From Candidatus Bathyarchaeota archaeon (GTDB lineage: Archaea > Thermoproteota > Bathyarchaeia > Bathyarchaeales > DTEX01), in assembly GCA_018396555.1 (NCBI GenBank), contig JAGTQL010000003.1, positions 1-41,721 on the forward strand: 41,721 nt of DNA, written 5' to 3'. Below, one piece after another: positions 1-41,721 of this stretch (positions are counted from its first letter, which is position 1; each line of letters starts with the position of its first letter). A program made the translations under genes and the position numbers. Below the pieces are notes generated by a model. It ran no database searches. It saw only the letters and a program-made list of their open reading frames with translations, and had not been told where the DNA came from.

Positions 1-94
1 CTAAAGCATACATATACAACATGCTAATAAACCTATAAGGCAACAGGAAAAAAGAAAACCATAAAACCAAAGAAGAGACCCGGACAATAAAAAA

Positions 95-892
95 TTAAAC
101 CACAAAGCTAAATTTTCTAAAATAAATATTTTCCGTTTTCTCATTTAAATGTAAGTATTTGATGTAATAATTTTTAGATGCAATTTCATTCTCTGCACTT
201 TTGATATTTCCCGGTTCTAGCTCTATACTTAGGGATTCCTCAAATCCACGAATTAATGCATGTTTTACTTCAGTCATACTTATTTCTCGATTCAGCTCGT
301 CTCTAATTTTTGTAAGTGGGCTCCATACGCTTGTGCTTTCTCTTCTTTTCTCATCATTGTAAACTGTAAGCGCTTTTTTCAGCACATTTAAGTCTGAGTC
401 AACTAGAAGTGTTCCATGATGCAGTATAACGTTTCTTCTCCTCAATTGCGCAGAACCAGAAATTTTCTTTCCACAAATAAATATGTTTCCCGGAGGAAGA
501 AAACTGATCGATGATAACCCAAGTAGCTCTAATCCCTTAATTATTCCAGAACAAAGAATCCTGTACGATCCCGCTATATCTAATCCTTTCACCAAGCGGT
601 CATTACTATCTAAAACTATAGTGTAGTTCAAATTACCTAAGTCGTGATAAACTGTTCCTCCACCAGAAAACCTTTTGACTACCTGAATTCTCTCCTTAAT
701 GCATTCCTCAAGGTTAACTTCGGCACAAACTTTTTGAGATCGACCCAATATAACTGCGCGATTGTTTCTCCAAAACCTAAGGGTTGTTGGGACAATCCCC
801 TGAATTCTAGCCTCGAGAATAGCCTCGTCAATAGCTAAGTTCATCGCGGCATCATAAGTTATCTCAGAGTCCAGCAATCTCCATGTTACCAA
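95..892 (-). CDS. lplA: lipoate-protein ligase A (catalytic domain)
   Basis: Transfers lipoate, via lipoyl-AMP, to the lysine of lipoyl domains; here the likely client is the E2 encoded just downstream. The 265-residue protein carries the family signature RFSGGGTVYHD (residues 74-84) followed by LGNLNYT, and the adenylate-binding lysine region GKKISGSAQ (141-149). The start is a TTG at 892; no in-frame ATG lies near the N-terminus. Archaeal LplA is often bipartite (catalytic LplA plus a small separate accessory protein, known from Thermoplasma). This protein is about the length of the Thermoplasma catalytic subunit, and no accessory gene is visible here. It shares a strand with E2 and E1, 58 nt beyond the E2 stop, so co-transcription is likely. 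The distinction from an octanoyltransferase of the same fold rests on motif and context. Confidence 0.88.
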   Translation of the reverse strand: MVTWRLLDSEITYDAAMNLAIDEAILEARIQGIVPTTLRFWRNNRAVILGRSQKVCAEVNLEECIKERIQVVKRFSGGGTVYHDLGNLNYTIVLDSNDRLVKGLDIAGSYRILCSGIIKGLELLGLSSISFLPPGNIFICGKKISGSAQLRRRNVILHHGTLLVDSDLNVLKKALTVYNDEKRRESTSVWSPLTKIRDELNREISMTEVKHALIRGFEESLSIELEPGNIKSAENEIASKNYYIKYLHLNEKTENIYFRKFSFVV

Positions 893-950
893 CTATGCTA
901 CCCCGGATCAAAGGAAAATTGGAAGAAAAATGGGTAATTTGATAATATTC

Positions 951-2201
951 TTATGAAGAAAGCAGTAAACTGTAAGGTTTTTCAAGCAATTCTTTAACTT
1001 TTCCCAGGAATTTTGCTGCAATTACTCCATCAACAGCTCTGTGGTCTGCGGATAACGTGGTGTTCATAATCTTTCTAATTTTAATTTCTCCATTAACGAC
1101 GGTCGGTTTATCCCTTATTTTCCCAACTGCTAGTATTGCTACTTCCGGCGGGTTTATTATGGCTGTAAAGGAGTCCACGTCGAATATTCCCAAATTAGAG
1201 ATAGTAAACGTTCCACCAGTGAACTCATCTTCACTAAGCTTTTTCTCTCTAGCCTTTGCGATCAATTTTTCCACCTTAGATGATATTTGGATGAGATCCA
1301 TTGAATCTGCGTTCTTTAAAACTGGAACTATAGGTCCATCCTCTAATCCAACGGCAATGCCGATATTAATATCTTTTGACAATCTGACGTTTTCTCCATC
1401 GCATAGAGCGTTCAACTGAGGATACTCCCTTAAAGCCATAGCCACCGCCTTTATCAGCATATGTGTGAAGGATAAGCGAACGCCATTTTTAGCCTCAATT
1501 AAAGGAATTAACTCTTCCCTAAACCTTACAGCCTCAGTCATGTCGACTTCAACGCTAATGTAGAAATGTGGGATATTCATTTTACTATAGGTCATTTTTC
1601 TGGCTATAGCGCCGCGCATACCGGAGATCGGAATTACTTGAAAATCCTCAATCATTGGCGCCGCAGTAACAACTTGTCGCTCAGGAGATATGGAAGCGGG
1701 TGAAGGTAATACGGTAGCTTTGCTGGTTTCAATCTTGGCCAGATAGTCTAAAACATCCTTCTCAGTTATTCTCCCTCCTGGCCCTGTGCCAACTACCTGC
1801 GTCAGATCAACACCCTTCTCCCTCGCTATCTTCTTTGCCAGTGGAGAGGCCTTAATCTCCCTCTCTACTTTTCCCTCGCCTGTCGCCTTCGTAATTGACG
1901 CGGGCGCCGGGGCTTCGGCCCCTACCATGACCTCTTGGAGAGCTTCCTCAGGGATTTCTTCCCCCTCCTCAGCTATGTATCCTATTATTTTTGCCACTGG
2001 TACGACTTCCCCCTCTTGCGCCAGTATTCTTCTTAGTATGCCGGAACCCCTTGCCTCAACCTCCAAAACAGCCTTATCTGTTTCTACTTCCAGAAGGGTT
2101 TCCCCTCTTTCCACTCTTTCGCCCTCCCTCTTTAGCCATCTTAATATCTTTCCCTTCTCCATCGTCTGACCAAGTTTAGGCATGATAATTTCGAGGACCA
2201 T
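951..2201 (-). CDS. 2-oxoacid dehydrogenase E2 (dihydrolipoamide acyltransferase)
   Basis: Core acyltransferase of a 2-oxoacid dehydrogenase complex; it accepts the acyl group from E1 on a swinging lipoyl arm and passes it to CoA. Domains in order: one lipoyl domain (residues 1-78) with the lipoyl-lysine in ETDKAVLEVEA (K43); an Ala/Pro/Glu-rich linker; a peripheral-subunit-binding domain (about 118-155, ASPLAKKIAREKGVDL...GPGGRITEKDVL); and a C-terminal catalytic domain ending with the DHRAVDG active-site histidine motif. At 416 residues it has normal length. An AGGAG lies just before the ATG. It starts 23 nt after the E1 stop, so it is in the E1 operon. Whether the substrate is pyruvate, acetoin or a branched-chain 2-oxoacid cannot be told from sequence alone. 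Confidence 0.93.
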   Translation of the reverse strand: MVLEIIMPKLGQTMEKGKILRWLKREGERVERGETLLEVETDKAVLEVEARGSGILRRILAQEGEVVPVAKIIGYIAEEGEEIPEEALQEVMVGAEAPAPASITKATGEGKVEREIKASPLAKKIAREKGVDLTQVVGTGPGGRITEKDVLDYLAKIETSKATVLPSPASISPERQVVTAAPMIEDFQVIPISGMRGAIARKMTYSKMNIPHFYISVEVDMTEAVRFREELIPLIEAKNGVRLSFTHMLIKAVAMALREYPQLNALCDGENVRLSKDINIGIAVGLEDGPIVPVLKNADSMDLIQISSKVEKLIAKAREKKLSEDEFTGGTFTISNLGIFDVDSFTAIINPPEVAILAVGKIRDKPTVVNGEIKIRKIMNTTLSADHRAVDGVIAAKFLGKVKELLEKPYSLLLSS

Positions 2202-2224
2202 GATCTCCTACGCTCCTCTCATGA

Positions 2225-4225
2225 TTAAACTATCTTCTTCACGGCATCTATAATCTTTTCCTTACTTGGTACAACTGTTGCTTCAAGCACTGGGCTCATT
2301 GGTATTGGAACATCAGCTCCTGCAACCCTGATCACTGGCGCATCTAGATAGTCAAACGCCTCCTCCATTATTAGAGAGGCTATTTCAGCTCCGAAACCGC
2401 AAGTTTTGCATGCCTCGTGAACCACCACAGCTCTATGAGTTTTCTTTATTGATTTAACAATCGTGTCGGCATCTAAAGGTTTTAGGGTTCTTGGATCAAT
2501 AACCTCTGCTTCTATTCCTTCCTTCGATAGTTCTTCAGCTGCCTTTAAGGCGGTATGAACCATTCTGGAATAGGCGATGATTGTGGCATCTGTACCTGTT
2601 CTCTTAATGTCTGCAACCCCTAAGGGAACAGTATACTCGGCTTCAGGAACCTCTCCTTCAACATTATAAAGCATCTTATGCTCAATAAATAGTATTGGAT
2701 TGTTATCTCTTATACACGTCTTTAATAAACCTTTTGCATCAAAAGGTGTTGATGGCATTACAACAAAGATCCCGGGGGAATGAATGAACCATGCTTCTAG
2801 GCTTCCGGAATGGTGGGCCGCTATACCTCTGCCAGCTCCACCTTGAGTTCTATAGACGACTGGAACTATTGATTTTCCACCAAACATATACCTGTTTTTA
2901 GCAGCAATGTTAACTATTTGATCCAGGGCTAATGTTATAAAGTCTATGTACATTATTTCAGCCACCGGTCGCATCCCGGTCATTGCTGCGCCAGCAGCGG
3001 ATCCAGCAATTGCTGCTTCGGAAATAGGTGTATCTCTCACCCTTTCAGGACCAAACTCATCATATAAACCTCTTGTAACACCATAGGCGCCACCATAAAC
3101 GCCTACATCTTCCCCCATTATAAAGACGCTTTCATCCCTTAGCATTTCCTCTCTTAACGCTTCATTTAATGCCTGTCTATAGTTGATTTTACGCATTTTT
3201 AGCCCCATCTTTTTAGCTGTAGGCAGATCTTTAATGGACGACTTCGGGTCGATGTAAATCTCTGTATACAGGTCCTCGTAAACAGATTCGATTGGCGGAT
3301 ATGGACTGCTTAACGCGAATCCTTCAGCCTCATTTATTTCTTCCGTAACTTCTTCTTCAAGCAATTTTAATTTCTCTTCAGTTAATATTCCTGCGTCAAA
3401 CAGTTTTCTAGAGAAGCTTTTTATAGGATCTTTCATTCTCCAGAATTCCTCTTCATCTTTCGTTCGATATCTTCTCGGATCGCTTAGTGAGTGACCAAAA
3501 TACCTGTAAGTTTTGCACTCAATAAATGTTGGCCCCTCTCCTCTTCTAGCTCTTTTAACAGCCTCATCAACGGTCTCCTTAACGTTAAGCACGTCCATGC
3601 CGTCAGCGATAACCCCTGGAATATTATATCCTTTAGCCCTCTCAGCAATATTCTCAAACGGAAAGGCTTTTTTAACTGATACCGACATTCCATAAAGGTT
3701 GTTTTCGCATATGTATACAACCGGGAGCTTCCATATGGCTGCCATATTTAGTGACTCATGAAAAGCTCCAGTATTAGCAGCTCCATCACCGAAGAAGCAT
3801 AAAACAACCTGGTTAGTTTTTCTCATTTTAATTGATAAAGCTGCTCCTGTAGCAACTGGAATATTTGACCCAACTATTCCGGTCGCTCCAAGGTTTCCTG
3901 AACTAACATCAGCAACATGCATTGACCCGCCCTTACCCTTGCAATATCCAGTAGCTTTGCCAAGAAGTTCAGCCATCATAAGTTTTATGTCTGCACCCTT
4001 TGCTATGCAATGCCCGTGACCTCGATGTGTACTTGTTATATAATCATCTTTGCGTATGGCTGCGATGGAACCTACGGCGACGGCTTCTTGACCTATATAT
4101 AAATGGGATGCACCCTTAGCAATATCTTGCATTAAAAGATCCATGTATTTTTCCTCAAACTCTCTTATGAGCATCATCTGCCTTAAATATCCAATTAGCT
4201 CCTCAAGTGTATACTTTTCAAGCAT
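2225..4225 (-). CDS. 2-oxoacid dehydrogenase E1, fused alpha-beta subunits
   Basis: Thiamine-diphosphate-dependent decarboxylase of the same complex. E1 alpha occupies residues 1-320 (TPP-binding [15 protein letters not shown], then [10 protein letters not shown] and the phosphorylation-loop-like [15 protein letters not shown]). E1 beta follows from about 345 ([44 protein letters not shown], and a C-terminal transketolase domain with [12 protein letters not shown]). The two are usually separate genes; here they form one 666-residue frame without a stop. The junction lies around residues 320-345. A GGAGGAG Shine-Dalgarno precedes the ATG, and a TATA-like box is about 50 nt upstream. The alpha part most resembles the acetoin/pyruvate dehydrogenase branch, but substrate is not assignable. 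It forms an operon with E2 and lplA and is divergent from the broken E3. Confidence 0.93.
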
Positions 4226-4272
4226 CAGTTCTCCTCCAGACTAGCACTTGAGTCGTAAATACTGATAACGGT

Positions 4273-4280
4273 CTTTTAAA
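4273..4280 (-). promoter_or_regulatory. TATA-like box for the E1-E2-lplA operon
   Basis: On the minus strand the 222-nt divergent spacer reads TTTAAAAG here, in a long A/T tract. A transcription start about 25 nt further on, near 4248, would leave a short leader carrying the GGAGGAG ribosome-binding site ahead of the ATG at 4225. For the divergent E3 the spacer holds a GAGGTAA about 8 nt before its ATG and a weaker T-rich box near 4385. Confidence 0.5.
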
Positions 4281-4447
4281 TATTTTTTATATGCTACGCT
4301 ACTGGTTAAAAGAGATGCGTTTAGAATTGGCTAATTAATTGTCATACTTTATGTTACTGATTCAGGAAATTCCTTTTCCAAAAGATTTTTATGATTATTC
4401 ATGTATTGAAAATCATTCTAATAATTGTATCTTTGAGGTAATAACTT

Positions 4448-5915
4448 ATGTTAAAAGAAGATGTTTATGATGTAGCGATTATAGGTGCAGGTATAGGTGG
4501 CTACGTCTCAGCTATAAGATGCTCACAGCTGGGGATGCGCGTTGTATTAATTGAGAGATGGAAAGTTGGCGGTGTATGTTTAAACAGAGGATGCATACCG
4601 ACTGCCGTGCTGTTTACTACAGTTAATCTTTTAGAAAAAATTAGACGCGCTAAAGATTATGGAATTCTCATCGGGAGTTTTTCAGTGGATCTCAACAACT
4701 ATGCGAGAAAAAATTAGACGCGCTAAAGATTATGGAATTCTCATCGGGAGTTTTTCAGTGGATCTCAAAGGAGTTAAAGCCAAAAAAGAAGCTATAGTTG
4801 ACCGTCTGAGCCAGGGAGTTAGATATTTACTTGAAAAAAATAAGGTTGATTTTATTGAGGGAGTTGGTAGAATAAAATCACGAAATCGCATAGTTGTTGA
4901 GAGAAATGGTGAAGAAAGGATTGTTAATGCGAAAAATATTATCATAGCATCTGGTTCCAGACCTAGACAACTGCCTAACATCCTCGCGGATGGAATTAAA
5001 ATAATTACGGCTGAGGATGTCTTAGGTCTAGAAGAGGTTCCGGAAAACATATTTATTATAGGCGGCGGGATTCTGGGAGTTGAATTCGCCCAAATATTTC
5101 GCTCATTAGGGGCAAATGTAACGATTCTGGAAAAGAGACAAAACTTACTTCCTAACCTCGATAAAGAAGTTGGCACTACTTTTCGCAGGATTTTGGAGAG
5201 AAACGGCATTAAAATATTTACAAGAGTCTCCTCCGAATTGGCAAGCGTTAAGAATGATAAAGTCAATTTAACATTCCAGGCGGACGGAGGGAAAGTTGAC
5301 GCTACCGCTGATAAAGTCATAGTCACTGTTGGGCGGATACCGAATATAGAAGATTTAGGTCTTGAAAATATAGGTGTTCGATTAAAGGATGGTTTTATAG
5401 AAGTTGATAGACGCATGAGAACTAATGTTCCCAATATTTATGCTGTGGGCGACGTCATTGGCGGAAAAATGTTTGCGCATGCAGCTCTTGCTGAAGGTTT
5501 GGTTGCAGCCGAAAATATTGCTGGATTAGAAAGAGAGATTGAATGGAGAACAATTCCAGTCTGCATATATACTACGCCTGAGATTGCGAGCGTAGGTTTA
5601 ACGGAAGAGGAAGCCGCCAATTTAGGTTATAAAATATCAGTTGGAAAGTTCCCATTTATGGCTAATGGAAGGGCACTGGCTCTTGGCGAAAGAGAGGGGT
5701 TTGTTAAAGTGATTGCCAGTAAAGAAACTGATGAAATTTTGGGGGTTCACATAATTGGTCCAGATGCGTCTAATATGATTAGTGAGGCTACAGTTGCGAT
5801 AAGGCTTGAATGCACATCCGAAGAGCTAGGCAGAATTATTCACCCTCATCCTACTTTAAGCGAGACAATTATGGAGGCGGCTTTGGCGGTTTTTGGGAGG
5901 GCAATCCATGTTTAA
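4448..5915 (+). pseudogene. lpd: dihydrolipoamide dehydrogenase (E3), frame broken by a tandem duplication
   Basis: Flavoprotein that reoxidises the E2 lipoyl arm with NAD+. The N-terminal frame (4448-4717) holds the FAD-binding GAGIGG (residues 13-18) and the redox disulfide GGVCLNRGCIPT (C44, C49). The rest lies in another frame open to 5915: an NAD-binding GGGILGVEFAQ, the second FAD motif NIYAVGDVIGG, and the C-terminal HPHPTLSE active-site histidine. A 63-nt segment occurs twice (4633-4695 and 4706-4768, period 73 nt). Removing one 73-nt unit leaves 1395 nt, a perfect 464-residue E3 with the expected LEKIRRAKDYGI...VDLKGVKAKK junction. As it stands, neither half alone can be an active E3. 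Sequence otherwise looks unrelaxed, so the event is recent or is an assembly error. Confidence 0.85.
4633..4768 (+). repeat. 73-nt tandem duplication inside lpd
   Basis: Two identical 63-nt copies, 4633-4695 and 4706-4768, are separated by the 10-nt spacer CAACTATGCG. The period (73) is not a multiple of three, so the duplication shifts frame and creates the TAG that ends the N-terminal lpd frame at 4717. Identity between copies is complete as far as I can read. Confidence 0.95.
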
Positions 5916-5988
5916 CAAAGATTAACCACTGACTAGGTCTTCTTTAAATAGGAGTTTTCATTAATTTTTGCTGAAGGAAGGGGTTTAT

Positions 5989-6837
5989 ATGTCTGAAAGC
6001 ATGGCCCGAAGGAGAAGAGTTGAAGGGAAAGTTGCCTTAGTGATTGGTGCTTCTGGAGGAATAGGTGAAGGAATAGCTAGAGATTTCGCTAGGGAAGGGG
6101 CTTATGTCGCCCTTGTTGCCAACAGAAACCTTCAGAGGGCGCAAAAGATTGCGGAGGAAATAAATCATCAGTATGGACTTGGCAGAGCTATTGCGCTGAA
6201 GGCCGACGTGACCAGCGAGGAAGAGGTGGAAGAAATGGTTAGGAAAACCGTTGAAGCCTTTGGCGTGATCGATATAATGGTTTACAGCGTCGGCATGGTA
6301 AAGGCGGGAAGCGTTAAAGAAATGAAACTAGAAGACTTTGAGCATGTGACCAAGGTAAACTATACTGGATACTTTTTATGTGTTAAGCACGTAGCACGGG
6401 TTATGGCTGAACAGCATAGGCGTGACCCATCACGCTGGATGGATATAATCCAAATTAACTCTAAATCCGGTCTACAGGGGAGCTATAAAAATGCCGCTTA
6501 CGCCGGGAGTAAATTTGGCGGCATTGGATTAACGCAGAGCTTTGCGCTTGAGCTGCTGGAGGATGGTATTAAAGTTAACGCAATATGTCCAGGAAACTAC
6601 TTTGATGGACCGTTATGGTCGGATCCGAAAGAGGGACTTTTTGTGCAATATTTAAGAGCGGGTAAGGTTCCCGGCGCAAAGACTATTGAAGACGTAAGGA
6701 GATACTATGAATCTAAGGTTCCCATGGGTAGAGGATGCGCCATCGAGGATATGATGCAAGCAATATACTATGTGATAGAGCAAAAGTATGAAACTGGGCA
6801 GGCCATTCCAGTCACCGGTGGACAGGTAATGAGGTAA
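5989..6837 (+). CDS. SDR oxidoreductase, sorbitol-6-phosphate dehydrogenase-like
   Basis: NAD(P)-dependent short-chain dehydrogenase. Visible motifs: the Rossmann glycine motif GASGGIGEGIA near the N-terminus, the catalytic serine region QINSKSG, and YAGSKFGG (the YxxxK pair). The C-terminal part, with NYFDGPLWSDP, YYESKVPMGRGC and a closing TGGQVMR, is like bacterial SrlD (sorbitol-6-phosphate 2-dehydrogenase) rather than fatty-acid FabG. I place the start at ATG 5989, just after an AAGGAAGGGG site; an upstream TTG at 5968 would run through that site. A TATA-like TTTAAATA at 5943-5950 fits. The exact polyol substrate is inference. Neighbours are a PHP protein and two zinc dehydrogenases, suggesting a sugar or polyol oxidation island. 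Confidence 0.8.
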   Translation: MSESMARRRRVEGKVALVIGASGGIGEGIARDFAREGAYVALVANRNLQRAQKIAEEINHQYGLGRAIALKADVTSEEEVEEMVRKTVEAFGVIDIMVYSVGMVKAGSVKEMKLEDFEHVTKVNYTGYFLCVKHVARVMAEQHRRDPSRWMDIIQINSKSGLQGSYKNAAYAGSKFGGIGLTQSFALELLEDGIKVNAICPGNYFDGPLWSDPKEGLFVQYLRAGKVPGAKTIEDVRRYYESKVPMGRGCAIEDMMQAIYYVIEQKYETGQAIPVTGGQVMR

Positions 6838-6878
6838 GCGTATTTCTCCCAAAAATTTCCTTGCAATACAAGGCATTG

Positions 6879-8420
6879 TCATTCCTCTACCATGAAGAAG
6901 GTTTTTATGATATCTTCGAAATTTTCTCTTGCTTTGTAATCAATTTGAATTGTTTGCTTATTACGCAGTTTAATAGCGTTTAGTAGGATGTTTGGCATCT
7001 TGAAACCCGGCTTTACAACCCAATTGCATTGCTTATCACCTAAGATTAAATGGAGCCCAAGCGCAACTTTTAGAGTGTTTTCCTTCCCGATATTCATGAG
7101 CCACTCTGAAACATCATCCGGCCATGTTATTCTGCCTATAAAGGAGAAGAAAGGAATGCCGAAAGCTCTATCTTTGAAAGCGAGATTTCCAGTGGAGTCA
7201 ATATAACCTATTCCAGCGTATCTGGACAAGAATTGATGGCCGAGAATTAAATAGGCTCCCTTCTTAAAGACTGGGAGAAAATCAGCCTTCTTAGAGAGGT
7301 CATCTACAAGTGGTTGGGGAGATTTGGTGTTATGTTCGGTTCCATTAAAGACTGGAAAACCACGTTTCCCCGCAACTTCCAAGATCTCCCTTAACCGCTC
7401 TTCAGTATTTCTTTTTGGAATAACTTCAATCGCAAAGATTCCATAATTCTCAAGCTCATCAAAAAGAGAATCTAGGTCCGCTTCCTTTTCGGTGATTGGG
7501 TTGCCCAAAACTGGATAGGTTGGTATGGCACCATACTCCCTGTATAAAGAAATGAGTTTTTCGAGATTTGGGAAGGCCTCAGCTGGTTCTTCAACGTAAG
7601 CTGGCCCACCAGCTTTCAAGAGCTCATTTCTAATTAGATCTTGAAGGCCCTCATCGCTTGAAAGATTGATTTTAATGTCACCGAGAAGCTTCCGTAAAAA
7701 TTCTTTAAGGTCATGATTATTTGGAAATTTTTTTCTGATAAGCTCTGCAGCTGCTTGCGCTACATGTCTCTCTGTTACGTTTCCACGGGGTGTACATTTT
7801 AGCACGTCATCGAATGTTAAATTTAGAGACGGGTCAATTCCCTTAAGGATCTCGTTTACTTTTTCAGTCATCTTCTCATATCTTCTTCTCAGAGCTTCTC
7901 TCATTGTTTTCAGTAGCGTGTTCCCCGGTGAATCCGGTTTAAGGTCCTGTACGACTCCTTTACCGCAAAGATATATTCGGCCCGGATTTTTTGGATCATT
8001 ATATCTCTCGCCCTTCACCTTAGCCTCTTCAGACATGGCTATGGCTTCTATGCTGAAGACCGCTTTCAATCCTAAAATTTTACATGCTTCACCGAATTCT
8101 CTGTGGCCAGTTACAGTGTAATGATCGTTTATTCCGAAAATTTCTAGCCCAGCCCTATAAGCCTCCCAGGCAGCCTCGGCGGGCGATCTGAAGATGCTGA
8201 AGGACTCGCTTGTATGGATATGTACATTTACCCAGCCATACCTTTTTGGTGGAGCAATAATCCCTTCGATTTCTAAACGTTTAAGCTCTTTAAGCGCCTC
8301 TAAACGCGACATCGGCTTTCTCTTTCCAGCATAATTTAATTCACCCTCTTCTGGCTCTCCGAGTAAACTGATAAGTATCTGAACTTTTTCAGGAAAAATT
8401 TTAACGCTATTGCCTTTCAT
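6879..8420 (-). CDS. PHP-domain metal-dependent hydrolase-like protein
   Basis: A large PHP-domain protein of about 513 residues. The PHP metal-binding signature VHIHTSES lies near residue 72, followed by GINDHYTVTGHREFGE and EAIAMSEEA, and far downstream VFNGTEHNTKSP, all consistent with a metal-dependent phosphoesterase fold. The middle, about residues 170-290, is a helical insertion not typical of histidinol phosphatase-type PHP proteins. I prefer the ATG at 8420 (MKGNSVKIF); the frame extends to a GTG at 8435 without a better ribosome site. It is convergent with the SDR and divergent from the zinc dehydrogenase at 8564. It is unlikely to be the histidinol phosphatase, which has a better candidate in the his operon. 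The true substrate is unknown to me. Confidence 0.72.
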   Translation of the reverse strand: MKGNSVKIFPEKVQILISLLGEPEEGELNYAGKRKPMSRLEALKELKRLEIEGIIAPPKRYGWVNVHIHTSESFSIFRSPAEAAWEAYRAGLEIFGINDHYTVTGHREFGEACKILGLKAVFSIEAIAMSEEAKVKGERYNDPKNPGRIYLCGKGVVQDLKPDSPGNTLLKTMREALRRRYEKMTEKVNEILKGIDPSLNLTFDDVLKCTPRGNVTERHVAQAAAELIRKKFPNNHDLKEFLRKLLGDIKINLSSDEGLQDLIRNELLKAGGPAYVEEPAEAFPNLEKLISLYREYGAIPTYPVLGNPITEKEADLDSLFDELENYGIFAIEVIPKRNTEERLREILEVAGKRGFPVFNGTEHNTKSPQPLVDDLSKKADFLPVFKKGAYLILGHQFLSRYAGIGYIDSTGNLAFKDRAFGIPFFSFIGRITWPDDVSEWLMNIGKENTLKVALGLHLILGDKQCNWVVKPGFKMPNILLNAIKLRNKQTIQIDYKARENFEDIIKTFFMVEE

Positions 8421-8563
8421 GGTTCTCGCCAACACAGCCTTAGGTATGCATGCTCCATATTCCTTAGATTCTTAAGGAAATCCCAAAAATATTTAAGTTT
8501 TCATCGCTTAGTTAGTGTTAGAAAAATTTATCTCAATGAGAAGATTTAGAGATTAGAGTTTGA

Positions 8564-9628
8564 ATGCCTATGAAGATGAAGGCAGCTTTTCTCGTCGATA
8601 AAGAACGTTTTGAGATTAGAGAGATTGAGAGGCCCAAATGCGGTCCCGGAGAGGTCTTAGTTAGGGTTAAGGCATGCGCCGTCTGTGGCACGGATCTAAG
8701 AATATTTCGTGGTGAAAAGAAAATAGAGGTTCCGATAACTGGGCATGAAATCTCTGGAGTAATTGAAGAGATGGGCGATGGGGTCAGTGGGCTTTCAATC
8801 GGTGATAAAGTAGCTATCGAGACGGTTGTTGGATGTGGGAAGTGTGATGCATGTAGGAGGGGAGAAGAGAACCGTTGTAGACGAAAGTATAAGGCTATAG
8901 GTTATCAATATAACGGTGGCTTCGCACAGTTCACTCTTATACCCAAAGAAGCTGTGAGCCAAGGATGCGTAATTAAGATGCCAGGTCATCTATCTTTTGA
9001 GGAAGCTACGATTGTTGAGCCGTTTTCATGCGTAATTAATGGTTGGTATCCATTTAGAAAAAGGGAGCTAAGATTCACAACCGTGGTTATAGGAGCGGGG
9101 ATAATCGGCATGCTCCATGTAGAATACGCTAAACAGATGGGTTCAAGGGTGATACTTGTTAATCGCACATCTCCAAGATTAATTCTTGCCCAAAATATCG
9201 GTTTGCCTGCTGACGAATTTATTGATGCGAGCAAATGTGATCCGGTTAAAAAGGTCAGAGAGTTAACTGACGGTTTAGGAGCTGATGTTGTGATATGCGC
9301 AGCTTCCTCAAAAAATATTCAGAGGGAAGCTCTTGAGATGGCGGCTGTAGATGCGGACATAAGCTTTTTTGCAGGATTACCAAAAGATGACTCAAACGTT
9401 TTATTGGATTCAAATCTGATACATTATAATGAGCTTCATATTCACGGATCTAATGCTTCTAATAGAAAGCAGTATCTGGAGGCCTTAGATCTCATAGCCT
9501 CTGGAAAGGTTAATGTTAAGAAATTTATAACACATAAATTCCCATTAGAAAGAATTGCAGAAGCAATAAATTACCTCGAAGATAGATCCCTAAATGCTAT
9601 AAAAGTAATAATTGACCCTTGGATGTGA
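8564..9628 (+). CDS. zinc-dependent medium-chain dehydrogenase (sorbitol/threonine dehydrogenase type)
   Basis: NAD(P)-dependent alcohol or polyol dehydrogenase of the MDR superfamily. Near the N-terminus it shows the catalytic zinc ligand region CAVCGTDLR and GHEISGVIEEMGDG, then the four-cysteine structural zinc site CGKCDACRRGEENRC, then a Rossmann fold with VIGAGIIGMLHVEYAKQMGS. At 354 residues it has normal length. The start at 8564 has no clear Shine-Dalgarno; an AAAATTTATC box about 35-40 nt upstream suggests a leaderless or nearly leaderless transcript, and ATGs at 8570 and 8576 are alternative starts. It converges on the next dehydrogenase with only 9 nt between stops. Substrate unassigned. 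Confidence 0.86.
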   Translation: MPMKMKAAFLVDKERFEIREIERPKCGPGEVLVRVKACAVCGTDLRIFRGEKKIEVPITGHEISGVIEEMGDGVSGLSIGDKVAIETVVGCGKCDACRRGEENRCRRKYKAIGYQYNGGFAQFTLIPKEAVSQGCVIKMPGHLSFEEATIVEPFSCVINGWYPFRKRELRFTTVVIGAGIIGMLHVEYAKQMGSRVILVNRTSPRLILAQNIGLPADEFIDASKCDPVKKVRELTDGLGADVVICAASSKNIQREALEMAAVDADISFFAGLPKDDSNVLLDSNLIHYNELHIHGSNASNRKQYLEALDLIASGKVNVKKFITHKFPLERIAEAINYLEDRSLNAIKVIIDPWM

Positions 9629-9637
9629 TCTCTTAAT

Positions 9638-10711
9638 TTATGGAAAATATAATAGAACTCTACCAGGCTTTATTCTCGACTCACCTTCTTCAGTATCGGC
9701 GTATTTAAATGCTTCAGTTAAATCATCTATATCATTAATAATAAATCTCTTCATCGAAATTATACGCCTAACTTTACTTTGGAAGTCTGTAGACTTTAAT
9801 AATTCTAAAGCTTTAATATAATGACTCATTCTGCTACGAGTAGAGCCCTTAAAAATTAAGCCCTTATTTACTATTTTATTAACTTCAACCGGCACCTCAC
9901 CCATAGAAATCCCAAGCAAAATACATTTACCTCCAGGCCTGAGAATATCTACCACCTCCTTTATAGTAATTTTATGCGCTCTTCCACCAGCAGCTTCAAA
10001 AGCGATATCGATTTTCTCGTAAATTTCATTTAGCATCAGATAATCCTTTAGTGAATTTATTGGGGAGGCAAAGTCACGAGCTAATGAGAGTTTTTCATCC
10101 GCTACGCCGATTAAGTAGAGTTTTGTGGGTGGAATATTGCCAATATAGGAAGACACTAAAGTTAAAAGATAACCTATTGGTCCGTCGCCTATAACAGCGA
10201 CTGAATTACCTATCCTCGCGCCGGACTCCTCAAAGGCATTTAGAGCTACGGAAAGTGGTTCAGTTAATGTGGCAACTTCCAGATCTACGCCATCAGGGAT
10301 AGGTAAAACTCGATCTTCTGGGTATAAAAAGAGGGTTCTTGCAAGTCCATCAGCTGTGGCAGCCATGTATTTTGCATTTTGACACAAATTCTCCAATTGA
10401 CCTTTACAGAAGTAGCATTCACCGCAAGGTATTAGAGGGTTAACAACAACTTTAGTTCCAATATTTACTTTTGCCCCTTCATCTGCATCAACTACTTCAG
10501 CAACCCCTTCATGAAGCAGACACATAGGTAATCTTGTTTTTAATTTTTCAGGTTCCTTCTCGCCCTTAAAATATAACATTTCGCTTCCACAAATACTGGC
10601 GACGATGGGCTTTAATAAGAGGAAACCTTTAGGAACATGCTCTATAACCCTTTCCCTTAAGGCAAATTTAAACGGCTCTACTAAGCAAAACTCCTTTGCA
10701 ACAAACTCCAT
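9638..10711 (-). CDS. medium-chain dehydrogenase, TarJ/ribitol-5-phosphate dehydrogenase-like
   Basis: MDR-family oxidoreductase of 357 residues. ASICGSEMLYF and LPMCLLHEGVAEVV replace the usual CG-D and GHE motifs, and there is a structural zinc site CGECYFCKGQLENLC. The Rossmann region reads AVIGDGPIGYLLTLV. The combination LPM-L-HEGV-EVV and DRVLPIPDGVDL recalls bacterial TarJ, which reduces ribulose-5-phosphate to ribitol-5-phosphate. That similarity is from memory, not from a search. A GGGGAAG ribosome site precedes the ATG. The gene stands next to a SrlD-like SDR and another MDR enzyme, which favours phosphorylated-sugar or polyol chemistry. A glucose-dehydrogenase-like role is the alternative. 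Confidence 0.78.
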   Translation of the reverse strand: MEFVAKEFCLVEPFKFALRERVIEHVPKGFLLLKPIVASICGSEMLYFKGEKEPEKLKTRLPMCLLHEGVAEVVDADEGAKVNIGTKVVVNPLIPCGECYFCKGQLENLCQNAKYMAATADGLARTLFLYPEDRVLPIPDGVDLEVATLTEPLSVALNAFEESGARIGNSVAVIGDGPIGYLLTLVSSYIGNIPPTKLYLIGVADEKLSLARDFASPINSLKDYLMLNEIYEKIDIAFEAAGGRAHKITIKEVVDILRPGGKCILLGISMGEVPVEVNKIVNKGLIFKGSTRSRMSHYIKALELLKSTDFQSKVRRIISMKRFIINDIDDLTEAFKYADTEEGESRIKPGRVLLYFP

Positions 10712-10759
10712 TTAACTTCCCCTTAAATAATGACCAAGAGATAATAAATCTTTAATGAA

Positions 10760-10903
10760 TTCGCTCATATAAAGCTGATGATACATGGTCTTTTCCATTC
10801 CACAATTCCTCTAAAATAAGATCAAAACGTGCTCTACCGGAACAGAAATCATGAAGAAGAATGTAATTTAGAAGCTATGTACCATCTCCTTTATATGAGC
10901 GAA
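10760..10903. repeat. inverted repeat flanking a short A/T-rich segment
   Basis: The 15-mer TTCGCTCATATAAAG at 10760-10774 recurs as its exact reverse complement at 10889-10903. Similarity continues inwards (GATG-TACAT on both arms, to about 10786 and 10877). The arms enclose about 90 nt with no open frame I can support. Both arms contain a TATA-like CATATAAAG pointing inwards. It resembles a miniature inverted-repeat element or the remains of one. Confidence 0.7.
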
Positions 10904-10929
10904 TGAATTTTTAAGTCTTTCACTTTAAG

Positions 10930-11306
10930 GTGCAGAACTGGCATGAAGTTCTTGAGTCATTGAGAATATGCAAGTTCCTCGGCATACAGCCGGGTCATAT
11001 GCCTGGATTATACACTCCTACTACAGGCATCCTCACAACCTTGGAACAATTGCTTCGGCTGGGGAAAGAATATGCGATATCAAAAGAATGTTTAATGTGA
11101 AGTGCATTATCACGCGAAGAGATGATACTTTACCCTATCGCATAATGCATAAGAGACTAAGGGGAGAAACGTTGGGAAACTTCATCAGCCCTGAAGATCT
11201 TAGTGTGATGTTAAATGAGTATTATGCGGCTAGAGTATGGGATGAAAATGGGGTTCCTAGGGATGAAACGCTCGAGGGACATGGGTTGTTTTGTGAAAAA
11301 GATTAG
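10930..11306 (+). pseudogene. aldehyde:ferredoxin oxidoreductase, C-terminal remnant with frameshift
   Basis: Tungsten-dependent AOR-family enzymes oxidise aldehydes to acids with ferredoxin and are about 600 residues long; only the last 125 or so remain. From about 10939 one frame reads HEVLESLRICKFLG...LEQLLRLG. The match then jumps near 11060 to the frame open to 11306 (GERICDIKRMFNVK, ITRRDDTLPYRI, LNEYYAARVWDENGVP), which is the characteristic AOR C-terminus. There is no start, no cofactor-binding N-terminal domain, and a single-base frameshift between two well-matching halves, so this is a dead fragment. It is bounded on the left by the inverted repeat, which may mark the truncation point. 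Confidence 0.8.
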
Positions 11307-11322
11307 CAATCTAGGATGTTAG

Positions 11323-11712
11323 ATGGGCTGCTGGAAACCTGGAGATGGGGGCATCGTATTTACGAAGGGAGGCTTTATATCTTACACTTTTGGATACGAG
11401 CATCCGCCTGATAGAGCATTTGCTTTTCTAAAGTATATACCGTTAAGGAACTTTATACGGCGGGAAATTATAGGCTTCCAGTTGAAGCCCTAAAGGAAAG
11501 CTTCAGCCATTACCTATATTTCTGCCTATATAGAGTGAATGAGATTGTAAGCGTTCCATTAACCCATGTAAAGGAGATTTTTATTCCAGGAAACTGTCTT
11601 AAAAGAATCGAGTCGCAATTACGAAGGGAAGGAAATGGAGAACCTTGCCTTAGAGCTAATTCTAATGCTTTCATCAGATAACCTTAACCTGCGAACCAGC
11701 AAGATACTATGA
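11323..11712 (+). pseudogene. multiply frameshifted archaeal gene, possibly predicted nucleotidyltransferase family
   Basis: Three overlapping frames make one coherent protein-like sequence. From ATG 11323: [17 protein letters not shown]... [18 protein letters not shown] second frame, from about 11440: [52 protein letters not shown] third, from about 11625: EMENLALELILMLSSDN, stopping at 11712. This recalls archaeal proteins annotated as predicted nucleotidyltransferases, but the family name is from memory and tentative. At least two frameshifts make a functional product unlikely. The segment lies directly after the AOR remnant, so both may have decayed together. Confidence 0.6.
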
Positions 11713-11898
11713 GCAAACACTTAAGTTCATAAAACCGATTAAACGCTTATAGCGGTAATTATTTATTAATAGATTCTTCAGCCGAGCGTTAATAAACTCA
11801 GCGAATAAGATTTAAATATTGTAATATGCCTTTCAATTTTATTGGTGATTTAAGTAAAAGAGTTTTCTATGTTAAATTAGTAGAATTGAGGGTGGGAT

Positions 11899-14142
11899 AT
11901 GCCTAAGTTGTTCAGATCCAAAATTGATGAGAGAAGGGTTATAGCCATAGCGTTGCTTGCCATGGTTCTCATTCTGTTGGCTGGCTACGCATTTTATCTT
12001 AGGATTACACCCGTGTACCCTAGAAGGGACATTGTAGGCGTTATAAGGATTGAGGGTTATATAGAGGAGCCCAGCGTTGTGAAGCGTTATCTTGATGTTA
12101 TAGGCCAAGCGATTTTTAATGATAGCATTAAAGCTGTTGTTGTAGTTATTGATTCCGGCGGAGGCTACGCGGACTATATTGAGCAGATTTATCTTGATCT
12201 TCTGATGCTTGGGAAGAAGAAGCCCCTGGTGGCCTCGATTGTTTCGGCTCTTTCAGGAGGCTATTACATTGCTGTCGCAGCTGACCACATCTTTGTTCAT
12301 CCAACATCTATGATTGGAAATGTGGGCGTAAAAGCTTCCATGCCTCCAATACTGGTACCTTCCGAGGTTTCCATAGAAACCGGCGCATATAAATGGACTG
12401 GTTTCTCGCAGCTTTTCTTTCCATTCAATTTAAGCCGAGCGCTAGACAATTTTCTCTCAGCCATTGAAAGGAATCGAGGTGATAAACTAAAGATTCCTCA
12501 AATTCAACTTAAGAGGGCGCTCATATATCTTGGGATTGAAGCCCTGGAGCTAGGCTTGGTTGATGAGGTAGGTTCCCTGCAAAAAGCTATAGAAACGGCT
12601 GCTCAAAGAGCCAATCTAACAAGATATGAGGTTGTTGAGATTAAACCGGGGACCACGCAGGGCTCGCTGTTTCAGACAGAACTCGGGAACTACACATTAA
12701 TAAATGCCAGCATGTTAACTATGGATATGTTAAATGCCCTTCATCCACCCCCAGCTATACACTATATTTATTTGCCTCCGGAAGCCCTACTTTCATCTTC
12801 CCAATCTGCATCTTCATTGCAGTTTAATGTTACATTACCTACTAGTGGAGGAAACATTGTAATCGATGTTTCGCATGGAAATCAGGTGTCTTGGTGGGTG
12901 CTGGATAAACTAATATTTGAATTGGCGAAGATGAATGTTAGTGTGAATTTTGCATATTCATGGAGTGATGTGTCTTCTAGGCTTGGGAATGCGTCGGCGC
13001 TCATCGTGGCTTCCCCAACAATTCCATACTCAGCCGGAGAGATGGATACTATTGAAAAATTTGTGGGGAAAGGAGGTTTATTGCTGCTTTTCTTTGATCC
13101 AGCATGGGAATATATAGGATTTGAGGGGCTTAGATCGGAGATAATTGCCCCAATAAATTCGCTTTCCACGAAATTTGGGCTGTCCTTCGCTAAGGGTTAC
13201 CTTTACAATGAAGCTAAATATTTCGGGATATACAGAAACATTTACATTGAAAATTTCGGCAATCATGCATTAACCCAAGGTTTAAATTCACTAGTTCTCT
13301 TCACAGCAGCCGGAATATATCCTGCTGATAAAGGCATTGCGTGGGCATCAAGCGAAACATATTCTTCGATTGCGGAAAGAGCGGATGAATATGCTGTGGT
13401 AGCCGCTGCTAGACGGGGGAATGGCACCGTGATAGCCGTTGGAGACTTAACATTTTTGATGGAGCCCTACTGCTATGTTGAGGACAATTATAAGTTCTTA
13501 GTTAACATCGCCTCTCTTATTGCAAATGTAAGTATTCAGATTCCGGAAAAAGAGGAGGAAGCTGTGGAGGGAAAGATCACTAGGCCGGATTTGCCCCTTG
13601 GGACTGAGAAGATTTTTAGGGAGAAGGTTGACGGTAACGAGTTTACATTTAGGTGGCTTAAGAATAGTGAGAGGGAAATAATTATTGAAAGGGCGAATCA
13701 GACGATTCATTATTATCTCACTGAGGATGGAGCCTTAGAGAAATGGGTTTCAGACGGTAGGGAATGCATGTATGAGGAGCCTATACCTGAGCCTCCATAT
13801 CCATTAACTAAAGATAAAAGTTGGAGCCATCGGGGTAATTTCACTTTAACAGTTGAGGGAACTGTGTATTATGGCGAAATAATTGAAGAAAATCATGTGA
13901 AGGCTTTTGAAAATATTGTTGCTGAGGATGGAAACAAGTACTTCTGCGCTAAAATAGAGTATAGCCGGGAAGAAATCACGTTGGTTGATGAAATAGTCAT
14001 GAAGGTTAATATAACTGGCAATTATTGGGTCGCATCTGAGGCTGGAACAGTTAAGCAGGAATTTCTAATCCGGTATTACATGAATGATGTTTTCGTCGGA
14101 TTAGAGAGAGACATGATTATATTAGTTTCTATTAGGAAATGA
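11899..14142 (+). CDS. sppA: SppA-type membrane serine protease (S49) with long C-terminal extension
   Basis: Membrane-anchored signal-peptide peptidase-like protease. One transmembrane segment lies at about residues 13-34. The S49 domain follows (about 45-235) with VIDSGGGYADYIEQI, the catalytic serine in ALSGGYYIAVAAD (S119) and the general-base lysine in ETGAYKWTG (K165), the Ser-Lys dyad of SppA. Ordinary archaeal SppA is about 250-330 residues. Here a further 500 residues follow: a region near 310-520 that looks like a glutamine-amidotransferase-fold or DUF4350-type domain (ALIVASPTIPYSAGEMDTI, GKGGLLLLFFDP, GNGTVIAVGDLTFL), then a beta-rich C-terminal region of unknown type. There is no second strong membrane span. 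GAGGGTGGG precedes the ATG and TTTAAATA lies at about 11811. It stands alone between decayed regions. Confidence 0.82.
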   Translation: MPKLFRSKIDERRVIAIALLAMVLILLAGYAFYLRITPVYPRRDIVGVIRIEGYIEEPSVVKRYLDVIGQAIFNDSIKAVVVVIDSGGGYADYIEQIYLDLLMLGKKKPLVASIVSALSGGYYIAVAADHIFVHPTSMIGNVGVKASMPPILVPSEVSIETGAYKWTGFSQLFFPFNLSRALDNFLSAIERNRGDKLKIPQIQLKRALIYLGIEALELGLVDEVGSLQKAIETAAQRANLTRYEVVEIKPGTTQGSLFQTELGNYTLINASMLTMDMLNALHPPPAIHYIYLPPEALLSSSQSASSLQFNVTLPTSGGNIVIDVSHGNQVSWWVLDKLIFELAKMNVSVNFAYSWSDVSSRLGNASALIVASPTIPYSAGEMDTIEKFVGKGGLLLLFFDPAWEYIGFEGLRSEIIAPINSLSTKFGLSFAKGYLYNEAKYFGIYRNIYIENFGNHALTQGLNSLVLFTAAGIYPADKGIAWASSETYSSIAERADEYAVVAAARRGNGTVIAVGDLTFLMEPYCYVEDNYKFLVNIASLIANVSIQIPEKEEEAVEGKITRPDLPLGTEKIFREKVDGNEFTFRWLKNSEREIIIERANQTIHYYLTEDGALEKWVSDGRECMYEEPIPEPPYPLTKDKSWSHRGNFTLTVEGTVYYGEIIEENHVKAFENIVAEDGNKYFCAKIEYSREEITLVDEIVMKVNITGNYWVASEAGTVKQEFLIRYYMNDVFVGLERDMIILVSIRK

Positions 14143-14265
14143 AGGTTAACTCCTAAATTTTGGTCGGCATGTCATTAGGGGAGAAAAAAATTAGCTTCAA
14201 TTAAGGAACGTTTTCTCCTAAAAACATATAACTGTACACATGTTTACATGAGTTGAGGGTCGAAG

Positions 14266-14331
14266 TTGCGTCTAGTATCCCTAGGTAAAACTGGCCTCAG
14301 AGCTTCAAGGCTCTGCATAGGGACTGATTAT
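14266..14331 (+). pseudogene. aldo/keto reductase, 5' end only
   Basis: From a TTG at 14266 the frame encodes LVSLGKTGLRASRLCIGTDY, which closely matches the N-terminal first strand and turn of aldo/keto reductases. After about 22 residues the similarity stops and the frame runs on into the antisense of another gene until 14505. A complete enzyme is about 300 residues. The break near 14331 is a deletion or insertion junction. Confidence 0.65.
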
Positions 14332-14640
14332 GCTAGAATTTATGTACAGCCTATTCCAGCCTTCCAGAACCCTTCTGAAGGCGCTGCTCCCAGCGCTTAT
14401 AAACAATTCACTTCCCATAAGCCTACCACAGTAAACGTCAACCGTAGACGGAACCGCGTTTGGATCAACAGCCCAAACCTGAACATAAACATCCACACCG
14501 CTTAAAGGCCTATCCAACTCATCAAAAAACCTAACATAAACACCCCTACCAGCACCCTGAACCATAAAGGCAGCATAAACAACACTACCAGAAAATATAA
14601 GAGCGACCACAAAAATAGATAGGGCAGCACCCCCGCCCAC
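14305..14640 (-). pseudogene. secreted or membrane-anchored surface protein, N-terminal fragment
   Basis: The frame begins at a GTG at 14640. A hydrophobic signal-like stretch ALSIFVVALIFSGSVVYAA is followed by VYVRFFDELDRPLSGVDVYV, which looks like the first strands of an immunoglobulin-like surface domain, and then VDVYCGRLMGSELF. The protein-like character ends around 14335, where the sequence changes into the antisense of the aldo/keto reductase fragment. The coding strand is strikingly G/T-rich, unlike its neighbours. It is probably the truncated 5' end of a longer secreted protein. I do not recognise the family with certainty. Confidence 0.5.
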
Positions 14641-14991
14641 CGGAAAAACACACCAACCCCATCCACCCCCACAAAATTAACAGCAAGAAGTCACATATAT
14701 ATATTGCGCCACAGATTCACCCTCTCAAATCTTATCACCCAACCCAAAACCACAGTCCGTTTTCACAGCCAGAGCGATCAGAAAGAGGCTATCATTCATC
14801 CCCAAGACGAAGAACTCTAAAGATTCAATAAGGACATTAAATCTATAAATTAGAATAAGCATCAGGGAGTAGTTTGTGGATGATGTTGATTCATTAGGTG
14901 GCTACATTACCTCTCTCTGGAGGCAAAAATTTAACTTAACGTGTAGTACTCTATATGCTATCTGCTAACTCTATGGGAGGATTGATGAGCA
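14641..14991. other. intergenic region without a supported gene
   Basis: About 350 nt. The left part continues the C/A-rich (minus-strand G/T-rich) composition of the preceding fragment. It contains an alternating ATATATATAT at about 14695-14704, a possible TATA region for the minus-strand fragment. The right part is ordinary A/T-rich DNA and ends with the GGGAGG site before the amidotransferase start at 14992. I see no tRNA, repeat or further open frame. Confidence 0.6.
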
Positions 14992-15822
14992 GTGTGCCGC
15001 CTTTTCGGTATGCTATCGGTTAAACCATCTAATGCCTTAAAATATCTTATAAATGATCCATGCTCACTTTATGCTCAAAGCAAGGCTGATCCGAGAAGGC
15101 CGCAAGGCGACGGTTGGGGCGTCGGCTTCTACATTAACGGTTCATTAAAGACGGTGAAAAGCGAAAAGCCGATCTTCGAGGAGTATGAAAGGTTTAGGTT
15201 CATTGTGAATAGTATCAGCTCAAACGTGGTAATTGCGCACGTAAGGAGGGCGAGCAATCCGAGGGGCTTGCCGAAGGAAAAACTTCTCTCAATTGAGAAT
15301 TCTCAGCCATTCAGCTATAAAAATTACGTCTTTGCACATAATGGAGTAATAAACTTGCCGGATGAAATGGCGAATCTTCTTTGTGATTGGCAACCTAACA
15401 TAAAGGGTTTAAATGATAGCGAAGTTTACTTTTGGTACATAATGAAAGAGATCTCTAATGGAAGAAATATTTCAGAGGCATTAAGGAACTTTCAGAGGGA
15501 TCTACATAGAGTCTGGTTGGAGAACCGGGATAAATACCCTGATAAAGATAGGTCCTTCATCGGCTTAAATATTATATTTAGTGATGGCGAAAAACTCTAT
15601 GCGTATTGCAAGTATGATGAGGAGAGGGATGGGCGGGCAGCATCCCTATGTTATAGCGACCAACCAGCAATGCAGATGTCATACATTTACAGCCTCGAAA
15701 AACTAGTGGTACTATCGGAAAAAACAAATCTTGAGGAAAATTGGCAACCGCTTATGAGCGGGCACCTTATAATTGGACAAGTAGTTGACGAAAAAGTAAG
15801 GATCAACGTTCAGAAAATTTAA
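14992..15822 (+). CDS. class II glutamine amidotransferase
   Basis: N-terminal-nucleophile amidotransferase that releases ammonia from glutamine; partner and acceptor unknown. Translation from GTG 14992 gives Met-Cys-Arg-Leu-Phe-Gly, so removal of Met exposes the catalytic Cys2. That is decisive for choosing this start, because an upstream ATG at 14984 is out of frame. Further family motifs are GDGWGVGFY, VVIAHVRRASNP, ENSQPFSYKNYVFAHNGVI and NDSEVYFWYI. The 276-residue length fits stand-alone proteins of the YafJ-like COG0121 group, not PurF, GlmS or asparagine synthetase, which carry extra domains. It may be co-expressed with the tRNA thiolase that follows after 199 nt, but nothing directly shows this. 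Confidence 0.85.
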   Translation: MCRLFGMLSVKPSNALKYLINDPCSLYAQSKADPRRPQGDGWGVGFYINGSLKTVKSEKPIFEEYERFRFIVNSISSNVVIAHVRRASNPRGLPKEKLLSIENSQPFSYKNYVFAHNGVINLPDEMANLLCDWQPNIKGLNDSEVYFWYIMKEISNGRNISEALRNFQRDLHRVWLENRDKYPDKDRSFIGLNIIFSDGEKLYAYCKYDEERDGRAASLCYSDQPAMQMSYIYSLEKLVVLSEKTNLEENWQPLMSGHLIIGQVVDEKVRINVQKI

Positions 15823-16021
15823 ATTTATCACATTCCAGATTGAAAACGAGACTAAAAGAGCGTGCTTTCGGCTGCGAAGAAAAATCCACGAGGAGCTTCA
15901 AAAGGGGTCATACTATGAAAAATCTCGGAAGACTGGGTCTCAACATGTAGAATGGGCGGTTTTACAGATCCCTAAGCGTTAACCTACTAGTCTTTAATGC
16001 TCCTATGAGGAGGCGTTTTGA

Positions 16022-16957
16022 ATGGCAGGCGAATGTAGAAGGTGCAAGAAAAAGGAGGCTGAGGTCTACTTACCGCATTCTAATTTAAATCTCTGTTCTG
16101 ACTGCTTCCTACTTTTAACTGAAAGAAGAGTTAAGCACACTGTTAATGCGTACAAAATGCTCTCTAAAAATGATAGGGTCGGCGTAGCAGTATCTGGTGG
16201 AAAGGACAGTTCAACCCTGGCGTACATTTTAAGCAGTTTATTCGACAAGGTTGACATATTTTTGATATATATTGATTTAGGCGTGCCCGACTACTCGGAG
16301 CATTGCCTATATAAGGTCAATGAGCTTGCAAAAATAATTGATAAGGAACTCATCATCTATAGCCTGGAGAAGGATCTAGGCCTTAGAATAGGCGATTTTA
16401 AATCCACAATTTATGGCAGAAAAATCTGTTCAGCGTGTGGAACAATAAAGCGCTACCTATTTAATAAAATATCTTACGATATGGGGCTGACTAAGATTGC
16501 TACGGGGCATAATCTTAATGACACAGTTGAAGTTCTTTTCAACTTTTATTTGGAGGGAAATGTTGAATCTCTTTTGAGAATGAAGCCATTCTTACGAAGA
16601 ATCCATCCAAAGTTTGTACCGAAAATTAAGCCTCTAATAGGCTTGACGGATATGGAGTGCTTATTATATGCTGAATATAGAAACCTACCGATTAGAACTA
16701 TTGACTGTCAATTCTCTAAGGGCTCAAGAATGCTGAGGAGGAAGGAATTGCTAAACATGATAACTGAGAGAATGCCCACATTTATGCACTCATTTATGCA
16801 GTCGCATTTCAAAAGGATACTGCCTACGCTTGAAGCCGCGTCCAAAAATCGGGAGATTAAACTCTATGAATGCACTATTTGCGGAATGCCGACCTCTCTA
16901 AAAGGAGCACCATGCCACTTCTGTAAACTTATCAGTACGCTTAAAAGGCGCGCATGA
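16022..16957 (+). CDS. TtuA/Ncs6-family tRNA 2-thiolation enzyme, paralog 1
   Basis: Adenylates a tRNA uridine or cytidine and replaces oxygen by sulfur. An N-terminal zinc-ribbon (CRRC near residue 5, CSDC near 25) is followed by the PP-loop ATP pyrophosphatase motif VSGGKDSS (58-64). Then come CSACGTIKR and DCQFSKG, which supply the three cysteines that hold the Fe-S cluster in TtuA-type enzymes, and a C-terminal zinc-ribbon CTICGMP...CHFC. The protein is 311 residues, standard for the family. A second paralog lies at 35236-36165. One may make 2-thiouridine at position 54 and the other at position 34, but I cannot say which is which. It is convergent with hisI, separated by 20 nt. Confidence 0.88.
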   Translation: MAGECRRCKKKEAEVYLPHSNLNLCSDCFLLLTERRVKHTVNAYKMLSKNDRVGVAVSGGKDSSTLAYILSSLFDKVDIFLIYIDLGVPDYSEHCLYKVNELAKIIDKELIIYSLEKDLGLRIGDFKSTIYGRKICSACGTIKRYLFNKISYDMGLTKIATGHNLNDTVEVLFNFYLEGNVESLLRMKPFLRRIHPKFVPKIKPLIGLTDMECLLYAEYRNLPIRTIDCQFSKGSRMLRRKELLNMITERMPTFMHSFMQSHFKRILPTLEAASKNREIKLYECTICGMPTSLKGAPCHFCKLISTLKRRA

Positions 16958-16977
16958 GTATTCATCTTAAATGCGGA

Positions 16978-17316
16978 TCATTTTTTCAGCCTATTATGGA
17001 AGCATGTTTCCTCGCCTAGGTGGCATGCCGGCCCGCTCTGCTTTACAATGAAAAGCAGCGCATCATGGTCGCAGTCTACAAGAATATCTAAAACCTCTTG
17101 GACATGCCCAGATTTTTCACCCTTCTTCATAACTCTGCCATGGGAGCGCCTAAAATAGTGGGCGTATCCAGTCTCCATAGTTTTCTCTAAAGCCTCCCTA
17201 TTCACGTAGGCTAACGTTAAAACCCTGCCAGAACCATCCTGCACAACAACGGGTAATATCCCACCGCACTTCTCAAAATCCAATTCTTCTAGGCTTAAAA
17301 TTTTTAGGTTTTTCAA
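16978..17316 (-). CDS. hisI: phosphoribosyl-AMP cyclohydrolase
   Basis: Third step of histidine synthesis: opens the purine ring of PR-AMP. The 112-residue protein has the Zn/Mg-binding block [19 protein letters not shown] followed by CFHNR, and [11 protein letters not shown], typical of HisI. There is no HisE (PR-ATP pyrophosphohydrolase) domain fused at the C-terminus, and no hisE gene in the window, so that activity must be encoded elsewhere. It starts with TTG, overlapping the hisF stop by four bases (TTGA), which points to translational coupling. It is the last gene of the his operon. Confidence 0.95.
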
Positions 17317-18116
17317 AGCCTAACTGGCACCCCCCTCTCATGTAGAAAATGCTTAATTACTGGTATGGGGTATTTGCTGTAGTGGAATACTGAAGCAGCC
17401 AGCGCAGCGTCAGCCTTGCCGAGCGTGAAGGCTTCAAGGAAATGTTCAGGTCTACCCGCTCCGCCGCTTGCTATGACCGGTACATTGACGCGCTCAGCGA
17501 CTCCTCTGGTTAATTCAATATCGTATCCTTTCTCTGTTCCATCCCTGTCCATGGATGTTAGGAGTATCTCGCCAGCTCCGATCTCGGCGCCTTCGGTAGC
17601 CCATTTAAGAGCATCCATGCCAGTTGGCTTACGCCCACCATAAGTGTAGACTTCAAACCAGCACGGTCCCTCAGCGGTTTCTACAACAATTTTGTCTGAT
17701 GCATATTCGTATCTCCTCTTTGCATCTATAGCTAGGACAAGGCATTGGGAACCAAAGTTTTCAGCAAGTTCTCTGATCAGAATGGGTTTTTCAACAGCAG
17801 CGGTGTTAACTGAAACCTTATCGGCGCCGTTGCAGAGAACTAAACGTGCATCTTCAACGCTTCTTATTCCGCCTCCAACTGTGAAGGGTATGTTTATTTC
17901 GGCCGCAACGGATCTCACAACGTCTTTAATTATGCTTCTTTTCTCCGGAGAGGCCGTTATGTCCAAGAAAACGAGTTCATCAGCGCCTTCCTCGCTGTAG
18001 CGTCTTGCAAGCTCAGCTGGGTCTCCAGCATCCCTTAAATTAACAAAGTTTATTCCCTTAACAACCCTTCCATGATCCACATCTAAACATGGTATTATTC
18101 TTTTAACTAAAACCAT
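17313..18116 (-). CDS. hisF: imidazole glycerol phosphate synthase, cyclase subunit
   Basis: TIM-barrel partner of HisH; uses ammonia and PRFAR to make imidazole-glycerol phosphate and AICAR. Catalytic aspartates are in [15 protein letters not shown] near the N-terminus (D11 type) and in [15 protein letters not shown] (D130 type). Phosphate-binding loops [11 protein letters not shown] and [11 protein letters not shown] are intact. Length 267 versus a usual 250-260. It begins 21 nt after hisA and overlaps hisI. Confidence 0.97.
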
Positions 18117-18137
18117 ATCTCTCTCATCTCTCCTCTA

Positions 18138-18857
18138 TTAAAGGGCAGCTTTTAAAGCTTCTTTAAGGCTAAATAAGCCTTCATAAAGCGCTCTGCCTAC
18201 GATGATGCCGTAGACGCCGAGCCTCTTTAAGGTTACTATATCGTTGAGGGTTCTTATTCCGCCTGAAGCTATAACGTTAACGCCTAAATTCAAAACTCTA
18301 AGCAGGTTCCTTACATCCGTTCCGTCCATCATTCCATCATGCTCAATTGATGTCACCAGGAAGAGTTTAATTCCAATGGATGAGAATTTTCGGGCGGCTT
18401 CTTCAAGCATTATGCCCGTTCGAGTTTTCCAACCGTCGACAACCACTTCGCCATTTAAATGATCCAGAGCAATGATAATTCTACCAAATCCAAACTTCCT
18501 TAAAAGAGATTTAATGGCTTCTATATTTCTGAACGCGAGCGAACCTAGGATTACTCTTTCGGCGCCAACCTCAATTACTCGACAAGCGCGCTCCGCATTT
18601 TTGATTCCTCCCCCAACCTGAACTGGGATATCAACATACTGAATTATCCTACTTATCAATTCTGTGTTTTCACCCACTCCAAGCGCTGCATCTAAATCTA
18701 CAATATGTATTGCCGGCGCGCCTTCGGATTCCCACCTCTTAGCGATTAATAACGGATCGCCTAAAAACTCGTAGGATTTCACTAAATTGGGGCTACCCTT
18801 CAATAATCTAACAACCTTACCGCCCATTATGTCAATTGCGGGAATCACGTACAACAA
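18138..18857 (-). CDS. hisA: phosphoribosylformimino-AICAR-phosphate isomerase
   Basis: Fourth step of the pathway; an Amadori isomerase with the same half-barrel repeat as HisF. Active-site aspartates appear in IPAIDIMGGKVVRL and in VTSIEHDGMMDGTD. Phosphate loops are VQVGGGIKNAER and VIASGGIRTLND. 239 residues, normal. The gap to hisH is 9 nt. It lacks the features of the bifunctional PriA of actinobacteria, so a HisA-only role is expected. Confidence 0.96.
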   Translation of the reverse strand: MLYVIPAIDIMGGKVVRLLKGSPNLVKSYEFLGDPLLIAKRWESEGAPAIHIVDLDAALGVGENTELISRIIQYVDIPVQVGGGIKNAERACRVIEVGAERVILGSLAFRNIEAIKSLLRKFGFGRIIIALDHLNGEVVVDGWKTRTGIMLEEAARKFSSIGIKLFLVTSIEHDGMMDGTDVRNLLRVLNLGVNVIASGGIRTLNDIVTLKRLGVYGIIVGRALYEGLFSLKEALKAAL

Positions 18858-18866
18858 TATTCACCC

Positions 18867-19478
18867 TCAACACTTAACTATCCTAACAAAATTTTTAATT
18901 ATCCGCTCGCCGGCTTTACCTGATTTCTCAGGATGAAATTGAACCCCAAAAACATTGCCCCTAATCACTATAGAAGGAAATTTTACACTATACTCAGTTT
19001 CAGCGGCAACCATGGGCGTATCCTCCGGAAGCACGTAGTAGCTGTGAGCAAAATAAAAATGATCTTTTTCGCCTATTCCATCTAGGAAATCTGAAGGCTT
19101 AATTATTTTAAGGGTGTTCCAGCCCATATGGGGAGCCTTAACGCTTCCAGGTAATTTAACAACCTTACCGCTTAATAACCCTAACCCGAAAAGCCCCGGG
19201 CTTTCCTCGCTTTCTCGAAATAACAGTTGCATACCTAGGCATATGCCGAAGGTTACAACGCCGCTTTTAACAAAATCCGCCAACTCGCCCTTAATCTTCA
19301 GTAAACTTTCAGCCCCAGCCTTAAAGCTACCGACTCCTGGAAGGATAAGTGCATCAAAATTTGTAGAGTTTCGAGTTTCTGAACTTATCTCGGCGTTTAA
19401 GCCAGCCTTTTCTAAGGTATGCCTTATGCTGAAAAGGTTTCCAACCCCATAATCTAGTATTACAGCTTTTAAGGTCAC
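18867..19478 (-). CDS. hisH: imidazole glycerol phosphate synthase, glutaminase subunit
   Basis: Class I glutamine amidotransferase that feeds ammonia to HisF. The nucleophile elbow is FGICLGMQLLF, with the catalytic cysteine. The catalytic His-Glu pair is in GVQFHPEKSG near the C-terminus, and the N-terminus VILDYGVGNLFS is diagnostic. 203 residues. The start is GTG at 19478, four nt after the hisB stop. Confidence 0.97.
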   Translation of the reverse strand: MTLKAVILDYGVGNLFSIRHTLEKAGLNAEISSETRNSTNFDALILPGVGSFKAGAESLLKIKGELADFVKSGVVTFGICLGMQLLFRESEESPGLFGLGLLSGKVVKLPGSVKAPHMGWNTLKIIKPSDFLDGIGEKDHFYFAHSYYVLPEDTPMVAAETEYSVKFPSIVIRGNVFGVQFHPEKSGKAGERIIKNFVRIVKC

Positions 19479-19481
19479 CTT

Positions 19482-20057
19482 CTATAGTGCCCCCTTAGAG
19501 CTGGGTACGTTCATCCTCTCCGGATCCGTTGAGATAGCTTGTCTTAGAGATAGAGCTAGGGCTTTAAAGGCTGCTTCAACTTTGTGGTGATCATTTAGTC
19601 CATATTGAACCCATATATGTACGTTTGCACGTAAAGAGGCAGCTAAGGTCTCGAAGAAATGATATATGTCCTCACAGGGCATGTCTTCAATACGCTTACC
19701 TTCAAGCTTCAAGTCGATCTTTGGATACGGCCTGTTTGAGAGATCCACCGCTGCAAATGCCAGTGAGCAGTCCATCGGGACGATTGCGTATCCAAACCTT
19801 CTTATACCCGTTGAGTCCCCAAGAGCCTTCCTTATGGCTTCACCTAGACATATAGCTACGTCCTCAACAACATGGTGGCTTAAGTCGCCAGATGCCCTAG
19901 CAAATATGTCGATCAGGCTGTGGGTGGCGAGAGAGCTGAGCATATGATCTAGGAATAATACCCCTGTGTGGACATCTGCTGAGCCAGTCGCATAGAGGTT
20001 CACTTTTACATTGATATTGGTTTCAAACGTTTTTCTTGATATTTCAGCTTCCTTCAA
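19482..20057 (-). CDS. hisB: imidazoleglycerol-phosphate dehydratase
   Basis: Sixth step: dehydrates imidazole-glycerol phosphate to imidazole-acetol phosphate using two Mn ions. Metal-binding motifs LDHMLSSLATHS, LSHHVVEDVAICLGEA and NDHHKVEAAFKALA are all present. At 191 residues it is the monofunctional form, without the N-terminal phosphatase found in enterobacterial HisB. That makes the separate HAD gene upstream relevant, since the two overlap by 14 nt. TTG start, with GGGGAGAAGAG upstream. Confidence 0.96.
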   Translation of the reverse strand: MKEAEISRKTFETNINVKVNLYATGSADVHTGVLFLDHMLSSLATHSLIDIFARASGDLSHHVVEDVAICLGEAIRKALGDSTGIRRFGYAIVPMDCSLAFAAVDLSNRPYPKIDLKLEGKRIEDMPCEDIYHFFETLAASLRANVHIWVQYGLNDHHKVEAAFKALALSLRQAISTDPERMNVPSSKGAL

Positions 20058-21249
20058 ACTCTTCTCCCCTAATAAATTCTATCACATCTGATATATCATT
20101 AACTGAGGGCAAAATAAGATCGCACCCATAATTGATGAATTCTCTCACCAAGTCTTCCTTCACGCTTGAATACTCATAAACCCCGGCGGATAAAAACCTT
20201 GGGTCAGTCCTTGCAGCCTCATTAACCATCATTGCATCTTCCATTGAGTCACCAACATAGAGTGCGAGGTTGAAGGGCTCTAAGCCACTGGCGGATTTAA
20301 GTAGTGAAAATGGGCTTGGCTTCTTAAGGTTGACTTTTATTTTTCTCTCAAGATATTCGCCTTCAGCCTTCTCTACGTCATCAAGGAAAATCATAGCTTT
20401 TGGATTAAACCATTCTAATAGATCGCATAGGATGCGGCGAGCCGGTTTAAATCTACCTCCTGAGGCTATTCCAAATCTGGTTCCGCCCAAAATTGAGGAG
20501 AGACGTCTTAAAGAATCATGATTAACAATAGGCTTCCCATTCTCGACCATTCCTCTGCCGCTGTAAAATATTGGTTCAGCGCCATAGGTTTCCTTAAAAA
20601 GCGTAGGTCCGCAGAATATTTCCTCAAAAACCGTTGCGAGGATGCTTTCACCAACTTTTTCATATCCGTGAAGAAAAGCCTTTAGCAGACTATAGAATTC
20701 TTTCGAGATTTTCCCTGAACTTAATATGGCTTTATCAACAGAGGACGCGCCGTTTACATCTAAGAGATTTGTGAAATCCTCAAGTTTAACCGCTGTTTTC
20801 TTTAGAAAGCTCCTTAAATCTAACCTATCTGCGCTGAGTCCCTCCTTGACCATTAGCAGGCGCCTAAATAAGTTTTTCTCGCAGATAGACAGCCTCATCA
20901 ATTTCTCAAGTTTCTCACGCGCTTCTTTAGGCATCTCACATAGCAAAAACATCGTTAAGCCGTACACTATATCCCAATCGTTATTGAAGCCGCCGCTTCT
21001 TCTAAAAAGAAAAATTGTTTTATCCGACACTAGATTCTTGGGCATAATGCAGCCTGTCATATTCTCAAATACGTATGATGTTGCTTTTGCAATAGCCCTA
21101 TCGTAAGATTCCCTTATGTCGATAAGTACCCCATCGCAATCAAATATGACTGCGTCAACCATTCCGAGATGTCTCGCTTTATCTTCTCTGATATACGCAG
21201 TTCCGGACTCCATATCAAACATGATGTATTTCTTAGGCGCCGAATTCAT
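20044..21249 (-). CDS. HAD-superfamily phosphatase, candidate histidinol-phosphate phosphatase
   Basis: A 401-residue HAD hydrolase embedded between hisC and hisB, overlapping both (17 and 14 nt). Motif I is VIFDCDGVLID (nucleophile D37, acid D39), motif II FGIASGG, and motif IV YVGDSMEDAMM, so it should be catalytically competent. A large helical cap of about 200 residues separates motifs I and II. The only dephosphorylation in histidine synthesis is histidinol-phosphate to histidinol, and no HisN or PHP-type HisK is in the operon, so this is the natural candidate. The assignment is from context. AGGGGCGG within the hisC end supports the ATG at 21249. The N-terminal 30 residues before the HAD fold are an odd extension; Met30 is an alternative start. 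Confidence 0.8.
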   Translation of the reverse strand: MNSAPKKYIMFDMESGTAYIREDKARHLGMVDAVIFDCDGVLIDIRESYDRAIAKATSYVFENMTGCIMPKNLVSDKTIFLFRRSGGFNNDWDIVYGLTMFLLCEMPKEAREKLEKLMRLSICEKNLFRRLLMVKEGLSADRLDLRSFLKKTAVKLEDFTNLLDVNGASSVDKAILSSGKISKEFYSLLKAFLHGYEKVGESILATVFEEIFCGPTLFKETYGAEPIFYSGRGMVENGKPIVNHDSLRRLSSILGGTRFGIASGGRFKPARRILCDLLEWFNPKAMIFLDDVEKAEGEYLERKIKVNLKKPSPFSLLKSASGLEPFNLALYVGDSMEDAMMVNEAARTDPRFLSAGVYEYSSVKEDLVREFINYGCDLILPSVNDISDVIEFIRGEEFEGS

Positions 21250-22366
21250 CTAGAACCGCCCCTAATTCTCTTATAAAGCGCTTCATCATTTGGGCTGGAG
21301 CAACAGTAACTCTTAGGCAATTCCTGAACTTTAAAACTTGCCCAATATCCTTAACTATAATTCCCCTTTCTAAAAGCGCCTTGTGAACTACTGATGAATC
21401 AACATTGCCAGTTCGGAATAGCACAAAATTTGTTTCAGATGGGAAAGCCGCAATTCTCCCCGTACTGTTGAGCGCATTAATGAGCCTGGATCTCTCAGTT
21501 CTAAGCTCAAATATCTTTCTTTCTATGAATTCAAAATTTTCCTCCAAGAGTTTTGTAGCAACCCTTAAGGCCATGAGGCAAACGGAGTATGGCATCTGAA
21601 ACTTTTCGTTTATTATCTCAGCTAGCTTTCGACTTGCAATAGCATATCCAACTCTTAACCCAGCTAAGCCGAAAACCTTTGAAAACGTTCTAAAAACTAT
21701 TAGGTTTTCAAGATCCCTAGCTAGGTCCAATATTGTTGCGCCAGCGAAGTCAGCGTATGCTTCATCAACGGCGACAATGCCGTCGAAGTTCTCGGCTATA
21801 CTCAATATGTCTTTATGGCTGAACCGGTTTGCAGTTGGATTGTTTGGAGAGCAAAGGAAGATGACCCTAGTATTCGGCGTTACTGAGGAGAGCAAGGCTT
21901 CTACATCAAGGGAAAAATCATCCTTTAATGGCACGCTCTTATATTCTGCGCCCTGTATCTTCACGCAGTGCTCATAAATTACAAATGTTGGAGCTATTGA
22001 TAGGGCTTCATCACCTCTTCTTAGAAACATTCTGGAAACCAGATCTATAATTTGATCGCTTCCGGTGCCTACGACTATTTCCTCAGGCGAAACGTTCAAA
22101 TGTTTACTTAAGGCATTCTTTAAATTATTAACTTCGTCCCGGGGATAGATTCTCGGGTCGATTTCATCGACAGCCCGCCTCAAAATGTTTCTTAGAAAAT
22201 CCAGCGGTATGAAAAGGTTTTCGTTGGAATTTAATTTTAGAATTTCAGAATCTTTCATGTTGATCCTTGAAGCCAAGCCTCTAACACTCTCGCCCAGATC
22301 GTATTTACTTAGATTTTCAGCATCCGCGATTACTTCTCTAATTATTCTCTTTCTTTCCAAATTCAA
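21233..22366 (-). CDS. hisC: histidinol-phosphate aminotransferase
   Basis: PLP-dependent fold-type I aminotransferase converting imidazole-acetol phosphate to histidinol phosphate. Visible: LNSNENLFIP near the N-terminus, FLCSPNNPTANRF, AVDEAYADFAG, and the PLP lysine in RTFSKVFGLAGLRVGYA. The C-terminal region has RNCLRVTVA. 377 residues, normal. It overlaps hisD by four nt and the HAD gene by 17 nt. Confidence 0.95.
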   Translation of the reverse strand: MNLERKRIIREVIADAENLSKYDLGESVRGLASRINMKDSEILKLNSNENLFIPLDFLRNILRRAVDEIDPRIYPRDEVNNLKNALSKHLNVSPEEIVVGTGSDQIIDLVSRMFLRRGDEALSIAPTFVIYEHCVKIQGAEYKSVPLKDDFSLDVEALLSSVTPNTRVIFLCSPNNPTANRFSHKDILSIAENFDGIVAVDEAYADFAGATILDLARDLENLIVFRTFSKVFGLAGLRVGYAIASRKLAEIINEKFQMPYSVCLMALRVATKLLEENFEFIERKIFELRTERSRLINALNSTGRIAAFPSETNFVLFRTGNVDSSVVHKALLERGIIVKDIGQVLKFRNCLRVTVAPAQMMKRFIRELGAVLDEFGA

Positions 22367-23658
22367 CCTTTAATCCTCTCCTCCACAGCTAATGCATGAT
22401 TAAGCAACCCTTCGCCCTTAGCCAGGACCTTAGCGGTAAGCGATAATTTTTCTAAGGCATCTCTTGAGCACTCGGCAATATTCATGAACCTGACGAAATT
22501 AAGGGCCGATAAGCCGGAGTAAACCTGCCCAAACCCATTTGTTGGGAGAACATGGTTTGTTCCTAGACAATAATCGCTTAGGGAGGTTGGTGTGTAATTA
22601 CCAATTAGCACAAGTCCAGCTGAATATATTCTTTCAGAGAGCTTATAGGCGTTTTCAGCCATTATCTCAAGGTGTTCAGGCGCAAATGCGTTTATTAACT
22701 CTACAGCCTCATCAATGCTTTCAGATACCACTATCAATCCTTTTCTTTCTAAAGACTGTGAAACTATCTCTCTGTTCGGCGCATCCTCAACTAAACGCTT
22801 AATCTCCTCAGCCACCATATTGGCAACATGCAAAGATGTTGTTACAAGCATTGAAATGCTATCAATACCATGCTCAGCCTGAGAGAGCATATCTCTTGAA
22901 ATTAAACGCGGATCAGATTTTTCATCAGCCAGAATTACTATCTCGCTTGGTCCAGCTGGGAAATCAATCGGTACGTCACGTGAAATTATGTTTTTAGCCG
23001 CTAAAACATACTGGTTGCCTGGACCAACAATTTTCACAACGGGCTTTATGGTTTCAGTTCCATATGCTAGGGCTGCCACGGCCTGTATGCCGCCGACCCT
23101 ATAAATCTCATCTGCGCCGCATATGTCCGCTGCCGCTAGGGTTAACGGATTAATTTCACCATCCCATCTAGGCGGAGAACAAATAACAACTCTGGGAACT
23201 CCCGCAACCTTCGCTGACACCACAGTCATGATGACGGTGCTTGGATAGGCAGCTCCGCCGCCAGGTATGTAGCATCCAGCGCTCGCAATTGGGCGGTAGA
23301 CTCTGCGGATTCTCACGCCGCCATCTTCATATTCAAATGAGGAATGCGCTAGAATCTGCTTTTCGAAACCCTCAACTCTAATCTTTGCGGCCTTAATGGC
23401 TGATATCTGTTCTTCGCTTACTTTTTCATAAGCATCCTTAATTTCTTCTCGACTAACTCTTAAGCGCTCAGCGGTCAACGTGACTCTGTCAAATTTTTCC
23501 GTCAGATCTACTAGGGCTAGATCTCCTCTCCTTTTAACATCCTCAATTATTGACTCAGCATATTTCAGTAGCCCTAAATCTAAGCTTCCCCCCATCGGCC
23601 ATCTGTCCTTCAGAATTGCCTCGCGTGCTTCATCAGATCTCACGATTTTTATTAGCAT
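22363..23658 (-). CDS. hisD: histidinol dehydrogenase
   Basis: Last two steps of the pathway: oxidises histidinol to histidine with two NAD+ and one zinc. Family blocks seen: [58 protein letters not shown] and FAPEHLEIM, including the QAEH and PEH motifs that hold zinc and catalytic histidines. 431 residues, standard. It overlaps hisG by seven nt at its start and hisC by four nt at its end. Confidence 0.97.
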
Positions 23659-24650
23659 CTCTCTGAGCCACCGTCCTCCCCATTGGAAGTTATCTCTTCT
23701 AATGGCAGAACTTGCCTAGGCTCGTAGACAACTAATCCTTGAGCGAGCCTTCTTAGGGCTGGAAGGATCTCTAGGAACCGATCCTTGTCTATCACTGTGT
23801 TCACTGAATACCAATTTTCATCTGATAGAGGTGCAACAGTCGGCTTCTTAAGCGCTGGCAGCCTCTCCAATAGCTTCGGGAGATTTTCTCTGTGTACATT
23901 AACGAATATATGCAGCTTCTTTCTGCCGTCAACAACACCCCTAAGAAGGGTTAATACATCATATATCTTCTCACGCTTCATCGGATCCTTAAGGGAGTTT
24001 TTGTTGGCTATGAGCACCGCTGTTGACTTCATTATGACTTCAATCGGCTTCAGTTCATTTTGCTCTAAAGTCTCACCAGTTTCAGCAACATCAATTATGG
24101 CGTCAGCGTTCTCAGGGGGCTTAGCCTCGGTTGCGCCGAAGGATAGGTAGACTGTAACATGATTATTCACGCCTCTTCTCCACCATGGCGTGATCAGCAG
24201 GGGTTCTTTTTCGCCATAGAGCCGCCTATAGGTTTCGTTGCCCCTCAGGAATTCAGCTGAAATGTTAAGATACTCGGTGGATATTCTGAGAACTTTTCCC
24301 TCGCCGTGAAAAGCCTCTAAGAGGCTTGAGAGATTATTTATGTGCGTCCATGCTTTAGGCACTGCCAGAACAAGATTAACCTTAGCATACTCAAGGTCCA
24401 GCAGGATCTCAACATCAGCACAGGTTTCATGCAGCCAATCAAGCCCGGTTATGCCTAAATCATGAAGCCCCTCGCTAACGAATAATGGGATCTCCTGAGG
24501 TCTAAGAACCTTCAATTCTATTCTTGAATCATTTATCAATGGCCTATATGTGCGCTCCCCGCCGGAAATAACGTAGCCAGCCCGTTCCAATGCTTGAAAT
24601 GTTCCTTCAGCCAAATGCCCCTTCGGTATAACTAAACTAATCTTACTCAT
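23652..24650 (-). CDS. hisG: ATP phosphoribosyltransferase
   Basis: First and committed step: joins ATP and PRPP. N-terminal IPKGHLAEGTFQAL and HDLGITGLDWLHE belong to the catalytic domains. The PRPP-binding loop is DVAETGETLEQN. The protein is 332 residues, the long form, with a C-terminal segment from about residue 230 that would be the ACT-like histidine-sensing domain; no hisZ is needed. The first gene of the operon starts at ATG 24650 with GGTGAG about ten nt upstream. The upstream leader region is duplicated (see the repeat at 24663-24904). Confidence 0.94.
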   Translation of the reverse strand: MSKISLVIPKGHLAEGTFQALERAGYVISGGERTYRPLINDSRIELKVLRPQEIPLFVSEGLHDLGITGLDWLHETCADVEILLDLEYAKVNLVLAVPKAWTHINNLSSLLEAFHGEGKVLRISTEYLNISAEFLRGNETYRRLYGEKEPLLITPWWRRGVNNHVTVYLSFGATEAKPPENADAIIDVAETGETLEQNELKPIEVIMKSTAVLIANKNSLKDPMKREKIYDVLTLLRGVVDGRKKLHIFVNVHRENLPKLLERLPALKKPTVAPLSDENWYSVNTVIDKDRFLEILPALRRLAQGLVVYEPRQVLPLEEITSNGEDGGSERC

Positions 24651-24662
24651 ACATTCTCACCA

Positions 24663-24904
24663 TTCATTTAGTATTTCCAGGTTTGACCATGAGCGGAGAG
24701 GAGATCTAAAGGAGATTTGAAAATCGAAAAAATGAATAATCGCCTGAGAAAAGATAATAACTTAAGCATTATCATTTTACGTCAAACTCTTTCATTTAGT
24801 ATTTCCAGGTTTGACCATGAGCGGAGAGGAGATCTAAAGGAGATTTGAAAATCGAAAAAATGAATAATCGCCTGAGAAAAGATAATAACTTAAGCATTAT
24901 CATT
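24663..24904. repeat. 114-nt direct repeat, two copies upstream of hisG
   Basis: Copy 1 at 24663-24776 and copy 2 at 24791-24904 appear identical, with a 14-nt spacer and a period of 128 nt. Copy 1 begins 13 nt from the hisG start codon, so the unit spans the whole near-upstream region of the his operon. On the plus strand each unit carries AAAGGAGAT followed by a TTG that opens a small frame (24717 and 24845; the second runs to 25018, 57 codons). I do not recognise either product and regard them as doubtful. Confidence 0.93.
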
Positions 24905-25053
24905 AATGATGCCGAGAGGAGAAATAGGTTCTCATTGATGAACGCAACCGCCTCTTATGAACGCAATCCCCCAATTCCCATACACCACTCAAAAATAGGC
25001 TGCATAATGGAAATATAAATCTTTCTGCAATTAAGAGTTTGACGTAAAATGAT
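24771..25053. repeat. 283-nt segment bounded by 21-bp perfect inverted repeats
   Basis: The 21 nt at 24771-24791 are the exact reverse complement of 25033-25053 (core TTTGACGTAAAATGAT on the plus strand of the right arm). The left arm covers the spacer between the two 114-nt copies, so copy 2 lies inside. Nearby is a second inverted pair, TTCAGTTTCA at 25079-25088 and TGAAACTGAA at 25184-25193. A near-direct repeat of a GATATTTTTCC-TCAG-ATCC pattern occurs at about 25225 and 25341. The rest of 24651-25382 holds no supported gene. Confidence 0.75.
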
Positions 25054-25333
25054 AGTAAGGTTCATTTTGGTTGAAAGGTTCAGTTTCATATATAAAATGG
25101 AAGAAGAAACGTTTTAATTGGGCTTTAAAAAAGAGCGCAAAAAAGGCTTAATACCAACAATAACATTTGCTAATAAAAAGATTTGAAACTGAAATGATAG
25201 TTACGACCGAGATTGTTATGGCAAGATATTTTTCCATTCAGCATCCGTTTGTTTCTAAAAAACTAAAACACAAATTTTCCCTTTAATTATCTTACGCATA
25301 TTATAAAAGGTAAATCTAACGCTTATAAGACTG

Positions 25334-25341
25334 TATAAAAG
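25334..25341 (+). promoter_or_regulatory. TATA-like box for the shikimate operon
   Basis: TATAAAAG about 45 nt before the aroD GTG start would place a transcription start near 25365 and leave a leader of roughly 15-20 nt. A second candidate, TTATAAAAGG, lies near 25301-25310. No strong Shine-Dalgarno precedes aroD. Confidence 0.4.
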
Positions 25342-25382
25342 ATATTTTTCCGATCAGTATCCAAGTGTAGAGCGATGGGAAA

Positions 25383-26084
25383 GTGAAGGTTAGAATTTGC
25401 GTCCCCATACCGGCCAGCAGCGTTCCAGATGCGTTTACTATGCTAGGCAGAGCTGAGAATGCCGGAGCGGACTTAATTGAAATACGCCTAGACTATGCGG
25501 GCTTAGATGCTTCTGAGATAATAAAAATGTCTAGGCATATCGCTAAACAGTGTTCAACGCCCCTAATAGCGACTAATAGGCAGATTAGGCAAGGGGGCAG
25601 ATGCCGCTTATGCGAGGAAGAGCGAATAAAAACCCTCATTGAAGCCGCTAAGGCCGGCTTCACATATGTGGATCTTGATCTTACAACACGCAATTTAAGC
25701 GACGTTGTTAAGACTGTTAGGGATTTCGGTGCCAAGGTGATTATTTCATTTCACGACTTTAATTTTACACCACCAATCAGTGAGATGGAAAGAATAGCTG
25801 GGGTGCAGGTTGAGGCTGGAGCTGACATATGCAAGATTGTTACGATGGCAAATAGCATCTCGGACAGCATAAAATGCCTTTTCTTCACCCATGAAATGAG
25901 TGGAAGCATGAATATTGTTTGCTTCGCCATGGGTGAACATGGTTTACTCTCAAGAATCCTCTCACCGCTTTTCGGAGCCCCCTTCACATACGCATCCTTG
26001 GAAGGCGGCTTTGAAACTGCTCCGGGACAAATATCAATCGGGGATTTGAGGGAGATTTATAGGAGGCTTGGTGTTCAGTCATGA
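25383..26084 (+). CDS. aroD: 3-dehydroquinate dehydratase, type I
   Basis: Dehydrates 3-dehydroquinate to 3-dehydroshikimate through a Schiff base. A TIM-barrel of 233 residues with AGADLIEIRLDYAG, the catalytic histidine in VIISFHDFNFTPP, and the Schiff-base lysine in GADICKIVTMANS. GTG start; the nearby ATG at 25375 is out of frame. It is the first gene of a five-gene cluster whose members overlap or nearly touch. No gene for making 3-dehydroquinate is in the window. Confidence 0.95.
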   Translation: MKVRICVPIPASSVPDAFTMLGRAENAGADLIEIRLDYAGLDASEIIKMSRHIAKQCSTPLIATNRQIRQGGRCRLCEEERIKTLIEAAKAGFTYVDLDLTTRNLSDVVKTVRDFGAKVIISFHDFNFTPPISEMERIAGVQVEAGADICKIVTMANSISDSIKCLFFTHEMSGSMNIVCFAMGEHGLLSRILSPLFGAPFTYASLEGGFETAPGQISIGDLREIYRRLGVQS

Positions 26085-26986
26085 ATCTCTCTGGGAAAAC
26101 CAGGATCTGCGCTTTAATCGGGGATCCTGTTGAGCACTCGCTTAGCCCCGTGATCCAAAACGCTGCATTTAAACATTTAGGCTTAGATTATATTTATTTG
26201 GCATTCAATGTAAGGGCGGACCGCCTAAAAGATGCCGTTTCCGGGATTAGAGCGCTTAACATGCATGGACTTAATGTAACCATGCCTCATAAAATTGCCG
26301 TAATTAAATACCTAGATGGTTTAGATGAGACGGCAAGCAGGGTGGGATCCGTAAATACGATCCTGAATAGCGATGGAAGACTTATCGGCTACACAACAGA
26401 CGGCGTAGGCGCCCTTAATGCTCTAAAAAGCGCTGATGCCGACCCATCTGGTAAAAAGGTTGTAATTTTGGGGGCAGGCGGATCCTCTAGGGCAGTATCG
26501 TTCACGCTGGCTGAGATCGCATCGGAGCTTGTAATACTTAATAGAACTTTTGACAGGGCTAAGGATCTGAAAAACGTTTTACGCAGGGTTTTAGGCAACG
26601 AATTAAGGATTAAGGCAGCGCCGCTTACGGATGAGTATTTAAAGAAAGAGCTTGAAGATGCTGATATATTAATTAACGCTACATCCGTCGGTATGAAACC
26701 TAATAGTGATGACACGCCGGTTAAACGGGATTATCTTAGAAAAGACCTAGTAGTCTTTGATTTTGTTTATGAGCCGCTTGAGACAAGGCTTCTTAGGGAG
26801 GCAAGATTGGCGGGTGCTAAAGTAATTGATGGTTTATCAATGCTGATCCATCAAGGGGCAGCTTCATTCAGAATATGGACTGGGATGAAGGCTCCGGTGG
26901 AGATCATGATGGATGCGGCTTTGAAGAGGATAAAGCAATTGAAGAGTTCAGCGTCCAATAATGTAAAGGAGGATGCGGCCCTTTGA
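26081..26986 (+). CDS. aroE: shikimate dehydrogenase
   Basis: NADPH-dependent reduction of 3-dehydroshikimate. The substrate-binding domain shows ALIGDPVEHSLSPVIQNAAF and NVTMPHKIAVIKYLD (catalytic lysine). Substrate-binding TDGVGALNAL is followed by the Rossmann motif VVILGAGGSSRAV and the NRT motif ILNRTFDRAK that often signals NADP preference. The C-terminus has DGLSMLIHQGAASFRIWTG. 301 residues. It overlaps aroD by four nt and the kinase by four nt. Confidence 0.96.
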   Translation: MNLSGKTRICALIGDPVEHSLSPVIQNAAFKHLGLDYIYLAFNVRADRLKDAVSGIRALNMHGLNVTMPHKIAVIKYLDGLDETASRVGSVNTILNSDGRLIGYTTDGVGALNALKSADADPSGKKVVILGAGGSSRAVSFTLAEIASELVILNRTFDRAKDLKNVLRRVLGNELRIKAAPLTDEYLKKELEDADILINATSVGMKPNSDDTPVKRDYLRKDLVVFDFVYEPLETRLLREARLAGAKVIDGLSMLIHQGAASFRIWTGMKAPVEIMMDAALKRIKQLKSSASNNVKEDAAL

Positions 26987-27846
26987 TCGGAAGATCTGTT
27001 GCCTACGGCGCGGTCACAATTATTAACGCCATATCATGCGGATTAGGCGCAGCATTAAGCGTGGGTTTAAAAACTGAGGCAAGGGTTAAACTTACCAGCG
27101 AGCCTGGAAATATTGAGGGTAAAATACTCTCCGACCCTTCTGAGAGCACCATATTAATTGATAAGGTTGTTAGGCATATCTTAAAACATTTCCATCTTGA
27201 GGATCAATATGGAGCGTATGTTGAAACCCAATCTAACATACCGATAGCTCGCGGTTTAAAGAGCAGCAGCGCTGCAGCCAACGCCGTAACGCTTGCAGCT
27301 ATATCTGCCTTAGGTGAGGAGGTTGATGACTTATCCTTGATTAATATTGGGGTTGACGCGTCCATAGAGGCTGGAGTAACCGTAACCGGAGCCTTTGATG
27401 ATGCATGCGCTTCATATTTTGGAAACATGGTTGTAACCGACAATTATGAGAGGAAAATTCTGAAAAGATTCCAGCCAGAAGGCGACTACGCCATTCTAAT
27501 TCATGTTCCGCCAAAGAAGGCTTACACATCAAAATCAGATGTTAACAGGATGAAAATAATAGCTGATGAGGTTAAAGCCTTACATAGATTGGCTCTTGTA
27601 GGTGACTACTGGTCAGCCATGACCCTTAATGGTTTATTATATTCAGCGGTTCTAGGCTGTGACATTAATATTGCGCTTGACGCCCTAGCTGAGGGAGCTG
27701 TAGCGGCAGGATTATCAGGCAAGGGCCCCGCAGTTGCGTCAATCGTCCCAAGGGAGAACATTAACCGCGTGCGGGATGTATGGGGCAAATATGAAGGTGA
27801 AATAATTGAGACATGCATTAATCGTGAGAAAGCGCATGTTCTATAA
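26983..27846 (+). CDS. aroK: shikimate kinase, archaeal GHMP type
   Basis: Phosphorylates shikimate at O3. It belongs to the GHMP kinase superfamily, unrelated to bacterial P-loop AroK. The ATP-binding motif is IARGLKSSSAAANAV. A second GHMP motif, VTGAFDDACASYFG, lies in the middle, and the C-terminal glycine loop is AGLSGKGPAVASIV. 287 residues, as in other archaea. The TTG start overlaps the aroE stop by four nt. The position between aroE and aroA separates it from homoserine or mevalonate kinases. Confidence 0.94.
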   Translation: MIGRSVAYGAVTIINAISCGLGAALSVGLKTEARVKLTSEPGNIEGKILSDPSESTILIDKVVRHILKHFHLEDQYGAYVETQSNIPIARGLKSSSAAANAVTLAAISALGEEVDDLSLINIGVDASIEAGVTVTGAFDDACASYFGNMVVTDNYERKILKRFQPEGDYAILIHVPPKKAYTSKSDVNRMKIIADEVKALHRLALVGDYWSAMTLNGLLYSAVLGCDINIALDALAEGAVAAGLSGKGPAVASIVPRENINRVRDVWGKYEGEIIETCINREKAHVL

Positions 27847-27873
27847 ATTATACAGCGTGTGGTGACGCATAAG

Positions 27874-29163
27874 TTGACTGATTTAATAATTAAAGGCGGT
27901 GTCAATCTTTATGGAAGCGTTAAAGCTCCTCCCTCAAAGGCTCATACCCATAGGGCCATCATAGCCTCCTCTCTCTCTCAAGGCTGCTCCGAGGTGAGGA
28001 ATGCACTTATCTGCGACGATACGCTGGCGACGATTAATGCTTGCGTGAGGCTTGGTGCTGAGATAAAAGATGTGGCTGAAGGAACATTTAGAATTCTCGG
28101 TTCGCCTAAACCGAAAACGCCTATTGATGCGATAAATTGTGGCGGTTCCGGATCAACAATCCGTTTCATTACGCCGATATGCGCTCTGGCCGACGGTATC
28201 TCCATTTTAACCGGCGATGAGAGCTTGAGGATGAGACCGATGGGGCCGCTGCTAAATGCTTTAGGGCAGATCGGCGTCAGATGCTATTCAGCGCGCATGA
28301 ACGGACATCCGCCAATAATCGTCTTCGGCGGCGGAATAAGAGGCGGAGAAGCTCATATAAGAGGCGATGTAAGCTCACAGTTCATTTCAGGCCTACTCTT
28401 CGCCGCGCCAATGGCCCAGCATGACACAACTATAATTTTATCAACGCCGCTGGAGTCTAAACCTTACGTTGAGATGACGCTTGACACCATTAGAAGGCAC
28501 AATGTTTCGGTTGAAACGGATTTCAGCGTTTTCCACGTGCCCTCGGGTCAAAAGTATAAGCCCTACGATCACTTTATCGAAGGCGATTATTCTTCAGCGG
28601 CCTTTCTACTTACTGCCGCAGCAATAACGGGCTCCCATATAAGAATTGATAATCTTCTAAGGGATACTCTTCAGGGAGATCGCCTAATAATTAATGTGCT
28701 CCAGAGCATTGGGGTTCATGTTGATGTTGGGGAAAACTTTGTTGAGGTTGAGGGTTCTGATGAACATTTAAGAAGTTTAGATGTGGATATGAGAGATAAT
28801 CCAGATTTGGTTCCAGTATGCGCTGTGCTTGCATCTGTTGCCAGCGGGAGATCAATTATTAGGGGTACTGGGAGGCTTCGGTTTAAGGAGTCGGATAGGA
28901 TTAAAGCCTTATTCAGCGAGCTATCAAAGATGGGCGTGAAGATGAATATTGCCGGTGACGCCATGGAAATCTACGGTGGGGGTGAACTGCATGGAGCTGA
29001 AATATACCCACATGGAGATCATAGAATAGCCATGGCGTGCGCTATTGCCGCCCTAAAAGCCAGCGGTGAAACAGTTATTCGAAACGCTGAATGTATAAAT
29101 AAGTCCTATCCCAATTTTATCAGAGATATAAACCTTTTAGGGGCGGAAACTTTTGAACGGTAA
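27874..29163 (+). CDS. aroA: 3-phosphoshikimate 1-carboxyvinyltransferase (EPSP synthase)
   Basis: Transfers enolpyruvyl from PEP to shikimate-3-phosphate. Two-domain inverted barrel with APPSKAHTHRAIIASSL near the N-terminus, NCGGSGSTIRFI, SQFISGLLFAAP, EGDYSSAAFLL, RFKESDRI and YPHGDHRIAMACAIAAL. I prefer TTG 27874, eight nt after a GGTGA. The frame also extends to GTG codons at 27859 and 27862. It overlaps aroC by 11 nt. Confidence 0.95.
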   Translation: MTDLIIKGGVNLYGSVKAPPSKAHTHRAIIASSLSQGCSEVRNALICDDTLATINACVRLGAEIKDVAEGTFRILGSPKPKTPIDAINCGGSGSTIRFITPICALADGISILTGDESLRMRPMGPLLNALGQIGVRCYSARMNGHPPIIVFGGGIRGGEAHIRGDVSSQFISGLLFAAPMAQHDTTIILSTPLESKPYVEMTLDTIRRHNVSVETDFSVFHVPSGQKYKPYDHFIEGDYSSAAFLLTAAAITGSHIRIDNLLRDTLQGDRLIINVLQSIGVHVDVGENFVEVEGSDEHLRSLDVDMRDNPDLVPVCAVLASVASGRSIIRGTGRLRFKESDRIKALFSELSKMGVKMNIAGDAMEIYGGGELHGAEIYPHGDHRIAMACAIAALKASGETVIRNAECINKSYPNFIRDINLLGAETFER

Positions 29164-30253
29164 CTCGATAGGTAAAGCATTTATCCTTACATGTTTCGGG
29201 GAAAGCCATGGGGCATGCATAGGCGCTGTGATAGATGGGTGTCCAGCCGGTCTTCCGCTTAGAGAAGAGGACGTCCAGGCTGATCTAGATAGGAGGAAAC
29301 CTGGCTTAACCGCAGTAAGCACCACTCGACTTGAGGAGGATAGGGTTGAGATAATTTCAGGCGTTTATAAAGGTTATACGACCGGCGCGCCGATATGCAT
29401 GATTATTAGGAATAAAGATGTTGACTCGGCGCCCTATGAAATTGTAAATATTAAACCTCGACCCGGACATGCAGATTACACGGCCAAGGTAAAATATGGC
29501 GGATATAGTGATCCGAGGGGCGGGGGAAGATTTTCAGGTAGAATTACAGCTGCCTATGTTATGGCTGGAGCTGTTGCCAAGAAGATCCTTAGGCTCATAG
29601 GGATTGAGGTTTTAGCCCATACAGTCCAGATCGGAAGCGTCAGGGTGGAGAGAGAAGTTTTATATGAGGATATACGCCGAAATGTATATGCAAATCCAGT
29701 CCGCTGCGCTGTTCCAAACGTGGCTGAGAGAATGGTTGAAGAGATACTTAAGGCTTCTAGAGAGGGAGACAGCGTTGGAGGTATAGTTGAGGCTTTGGCG
29801 CTAAATGTTCCGGCTGGTTTAGGCGAGCCAATATTTGACTCCCTCGACTCGGATATAGCGAAAATGCTATTCAATATTCCGGCTGTGAAGGGCGTTGAGT
29901 TTGGAGCAGGCTTCCAAATCGCCTCGATGAGAGGCTCTGAAGCCAATGACCAGTACGCTATGAGAGATAGGAAAATTATCACGCTGACGAATAGCGCTGG
30001 CGGAGTGCTGGGCGGGATCTCAAATGGCATGCCGATAACTGTTAGAGTCGCGTTTAAACCGACGCCCTCAATATCTAAGAGGCAGAGAACAGTTAATTTG
30101 GAAACTATGAGCGAGGAATATATCGAATTCGCTGGAAGGCATGATCCGTGCGTTGTTCCAAGAGCCGTGCCTGTTGTCGAGTCATGCCTAGCATTTGCGC
30201 TGGCTGATCACGCCATTAGATCTGGGATTATCCCGAGGGTTATAAAAACCTAA
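29153..30253 (+). CDS. aroC: chorismate synthase
   Basis: Converts EPSP to chorismate with reduced FMN. N-terminal GNSIGKAFILTCFGESHGACIG is the AroC signature, followed by RRKPGLTAVSTTRLEEDRVEI, RPGHADYTAKVKYGG, DPRGGGRFSGRITA and GRHDPCVVPRAVPVVE. 366 residues, normal. TTG start within aroA. It ends convergently with glyA; the two stop codons overlap (30250-30253). It completes the operon. Confidence 0.96.
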   Translation: MNGNSIGKAFILTCFGESHGACIGAVIDGCPAGLPLREEDVQADLDRRKPGLTAVSTTRLEEDRVEIISGVYKGYTTGAPICMIIRNKDVDSAPYEIVNIKPRPGHADYTAKVKYGGYSDPRGGGRFSGRITAAYVMAGAVAKKILRLIGIEVLAHTVQIGSVRVEREVLYEDIRRNVYANPVRCAVPNVAERMVEEILKASREGDSVGGIVEALALNVPAGLGEPIFDSLDSDIAKMLFNIPAVKGVEFGAGFQIASMRGSEANDQYAMRDRKIITLTNSAGGVLGGISNGMPITVRVAFKPTPSISKRQRTVNLETMSEEYIEFAGRHDPCVVPRAVPVVESCLAFALADHAIRSGIIPRVIKT

Positions 30254-31599
30254 ATGCCCTTTACGCTTCTCTGAAGGTGCTCCATCGCCTCTTGCAGGCT
30301 TTGGAACCCATATTTGATCTCGCCGTGTTCCCTCCTCAAAGCGATAACGTCTTCCCTAACTTCATCGGGTTTTCGCTTGCCCCTTATAACTTCAAGCATT
30401 AAATCGCAAAGATATCTTATGTCGTCTTTAGCGAAGCCTCTCCTCGTCACATCTTGGAATCCTATTCTTATCCCTGATGGTTTTTCACGATTATTCTGAT
30501 CATCATAGGGCAATAGATTCCTGTTCAATATTATGTTCGCTTTTTCCAATTCCTCAGCAACCCTTTTCCCGCCGCCATAATCGCGGACATCAACAGCTAA
30601 CTGATGAGACATTGTGAAGCCTTGGTTTTCGCCGAGAACCTTTAAGCCGTTCTCATAAAGGTATTGTCCGGCTGTTTGAGCATTATTAACGGTCTGCTTA
30701 GCCAGCATTTCACCGAAGATTTTAAGCTCTAGGGCAGCTATGCCAGTTGCAGGTAGCCTGCCAAGATGAGTGTTGGATGTGCTAAGCGGGAATACGGCGA
30801 ATTGAACGTTCTTTATGGCTTTCTCTATACGTTCGTCTCGCAAATCAGCTAGGATTACTCCTCCCTGCGGACCTGGGAAAGTTTTATGAGTTGAAGATGT
30901 AATGAAGTCAGCTCCCTCCCTAAGCGGGTCTTGGAAGACTCCGCCCGCTATTAAGCCTAAGACATGCGCCGCATCATAAACTACGTATGCACCAGCTTCA
31001 TAGGCTACATCTCTCAACTCTTTAACTGGATGCGGAAACAGGAATAGGCTTCCTCCAAACGTAACTATGCCCGGCTTAGCTGCCCTTATTATTTCGGCTG
31101 ATTTATCTGGATCTATATTCATGTCTCTGATGCTGTAGGCATGCTCAATGTTTTCAAGTCCCAGAACCATTCCAGCTAAACCAGTATAGTCATGTGATAT
31201 GTGTGCTCCAGCGCTTAGAGGAGTAACCACCATTTTCTTACTTTTTGTGGTTAGGGATAAACCTTTGAAGACGGCTAGGTTTGCATGCGTTCCAGAGACT
31301 AAGCGGATGTCAACCCAGCTGCACCTAAAAAGCATCCTCATTAGATCCGTGACGCAGTTCTCTATGACCGTGATATATTTCTGCCCTTGATAATATCTTC
31401 TCTTCACGTGTCCCATCAGGTCGTTTTCGCCTTCAGCATACCTGCTTTCTAGATCCATAGTTAAGCGGAGCATCTCCTTAACCGCTGGAGACTTTAACCC
31501 CTCGCTTGCTATGAGATTTATGCATTCAGCATCGCGGTATACTTCATGTTTCTCGCTTGCCTCAATCAACTCCAAGGCTGTTTTAAAAAACTCCTCCAT
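30250..31599 (-). CDS. glyA: serine hydroxymethyltransferase
   Basis: PLP enzyme that interconverts serine and glycine, passing the C1 unit to a pterin. In archaea with an Ftr/Fwd pathway the acceptor is likely tetrahydromethanopterin (inference). Markers: INLIASEGLKSPAV, RYAEGEND and YYQGQKYI, VYDAAHVLGLIAGG, and the PLP lysine in SSTHKTFPGPQGG (K239). C-terminal SGIRIGFQDVTRRGF is archaeal in style. 449 residues. It lies convergent with aroC and 82 nt after the AMP phosphorylase on the same strand. Confidence 0.93.
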   Translation of the reverse strand: MEEFFKTALELIEASEKHEVYRDAECINLIASEGLKSPAVKEMLRLTMDLESRYAEGENDLMGHVKRRYYQGQKYITVIENCVTDLMRMLFRCSWVDIRLVSGTHANLAVFKGLSLTTKSKKMVVTPLSAGAHISHDYTGLAGMVLGLENIEHAYSIRDMNIDPDKSAEIIRAAKPGIVTFGGSLFLFPHPVKELRDVAYEAGAYVVYDAAHVLGLIAGGVFQDPLREGADFITSSTHKTFPGPQGGVILADLRDERIEKAIKNVQFAVFPLSTSNTHLGRLPATGIAALELKIFGEMLAKQTVNNAQTAGQYLYENGLKVLGENQGFTMSHQLAVDVRDYGGGKRVAEELEKANIILNRNLLPYDDQNNREKPSGIRIGFQDVTRRGFAKDDIRYLCDLMLEVIRGKRKPDEVREDVIALRREHGEIKYGFQSLQEAMEHLQRSVKGI

Positions 31600-31681
31600 T
31601 TCCGCTCAACCTGAACAGAAGCATAAAATGAGAAGATCTATTTATCTTTTAGGTTTCATAAATTCGCATGCTATTAAGCAT

Positions 31682-33226
31682 TTAGCGCTCTAATACGAAC
31701 GTCTTTTTCGCCACAGGTCTCTCCTTTATCTCATGTATCAGCATCTCCATCCTGTTTCCGACGCCTATAATTGGAACACTCTCGAAAATATCTATTGCCC
31801 TCTGCAATTTTGTGCTTCTCTCAGCGAATAATGTCACTAAAGCGTCGCCATTAGACACTTTGTCACCTATTTTCTTATGCAGTAAAGCACCTGCGCCCTT
31901 ATCTTTAGGCGCTCCGGCGAGCCTAGCCGTCTCAACGAGCGATGCGTTATCTATCCATAAAACTACACCATCCTTATCTGCTCTAATTGTAAATCTCTCA
32001 GAGCCTAAGGCTATATCATCCGGCTTTACGTCTGGATCTCCACCCTGAGCCCCTATTATCTCGCGGAGCTTGCTTTCAGCTTTACCGGAGTTTAATATTT
32101 CTAATGCTATTTCTTTGCCGCTGCTTTTTCCGCTCATCTCTAGAAGTATGCCCGCTATATTTACGGCTTTATCCATTAAGTCGTATGATTGGCTTTTACC
32201 CATTATTGTGTTTAAGGCTTCCCAAGCCTCTATGGCCGGTCCAATTGCGTAGCCAACCGGCTGCTCGCCGTAGGTTACGGCGCACTGCACTTTTATGTCT
32301 AGACGCCGTCCTAATTCAATGAAATCCTTAGCCAAAAGGTCAGCTTCGCCGATGGTCTTTATTTTTGTCCCCCTGCCTGTAGGTATGTCGATTACCAGAA
32401 GATTTGCGCCAACAGCCTTCTTTTTACTCATTATTGAGGGTAGAAGAAGCGGATCTATCGATAGCGGATGTTCAACCCTGATGAACATGTCGTCAGCAGG
32501 AGCAAGATCCAACGTGCCTCCCCAAACTATGCAGCCGTTTGTCTTCTCAACAACCTCACGCATCTCTTCAATGTTTAGGCTTACTGGCATCAGAACCTCC
32601 GCCCTGTCAGCTGTTCCAGCAGCGGACGTAATAGATCTTGAGGAAGACTTCGGTATCGTTAGTCCTGATGCCGCTATTATTGGAACAGCGAGAAGCGTTG
32701 TTTTATCTCCTGGAACTCCGCCTATGGAATGCTTATCAACTATTAGGGGCTTCTTAATCTCAAGTTTATTCCCAGTTTCAACCATGGCTAATGAGAGGCT
32801 TGTTGCCTCATCTAGGTCTAAGCCGAAGGTGTGGAGGGCAGTTACGAAGGCCGCCATCTCAATCTCGCTTAGGTTTCCGCTAACAACATCTCTGACGATC
32901 TCAAGTATTTCCTCATATGTAAGTTTTCTTCCACCCAGCTTGTTCCTTATGTAGTATACTGATAGCGGAGAGTGAGCTGCCTCAACCTCAATTTCTTCCT
33001 CACCTCTTAAGCCCATGTACTTCTTAACCTCGTTGTATAGGCCTATGCGACCCCTTTTAACGCTCTCTACGGCCACATTAACTATTGCGGTGGCCTCCTT
33101 GCCCTTATAGGATAATTTAATGCGACTTAAACCTGTGACGCCTAAGTCCTCAGCGTCCTCGCGATTTAAGACAGCTATGAACTTCCCCCCAGATTCCAAG
33201 TCTAGGAGTTTAACTCTGAGCCTCAT
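31682..33226 (-). CDS. deoA: AMP phosphorylase
   Basis: Archaeal nucleoside-monophosphate phosphorylase; converts AMP to adenine and ribose-1,5-bisphosphate, feeding the AMP pathway that ends in type III RuBisCO. It is distinguished from bacterial thymidine phosphorylase by an N-terminal extension of about 85 residues before LSVYYIRNKLGGRKLTYEEI. Catalytic blocks VDKHSIGGVPGDKTTLL, SSRSITSAAGTADRAEVL and a C-terminal GAGALLHKKIGDKVSNGD domain are intact. 514 residues, as expected. No RuBisCO or isomerase gene is in the window. The divergent spacer with apgM (119 nt) would hold both promoters. Confidence 0.93.
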   Translation of the reverse strand: MRLRVKLLDLESGGKFIAVLNREDAEDLGVTGLSRIKLSYKGKEATAIVNVAVESVKRGRIGLYNEVKKYMGLRGEEEIEVEAAHSPLSVYYIRNKLGGRKLTYEEILEIVRDVVSGNLSEIEMAAFVTALHTFGLDLDEATSLSLAMVETGNKLEIKKPLIVDKHSIGGVPGDKTTLLAVPIIAASGLTIPKSSSRSITSAAGTADRAEVLMPVSLNIEEMREVVEKTNGCIVWGGTLDLAPADDMFIRVEHPLSIDPLLLPSIMSKKKAVGANLLVIDIPTGRGTKIKTIGEADLLAKDFIELGRRLDIKVQCAVTYGEQPVGYAIGPAIEAWEALNTIMGKSQSYDLMDKAVNIAGILLEMSGKSSGKEIALEILNSGKAESKLREIIGAQGGDPDVKPDDIALGSERFTIRADKDGVVLWIDNASLVETARLAGAPKDKGAGALLHKKIGDKVSNGDALVTLFAERSTKLQRAIDIFESVPIIGVGNRMEMLIHEIKERPVAKKTFVLER

Positions 33227-33345
33227 CTAATTGGGCCGCTCCAAACAATTCTATATTTGACACTTTAAAGATCCGGTTTAAGCCTTAAAAGTTTTTATTA
33301 ACGTGATTTGCTCTTTTTAATAAGCGCCTATCAGGGGGTGATGAA

Positions 33346-34623
33346 ATGAAATTGATCTATGTGGTTATAGACGGTATGGGCGATCTGCCTATTGAGGAGC
33401 TAGGTGGGAAAACACCTTTAGAGTTCGCTGAAACTCCGAATATGGATTTTCTTGCAAGTAAAGGTAGGCTTGGGCTCATGTACACTGTTGTGAGGGGCGT
33501 GGCGCCTGAGAGCGATGTGGCTGTAATCTCCATTCTAGGATACGACCCGTATAAATATCACGTTGGCAGGGGGCCTCTTGAGGCATATGGCGCTGGCTTA
33601 GATATGAGGGATGGTTATCTAGCGCTGAGATGCAACTTTGCAACTCTAGGCAAAGATGGGCGTATCATCGATAGGAGAGCTGGGAGAAATCTGACTACGT
33701 GGGAAGCCTCTGAGCTCGCTGAGGCTGTTAATCGCCTAGTTAAACTTGAGTCCCATCCGGCTGAATTTGAGTTTAAGAATACTCTGGGCCATAGGGGGGT
33801 TCTCGTCATAAGGAGCAAGGTTAAATCATTATCTGGAAAGATTTCGAACACTGATCCGGCATATGAGAGAGTCGCTGGTCTAGGTGTTGCCAAAACCGAT
33901 ATTCAAATGATTCTTGAGGAATGTAAGCCCATTGAAGATGCTGAGGCTGCTAGGGTTTCAGCCATGCTTGTTAACGAGTTCATCGTGAAGAGCCGTGAGA
34001 TTTTGGAGCAGCATGGTGTTAACATAAAACGTGAAGCAGAGGGCAAATTGAAGGCTAATGTTATATTGACAAGGGATGCTGGAGATAAATTGCCGAGTTT
34101 CTTTAACATAAATGAGCGGTATGGCGTCAGGTTCGCCTGTCTAGCCGATATGCCCGTTGAGAGGGGAATTGCAAGGCTGGCTGGCATGCACCTCGCTGAG
34201 GTTCCGCCTCCATCTAGAGACTTGAAGCGTGACTGCATAATTAGGGCTGAAAGATTACTTAGCCTTTTGGATAGTTTCGATTGCTTCTATATCCATATTA
34301 AGGGTCCGGATGAGCCTGGCCATGACGGAGACTTTATGCTTAAGACCAGGACGATCGAAACCATAGATGAGCAATTCTTCGGAAAAATATTGCCTAAAAT
34401 AAGCCTCGATGAAACTGTCATATGCGTCACGGCGGATCATTCGACACCATGTAAACTCAAATCTCATAGCGATGACCCTGTTCCGTTACTAATATCGGGA
34501 GGCGGGGTGATAAGTGATGGGATTGAAAGATTTTCTGAAAAGGAATGCCTCAGGGGAAGTATAGGAATCTTAAAGAAGGGAACATTACTTATGCCATTAC
34601 TAATGAAGACAATAAAACCCTAA
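33346..34623 (+). CDS. apgM: 2,3-bisphosphoglycerate-independent phosphoglycerate mutase, archaeal type
   Basis: Interconverts 3- and 2-phosphoglycerate; a metal-dependent enzyme of the alkaline-phosphatase superfamily. N-terminal YVVIDGMGDLPIEELGGKTPLE carries the first metal-binding aspartate. Further blocks are APESDVAVISILGYDPYKYHVGRGPLEAYG, IKGPDEPGHDGD, and VCVTADHSTPCKLKSHSDDPVP. 425 residues, typical of the archaeal ApgM family. GGGGGTGATG stands just before the ATG. It is divergent from AMP phosphorylase and followed by the SRP RNA gene. Confidence 0.94.
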   Translation: MKLIYVVIDGMGDLPIEELGGKTPLEFAETPNMDFLASKGRLGLMYTVVRGVAPESDVAVISILGYDPYKYHVGRGPLEAYGAGLDMRDGYLALRCNFATLGKDGRIIDRRAGRNLTTWEASELAEAVNRLVKLESHPAEFEFKNTLGHRGVLVIRSKVKSLSGKISNTDPAYERVAGLGVAKTDIQMILEECKPIEDAEAARVSAMLVNEFIVKSREILEQHGVNIKREAEGKLKANVILTRDAGDKLPSFFNINERYGVRFACLADMPVERGIARLAGMHLAEVPPPSRDLKRDCIIRAERLLSLLDSFDCFYIHIKGPDEPGHDGDFMLKTRTIETIDEQFFGKILPKISLDETVICVTADHSTPCKLKSHSDDPVPLLISGGGVISDGIERFSEKECLRGSIGILKKGTLLMPLLMKTIKP

Positions 34624-34652
34624 AACTGAGGGCAATTTACGGGTGCAAATAG

Positions 34653-34660
34653 TTTATTAA
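34653..34660 (+). promoter_or_regulatory. promoter (TATA box) of the SRP RNA gene
   Basis: TTTATTAA centred about 26 nt before the predicted 5' end of the SRP RNA, with GCAAATAG immediately upstream in the position of the B-recognition element. Spacing is exactly what an archaeal promoter needs, so it also supports the chosen RNA 5' end. Confidence 0.65.
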
Positions 34661-34682
34661 TCCCAAAAACTAAAAATCTAAT

Positions 34683-35076
34683 GGACGGCGGGTCTTAGGC
34701 GGGGAGCTAGGGGTCCCCTGAGAGACGCACGGTCTCGACCGTAAACCCCCCTATACGACGGGCCGAAAGCTAAAGTGAGGCGTGTAAGGCCGCGGATCCG
34801 GCCGACCCTAAGCGATGAGTATCTGTCCTCTGGGGCTGGCGGTCGCGGGGCATCCTCCGTAGGGAGGGTGTAACCGCGTTTGTCAAGCGAACCTGGCCAG
34901 GCCCGGGAGATGGGGTGAGGGAAGTAAAATGGGAAGGGTAACATTGCTGAATAGGCTGTCCACCCGAAGGAGCAACCTAAGCTTGGGCGTTCAGCGCTCA
35001 GAGGGGTGCGGGTATGAGCGGTGGGCTGGTTTGGGTTTGCGGATTCTGCGCGTCGAGCTTTAGTGGCCCGCCGTCC
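34683..35076 (+). ncRNA. signal recognition particle (7S) RNA, interrupted in helix 8
   Basis: RNA scaffold of the signal recognition particle that targets nascent secretory and membrane proteins. The termini pair as archaeal helix 1: GGACGGCGGG at 34683-34692 with CCCGCCGTCC at 35067-35076. The Alu-like 5' domain is recognisable (34738-34770, GACCGTAAACC...GGGCCGAAAGC). The S domain has GTAACCGCG, GCGAACCTGGCCAGGCCC and AGCAACCTAAGC, then GGGTGCGGG...AGCGGTGGGCTGG. These are the conserved helix 5, 6 and 8 strands of archaeal 7S RNA. The gene is 394 nt, longer than the usual 300-320. About 59 nt of the excess sits exactly in the helix 8 apical loop (34910-34968) and looks like an intron; the spliced product would be about 335 nt. 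Exact ends may differ by one or two nt. Confidence 0.92.
34910..34968 (+). other. predicted bulge-helix-bulge intron in SRP RNA
   Basis: The insert borders fold as the substrate of the archaeal tRNA-splicing endonuclease. Central 4-bp helix CGGG (34904-34907) with CCCG (34963-34966); 3-nt bulges AGA (34908-34910) and AAG (34967-34969); inner helix UGGG (34911-34914) with UCCA (34959-34962, one G-U). Cutting after the second nucleotide of each bulge removes 34910-34968 and joins the flanks as CAGG-CCC-GGGA-GGG-AGCA. That is the normal helix 8 arrangement of symmetric loop, 3-bp stem and tetraloop (GGGA instead of the more common GGAA). The outer helix is SRP helix 8 itself, starting at C34903-G34970. 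There is no open frame within the intron. Splicing itself is predicted, not shown. Confidence 0.78.
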
Positions 35077-35203
35077 GCCCATGTCTCCTTGAAAGATAAT
35101 CCTCCATATCGCAAGTAGGCAGTTCCAAAGTTAATGTCTAGGTTTTAATAATGCGCTTTTTTAAGAGCGGCTACATGAACTTTAGAATCCTAAGCGGCGC
35201 ACA

Positions 35204-35225
35204 CTCAGGTATTGCTGAGCATTTT
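35204..35225. terminator. weak hairpin plus U-run between SRP RNA and the tRNA thiolase gene
   Basis: CTCAG (35204-35208) can pair with CTGAG (35215-35219) around a 6-nt loop, followed by CATTTTTAG on the plus strand. A separate T-run, GCGCTTTTTT, lies near 35154-35163. Either could end the SRP transcript, since archaeal termination mainly needs U-runs. Evidence is thin. Confidence 0.25.
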
Positions 35226-35235
35226 TAGTTGCTAA

Positions 35236-36165
35236 TTAATGCACATTTATTTTTTGTAGTAGTTGGCATGCTTGGCATATTTCACCCGTTGTTGGTTCGC
35301 CGCAGACTGCGCATTGATTTAGATGAATTTTCGGTTTTCTCTCCCTGATTGCCTCTCGAATTTTCTCTGTGGAGCCATATATTGTATATTTTATGCCCGG
35401 ATGCTTCTCTTCAAGCCTGTTCAACGCGTTTCGCACGTCATTTCTTAAGGCTGCGCTGGCATATGGGCAGGGAGACTCTTGGAATCTTATGCCCTTGAGG
35501 TATGCGTATAGGGTTATCTCTTTCTCTAGAACTTCACAGAGCGGCTTCACTCTCGGAATGAACCACGGCTCCTCATCATTGTATGTGGGCCCTGTCCTGG
35601 CAATTCTCATGGGGTCACCATGTATTATGTTAAGCATGAATGTTTGTATTTCATCATCTAAGTTGTGCGCTGTAGCAATTTTAGTTGCTCCACTTCTCTT
35701 GGCGACCATGTTTAGCGCTTTTCTCCTTAGTACGCCGCAGTATGAGCATGGCGTTAGATCCCCGCTCTTGGTGATCTCGGCTATTTCATCAAGTGTGAAG
35801 CCGTACAGCTCCTTAAAGGAGATAACCGTATATGTTACACCATGTTTAGCGCTGTTTTCAGCGGCTATTTCTATGGCTTCATCCCTATAGCCTTTAATCC
35901 CCTCATCGACTATTATGGCATTTAAGGAGGCTCTTGGAAAATCCTTCTCTATTTTAGCTAGAATATGCAGCAGGCTCACGCTATCCTTTCCGCCCGATAC
36001 GGCAACCGCTATTCTATCATTAAACTCAAACATTTTATGCTTCGCTATTGTTGCTCTAACCTTGTATTCAATTGATTCAAGGAAGCATTTGGCGCAGAGC
36101 TTCTCTCCTGAATAAAGCCTGGCGTAGAAGGCTTCTCTAACGCCGCATATTGTGCATTTAACCAT
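35236..36165 (-). CDS. TtuA/Ncs6-family tRNA 2-thiolation enzyme, paralog 2
   Basis: Same family as the gene at 16022. It has an N-terminal zinc-ribbon (CTICGVREA...CAKCF), the PP-loop AVSGGKDSVSLLH, and cluster-binding cysteines in TPCSYCGVLRRKAL and ESPCPYASAALRND. It ends in a zinc-ribbon CAVCGEPTTGEICQACQL. The frame opens at a TTG (36180), but an AAGGA lies between it and the ATG at 36165, which I take as the start (309 residues). The CxxC plus C-P-Y arrangement is closer to the CTU1/Ncs6 style than paralog 1, hinting at wobble U34 thiolation. That split is inference. Confidence 0.88.
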   Translation of the reverse strand: MVKCTICGVREAFYARLYSGEKLCAKCFLESIEYKVRATIAKHKMFEFNDRIAVAVSGGKDSVSLLHILAKIEKDFPRASLNAIIVDEGIKGYRDEAIEIAAENSAKHGVTYTVISFKELYGFTLDEIAEITKSGDLTPCSYCGVLRRKALNMVAKRSGATKIATAHNLDDEIQTFMLNIIHGDPMRIARTGPTYNDEEPWFIPRVKPLCEVLEKEITLYAYLKGIRFQESPCPYASAALRNDVRNALNRLEEKHPGIKYTIYGSTEKIREAIRERKPKIHLNQCAVCGEPTTGEICQACQLLQKINVH

Positions 36166-36199
36166 TTGCTTTTCCTTCAAGAACAGCAGGCGCTTCAGT

Positions 36200-37321
36200 T
36201 TATAGGCTTAGAGCTATGTTAATCGTGATCAAAAATACGGAGAAGACGTTGAAAAACTTTTTTATCAATGCGCTTCTTTCAGAAAAACCTTGGAGTAAAC
36301 ATTGTAGAAATTTATCCCCATCAAGGGACGGTATTGGGAGCATATTGAATATGGCGACATTAATTGATATTATGAAAAGCCAGTTTAAAATGAGGTATGT
36401 TTGAATATCCCAGAAGAAACCTAAGTTGAGCCTACTAGGATAGTAAAGTAATGATGGGAGCATAATTCCCATTATGGCTTTGTTCTTATCCTCCGGGCTT
36501 GGAATAGTCAATATTGTGAAATTGCCCCTACTAGTCGCCACAACAAGTTTCTCACCCGGCTTGACTCTGGACATGAAATCAGCCAATTCTCGATATTCAT
36601 GTACCAACGTCCCATTCAAAGCGTATATTACATCCCATCTTTTAACTCCGGCCAAATCTAACGGTCCGCCCTCCACAACCTCCATCACAACTATGCCGGA
36701 CGGTGCTTGAATAAAGAGGGTGAAAATCGTGAGGAAAATTAATAGTCCAGATAGAACATTTGCTGATGCGCCGGCTGAAAATATTTTCAGCTTCGATCCG
36801 GTCTTCAGAGCATCCATTTTCTCCTCCTCTATCTCAACGAATCCTCCTGGGAAAACTGCTAGAAGCAGCATCCCAGCGGATTTTATGCTTATACCCTCTG
36901 CTAGGGATATTATGCCATGCGCCGCTTCATGAATGAAAACTACAAGCACAACTGAAATGAGGAAGTAAGGCAGCCAGTATAGGCTAAGCGTTAAGCCGGG
37001 AACCACGATTGAAACCGGGACGCCTTCCTCCCTTGAAAGAAATAGATTTACAAGGTTTCCAGTTAGGAAAACCAATGCGAAAATCATGAAACTAAAACCT
37101 AGAATAACGCTTATGTATGAGAAGATTTTCCAGAATGTTCTCCATTTGCTTGAGCATTTATATAGGGCCCTCTTAAATCCCTCAGAATTGTATCTTATGA
37201 AGAAGGGTAAAATGTTTAATCCGTATTTCTTCACATTTATGATCTTGCTGAGAAGGTAGATTAACAGCCAAAAGATTAGGAGGAAAATTGCGAAGACGTA
37301 CTCTCCTCTTAAGGAAAACAT
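36200..37321 (-). CDS. site-2 protease family intramembrane metalloprotease (M50) with PDZ domain
   Basis: Polytopic membrane zinc protease that cleaves transmembrane substrates. The HExxH motif is in VVFIHEAAHGIISLAEG (H131, H135). The third zinc ligand is in the conserved NMLPIPSLDGDKFL (D about 334). A PDZ-like domain (about 215-275, VVEGGPLDLAGVKRWDVIYALNG) lies between the two catalytic membrane segments, as in group I/III site-2 proteases. At least five hydrophobic spans are visible, at about 8-26, 64-96, 108-130, 192-212 and near the C-terminus. 373 residues. Substrates unknown. Divergent from the nucleotidyltransferase at 37428. Confidence 0.88.
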   Translation of the reverse strand: MFSLRGEYVFAIFLLIFWLLIYLLSKIINVKKYGLNILPFFIRYNSEGFKRALYKCSSKWRTFWKIFSYISVILGFSFMIFALVFLTGNLVNLFLSREEGVPVSIVVPGLTLSLYWLPYFLISVVLVVFIHEAAHGIISLAEGISIKSAGMLLLAVFPGGFVEIEEEKMDALKTGSKLKIFSAGASANVLSGLLIFLTIFTLFIQAPSGIVVMEVVEGGPLDLAGVKRWDVIYALNGTLVHEYRELADFMSRVKPGEKLVVATSRGNFTILTIPSPEDKNKAIMGIMLPSLLYYPSRLNLGFFWDIQTYLILNWLFIISINVAIFNMLPIPSLDGDKFLQCLLQGFSERSALIKKFFNVFSVFLITINIALSL

Positions 37322-37427
37322 GCCGCTTCACTTTAAGCATCTTAATTCTTATGCCAAAAATAATTAAGGCGCAATATAAAGGTATAAGCAGATCGCCTAA
37401 GGCACAGGTTCATTTGAGGGAAGCAAG

Positions 37428-38135
37428 TTGGCCAAGAAACCCATAATATATTCGGAGAGGCTTGAAGTTGTCTACAGCGCCGATAGGTGGAGGCTTCTGT
37501 CCGAATTGAGAAGTAGAGCGATTGAGATAATGGAGGCTCTTGAGAGGACACACTTATTCAGCATTACCCATGGAAGCATAGCCCGCGGGGATGTTTCGCC
37601 GAGAAGCGACATAGACGTATTTATACCGCAGATCTTCTCCTCTTTCACCGTTGAGAACGCGCTTAGAATGGCTGGCATATCAATCAGTAGACGCATTCTA
37701 GTTCAGGCAACACCAACCTATTCGATTAAGGGTTATATTGAAATTGATGAGCGGCGTTGCATTTCATTTCCGCTATCTAGGATGAGAGAGGTTGAGAGGG
37801 ATTTCTATAAGTTCGGCGGAGAAGCAACCTTGGAAATGCTGAGAAGCAAAGTTAGGGTTCCGGGGGTTGATAAGAGGCTCATGCTAATAGAGCCCACGGA
37901 GAAGGGGCATGTTGAAAGCAGCATAATTGGGCAGGAGGAGAGGGTTGCGAAGCTGCTCGGCATTTCGGTTGATACTGTTTTGGATAGGGTTCGCACGTTA
38001 CTGCGCCGCGACAAGGTTGGCAGAACCGGACTATTTGTTGAAAGGGAGCTTGCTCCTGAGGAAAGCTTCGAATCTGTTCTGAAGAGGCTGGCAGACGCAA
38101 ACCCAGCTGTTCGAAGAAGGCTCAGAGAAGACTGA
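37428..38135 (+). CDS. nucleotidyltransferase-fold protein with C-terminal helix-turn-helix
   Basis: The pol-beta-type motif is THGSIARGDVSPRSDIDVF (GS at 49-50, D61 and D63), which binds metal and nucleotide. The C-terminal third, QEERVAKLLGISVDTVLDRVRTLLRRDKVG (about 165-200), reads as a helix-turn-helix. It belongs to an archaeal family of uncharacterised predicted nucleotidyltransferases, about 235 residues long. TTG start after GAGGG. A role such as RNA or nucleotide modification, or regulation, is possible, but the sequence does not decide it. Convergent with ftr, 22 nt apart. Confidence 0.75.
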   Translation: MAKKPIIYSERLEVVYSADRWRLLSELRSRAIEIMEALERTHLFSITHGSIARGDVSPRSDIDVFIPQIFSSFTVENALRMAGISISRRILVQATPTYSIKGYIEIDERRCISFPLSRMREVERDFYKFGGEATLEMLRSKVRVPGVDKRLMLIEPTEKGHVESSIIGQEERVAKLLGISVDTVLDRVRTLLRRDKVGRTGLFVERELAPEESFESVLKRLADANPAVRRRLRED

Positions 38136-38157
38136 GCACGCTAAAGGACTAGAAGGT

Positions 38158-39093
38158 TTATTTCAGAAGCTCGCGAAGATGAACTTTTATAGGTCCAATT
38201 TTCCCACCGTAGTTCCCAGCTGATATCTTCAGGACGCCTGGGGCTTTAACGGCAGCTTTTATGCCCTCAGCCATGGCCATCTTAACATTTTCTAAGCCTA
38301 CCCCGTTGATCACAATTTCATATATGGCATTCACGTTTTTTGGAACCTGGCTTTCCGGCAGAATTTCCCTAAGTCTAGGGCAGAAGATGTGGTTTGTTGA
38401 TGCTGGAAGCTTATATTTTAATGAGCCTATCTTGGAGCCGGAGCGACATATCCCCCCTGGAAATGGGAGGATTACGCCTTTAACTTTCCCGCGTATCGCA
38501 TCGGCAGCCGCCTCAGCAGCTAAGAGCCCAGACTTCATATCTTTTGCCATTATAAAGAAGTTTCCGCCGGCAACGCCCTTCTTAACGCCAAAAATGCTCT
38601 CAACAATGAATTCTCCTTCCATGACTGGTATACGCCAAACTCTCCGACCGTACATTTCATCAAACTTCTGGAATCCATCACCGAAAAAACGTAGGCTTCT
38701 GCCAACCTTCAGTTTTCTAGCGGTTCCATGAAGCGCATTAAAAGCAGCCGTTGTTGGGCATGTCATTACGCACTGTCCTATACGCGCTATCATCTGCTTT
38801 TTCAAATCGCTTCTGGTCCGATGGTAAATCTGTATTATGGCACCAACCCGCCCGTCAGGGGTCTCGCTGGGTGAAACAAGCCCTTCAACGCCAGCTTCAG
38901 CTGGCGAACCTATTATCGAGGATGCGAATCCAGTTGCAACTTCAGCTGCGATTAAGGCCCACTTCTCATTCTCAGCTGTTATCAGAATCCTCCCAACCCA
39001 CATTTCAAATATTTCGGCAAACGTATCTTCTATTTCCACCTCATTATAGCGGAGCAAGTAATACACCTCTCTCGGATCTTTAATTAGTTTCAT
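38158..39093 (-). CDS. ftr: formylmethanofuran:tetrahydromethanopterin formyltransferase
   Basis: Second step of the archaeal methyl branch: moves the formyl group from methanofuran to tetrahydromethanopterin. The family is recognisable throughout: DTFAEIFEMWVGRILITAENEKWA, the GFASSIIGSPAEAGVE block, IGQCVMTCPTTAAFN, FFGDGFQ, LPFPGGICRSGSK, and a C-terminus with ISAGNYGGKIGPIKVHL. 311 residues, slightly longer than methanogen Ftr (about 297). It is divergent from fmdD-fmdB across 227 nt, so both halves of CO2-to-formyl-H4MPT chemistry sit side by side. In non-methanogens it is part of the Wood-Ljungdahl pathway or formate and formyl oxidation. Confidence 0.95.
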   Translation of the reverse strand: MKLIKDPREVYYLLRYNEVEIEDTFAEIFEMWVGRILITAENEKWALIAAEVATGFASSIIGSPAEAGVEGLVSPSETPDGRVGAIIQIYHRTRSDLKKQMIARIGQCVMTCPTTAAFNALHGTARKLKVGRSLRFFGDGFQKFDEMYGRRVWRIPVMEGEFIVESIFGVKKGVAGGNFFIMAKDMKSGLLAAEAAADAIRGKVKGVILPFPGGICRSGSKIGSLKYKLPASTNHIFCPRLREILPESQVPKNVNAIYEIVINGVGLENVKMAMAEGIKAAVKAPGVLKISAGNYGGKIGPIKVHLRELLK

Positions 39094-39215
39094 TTTTTCT
39101 CTTAGAACTTAAACTTTTTTCATATTAATCTACTAAGCGTTTGGAATATCTTTGATCGTTGCAAGGGTCTGGTAGAGGGGTGGGGGAAATTAATCCATAA
39201 CAATATTTTTAACTA

Positions 39216-39260
39216 AAACATTTTTAAATAGGGAAACATCTCTTTTCAATTTAAATGTTT
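39216..39260. promoter_or_regulatory. imperfect palindrome in the ftr / fmdD divergent spacer
   Basis: AAACATTTTTAAAT at 39216-39229 and AATTTAAATGTTT at 39248-39260 form an inverted repeat with a small bulge around an 18-nt loop. It overlaps the TATA-like TTTTTAAATA, about 90 nt before fmdD. It could be a shared operator or simply two opposed TATA regions. Confidence 0.35.
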
Positions 39261-39320
39261 GAGGGATATTTCAACATAATATACATGATCAAGTTAACCT
39301 TTAGGAAGGTCTGATTTGAT

Positions 39321-39743
39321 ATGGAGTTTACATTAATAACTGGGCGGACGATAAATCAGGGCCGTGGGAGGGAGCACGGTAAGTTTTCTGAGGAATACTT
39401 GGTGAACGTTGCTGTTTGCGAGATGAACCCTGACGATATGAAAAGGCTTAATATAAAAGATGGAATGAACGTTAGGGTTACGACCGAGGTGGGCTCGGTG
39501 ATCGTTAAAGCTAGAAAGTCGAGGAGAATAAAGACGCCGGGCGTAATATTCATGCCATATGGGCCCTGGGCAAACGCGGTTCTAAAGCCTGAATCTGAAG
39601 GAACAGGTATGCCGCTGCTTAAGGGGCTGAAGGCTAATGTTGAGCCAACTGAGGATGAGGTTTCAAATCTGAAAGATCTTCTTATCGAAGCTTACGGAAG
39701 CAGTAAAATAGTGAAATCGGAGGAGCAGAAATTATGGATGTAA
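39321..39743 (+). CDS. fmdD: formylmethanofuran dehydrogenase subunit D
   Basis: Small subunit that binds the pterin dinucleotide of the Mo/W cofactor. The 140 residues form a single molybdopterin-dinucleotide-binding beta domain. TLITGRTINQGRGREHGK is the typical start, followed by CEMNPDDMKRLNIKDGMNVRVTTEVGSV and VIFMPYGPWANAVL. AGGAAGGT precedes the ATG. It overlaps fmdB by ten nt, so the two are translated together. Subunits A and C are not in the window. Confidence 0.93.
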   Translation: MEFTLITGRTINQGRGREHGKFSEEYLVNVAVCEMNPDDMKRLNIKDGMNVRVTTEVGSVIVKARKSRRIKTPGVIFMPYGPWANAVLKPESEGTGMPLLKGLKANVEPTEDEVSNLKDLLIEAYGSSKIVKSEEQKLWM

Positions 39744-41176
39744 TCTCAAGCGTTGTTTGCCCAGTTTGCGGATGTTGCTGCGATGATCTAGAAGTTCTGG
39801 TCGATAATAATCGGATAGTTGATGTTAGAAATGCTTGCGCTTTGGGTGCAGCGAAGTTCTTAAATTATAGCGGACATAGAAATACGAAGCCTCTTGTGAG
39901 GAAAAATGGTAGGCTGGTTGAGGCTTCCCTTGAAGAGGCTATAGAGAGAAGCGCTGAGATGCTTGCAAACGCATCCTACCCGCTTCTTTACGGCTGGAGC
40001 TCAACTAGCTGTGAAGCTATAAGAGTTGGTTTAGAGCTGGCTGAGGAGGTTGGAGGTGTAATCGATAATACGTCGACTATCTGTCACGGCCCCTCAGTAA
40101 TCGCCATACAAGAGGTTGGTTTACCTGCATGCACCCTAGGCCAGATTCGCCATAGAGCTGACTTGATAGTGTATTGGGGAAGTAACCCGTGGAGCGCGCA
40201 TCCACGCCATATAGAGCGCTACACGGTTCTAGCTGAGGGGAGATTTCAGAAGGGCATATGGAAGCGTTACCTTTCACGCCTAGTCTTTGAATCTGCAATT
40301 AAGAGAAGATATAGGGTGGCGAGCCTAGTTTTTAAGGGAGGAAGCGCATCGCCCCCTGCCCATGAGGTGTTCAGTCAGCTTTTGCCGCCTAGCGAGGAGA
40401 GGAAGCTTGTTGTTGTAGATGTTCAAAGAACTCGGACTGCTGATTTAGCGGATTTCTTTGTAAGAGTTGAGCCTGGCGGCGACTATGATGTTCTGCAGGC
40501 GCTTCGCGCTCTTATCCGGGATGAAGAATTGGACGTCGATGAGGTTGCAGGGGTTCCGATTGAGACGCTTGAGGAGCTGGCTGATCTAATGGTTAATACA
40601 AGGTTTGGCATATTATTTTTCGGCTTAGGTTTGACTATGAGTGTTGGTAGATCGAGAAACGTTGAGGCCGCAATAAAGCTGACTAGGGATCTAAATAGGT
40701 ACACAAAGTTTCTCATAATGCCGATGAGAGGGCACTTCAATGTTACCGGCGCTGACACTGTTTTTACTTGGCAGACAGGCTACCCTTACGCCGTTGATTT
40801 CTCGCACGGCTATCCGAGATATAATCCAGGTGAAACTTCAGCTATTGATGTACTTACAAAGGATGATGTTGATGCAGCATTGGTGGTTGCCTCTGATCCG
40901 GCCTCAAACTTTCCGAGGAAGTGTGTAGAAAACCTAGTTAAGAAACCGTTAATAGTCATCGATTCTCATATGTCGGCAACAGCCCTGGTGGCTGACGTTG
41001 TGATCCCCTCCGCCTTCGTTGGTATAGAGGCTGAAGGCACAACCTACCGTATGGATCATGTGCCGCTTCCCCTGAAGAAGATCGTTGAGCCTCCGGAAGG
41101 ATGCTTGCCGGATGAGGAAATACTGAGAATGATGCTTGAAAGGGTTCGGGACATTAAAGGGAGAGAATCCTCCTAA
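39734..41176 (+). CDS. fmdB: formylmethanofuran dehydrogenase subunit B
   Basis: Catalytic Mo/W-bisPGD subunit that reduces CO2 to formate before transfer to methanofuran. The N-terminal [4Fe-4S] site is CPVCGCCCDDLE (C9, C12 and one of C14-C16) with C35 as a likely fourth ligand. The metal-coordinating cysteine is in TSTICHGPSVIA (C117), matching the cysteine of tungsten FwdB, so this is a Cys rather than a selenocysteine enzyme. YWGSNPWSAHPRH and VVASDPASNFPRKC are further conserved blocks. The protein is 480 residues against about 430 in methanogens; part of the excess is an insertion around 158-190. It is followed by asnS, so no further fmd gene is linked. Confidence 0.93.
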   Translation: MDVISSVVCPVCGCCCDDLEVLVDNNRIVDVRNACALGAAKFLNYSGHRNTKPLVRKNGRLVEASLEEAIERSAEMLANASYPLLYGWSSTSCEAIRVGLELAEEVGGVIDNTSTICHGPSVIAIQEVGLPACTLGQIRHRADLIVYWGSNPWSAHPRHIERYTVLAEGRFQKGIWKRYLSRLVFESAIKRRYRVASLVFKGGSASPPAHEVFSQLLPPSEERKLVVVDVQRTRTADLADFFVRVEPGGDYDVLQALRALIRDEELDVDEVAGVPIETLEELADLMVNTRFGILFFGLGLTMSVGRSRNVEAAIKLTRDLNRYTKFLIMPMRGHFNVTGADTVFTWQTGYPYAVDFSHGYPRYNPGETSAIDVLTKDDVDAALVVASDPASNFPRKCVENLVKKPLIVIDSHMSATALVADVVIPSAFVGIEAEGTTYRMDHVPLPLKKIVEPPEGCLPDEEILRMMLERVRDIKGRESS

Positions 41177-41282
41177 AATAGAGAATCCGGCGAAAACCTT
41201 TTTCATGTCAAAACATTATTAAGCTTGGGAAGACAATGCTCCCCTTAGTAATTGCAACGGGTTTCCGGGTTGAGGCTGGGAT

Positions 41283-41721
41283 ATGAAGTCTGCGACAAGC
41301 ATATCGGAAATATTATCTGGGAAAAAAGTTGATGAGGATGTGACCATTAGGGGCTGGCTGCATAATAAGCGCTCAAGCGGTGGAATACACTTCTTCATAG
41401 TTAGGGATGGAACAGGGGTAATACAATGCACAATTAAGAAAGATAGGGTTGCTGAGGATGTTTTCGAGGCTGCTAAGAAGATAACGCAGGAGTCAACCAT
41501 GGAAATCAGGGGTGTAGTTAAGGAGGATCAGAGGGCTCCCGAAGGATATGAAATACAGGCATGCGACATGAAAATTTTACATCTGGCTGAGGAGGGTTTT
41601 CCAGTAGCTAAGAAATATCACGGTCCGGATTTTCTGCTTGACAATAGGCACCTCTGGATTAGAAGCCAGAAGATGCAGAGAATTCTTCGCATAAGGGCTG
41701 AAATGCTTAGGGCTGCCAGGG
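41283..41721 (+). CDS. asnS: asparaginyl-tRNA synthetase, N-terminal part (cut by window end)
   Basis: Charges tRNA-Asn. The visible 146 residues cover the anticodon-binding OB-fold (VTIRGWLHNKRSSGGIHFF, VIQCTIKKD, STMEIRGVVKED) and the hinge to the catalytic domain (YHGPDFLLDNRHLWIRSQK). The last phrase, together with IRAEMLRAAR, favours AsnRS over archaeal AspRS, which usually has RFDNRFLDLR-like text there. The frame is open at the window edge. It begins 106 nt after fmdB. Confidence 0.85.
   Translation, partial: MKSATSISEILSGKKVDEDVTIRGWLHNKRSSGGIHFFIVRDGTGVIQCTIKKDRVAEDVFEAAKKITQESTMEIRGVVKEDQRAPEGYEIQACDMKILHLAEEGFPVAKKYHGPDFLLDNRHLWIRSQKMQRILRIRAEMLRAAR

Follow-up and report, generated by a model that had tools for sequence, protein, structure and literature searches.

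The apical loop of helix 8 of the archaeal SRP RNA is interrupted, in a Candidatus Bathyarchaeota genome, by an insert of 59 nt that is very probably (at about 0.92) a conventional cis intron of the bulge-helix-bulge (BHB) type, predicted from its sequence to be removed by the tRNA-splicing machinery. The insert lies at 34910-34968 (+) of the window, i.e. the whole stretch of 41,721 nt that was analysed (contig JAGTQL010000003.1), and its host is the only SRP RNA gene found in the assembly to which the window belongs (G000). The reading as a cis BHB intron is strongly supported because intronless orthologues at the syntenic locus carry the predicted spliced sequence, because sister species share the insert and inserts recur at the same bond in other lineages, and because a splicing endonuclease, the RtcB ligase and a canonical SRP54 are encoded in the genome. 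Such an intron had been proposed in an earlier inspection of the DNA letters alone (the sequence-only reading), and orthologues, sister inserts, recurrence and encoded enzymes all speak for it; direct reading returned the same edges, the last base of exon 1 being 34909 and the first base of exon 2 being 34969. The probable assignment to Bathyarchaeia made at that time agrees with the deposition of a same-genus genome as Ca. Bathyarchaeota.

The archaeal SRP RNA model (RF01857) matches the window at 34686-35073 (+) with 135.2 bits (cmscan), above the gathering score of 96.5 and over the full model (positions 1-317), this being the sole match above threshold in an Rfam scan of the window. The covariance search places a 61-position insertion relative to the model at the tip of helix 8, which bears out the view that the SRP RNA is split at the helix 8 apex. 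Exon 1 (34683-34909, +) comprises the 5' strand of the Alu domain, the linker, helix 6 and the 5' strand of helix 8, and ends with CAGGCCCGGGAG; its start is set at 34683, ahead of the model match at 34686, on the basis that about 3 more bp can be added to the outer end of helix 1. Exon 2 (34969-35076, +; model match to 35073) opens with GGAGCAACC and continues with the 3' strand of helix 8, the linker and the 3' strand of the Alu domain. Model positions 1-317 are collinear and helix 1 is paired, which excludes a permuted SRP RNA of the Thermoproteus type, with the 3' half before the 5' half and helix 1 lost. A group I or group II self-splicing intron was also rejected, the insert being only 59 nt long (22-101 nt in relatives) as against a catalytic core of hundreds of nucleotides, and the Rfam scan of the window matching SRP RNA only. 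An antisense ORF (34678-35082) has no Pfam match. The locus is orthologous whether or not the intron is present: in either case it is preceded by a phosphoglycerate mutase gene and followed by a TtuA-like gene (Pfam names). Elsewhere in the window, a molybdopterin oxidoreductase is found as two overlapping ORFs (39321-39743, then 39734-41176; 39321-41176 overall) with a dinucleotide-binding domain upstream, and a formylmethanofuran formyltransferase gene (38158-39093) adjoins these ORFs.

Read directly, the interrupted region is GGCCAGGCC CGGG AG/A UGGG ... UCCA CCCG AA/G GAGCAACC (slashes mark the predicted cuts; all elements are on the + strand). The exon strand CGGG (34904-34907), invariant in the nine of nine intron-bearing SRP RNAs, pairs with the intron strand CCCG (34963-34966), which is found in every intron at this site, to give a 4-bp central helix flanked, on opposite strands, by two 3-nt bulges, namely AGA (34908-34910; predicted cut 34909/34910) and AAG (34967-34969; predicted cut 34968/34969). 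Within the intron, UGGG (34911-34914) pairs with UCCA (34959-34962) in an inner helix of 4 bp, the last pair being G-U. The arrangement had been called a textbook hBHBh: the central helix, the 3-nt bulges and the inner helix are present, but the strict hBHBh' form, with helices on both sides, is not, the outer helix being reduced to one C-G pair followed by mismatches. The missing outer helix weakens the word 'textbook' rather than the assignment to the BHB type, because heterotetrameric endonucleases accept relaxed motifs (PMC4731332). The insert borders defined by the intronless relatives fall exactly at the two bulges, and the insert ends permit no sliding, as the bases at 34909 and 34968 differ, and so do those at 34910 and 34969. 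Among shuffled inserts of the same composition, a Watson-Crick central helix together with at least 3 inner pairs at the exact positions occurred with a frequency of 3.8e-5, or 4.5e-4 when G-U pairs were allowed.

All nine introns end in CCCGAA and all nine first exons in CGGGAG. Pairing in the inner helix is maintained, and two compensatory changes, UA to CG and AU to GC, are seen there, both of them in the genome of Ca. Bathyarchaeota ILS 300 (G162). When the partner strand is shifted by 1 to 3 columns, the paired fraction, 97.5% in register, falls to 48% or less, in an alignment of five distinct rows only and with a modest shuffle control (37-47/500). Folding of the full RNA gives the BHB as the minimum-energy structure in G008, G257 and G258; the BHB lies above the minimum by 2 kcal/mol in G016 and by 3 to 6 in G162, G000 (5.3) and G240; the 100-nt local fold of G000 is no better than shuffles. 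Little weight attaches to fold energies in any case, since the accepted mature loop is also unpredicted in the spliced G000 RNA (probability 0.001), so that unconstrained folding, whether of the whole precursor or of some 100 nt around helix 8, was set aside as of little use.

In the family survey an SRP RNA match was obtained for 16 of 21 genomes, and 13 of these 16 SRP RNAs are, by span, without the insert. Eleven intronless relatives, i.e. the family members whose helix 8 was caught by a sequence expression, read GGCCAGGCCCGGGAG/GGAGCAACC at the junction, with 1-2 substitutions upstream of it; this is the product expected when each bulge is cut behind its second base and, therefore, the predicted spliced sequence. 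Excision between the second and third bulge bases would thus restore a functional RNA, as judged purely by comparison with these 11 relatives, and the proposal that cleavage returns the loop in register agrees with their helix 8 sequence. Two sister species, an uncultured archaeon (G016) and Ca. Bathyarchaeota JZ-2_2_bin_4.3.1 (G008), carry inserts of 60 nt at the same place and form one clade with G000 (support 99/96). Over aligned positions, G000 and G016 are identical at 97.6% of exon and 91.5% of intron bases, and G000 and G008 at 96.3% and 81%, respectively: the insert changes faster than the exons.

At the identical bond, inserts of 22 to 101 nt are also found in two further Bathyarchaeia genera and in Baldrarchaeota. 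The surveys of the order (163 genomes, 132 with an SRP RNA match) and of the class (257 genomes, 211 with a match), judged by span and, where loci were fetched, by sequence, gave seven genomes with an insert at this bond (G000, G008, G016, G162 and G240-G242), nearly all other surveyed relatives being without it at the helix 8 bond. That of G162 is 22 nt long (GCGGGCGCUUAACCCGCCCGAA), and those of G240, G241 and G242, which are the three genomes examined of genus g107, measure 99, 101 and 101 nt. In all three g107 genomes (loci L057, L262 and L264) the exon reads CAGGACC as against CAGGCCC, which turns the outermost pair of the helix 8 cap into A-G, and this change accompanies the 99-101-nt intron. 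A pattern scan of named genomes, which picked up G008, G016 and G162, had among the matches listed at least two Asgard (Baldrarchaeota) genomes with an insert at the identical bond, namely Ca. Baldrarchaeota MAG_95 (26 nt; SRP RNA 168.5 bits) and Baldrarchaeota Yap30.bin4.67 (24 nt); the remaining matches listed are mostly bacterial chance matches. The related genome G260 has an uninterrupted GGCCAGGCCCGGGAGGGAGCAACC. The intron pattern is otherwise absent from 228 Asgard genomes and, in 398 genomes of the window's phylum, is absent apart from G000, G016 and one chance-like match; a match in G635 (L206), of unrelated-looking sequence, was taken as chance. This distribution is a lower bound because pattern surveys miss introns longer than about 76 nt and other exon variants.

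Inserts of 22, 24, 26 and 99-101 nt thus occur at one bond in four lineages with the same BHB layout. On the SRP RNA tree the intron label needs at least four changes (gains or losses), all forced by supported branches, and therefore gains have been repeated or losses have been very many. Between g1 and g107, the intron interiors mostly resemble one another no more than shuffles do (of nine pairs, one reaches 3/1000; one stands at 25/1000), and the shared borders, AUGG...CCACCCGAA, may reflect common descent, transfer or convergence. A broader proposal, in which the helix 8 loop would be the target of a mobile or repeatedly arising BHB intron with these borders, found in Bathyarchaeia and Baldrarchaeota and spread between archaeal phyla, and in which the permuted SRP RNA genes of Thermoproteus would have arisen from such an intron state, is put forward tentatively and is considered rather doubtful. 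A tRNA intron as donor was rejected: the SRP intron shows no similarity to the sequence around 30 tRNA genes of G000, nor does it match anything else in the 83% of G000 that was read beyond chance matches of 10-22 bases. Permuted or split forms were also looked for in genomes with only partial SRP matches. Of these, L064 and L066 were discarded for N runs in the loci, and L067 (G056, 260-480, minus strand), which lacks much of the linker and of helix 6 and keeps helix 8 and the Alu arms, was set down to a real deletion or to a long hairpin having been mis-assembled; most of the genomes are drafts, and damage to SRP RNA loci is common in assemblies.

Both enzymes of archaeal splicing are encoded in G000. 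Two PF01974 proteins, present likewise in G008, G016, G257 and G258, are consistent with a two-subunit endonuclease type, the one with the most relaxed BHB recognition (PMC4731332), and RtcB is detected as PF01139 with 582 bits. At least 7 of the about 30 tRNA genes detected in G000 are interrupted (L237, L241-L246). Most have inserts of about 20-58 nt in the anticodon loop, and that of L243 (G000:C85:1913-2009) is apparently in the D-loop region.

The SRP54 of G000 is ordinary, its M-domain RNA-binding motif (SRIRRIARGSG) being conserved with respect to solved archaeal SRP54, and this bears on whether the insert might be a helix 8 expansion that stays in the mature RNA and that SRP54/SRP19 tolerate or accommodate. 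Basidiomycete yeasts do keep extra sequence in the universally conserved helix 8 of their mature SRP RNA (PMC4605306), and the fold of G000 does not favour the BHB. However, the yeast insertion is found in the asymmetric loop and goes along with an altered SRP54 (PMC4605306), whereas the insert of the window is in the apical loop and has BHB borders, and the ordinary SRP54 argues that the mature helix 8 of G000 is ordinary. Furthermore, a retained expansion fits poorly with lengths that vary between 22 and 101 nt at one bond while BHB borders and CCCGAA ends are never missing, with an excision product that equals the intronless allele exactly, and with an interior that changes faster than the exons, so that we consider it very improbable.

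Still less probable is that the interrupted gene is a dying or silent copy, with an intact SRP RNA gene in the missing part of the assembly, which spans 1.74 Mb in 120 contigs and is 90% complete, i.e. leaves 10% in which such a gene might lie. The possibility of a second intact gene had been raised by the sequence-only reading, and the whole assembly returns one SRP RNA match only; a single SRP RNA was likewise found in each intron-bearing genome, G016 with its 96% completeness among them. The exons are 96-98% identical among the three species, and a TATA-like box, TTTATTAA (34653-34660, +), read directly about 25 nt upstream of the SRP RNA 5' end and taken as a putative promoter box by consensus resemblance, is identical in G016 and G008. 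A single copy is the usual state, G048, G096 and G100 having two or three SRP RNA matches apiece. An assembly or chimera artefact, for which one might invoke the draft, largely metagenome-derived assemblies and the N runs or suspect deletion at the SRP RNA loci of several relatives, is very improbable, as separate assemblies (JAGTRG010000046.1, CALKGV010000053.1, WUQV01000146.1, DXJG01000001.1 and JAEOSG010000002.1) have inserts at the same base with diverged interiors, and the insert has no second copy in what was read of G000.

If the insert is a cis BHB intron, the precursor would be transcribed as one unit, the exon CGGG would pair with the intron-end CCCG and the intron ends with each other, forming two 3-nt bulges at the tip of helix 8. 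The two-subunit tRNA-splicing endonuclease would then cleave each bulge between its second and third bases (34909/34910 and 34968/34969), and RtcB would join the exons and probably circularize the 59-nt intron, the joining restoring the helix 8 cap CCC-GGGA-GGG for SRP19/SRP54 assembly. We infer cleavage, joining and the intron circle by combining the anatomy with what is established for archaeal tRNA splicing, and the spliced RNA from sequence. In T. tenax an opened helix 8 loop lowers the binding of SRP19 and SRP54 (PMC4731332) and, therefore, it is plausible that the unspliced precursor is non-functional. The suggestion of the sequence-only reading that splicing might serve as a checkpoint of SRP assembly is speculative.

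The closest known system is that of Thermoproteus tenax and T. uzoniensis, which have a permuted, circular SRP RNA (PMC4731332). The two share the interruption of the helix 8 tip, the BHB at the junction, processing by the tRNA-splicing endonuclease and a ligation that restores the loop, these last steps being predicted from sequence in the present case. In Thermoproteus, however, the halves are permuted and the circular mature RNA has new ends at helix 8, whereas the gene of the window has the normal order, an intact helix 1 and a plain cis insert. With the BHB introns of archaeal tRNA, rRNA and cbf5 mRNA (PMC4090602; PMC7714728) the insert shares the 4-bp central helix, the two 3-nt bulges and, as a prediction, the cut after the second bulge base by the splicing endonuclease with joining by RtcB; it differs from them in that its host is SRP RNA and in that the outer helix is nearly absent. 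Archaeal tRNA BHB introns range from 11 to 129 nt (reviewed in PMC4090602; PMC7714728). A 2020 study described the cbf5 mRNA intron as the sole BHB intron reported to date besides those of tRNA and rRNA, and added one in the 5' UTR of HVO_1309, a haloarchaeal mRNA leader (PMC7714728). The literature searched, which was thin on subscription journals, gave no mention of an archaeal SRP RNA with a cis intron. What the sequences point to is a BHB intron whose host RNA is new and which recurs at one bond in two archaeal phyla.

If this is true, SRP RNA would join the short list of RNAs with cis BHB introns in archaea (tRNA, rRNA and one or two mRNAs), and the intron would reside in the most conserved protein-binding loop of a universal RNA. 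It would supply the simple-intron form that the 2015 Thermoproteus paper only postulated as ancestor of the permuted SRP RNA genes (PMC4731332), making that evolutionary path testable, and archaeal SRP RNA annotation should allow for helix 8 inserts. Its recurrence at a single bond in Bathyarchaeia and in an Asgard group, with intronless sisters, would offer a natural system for the gain and loss of introns in a non-coding RNA.
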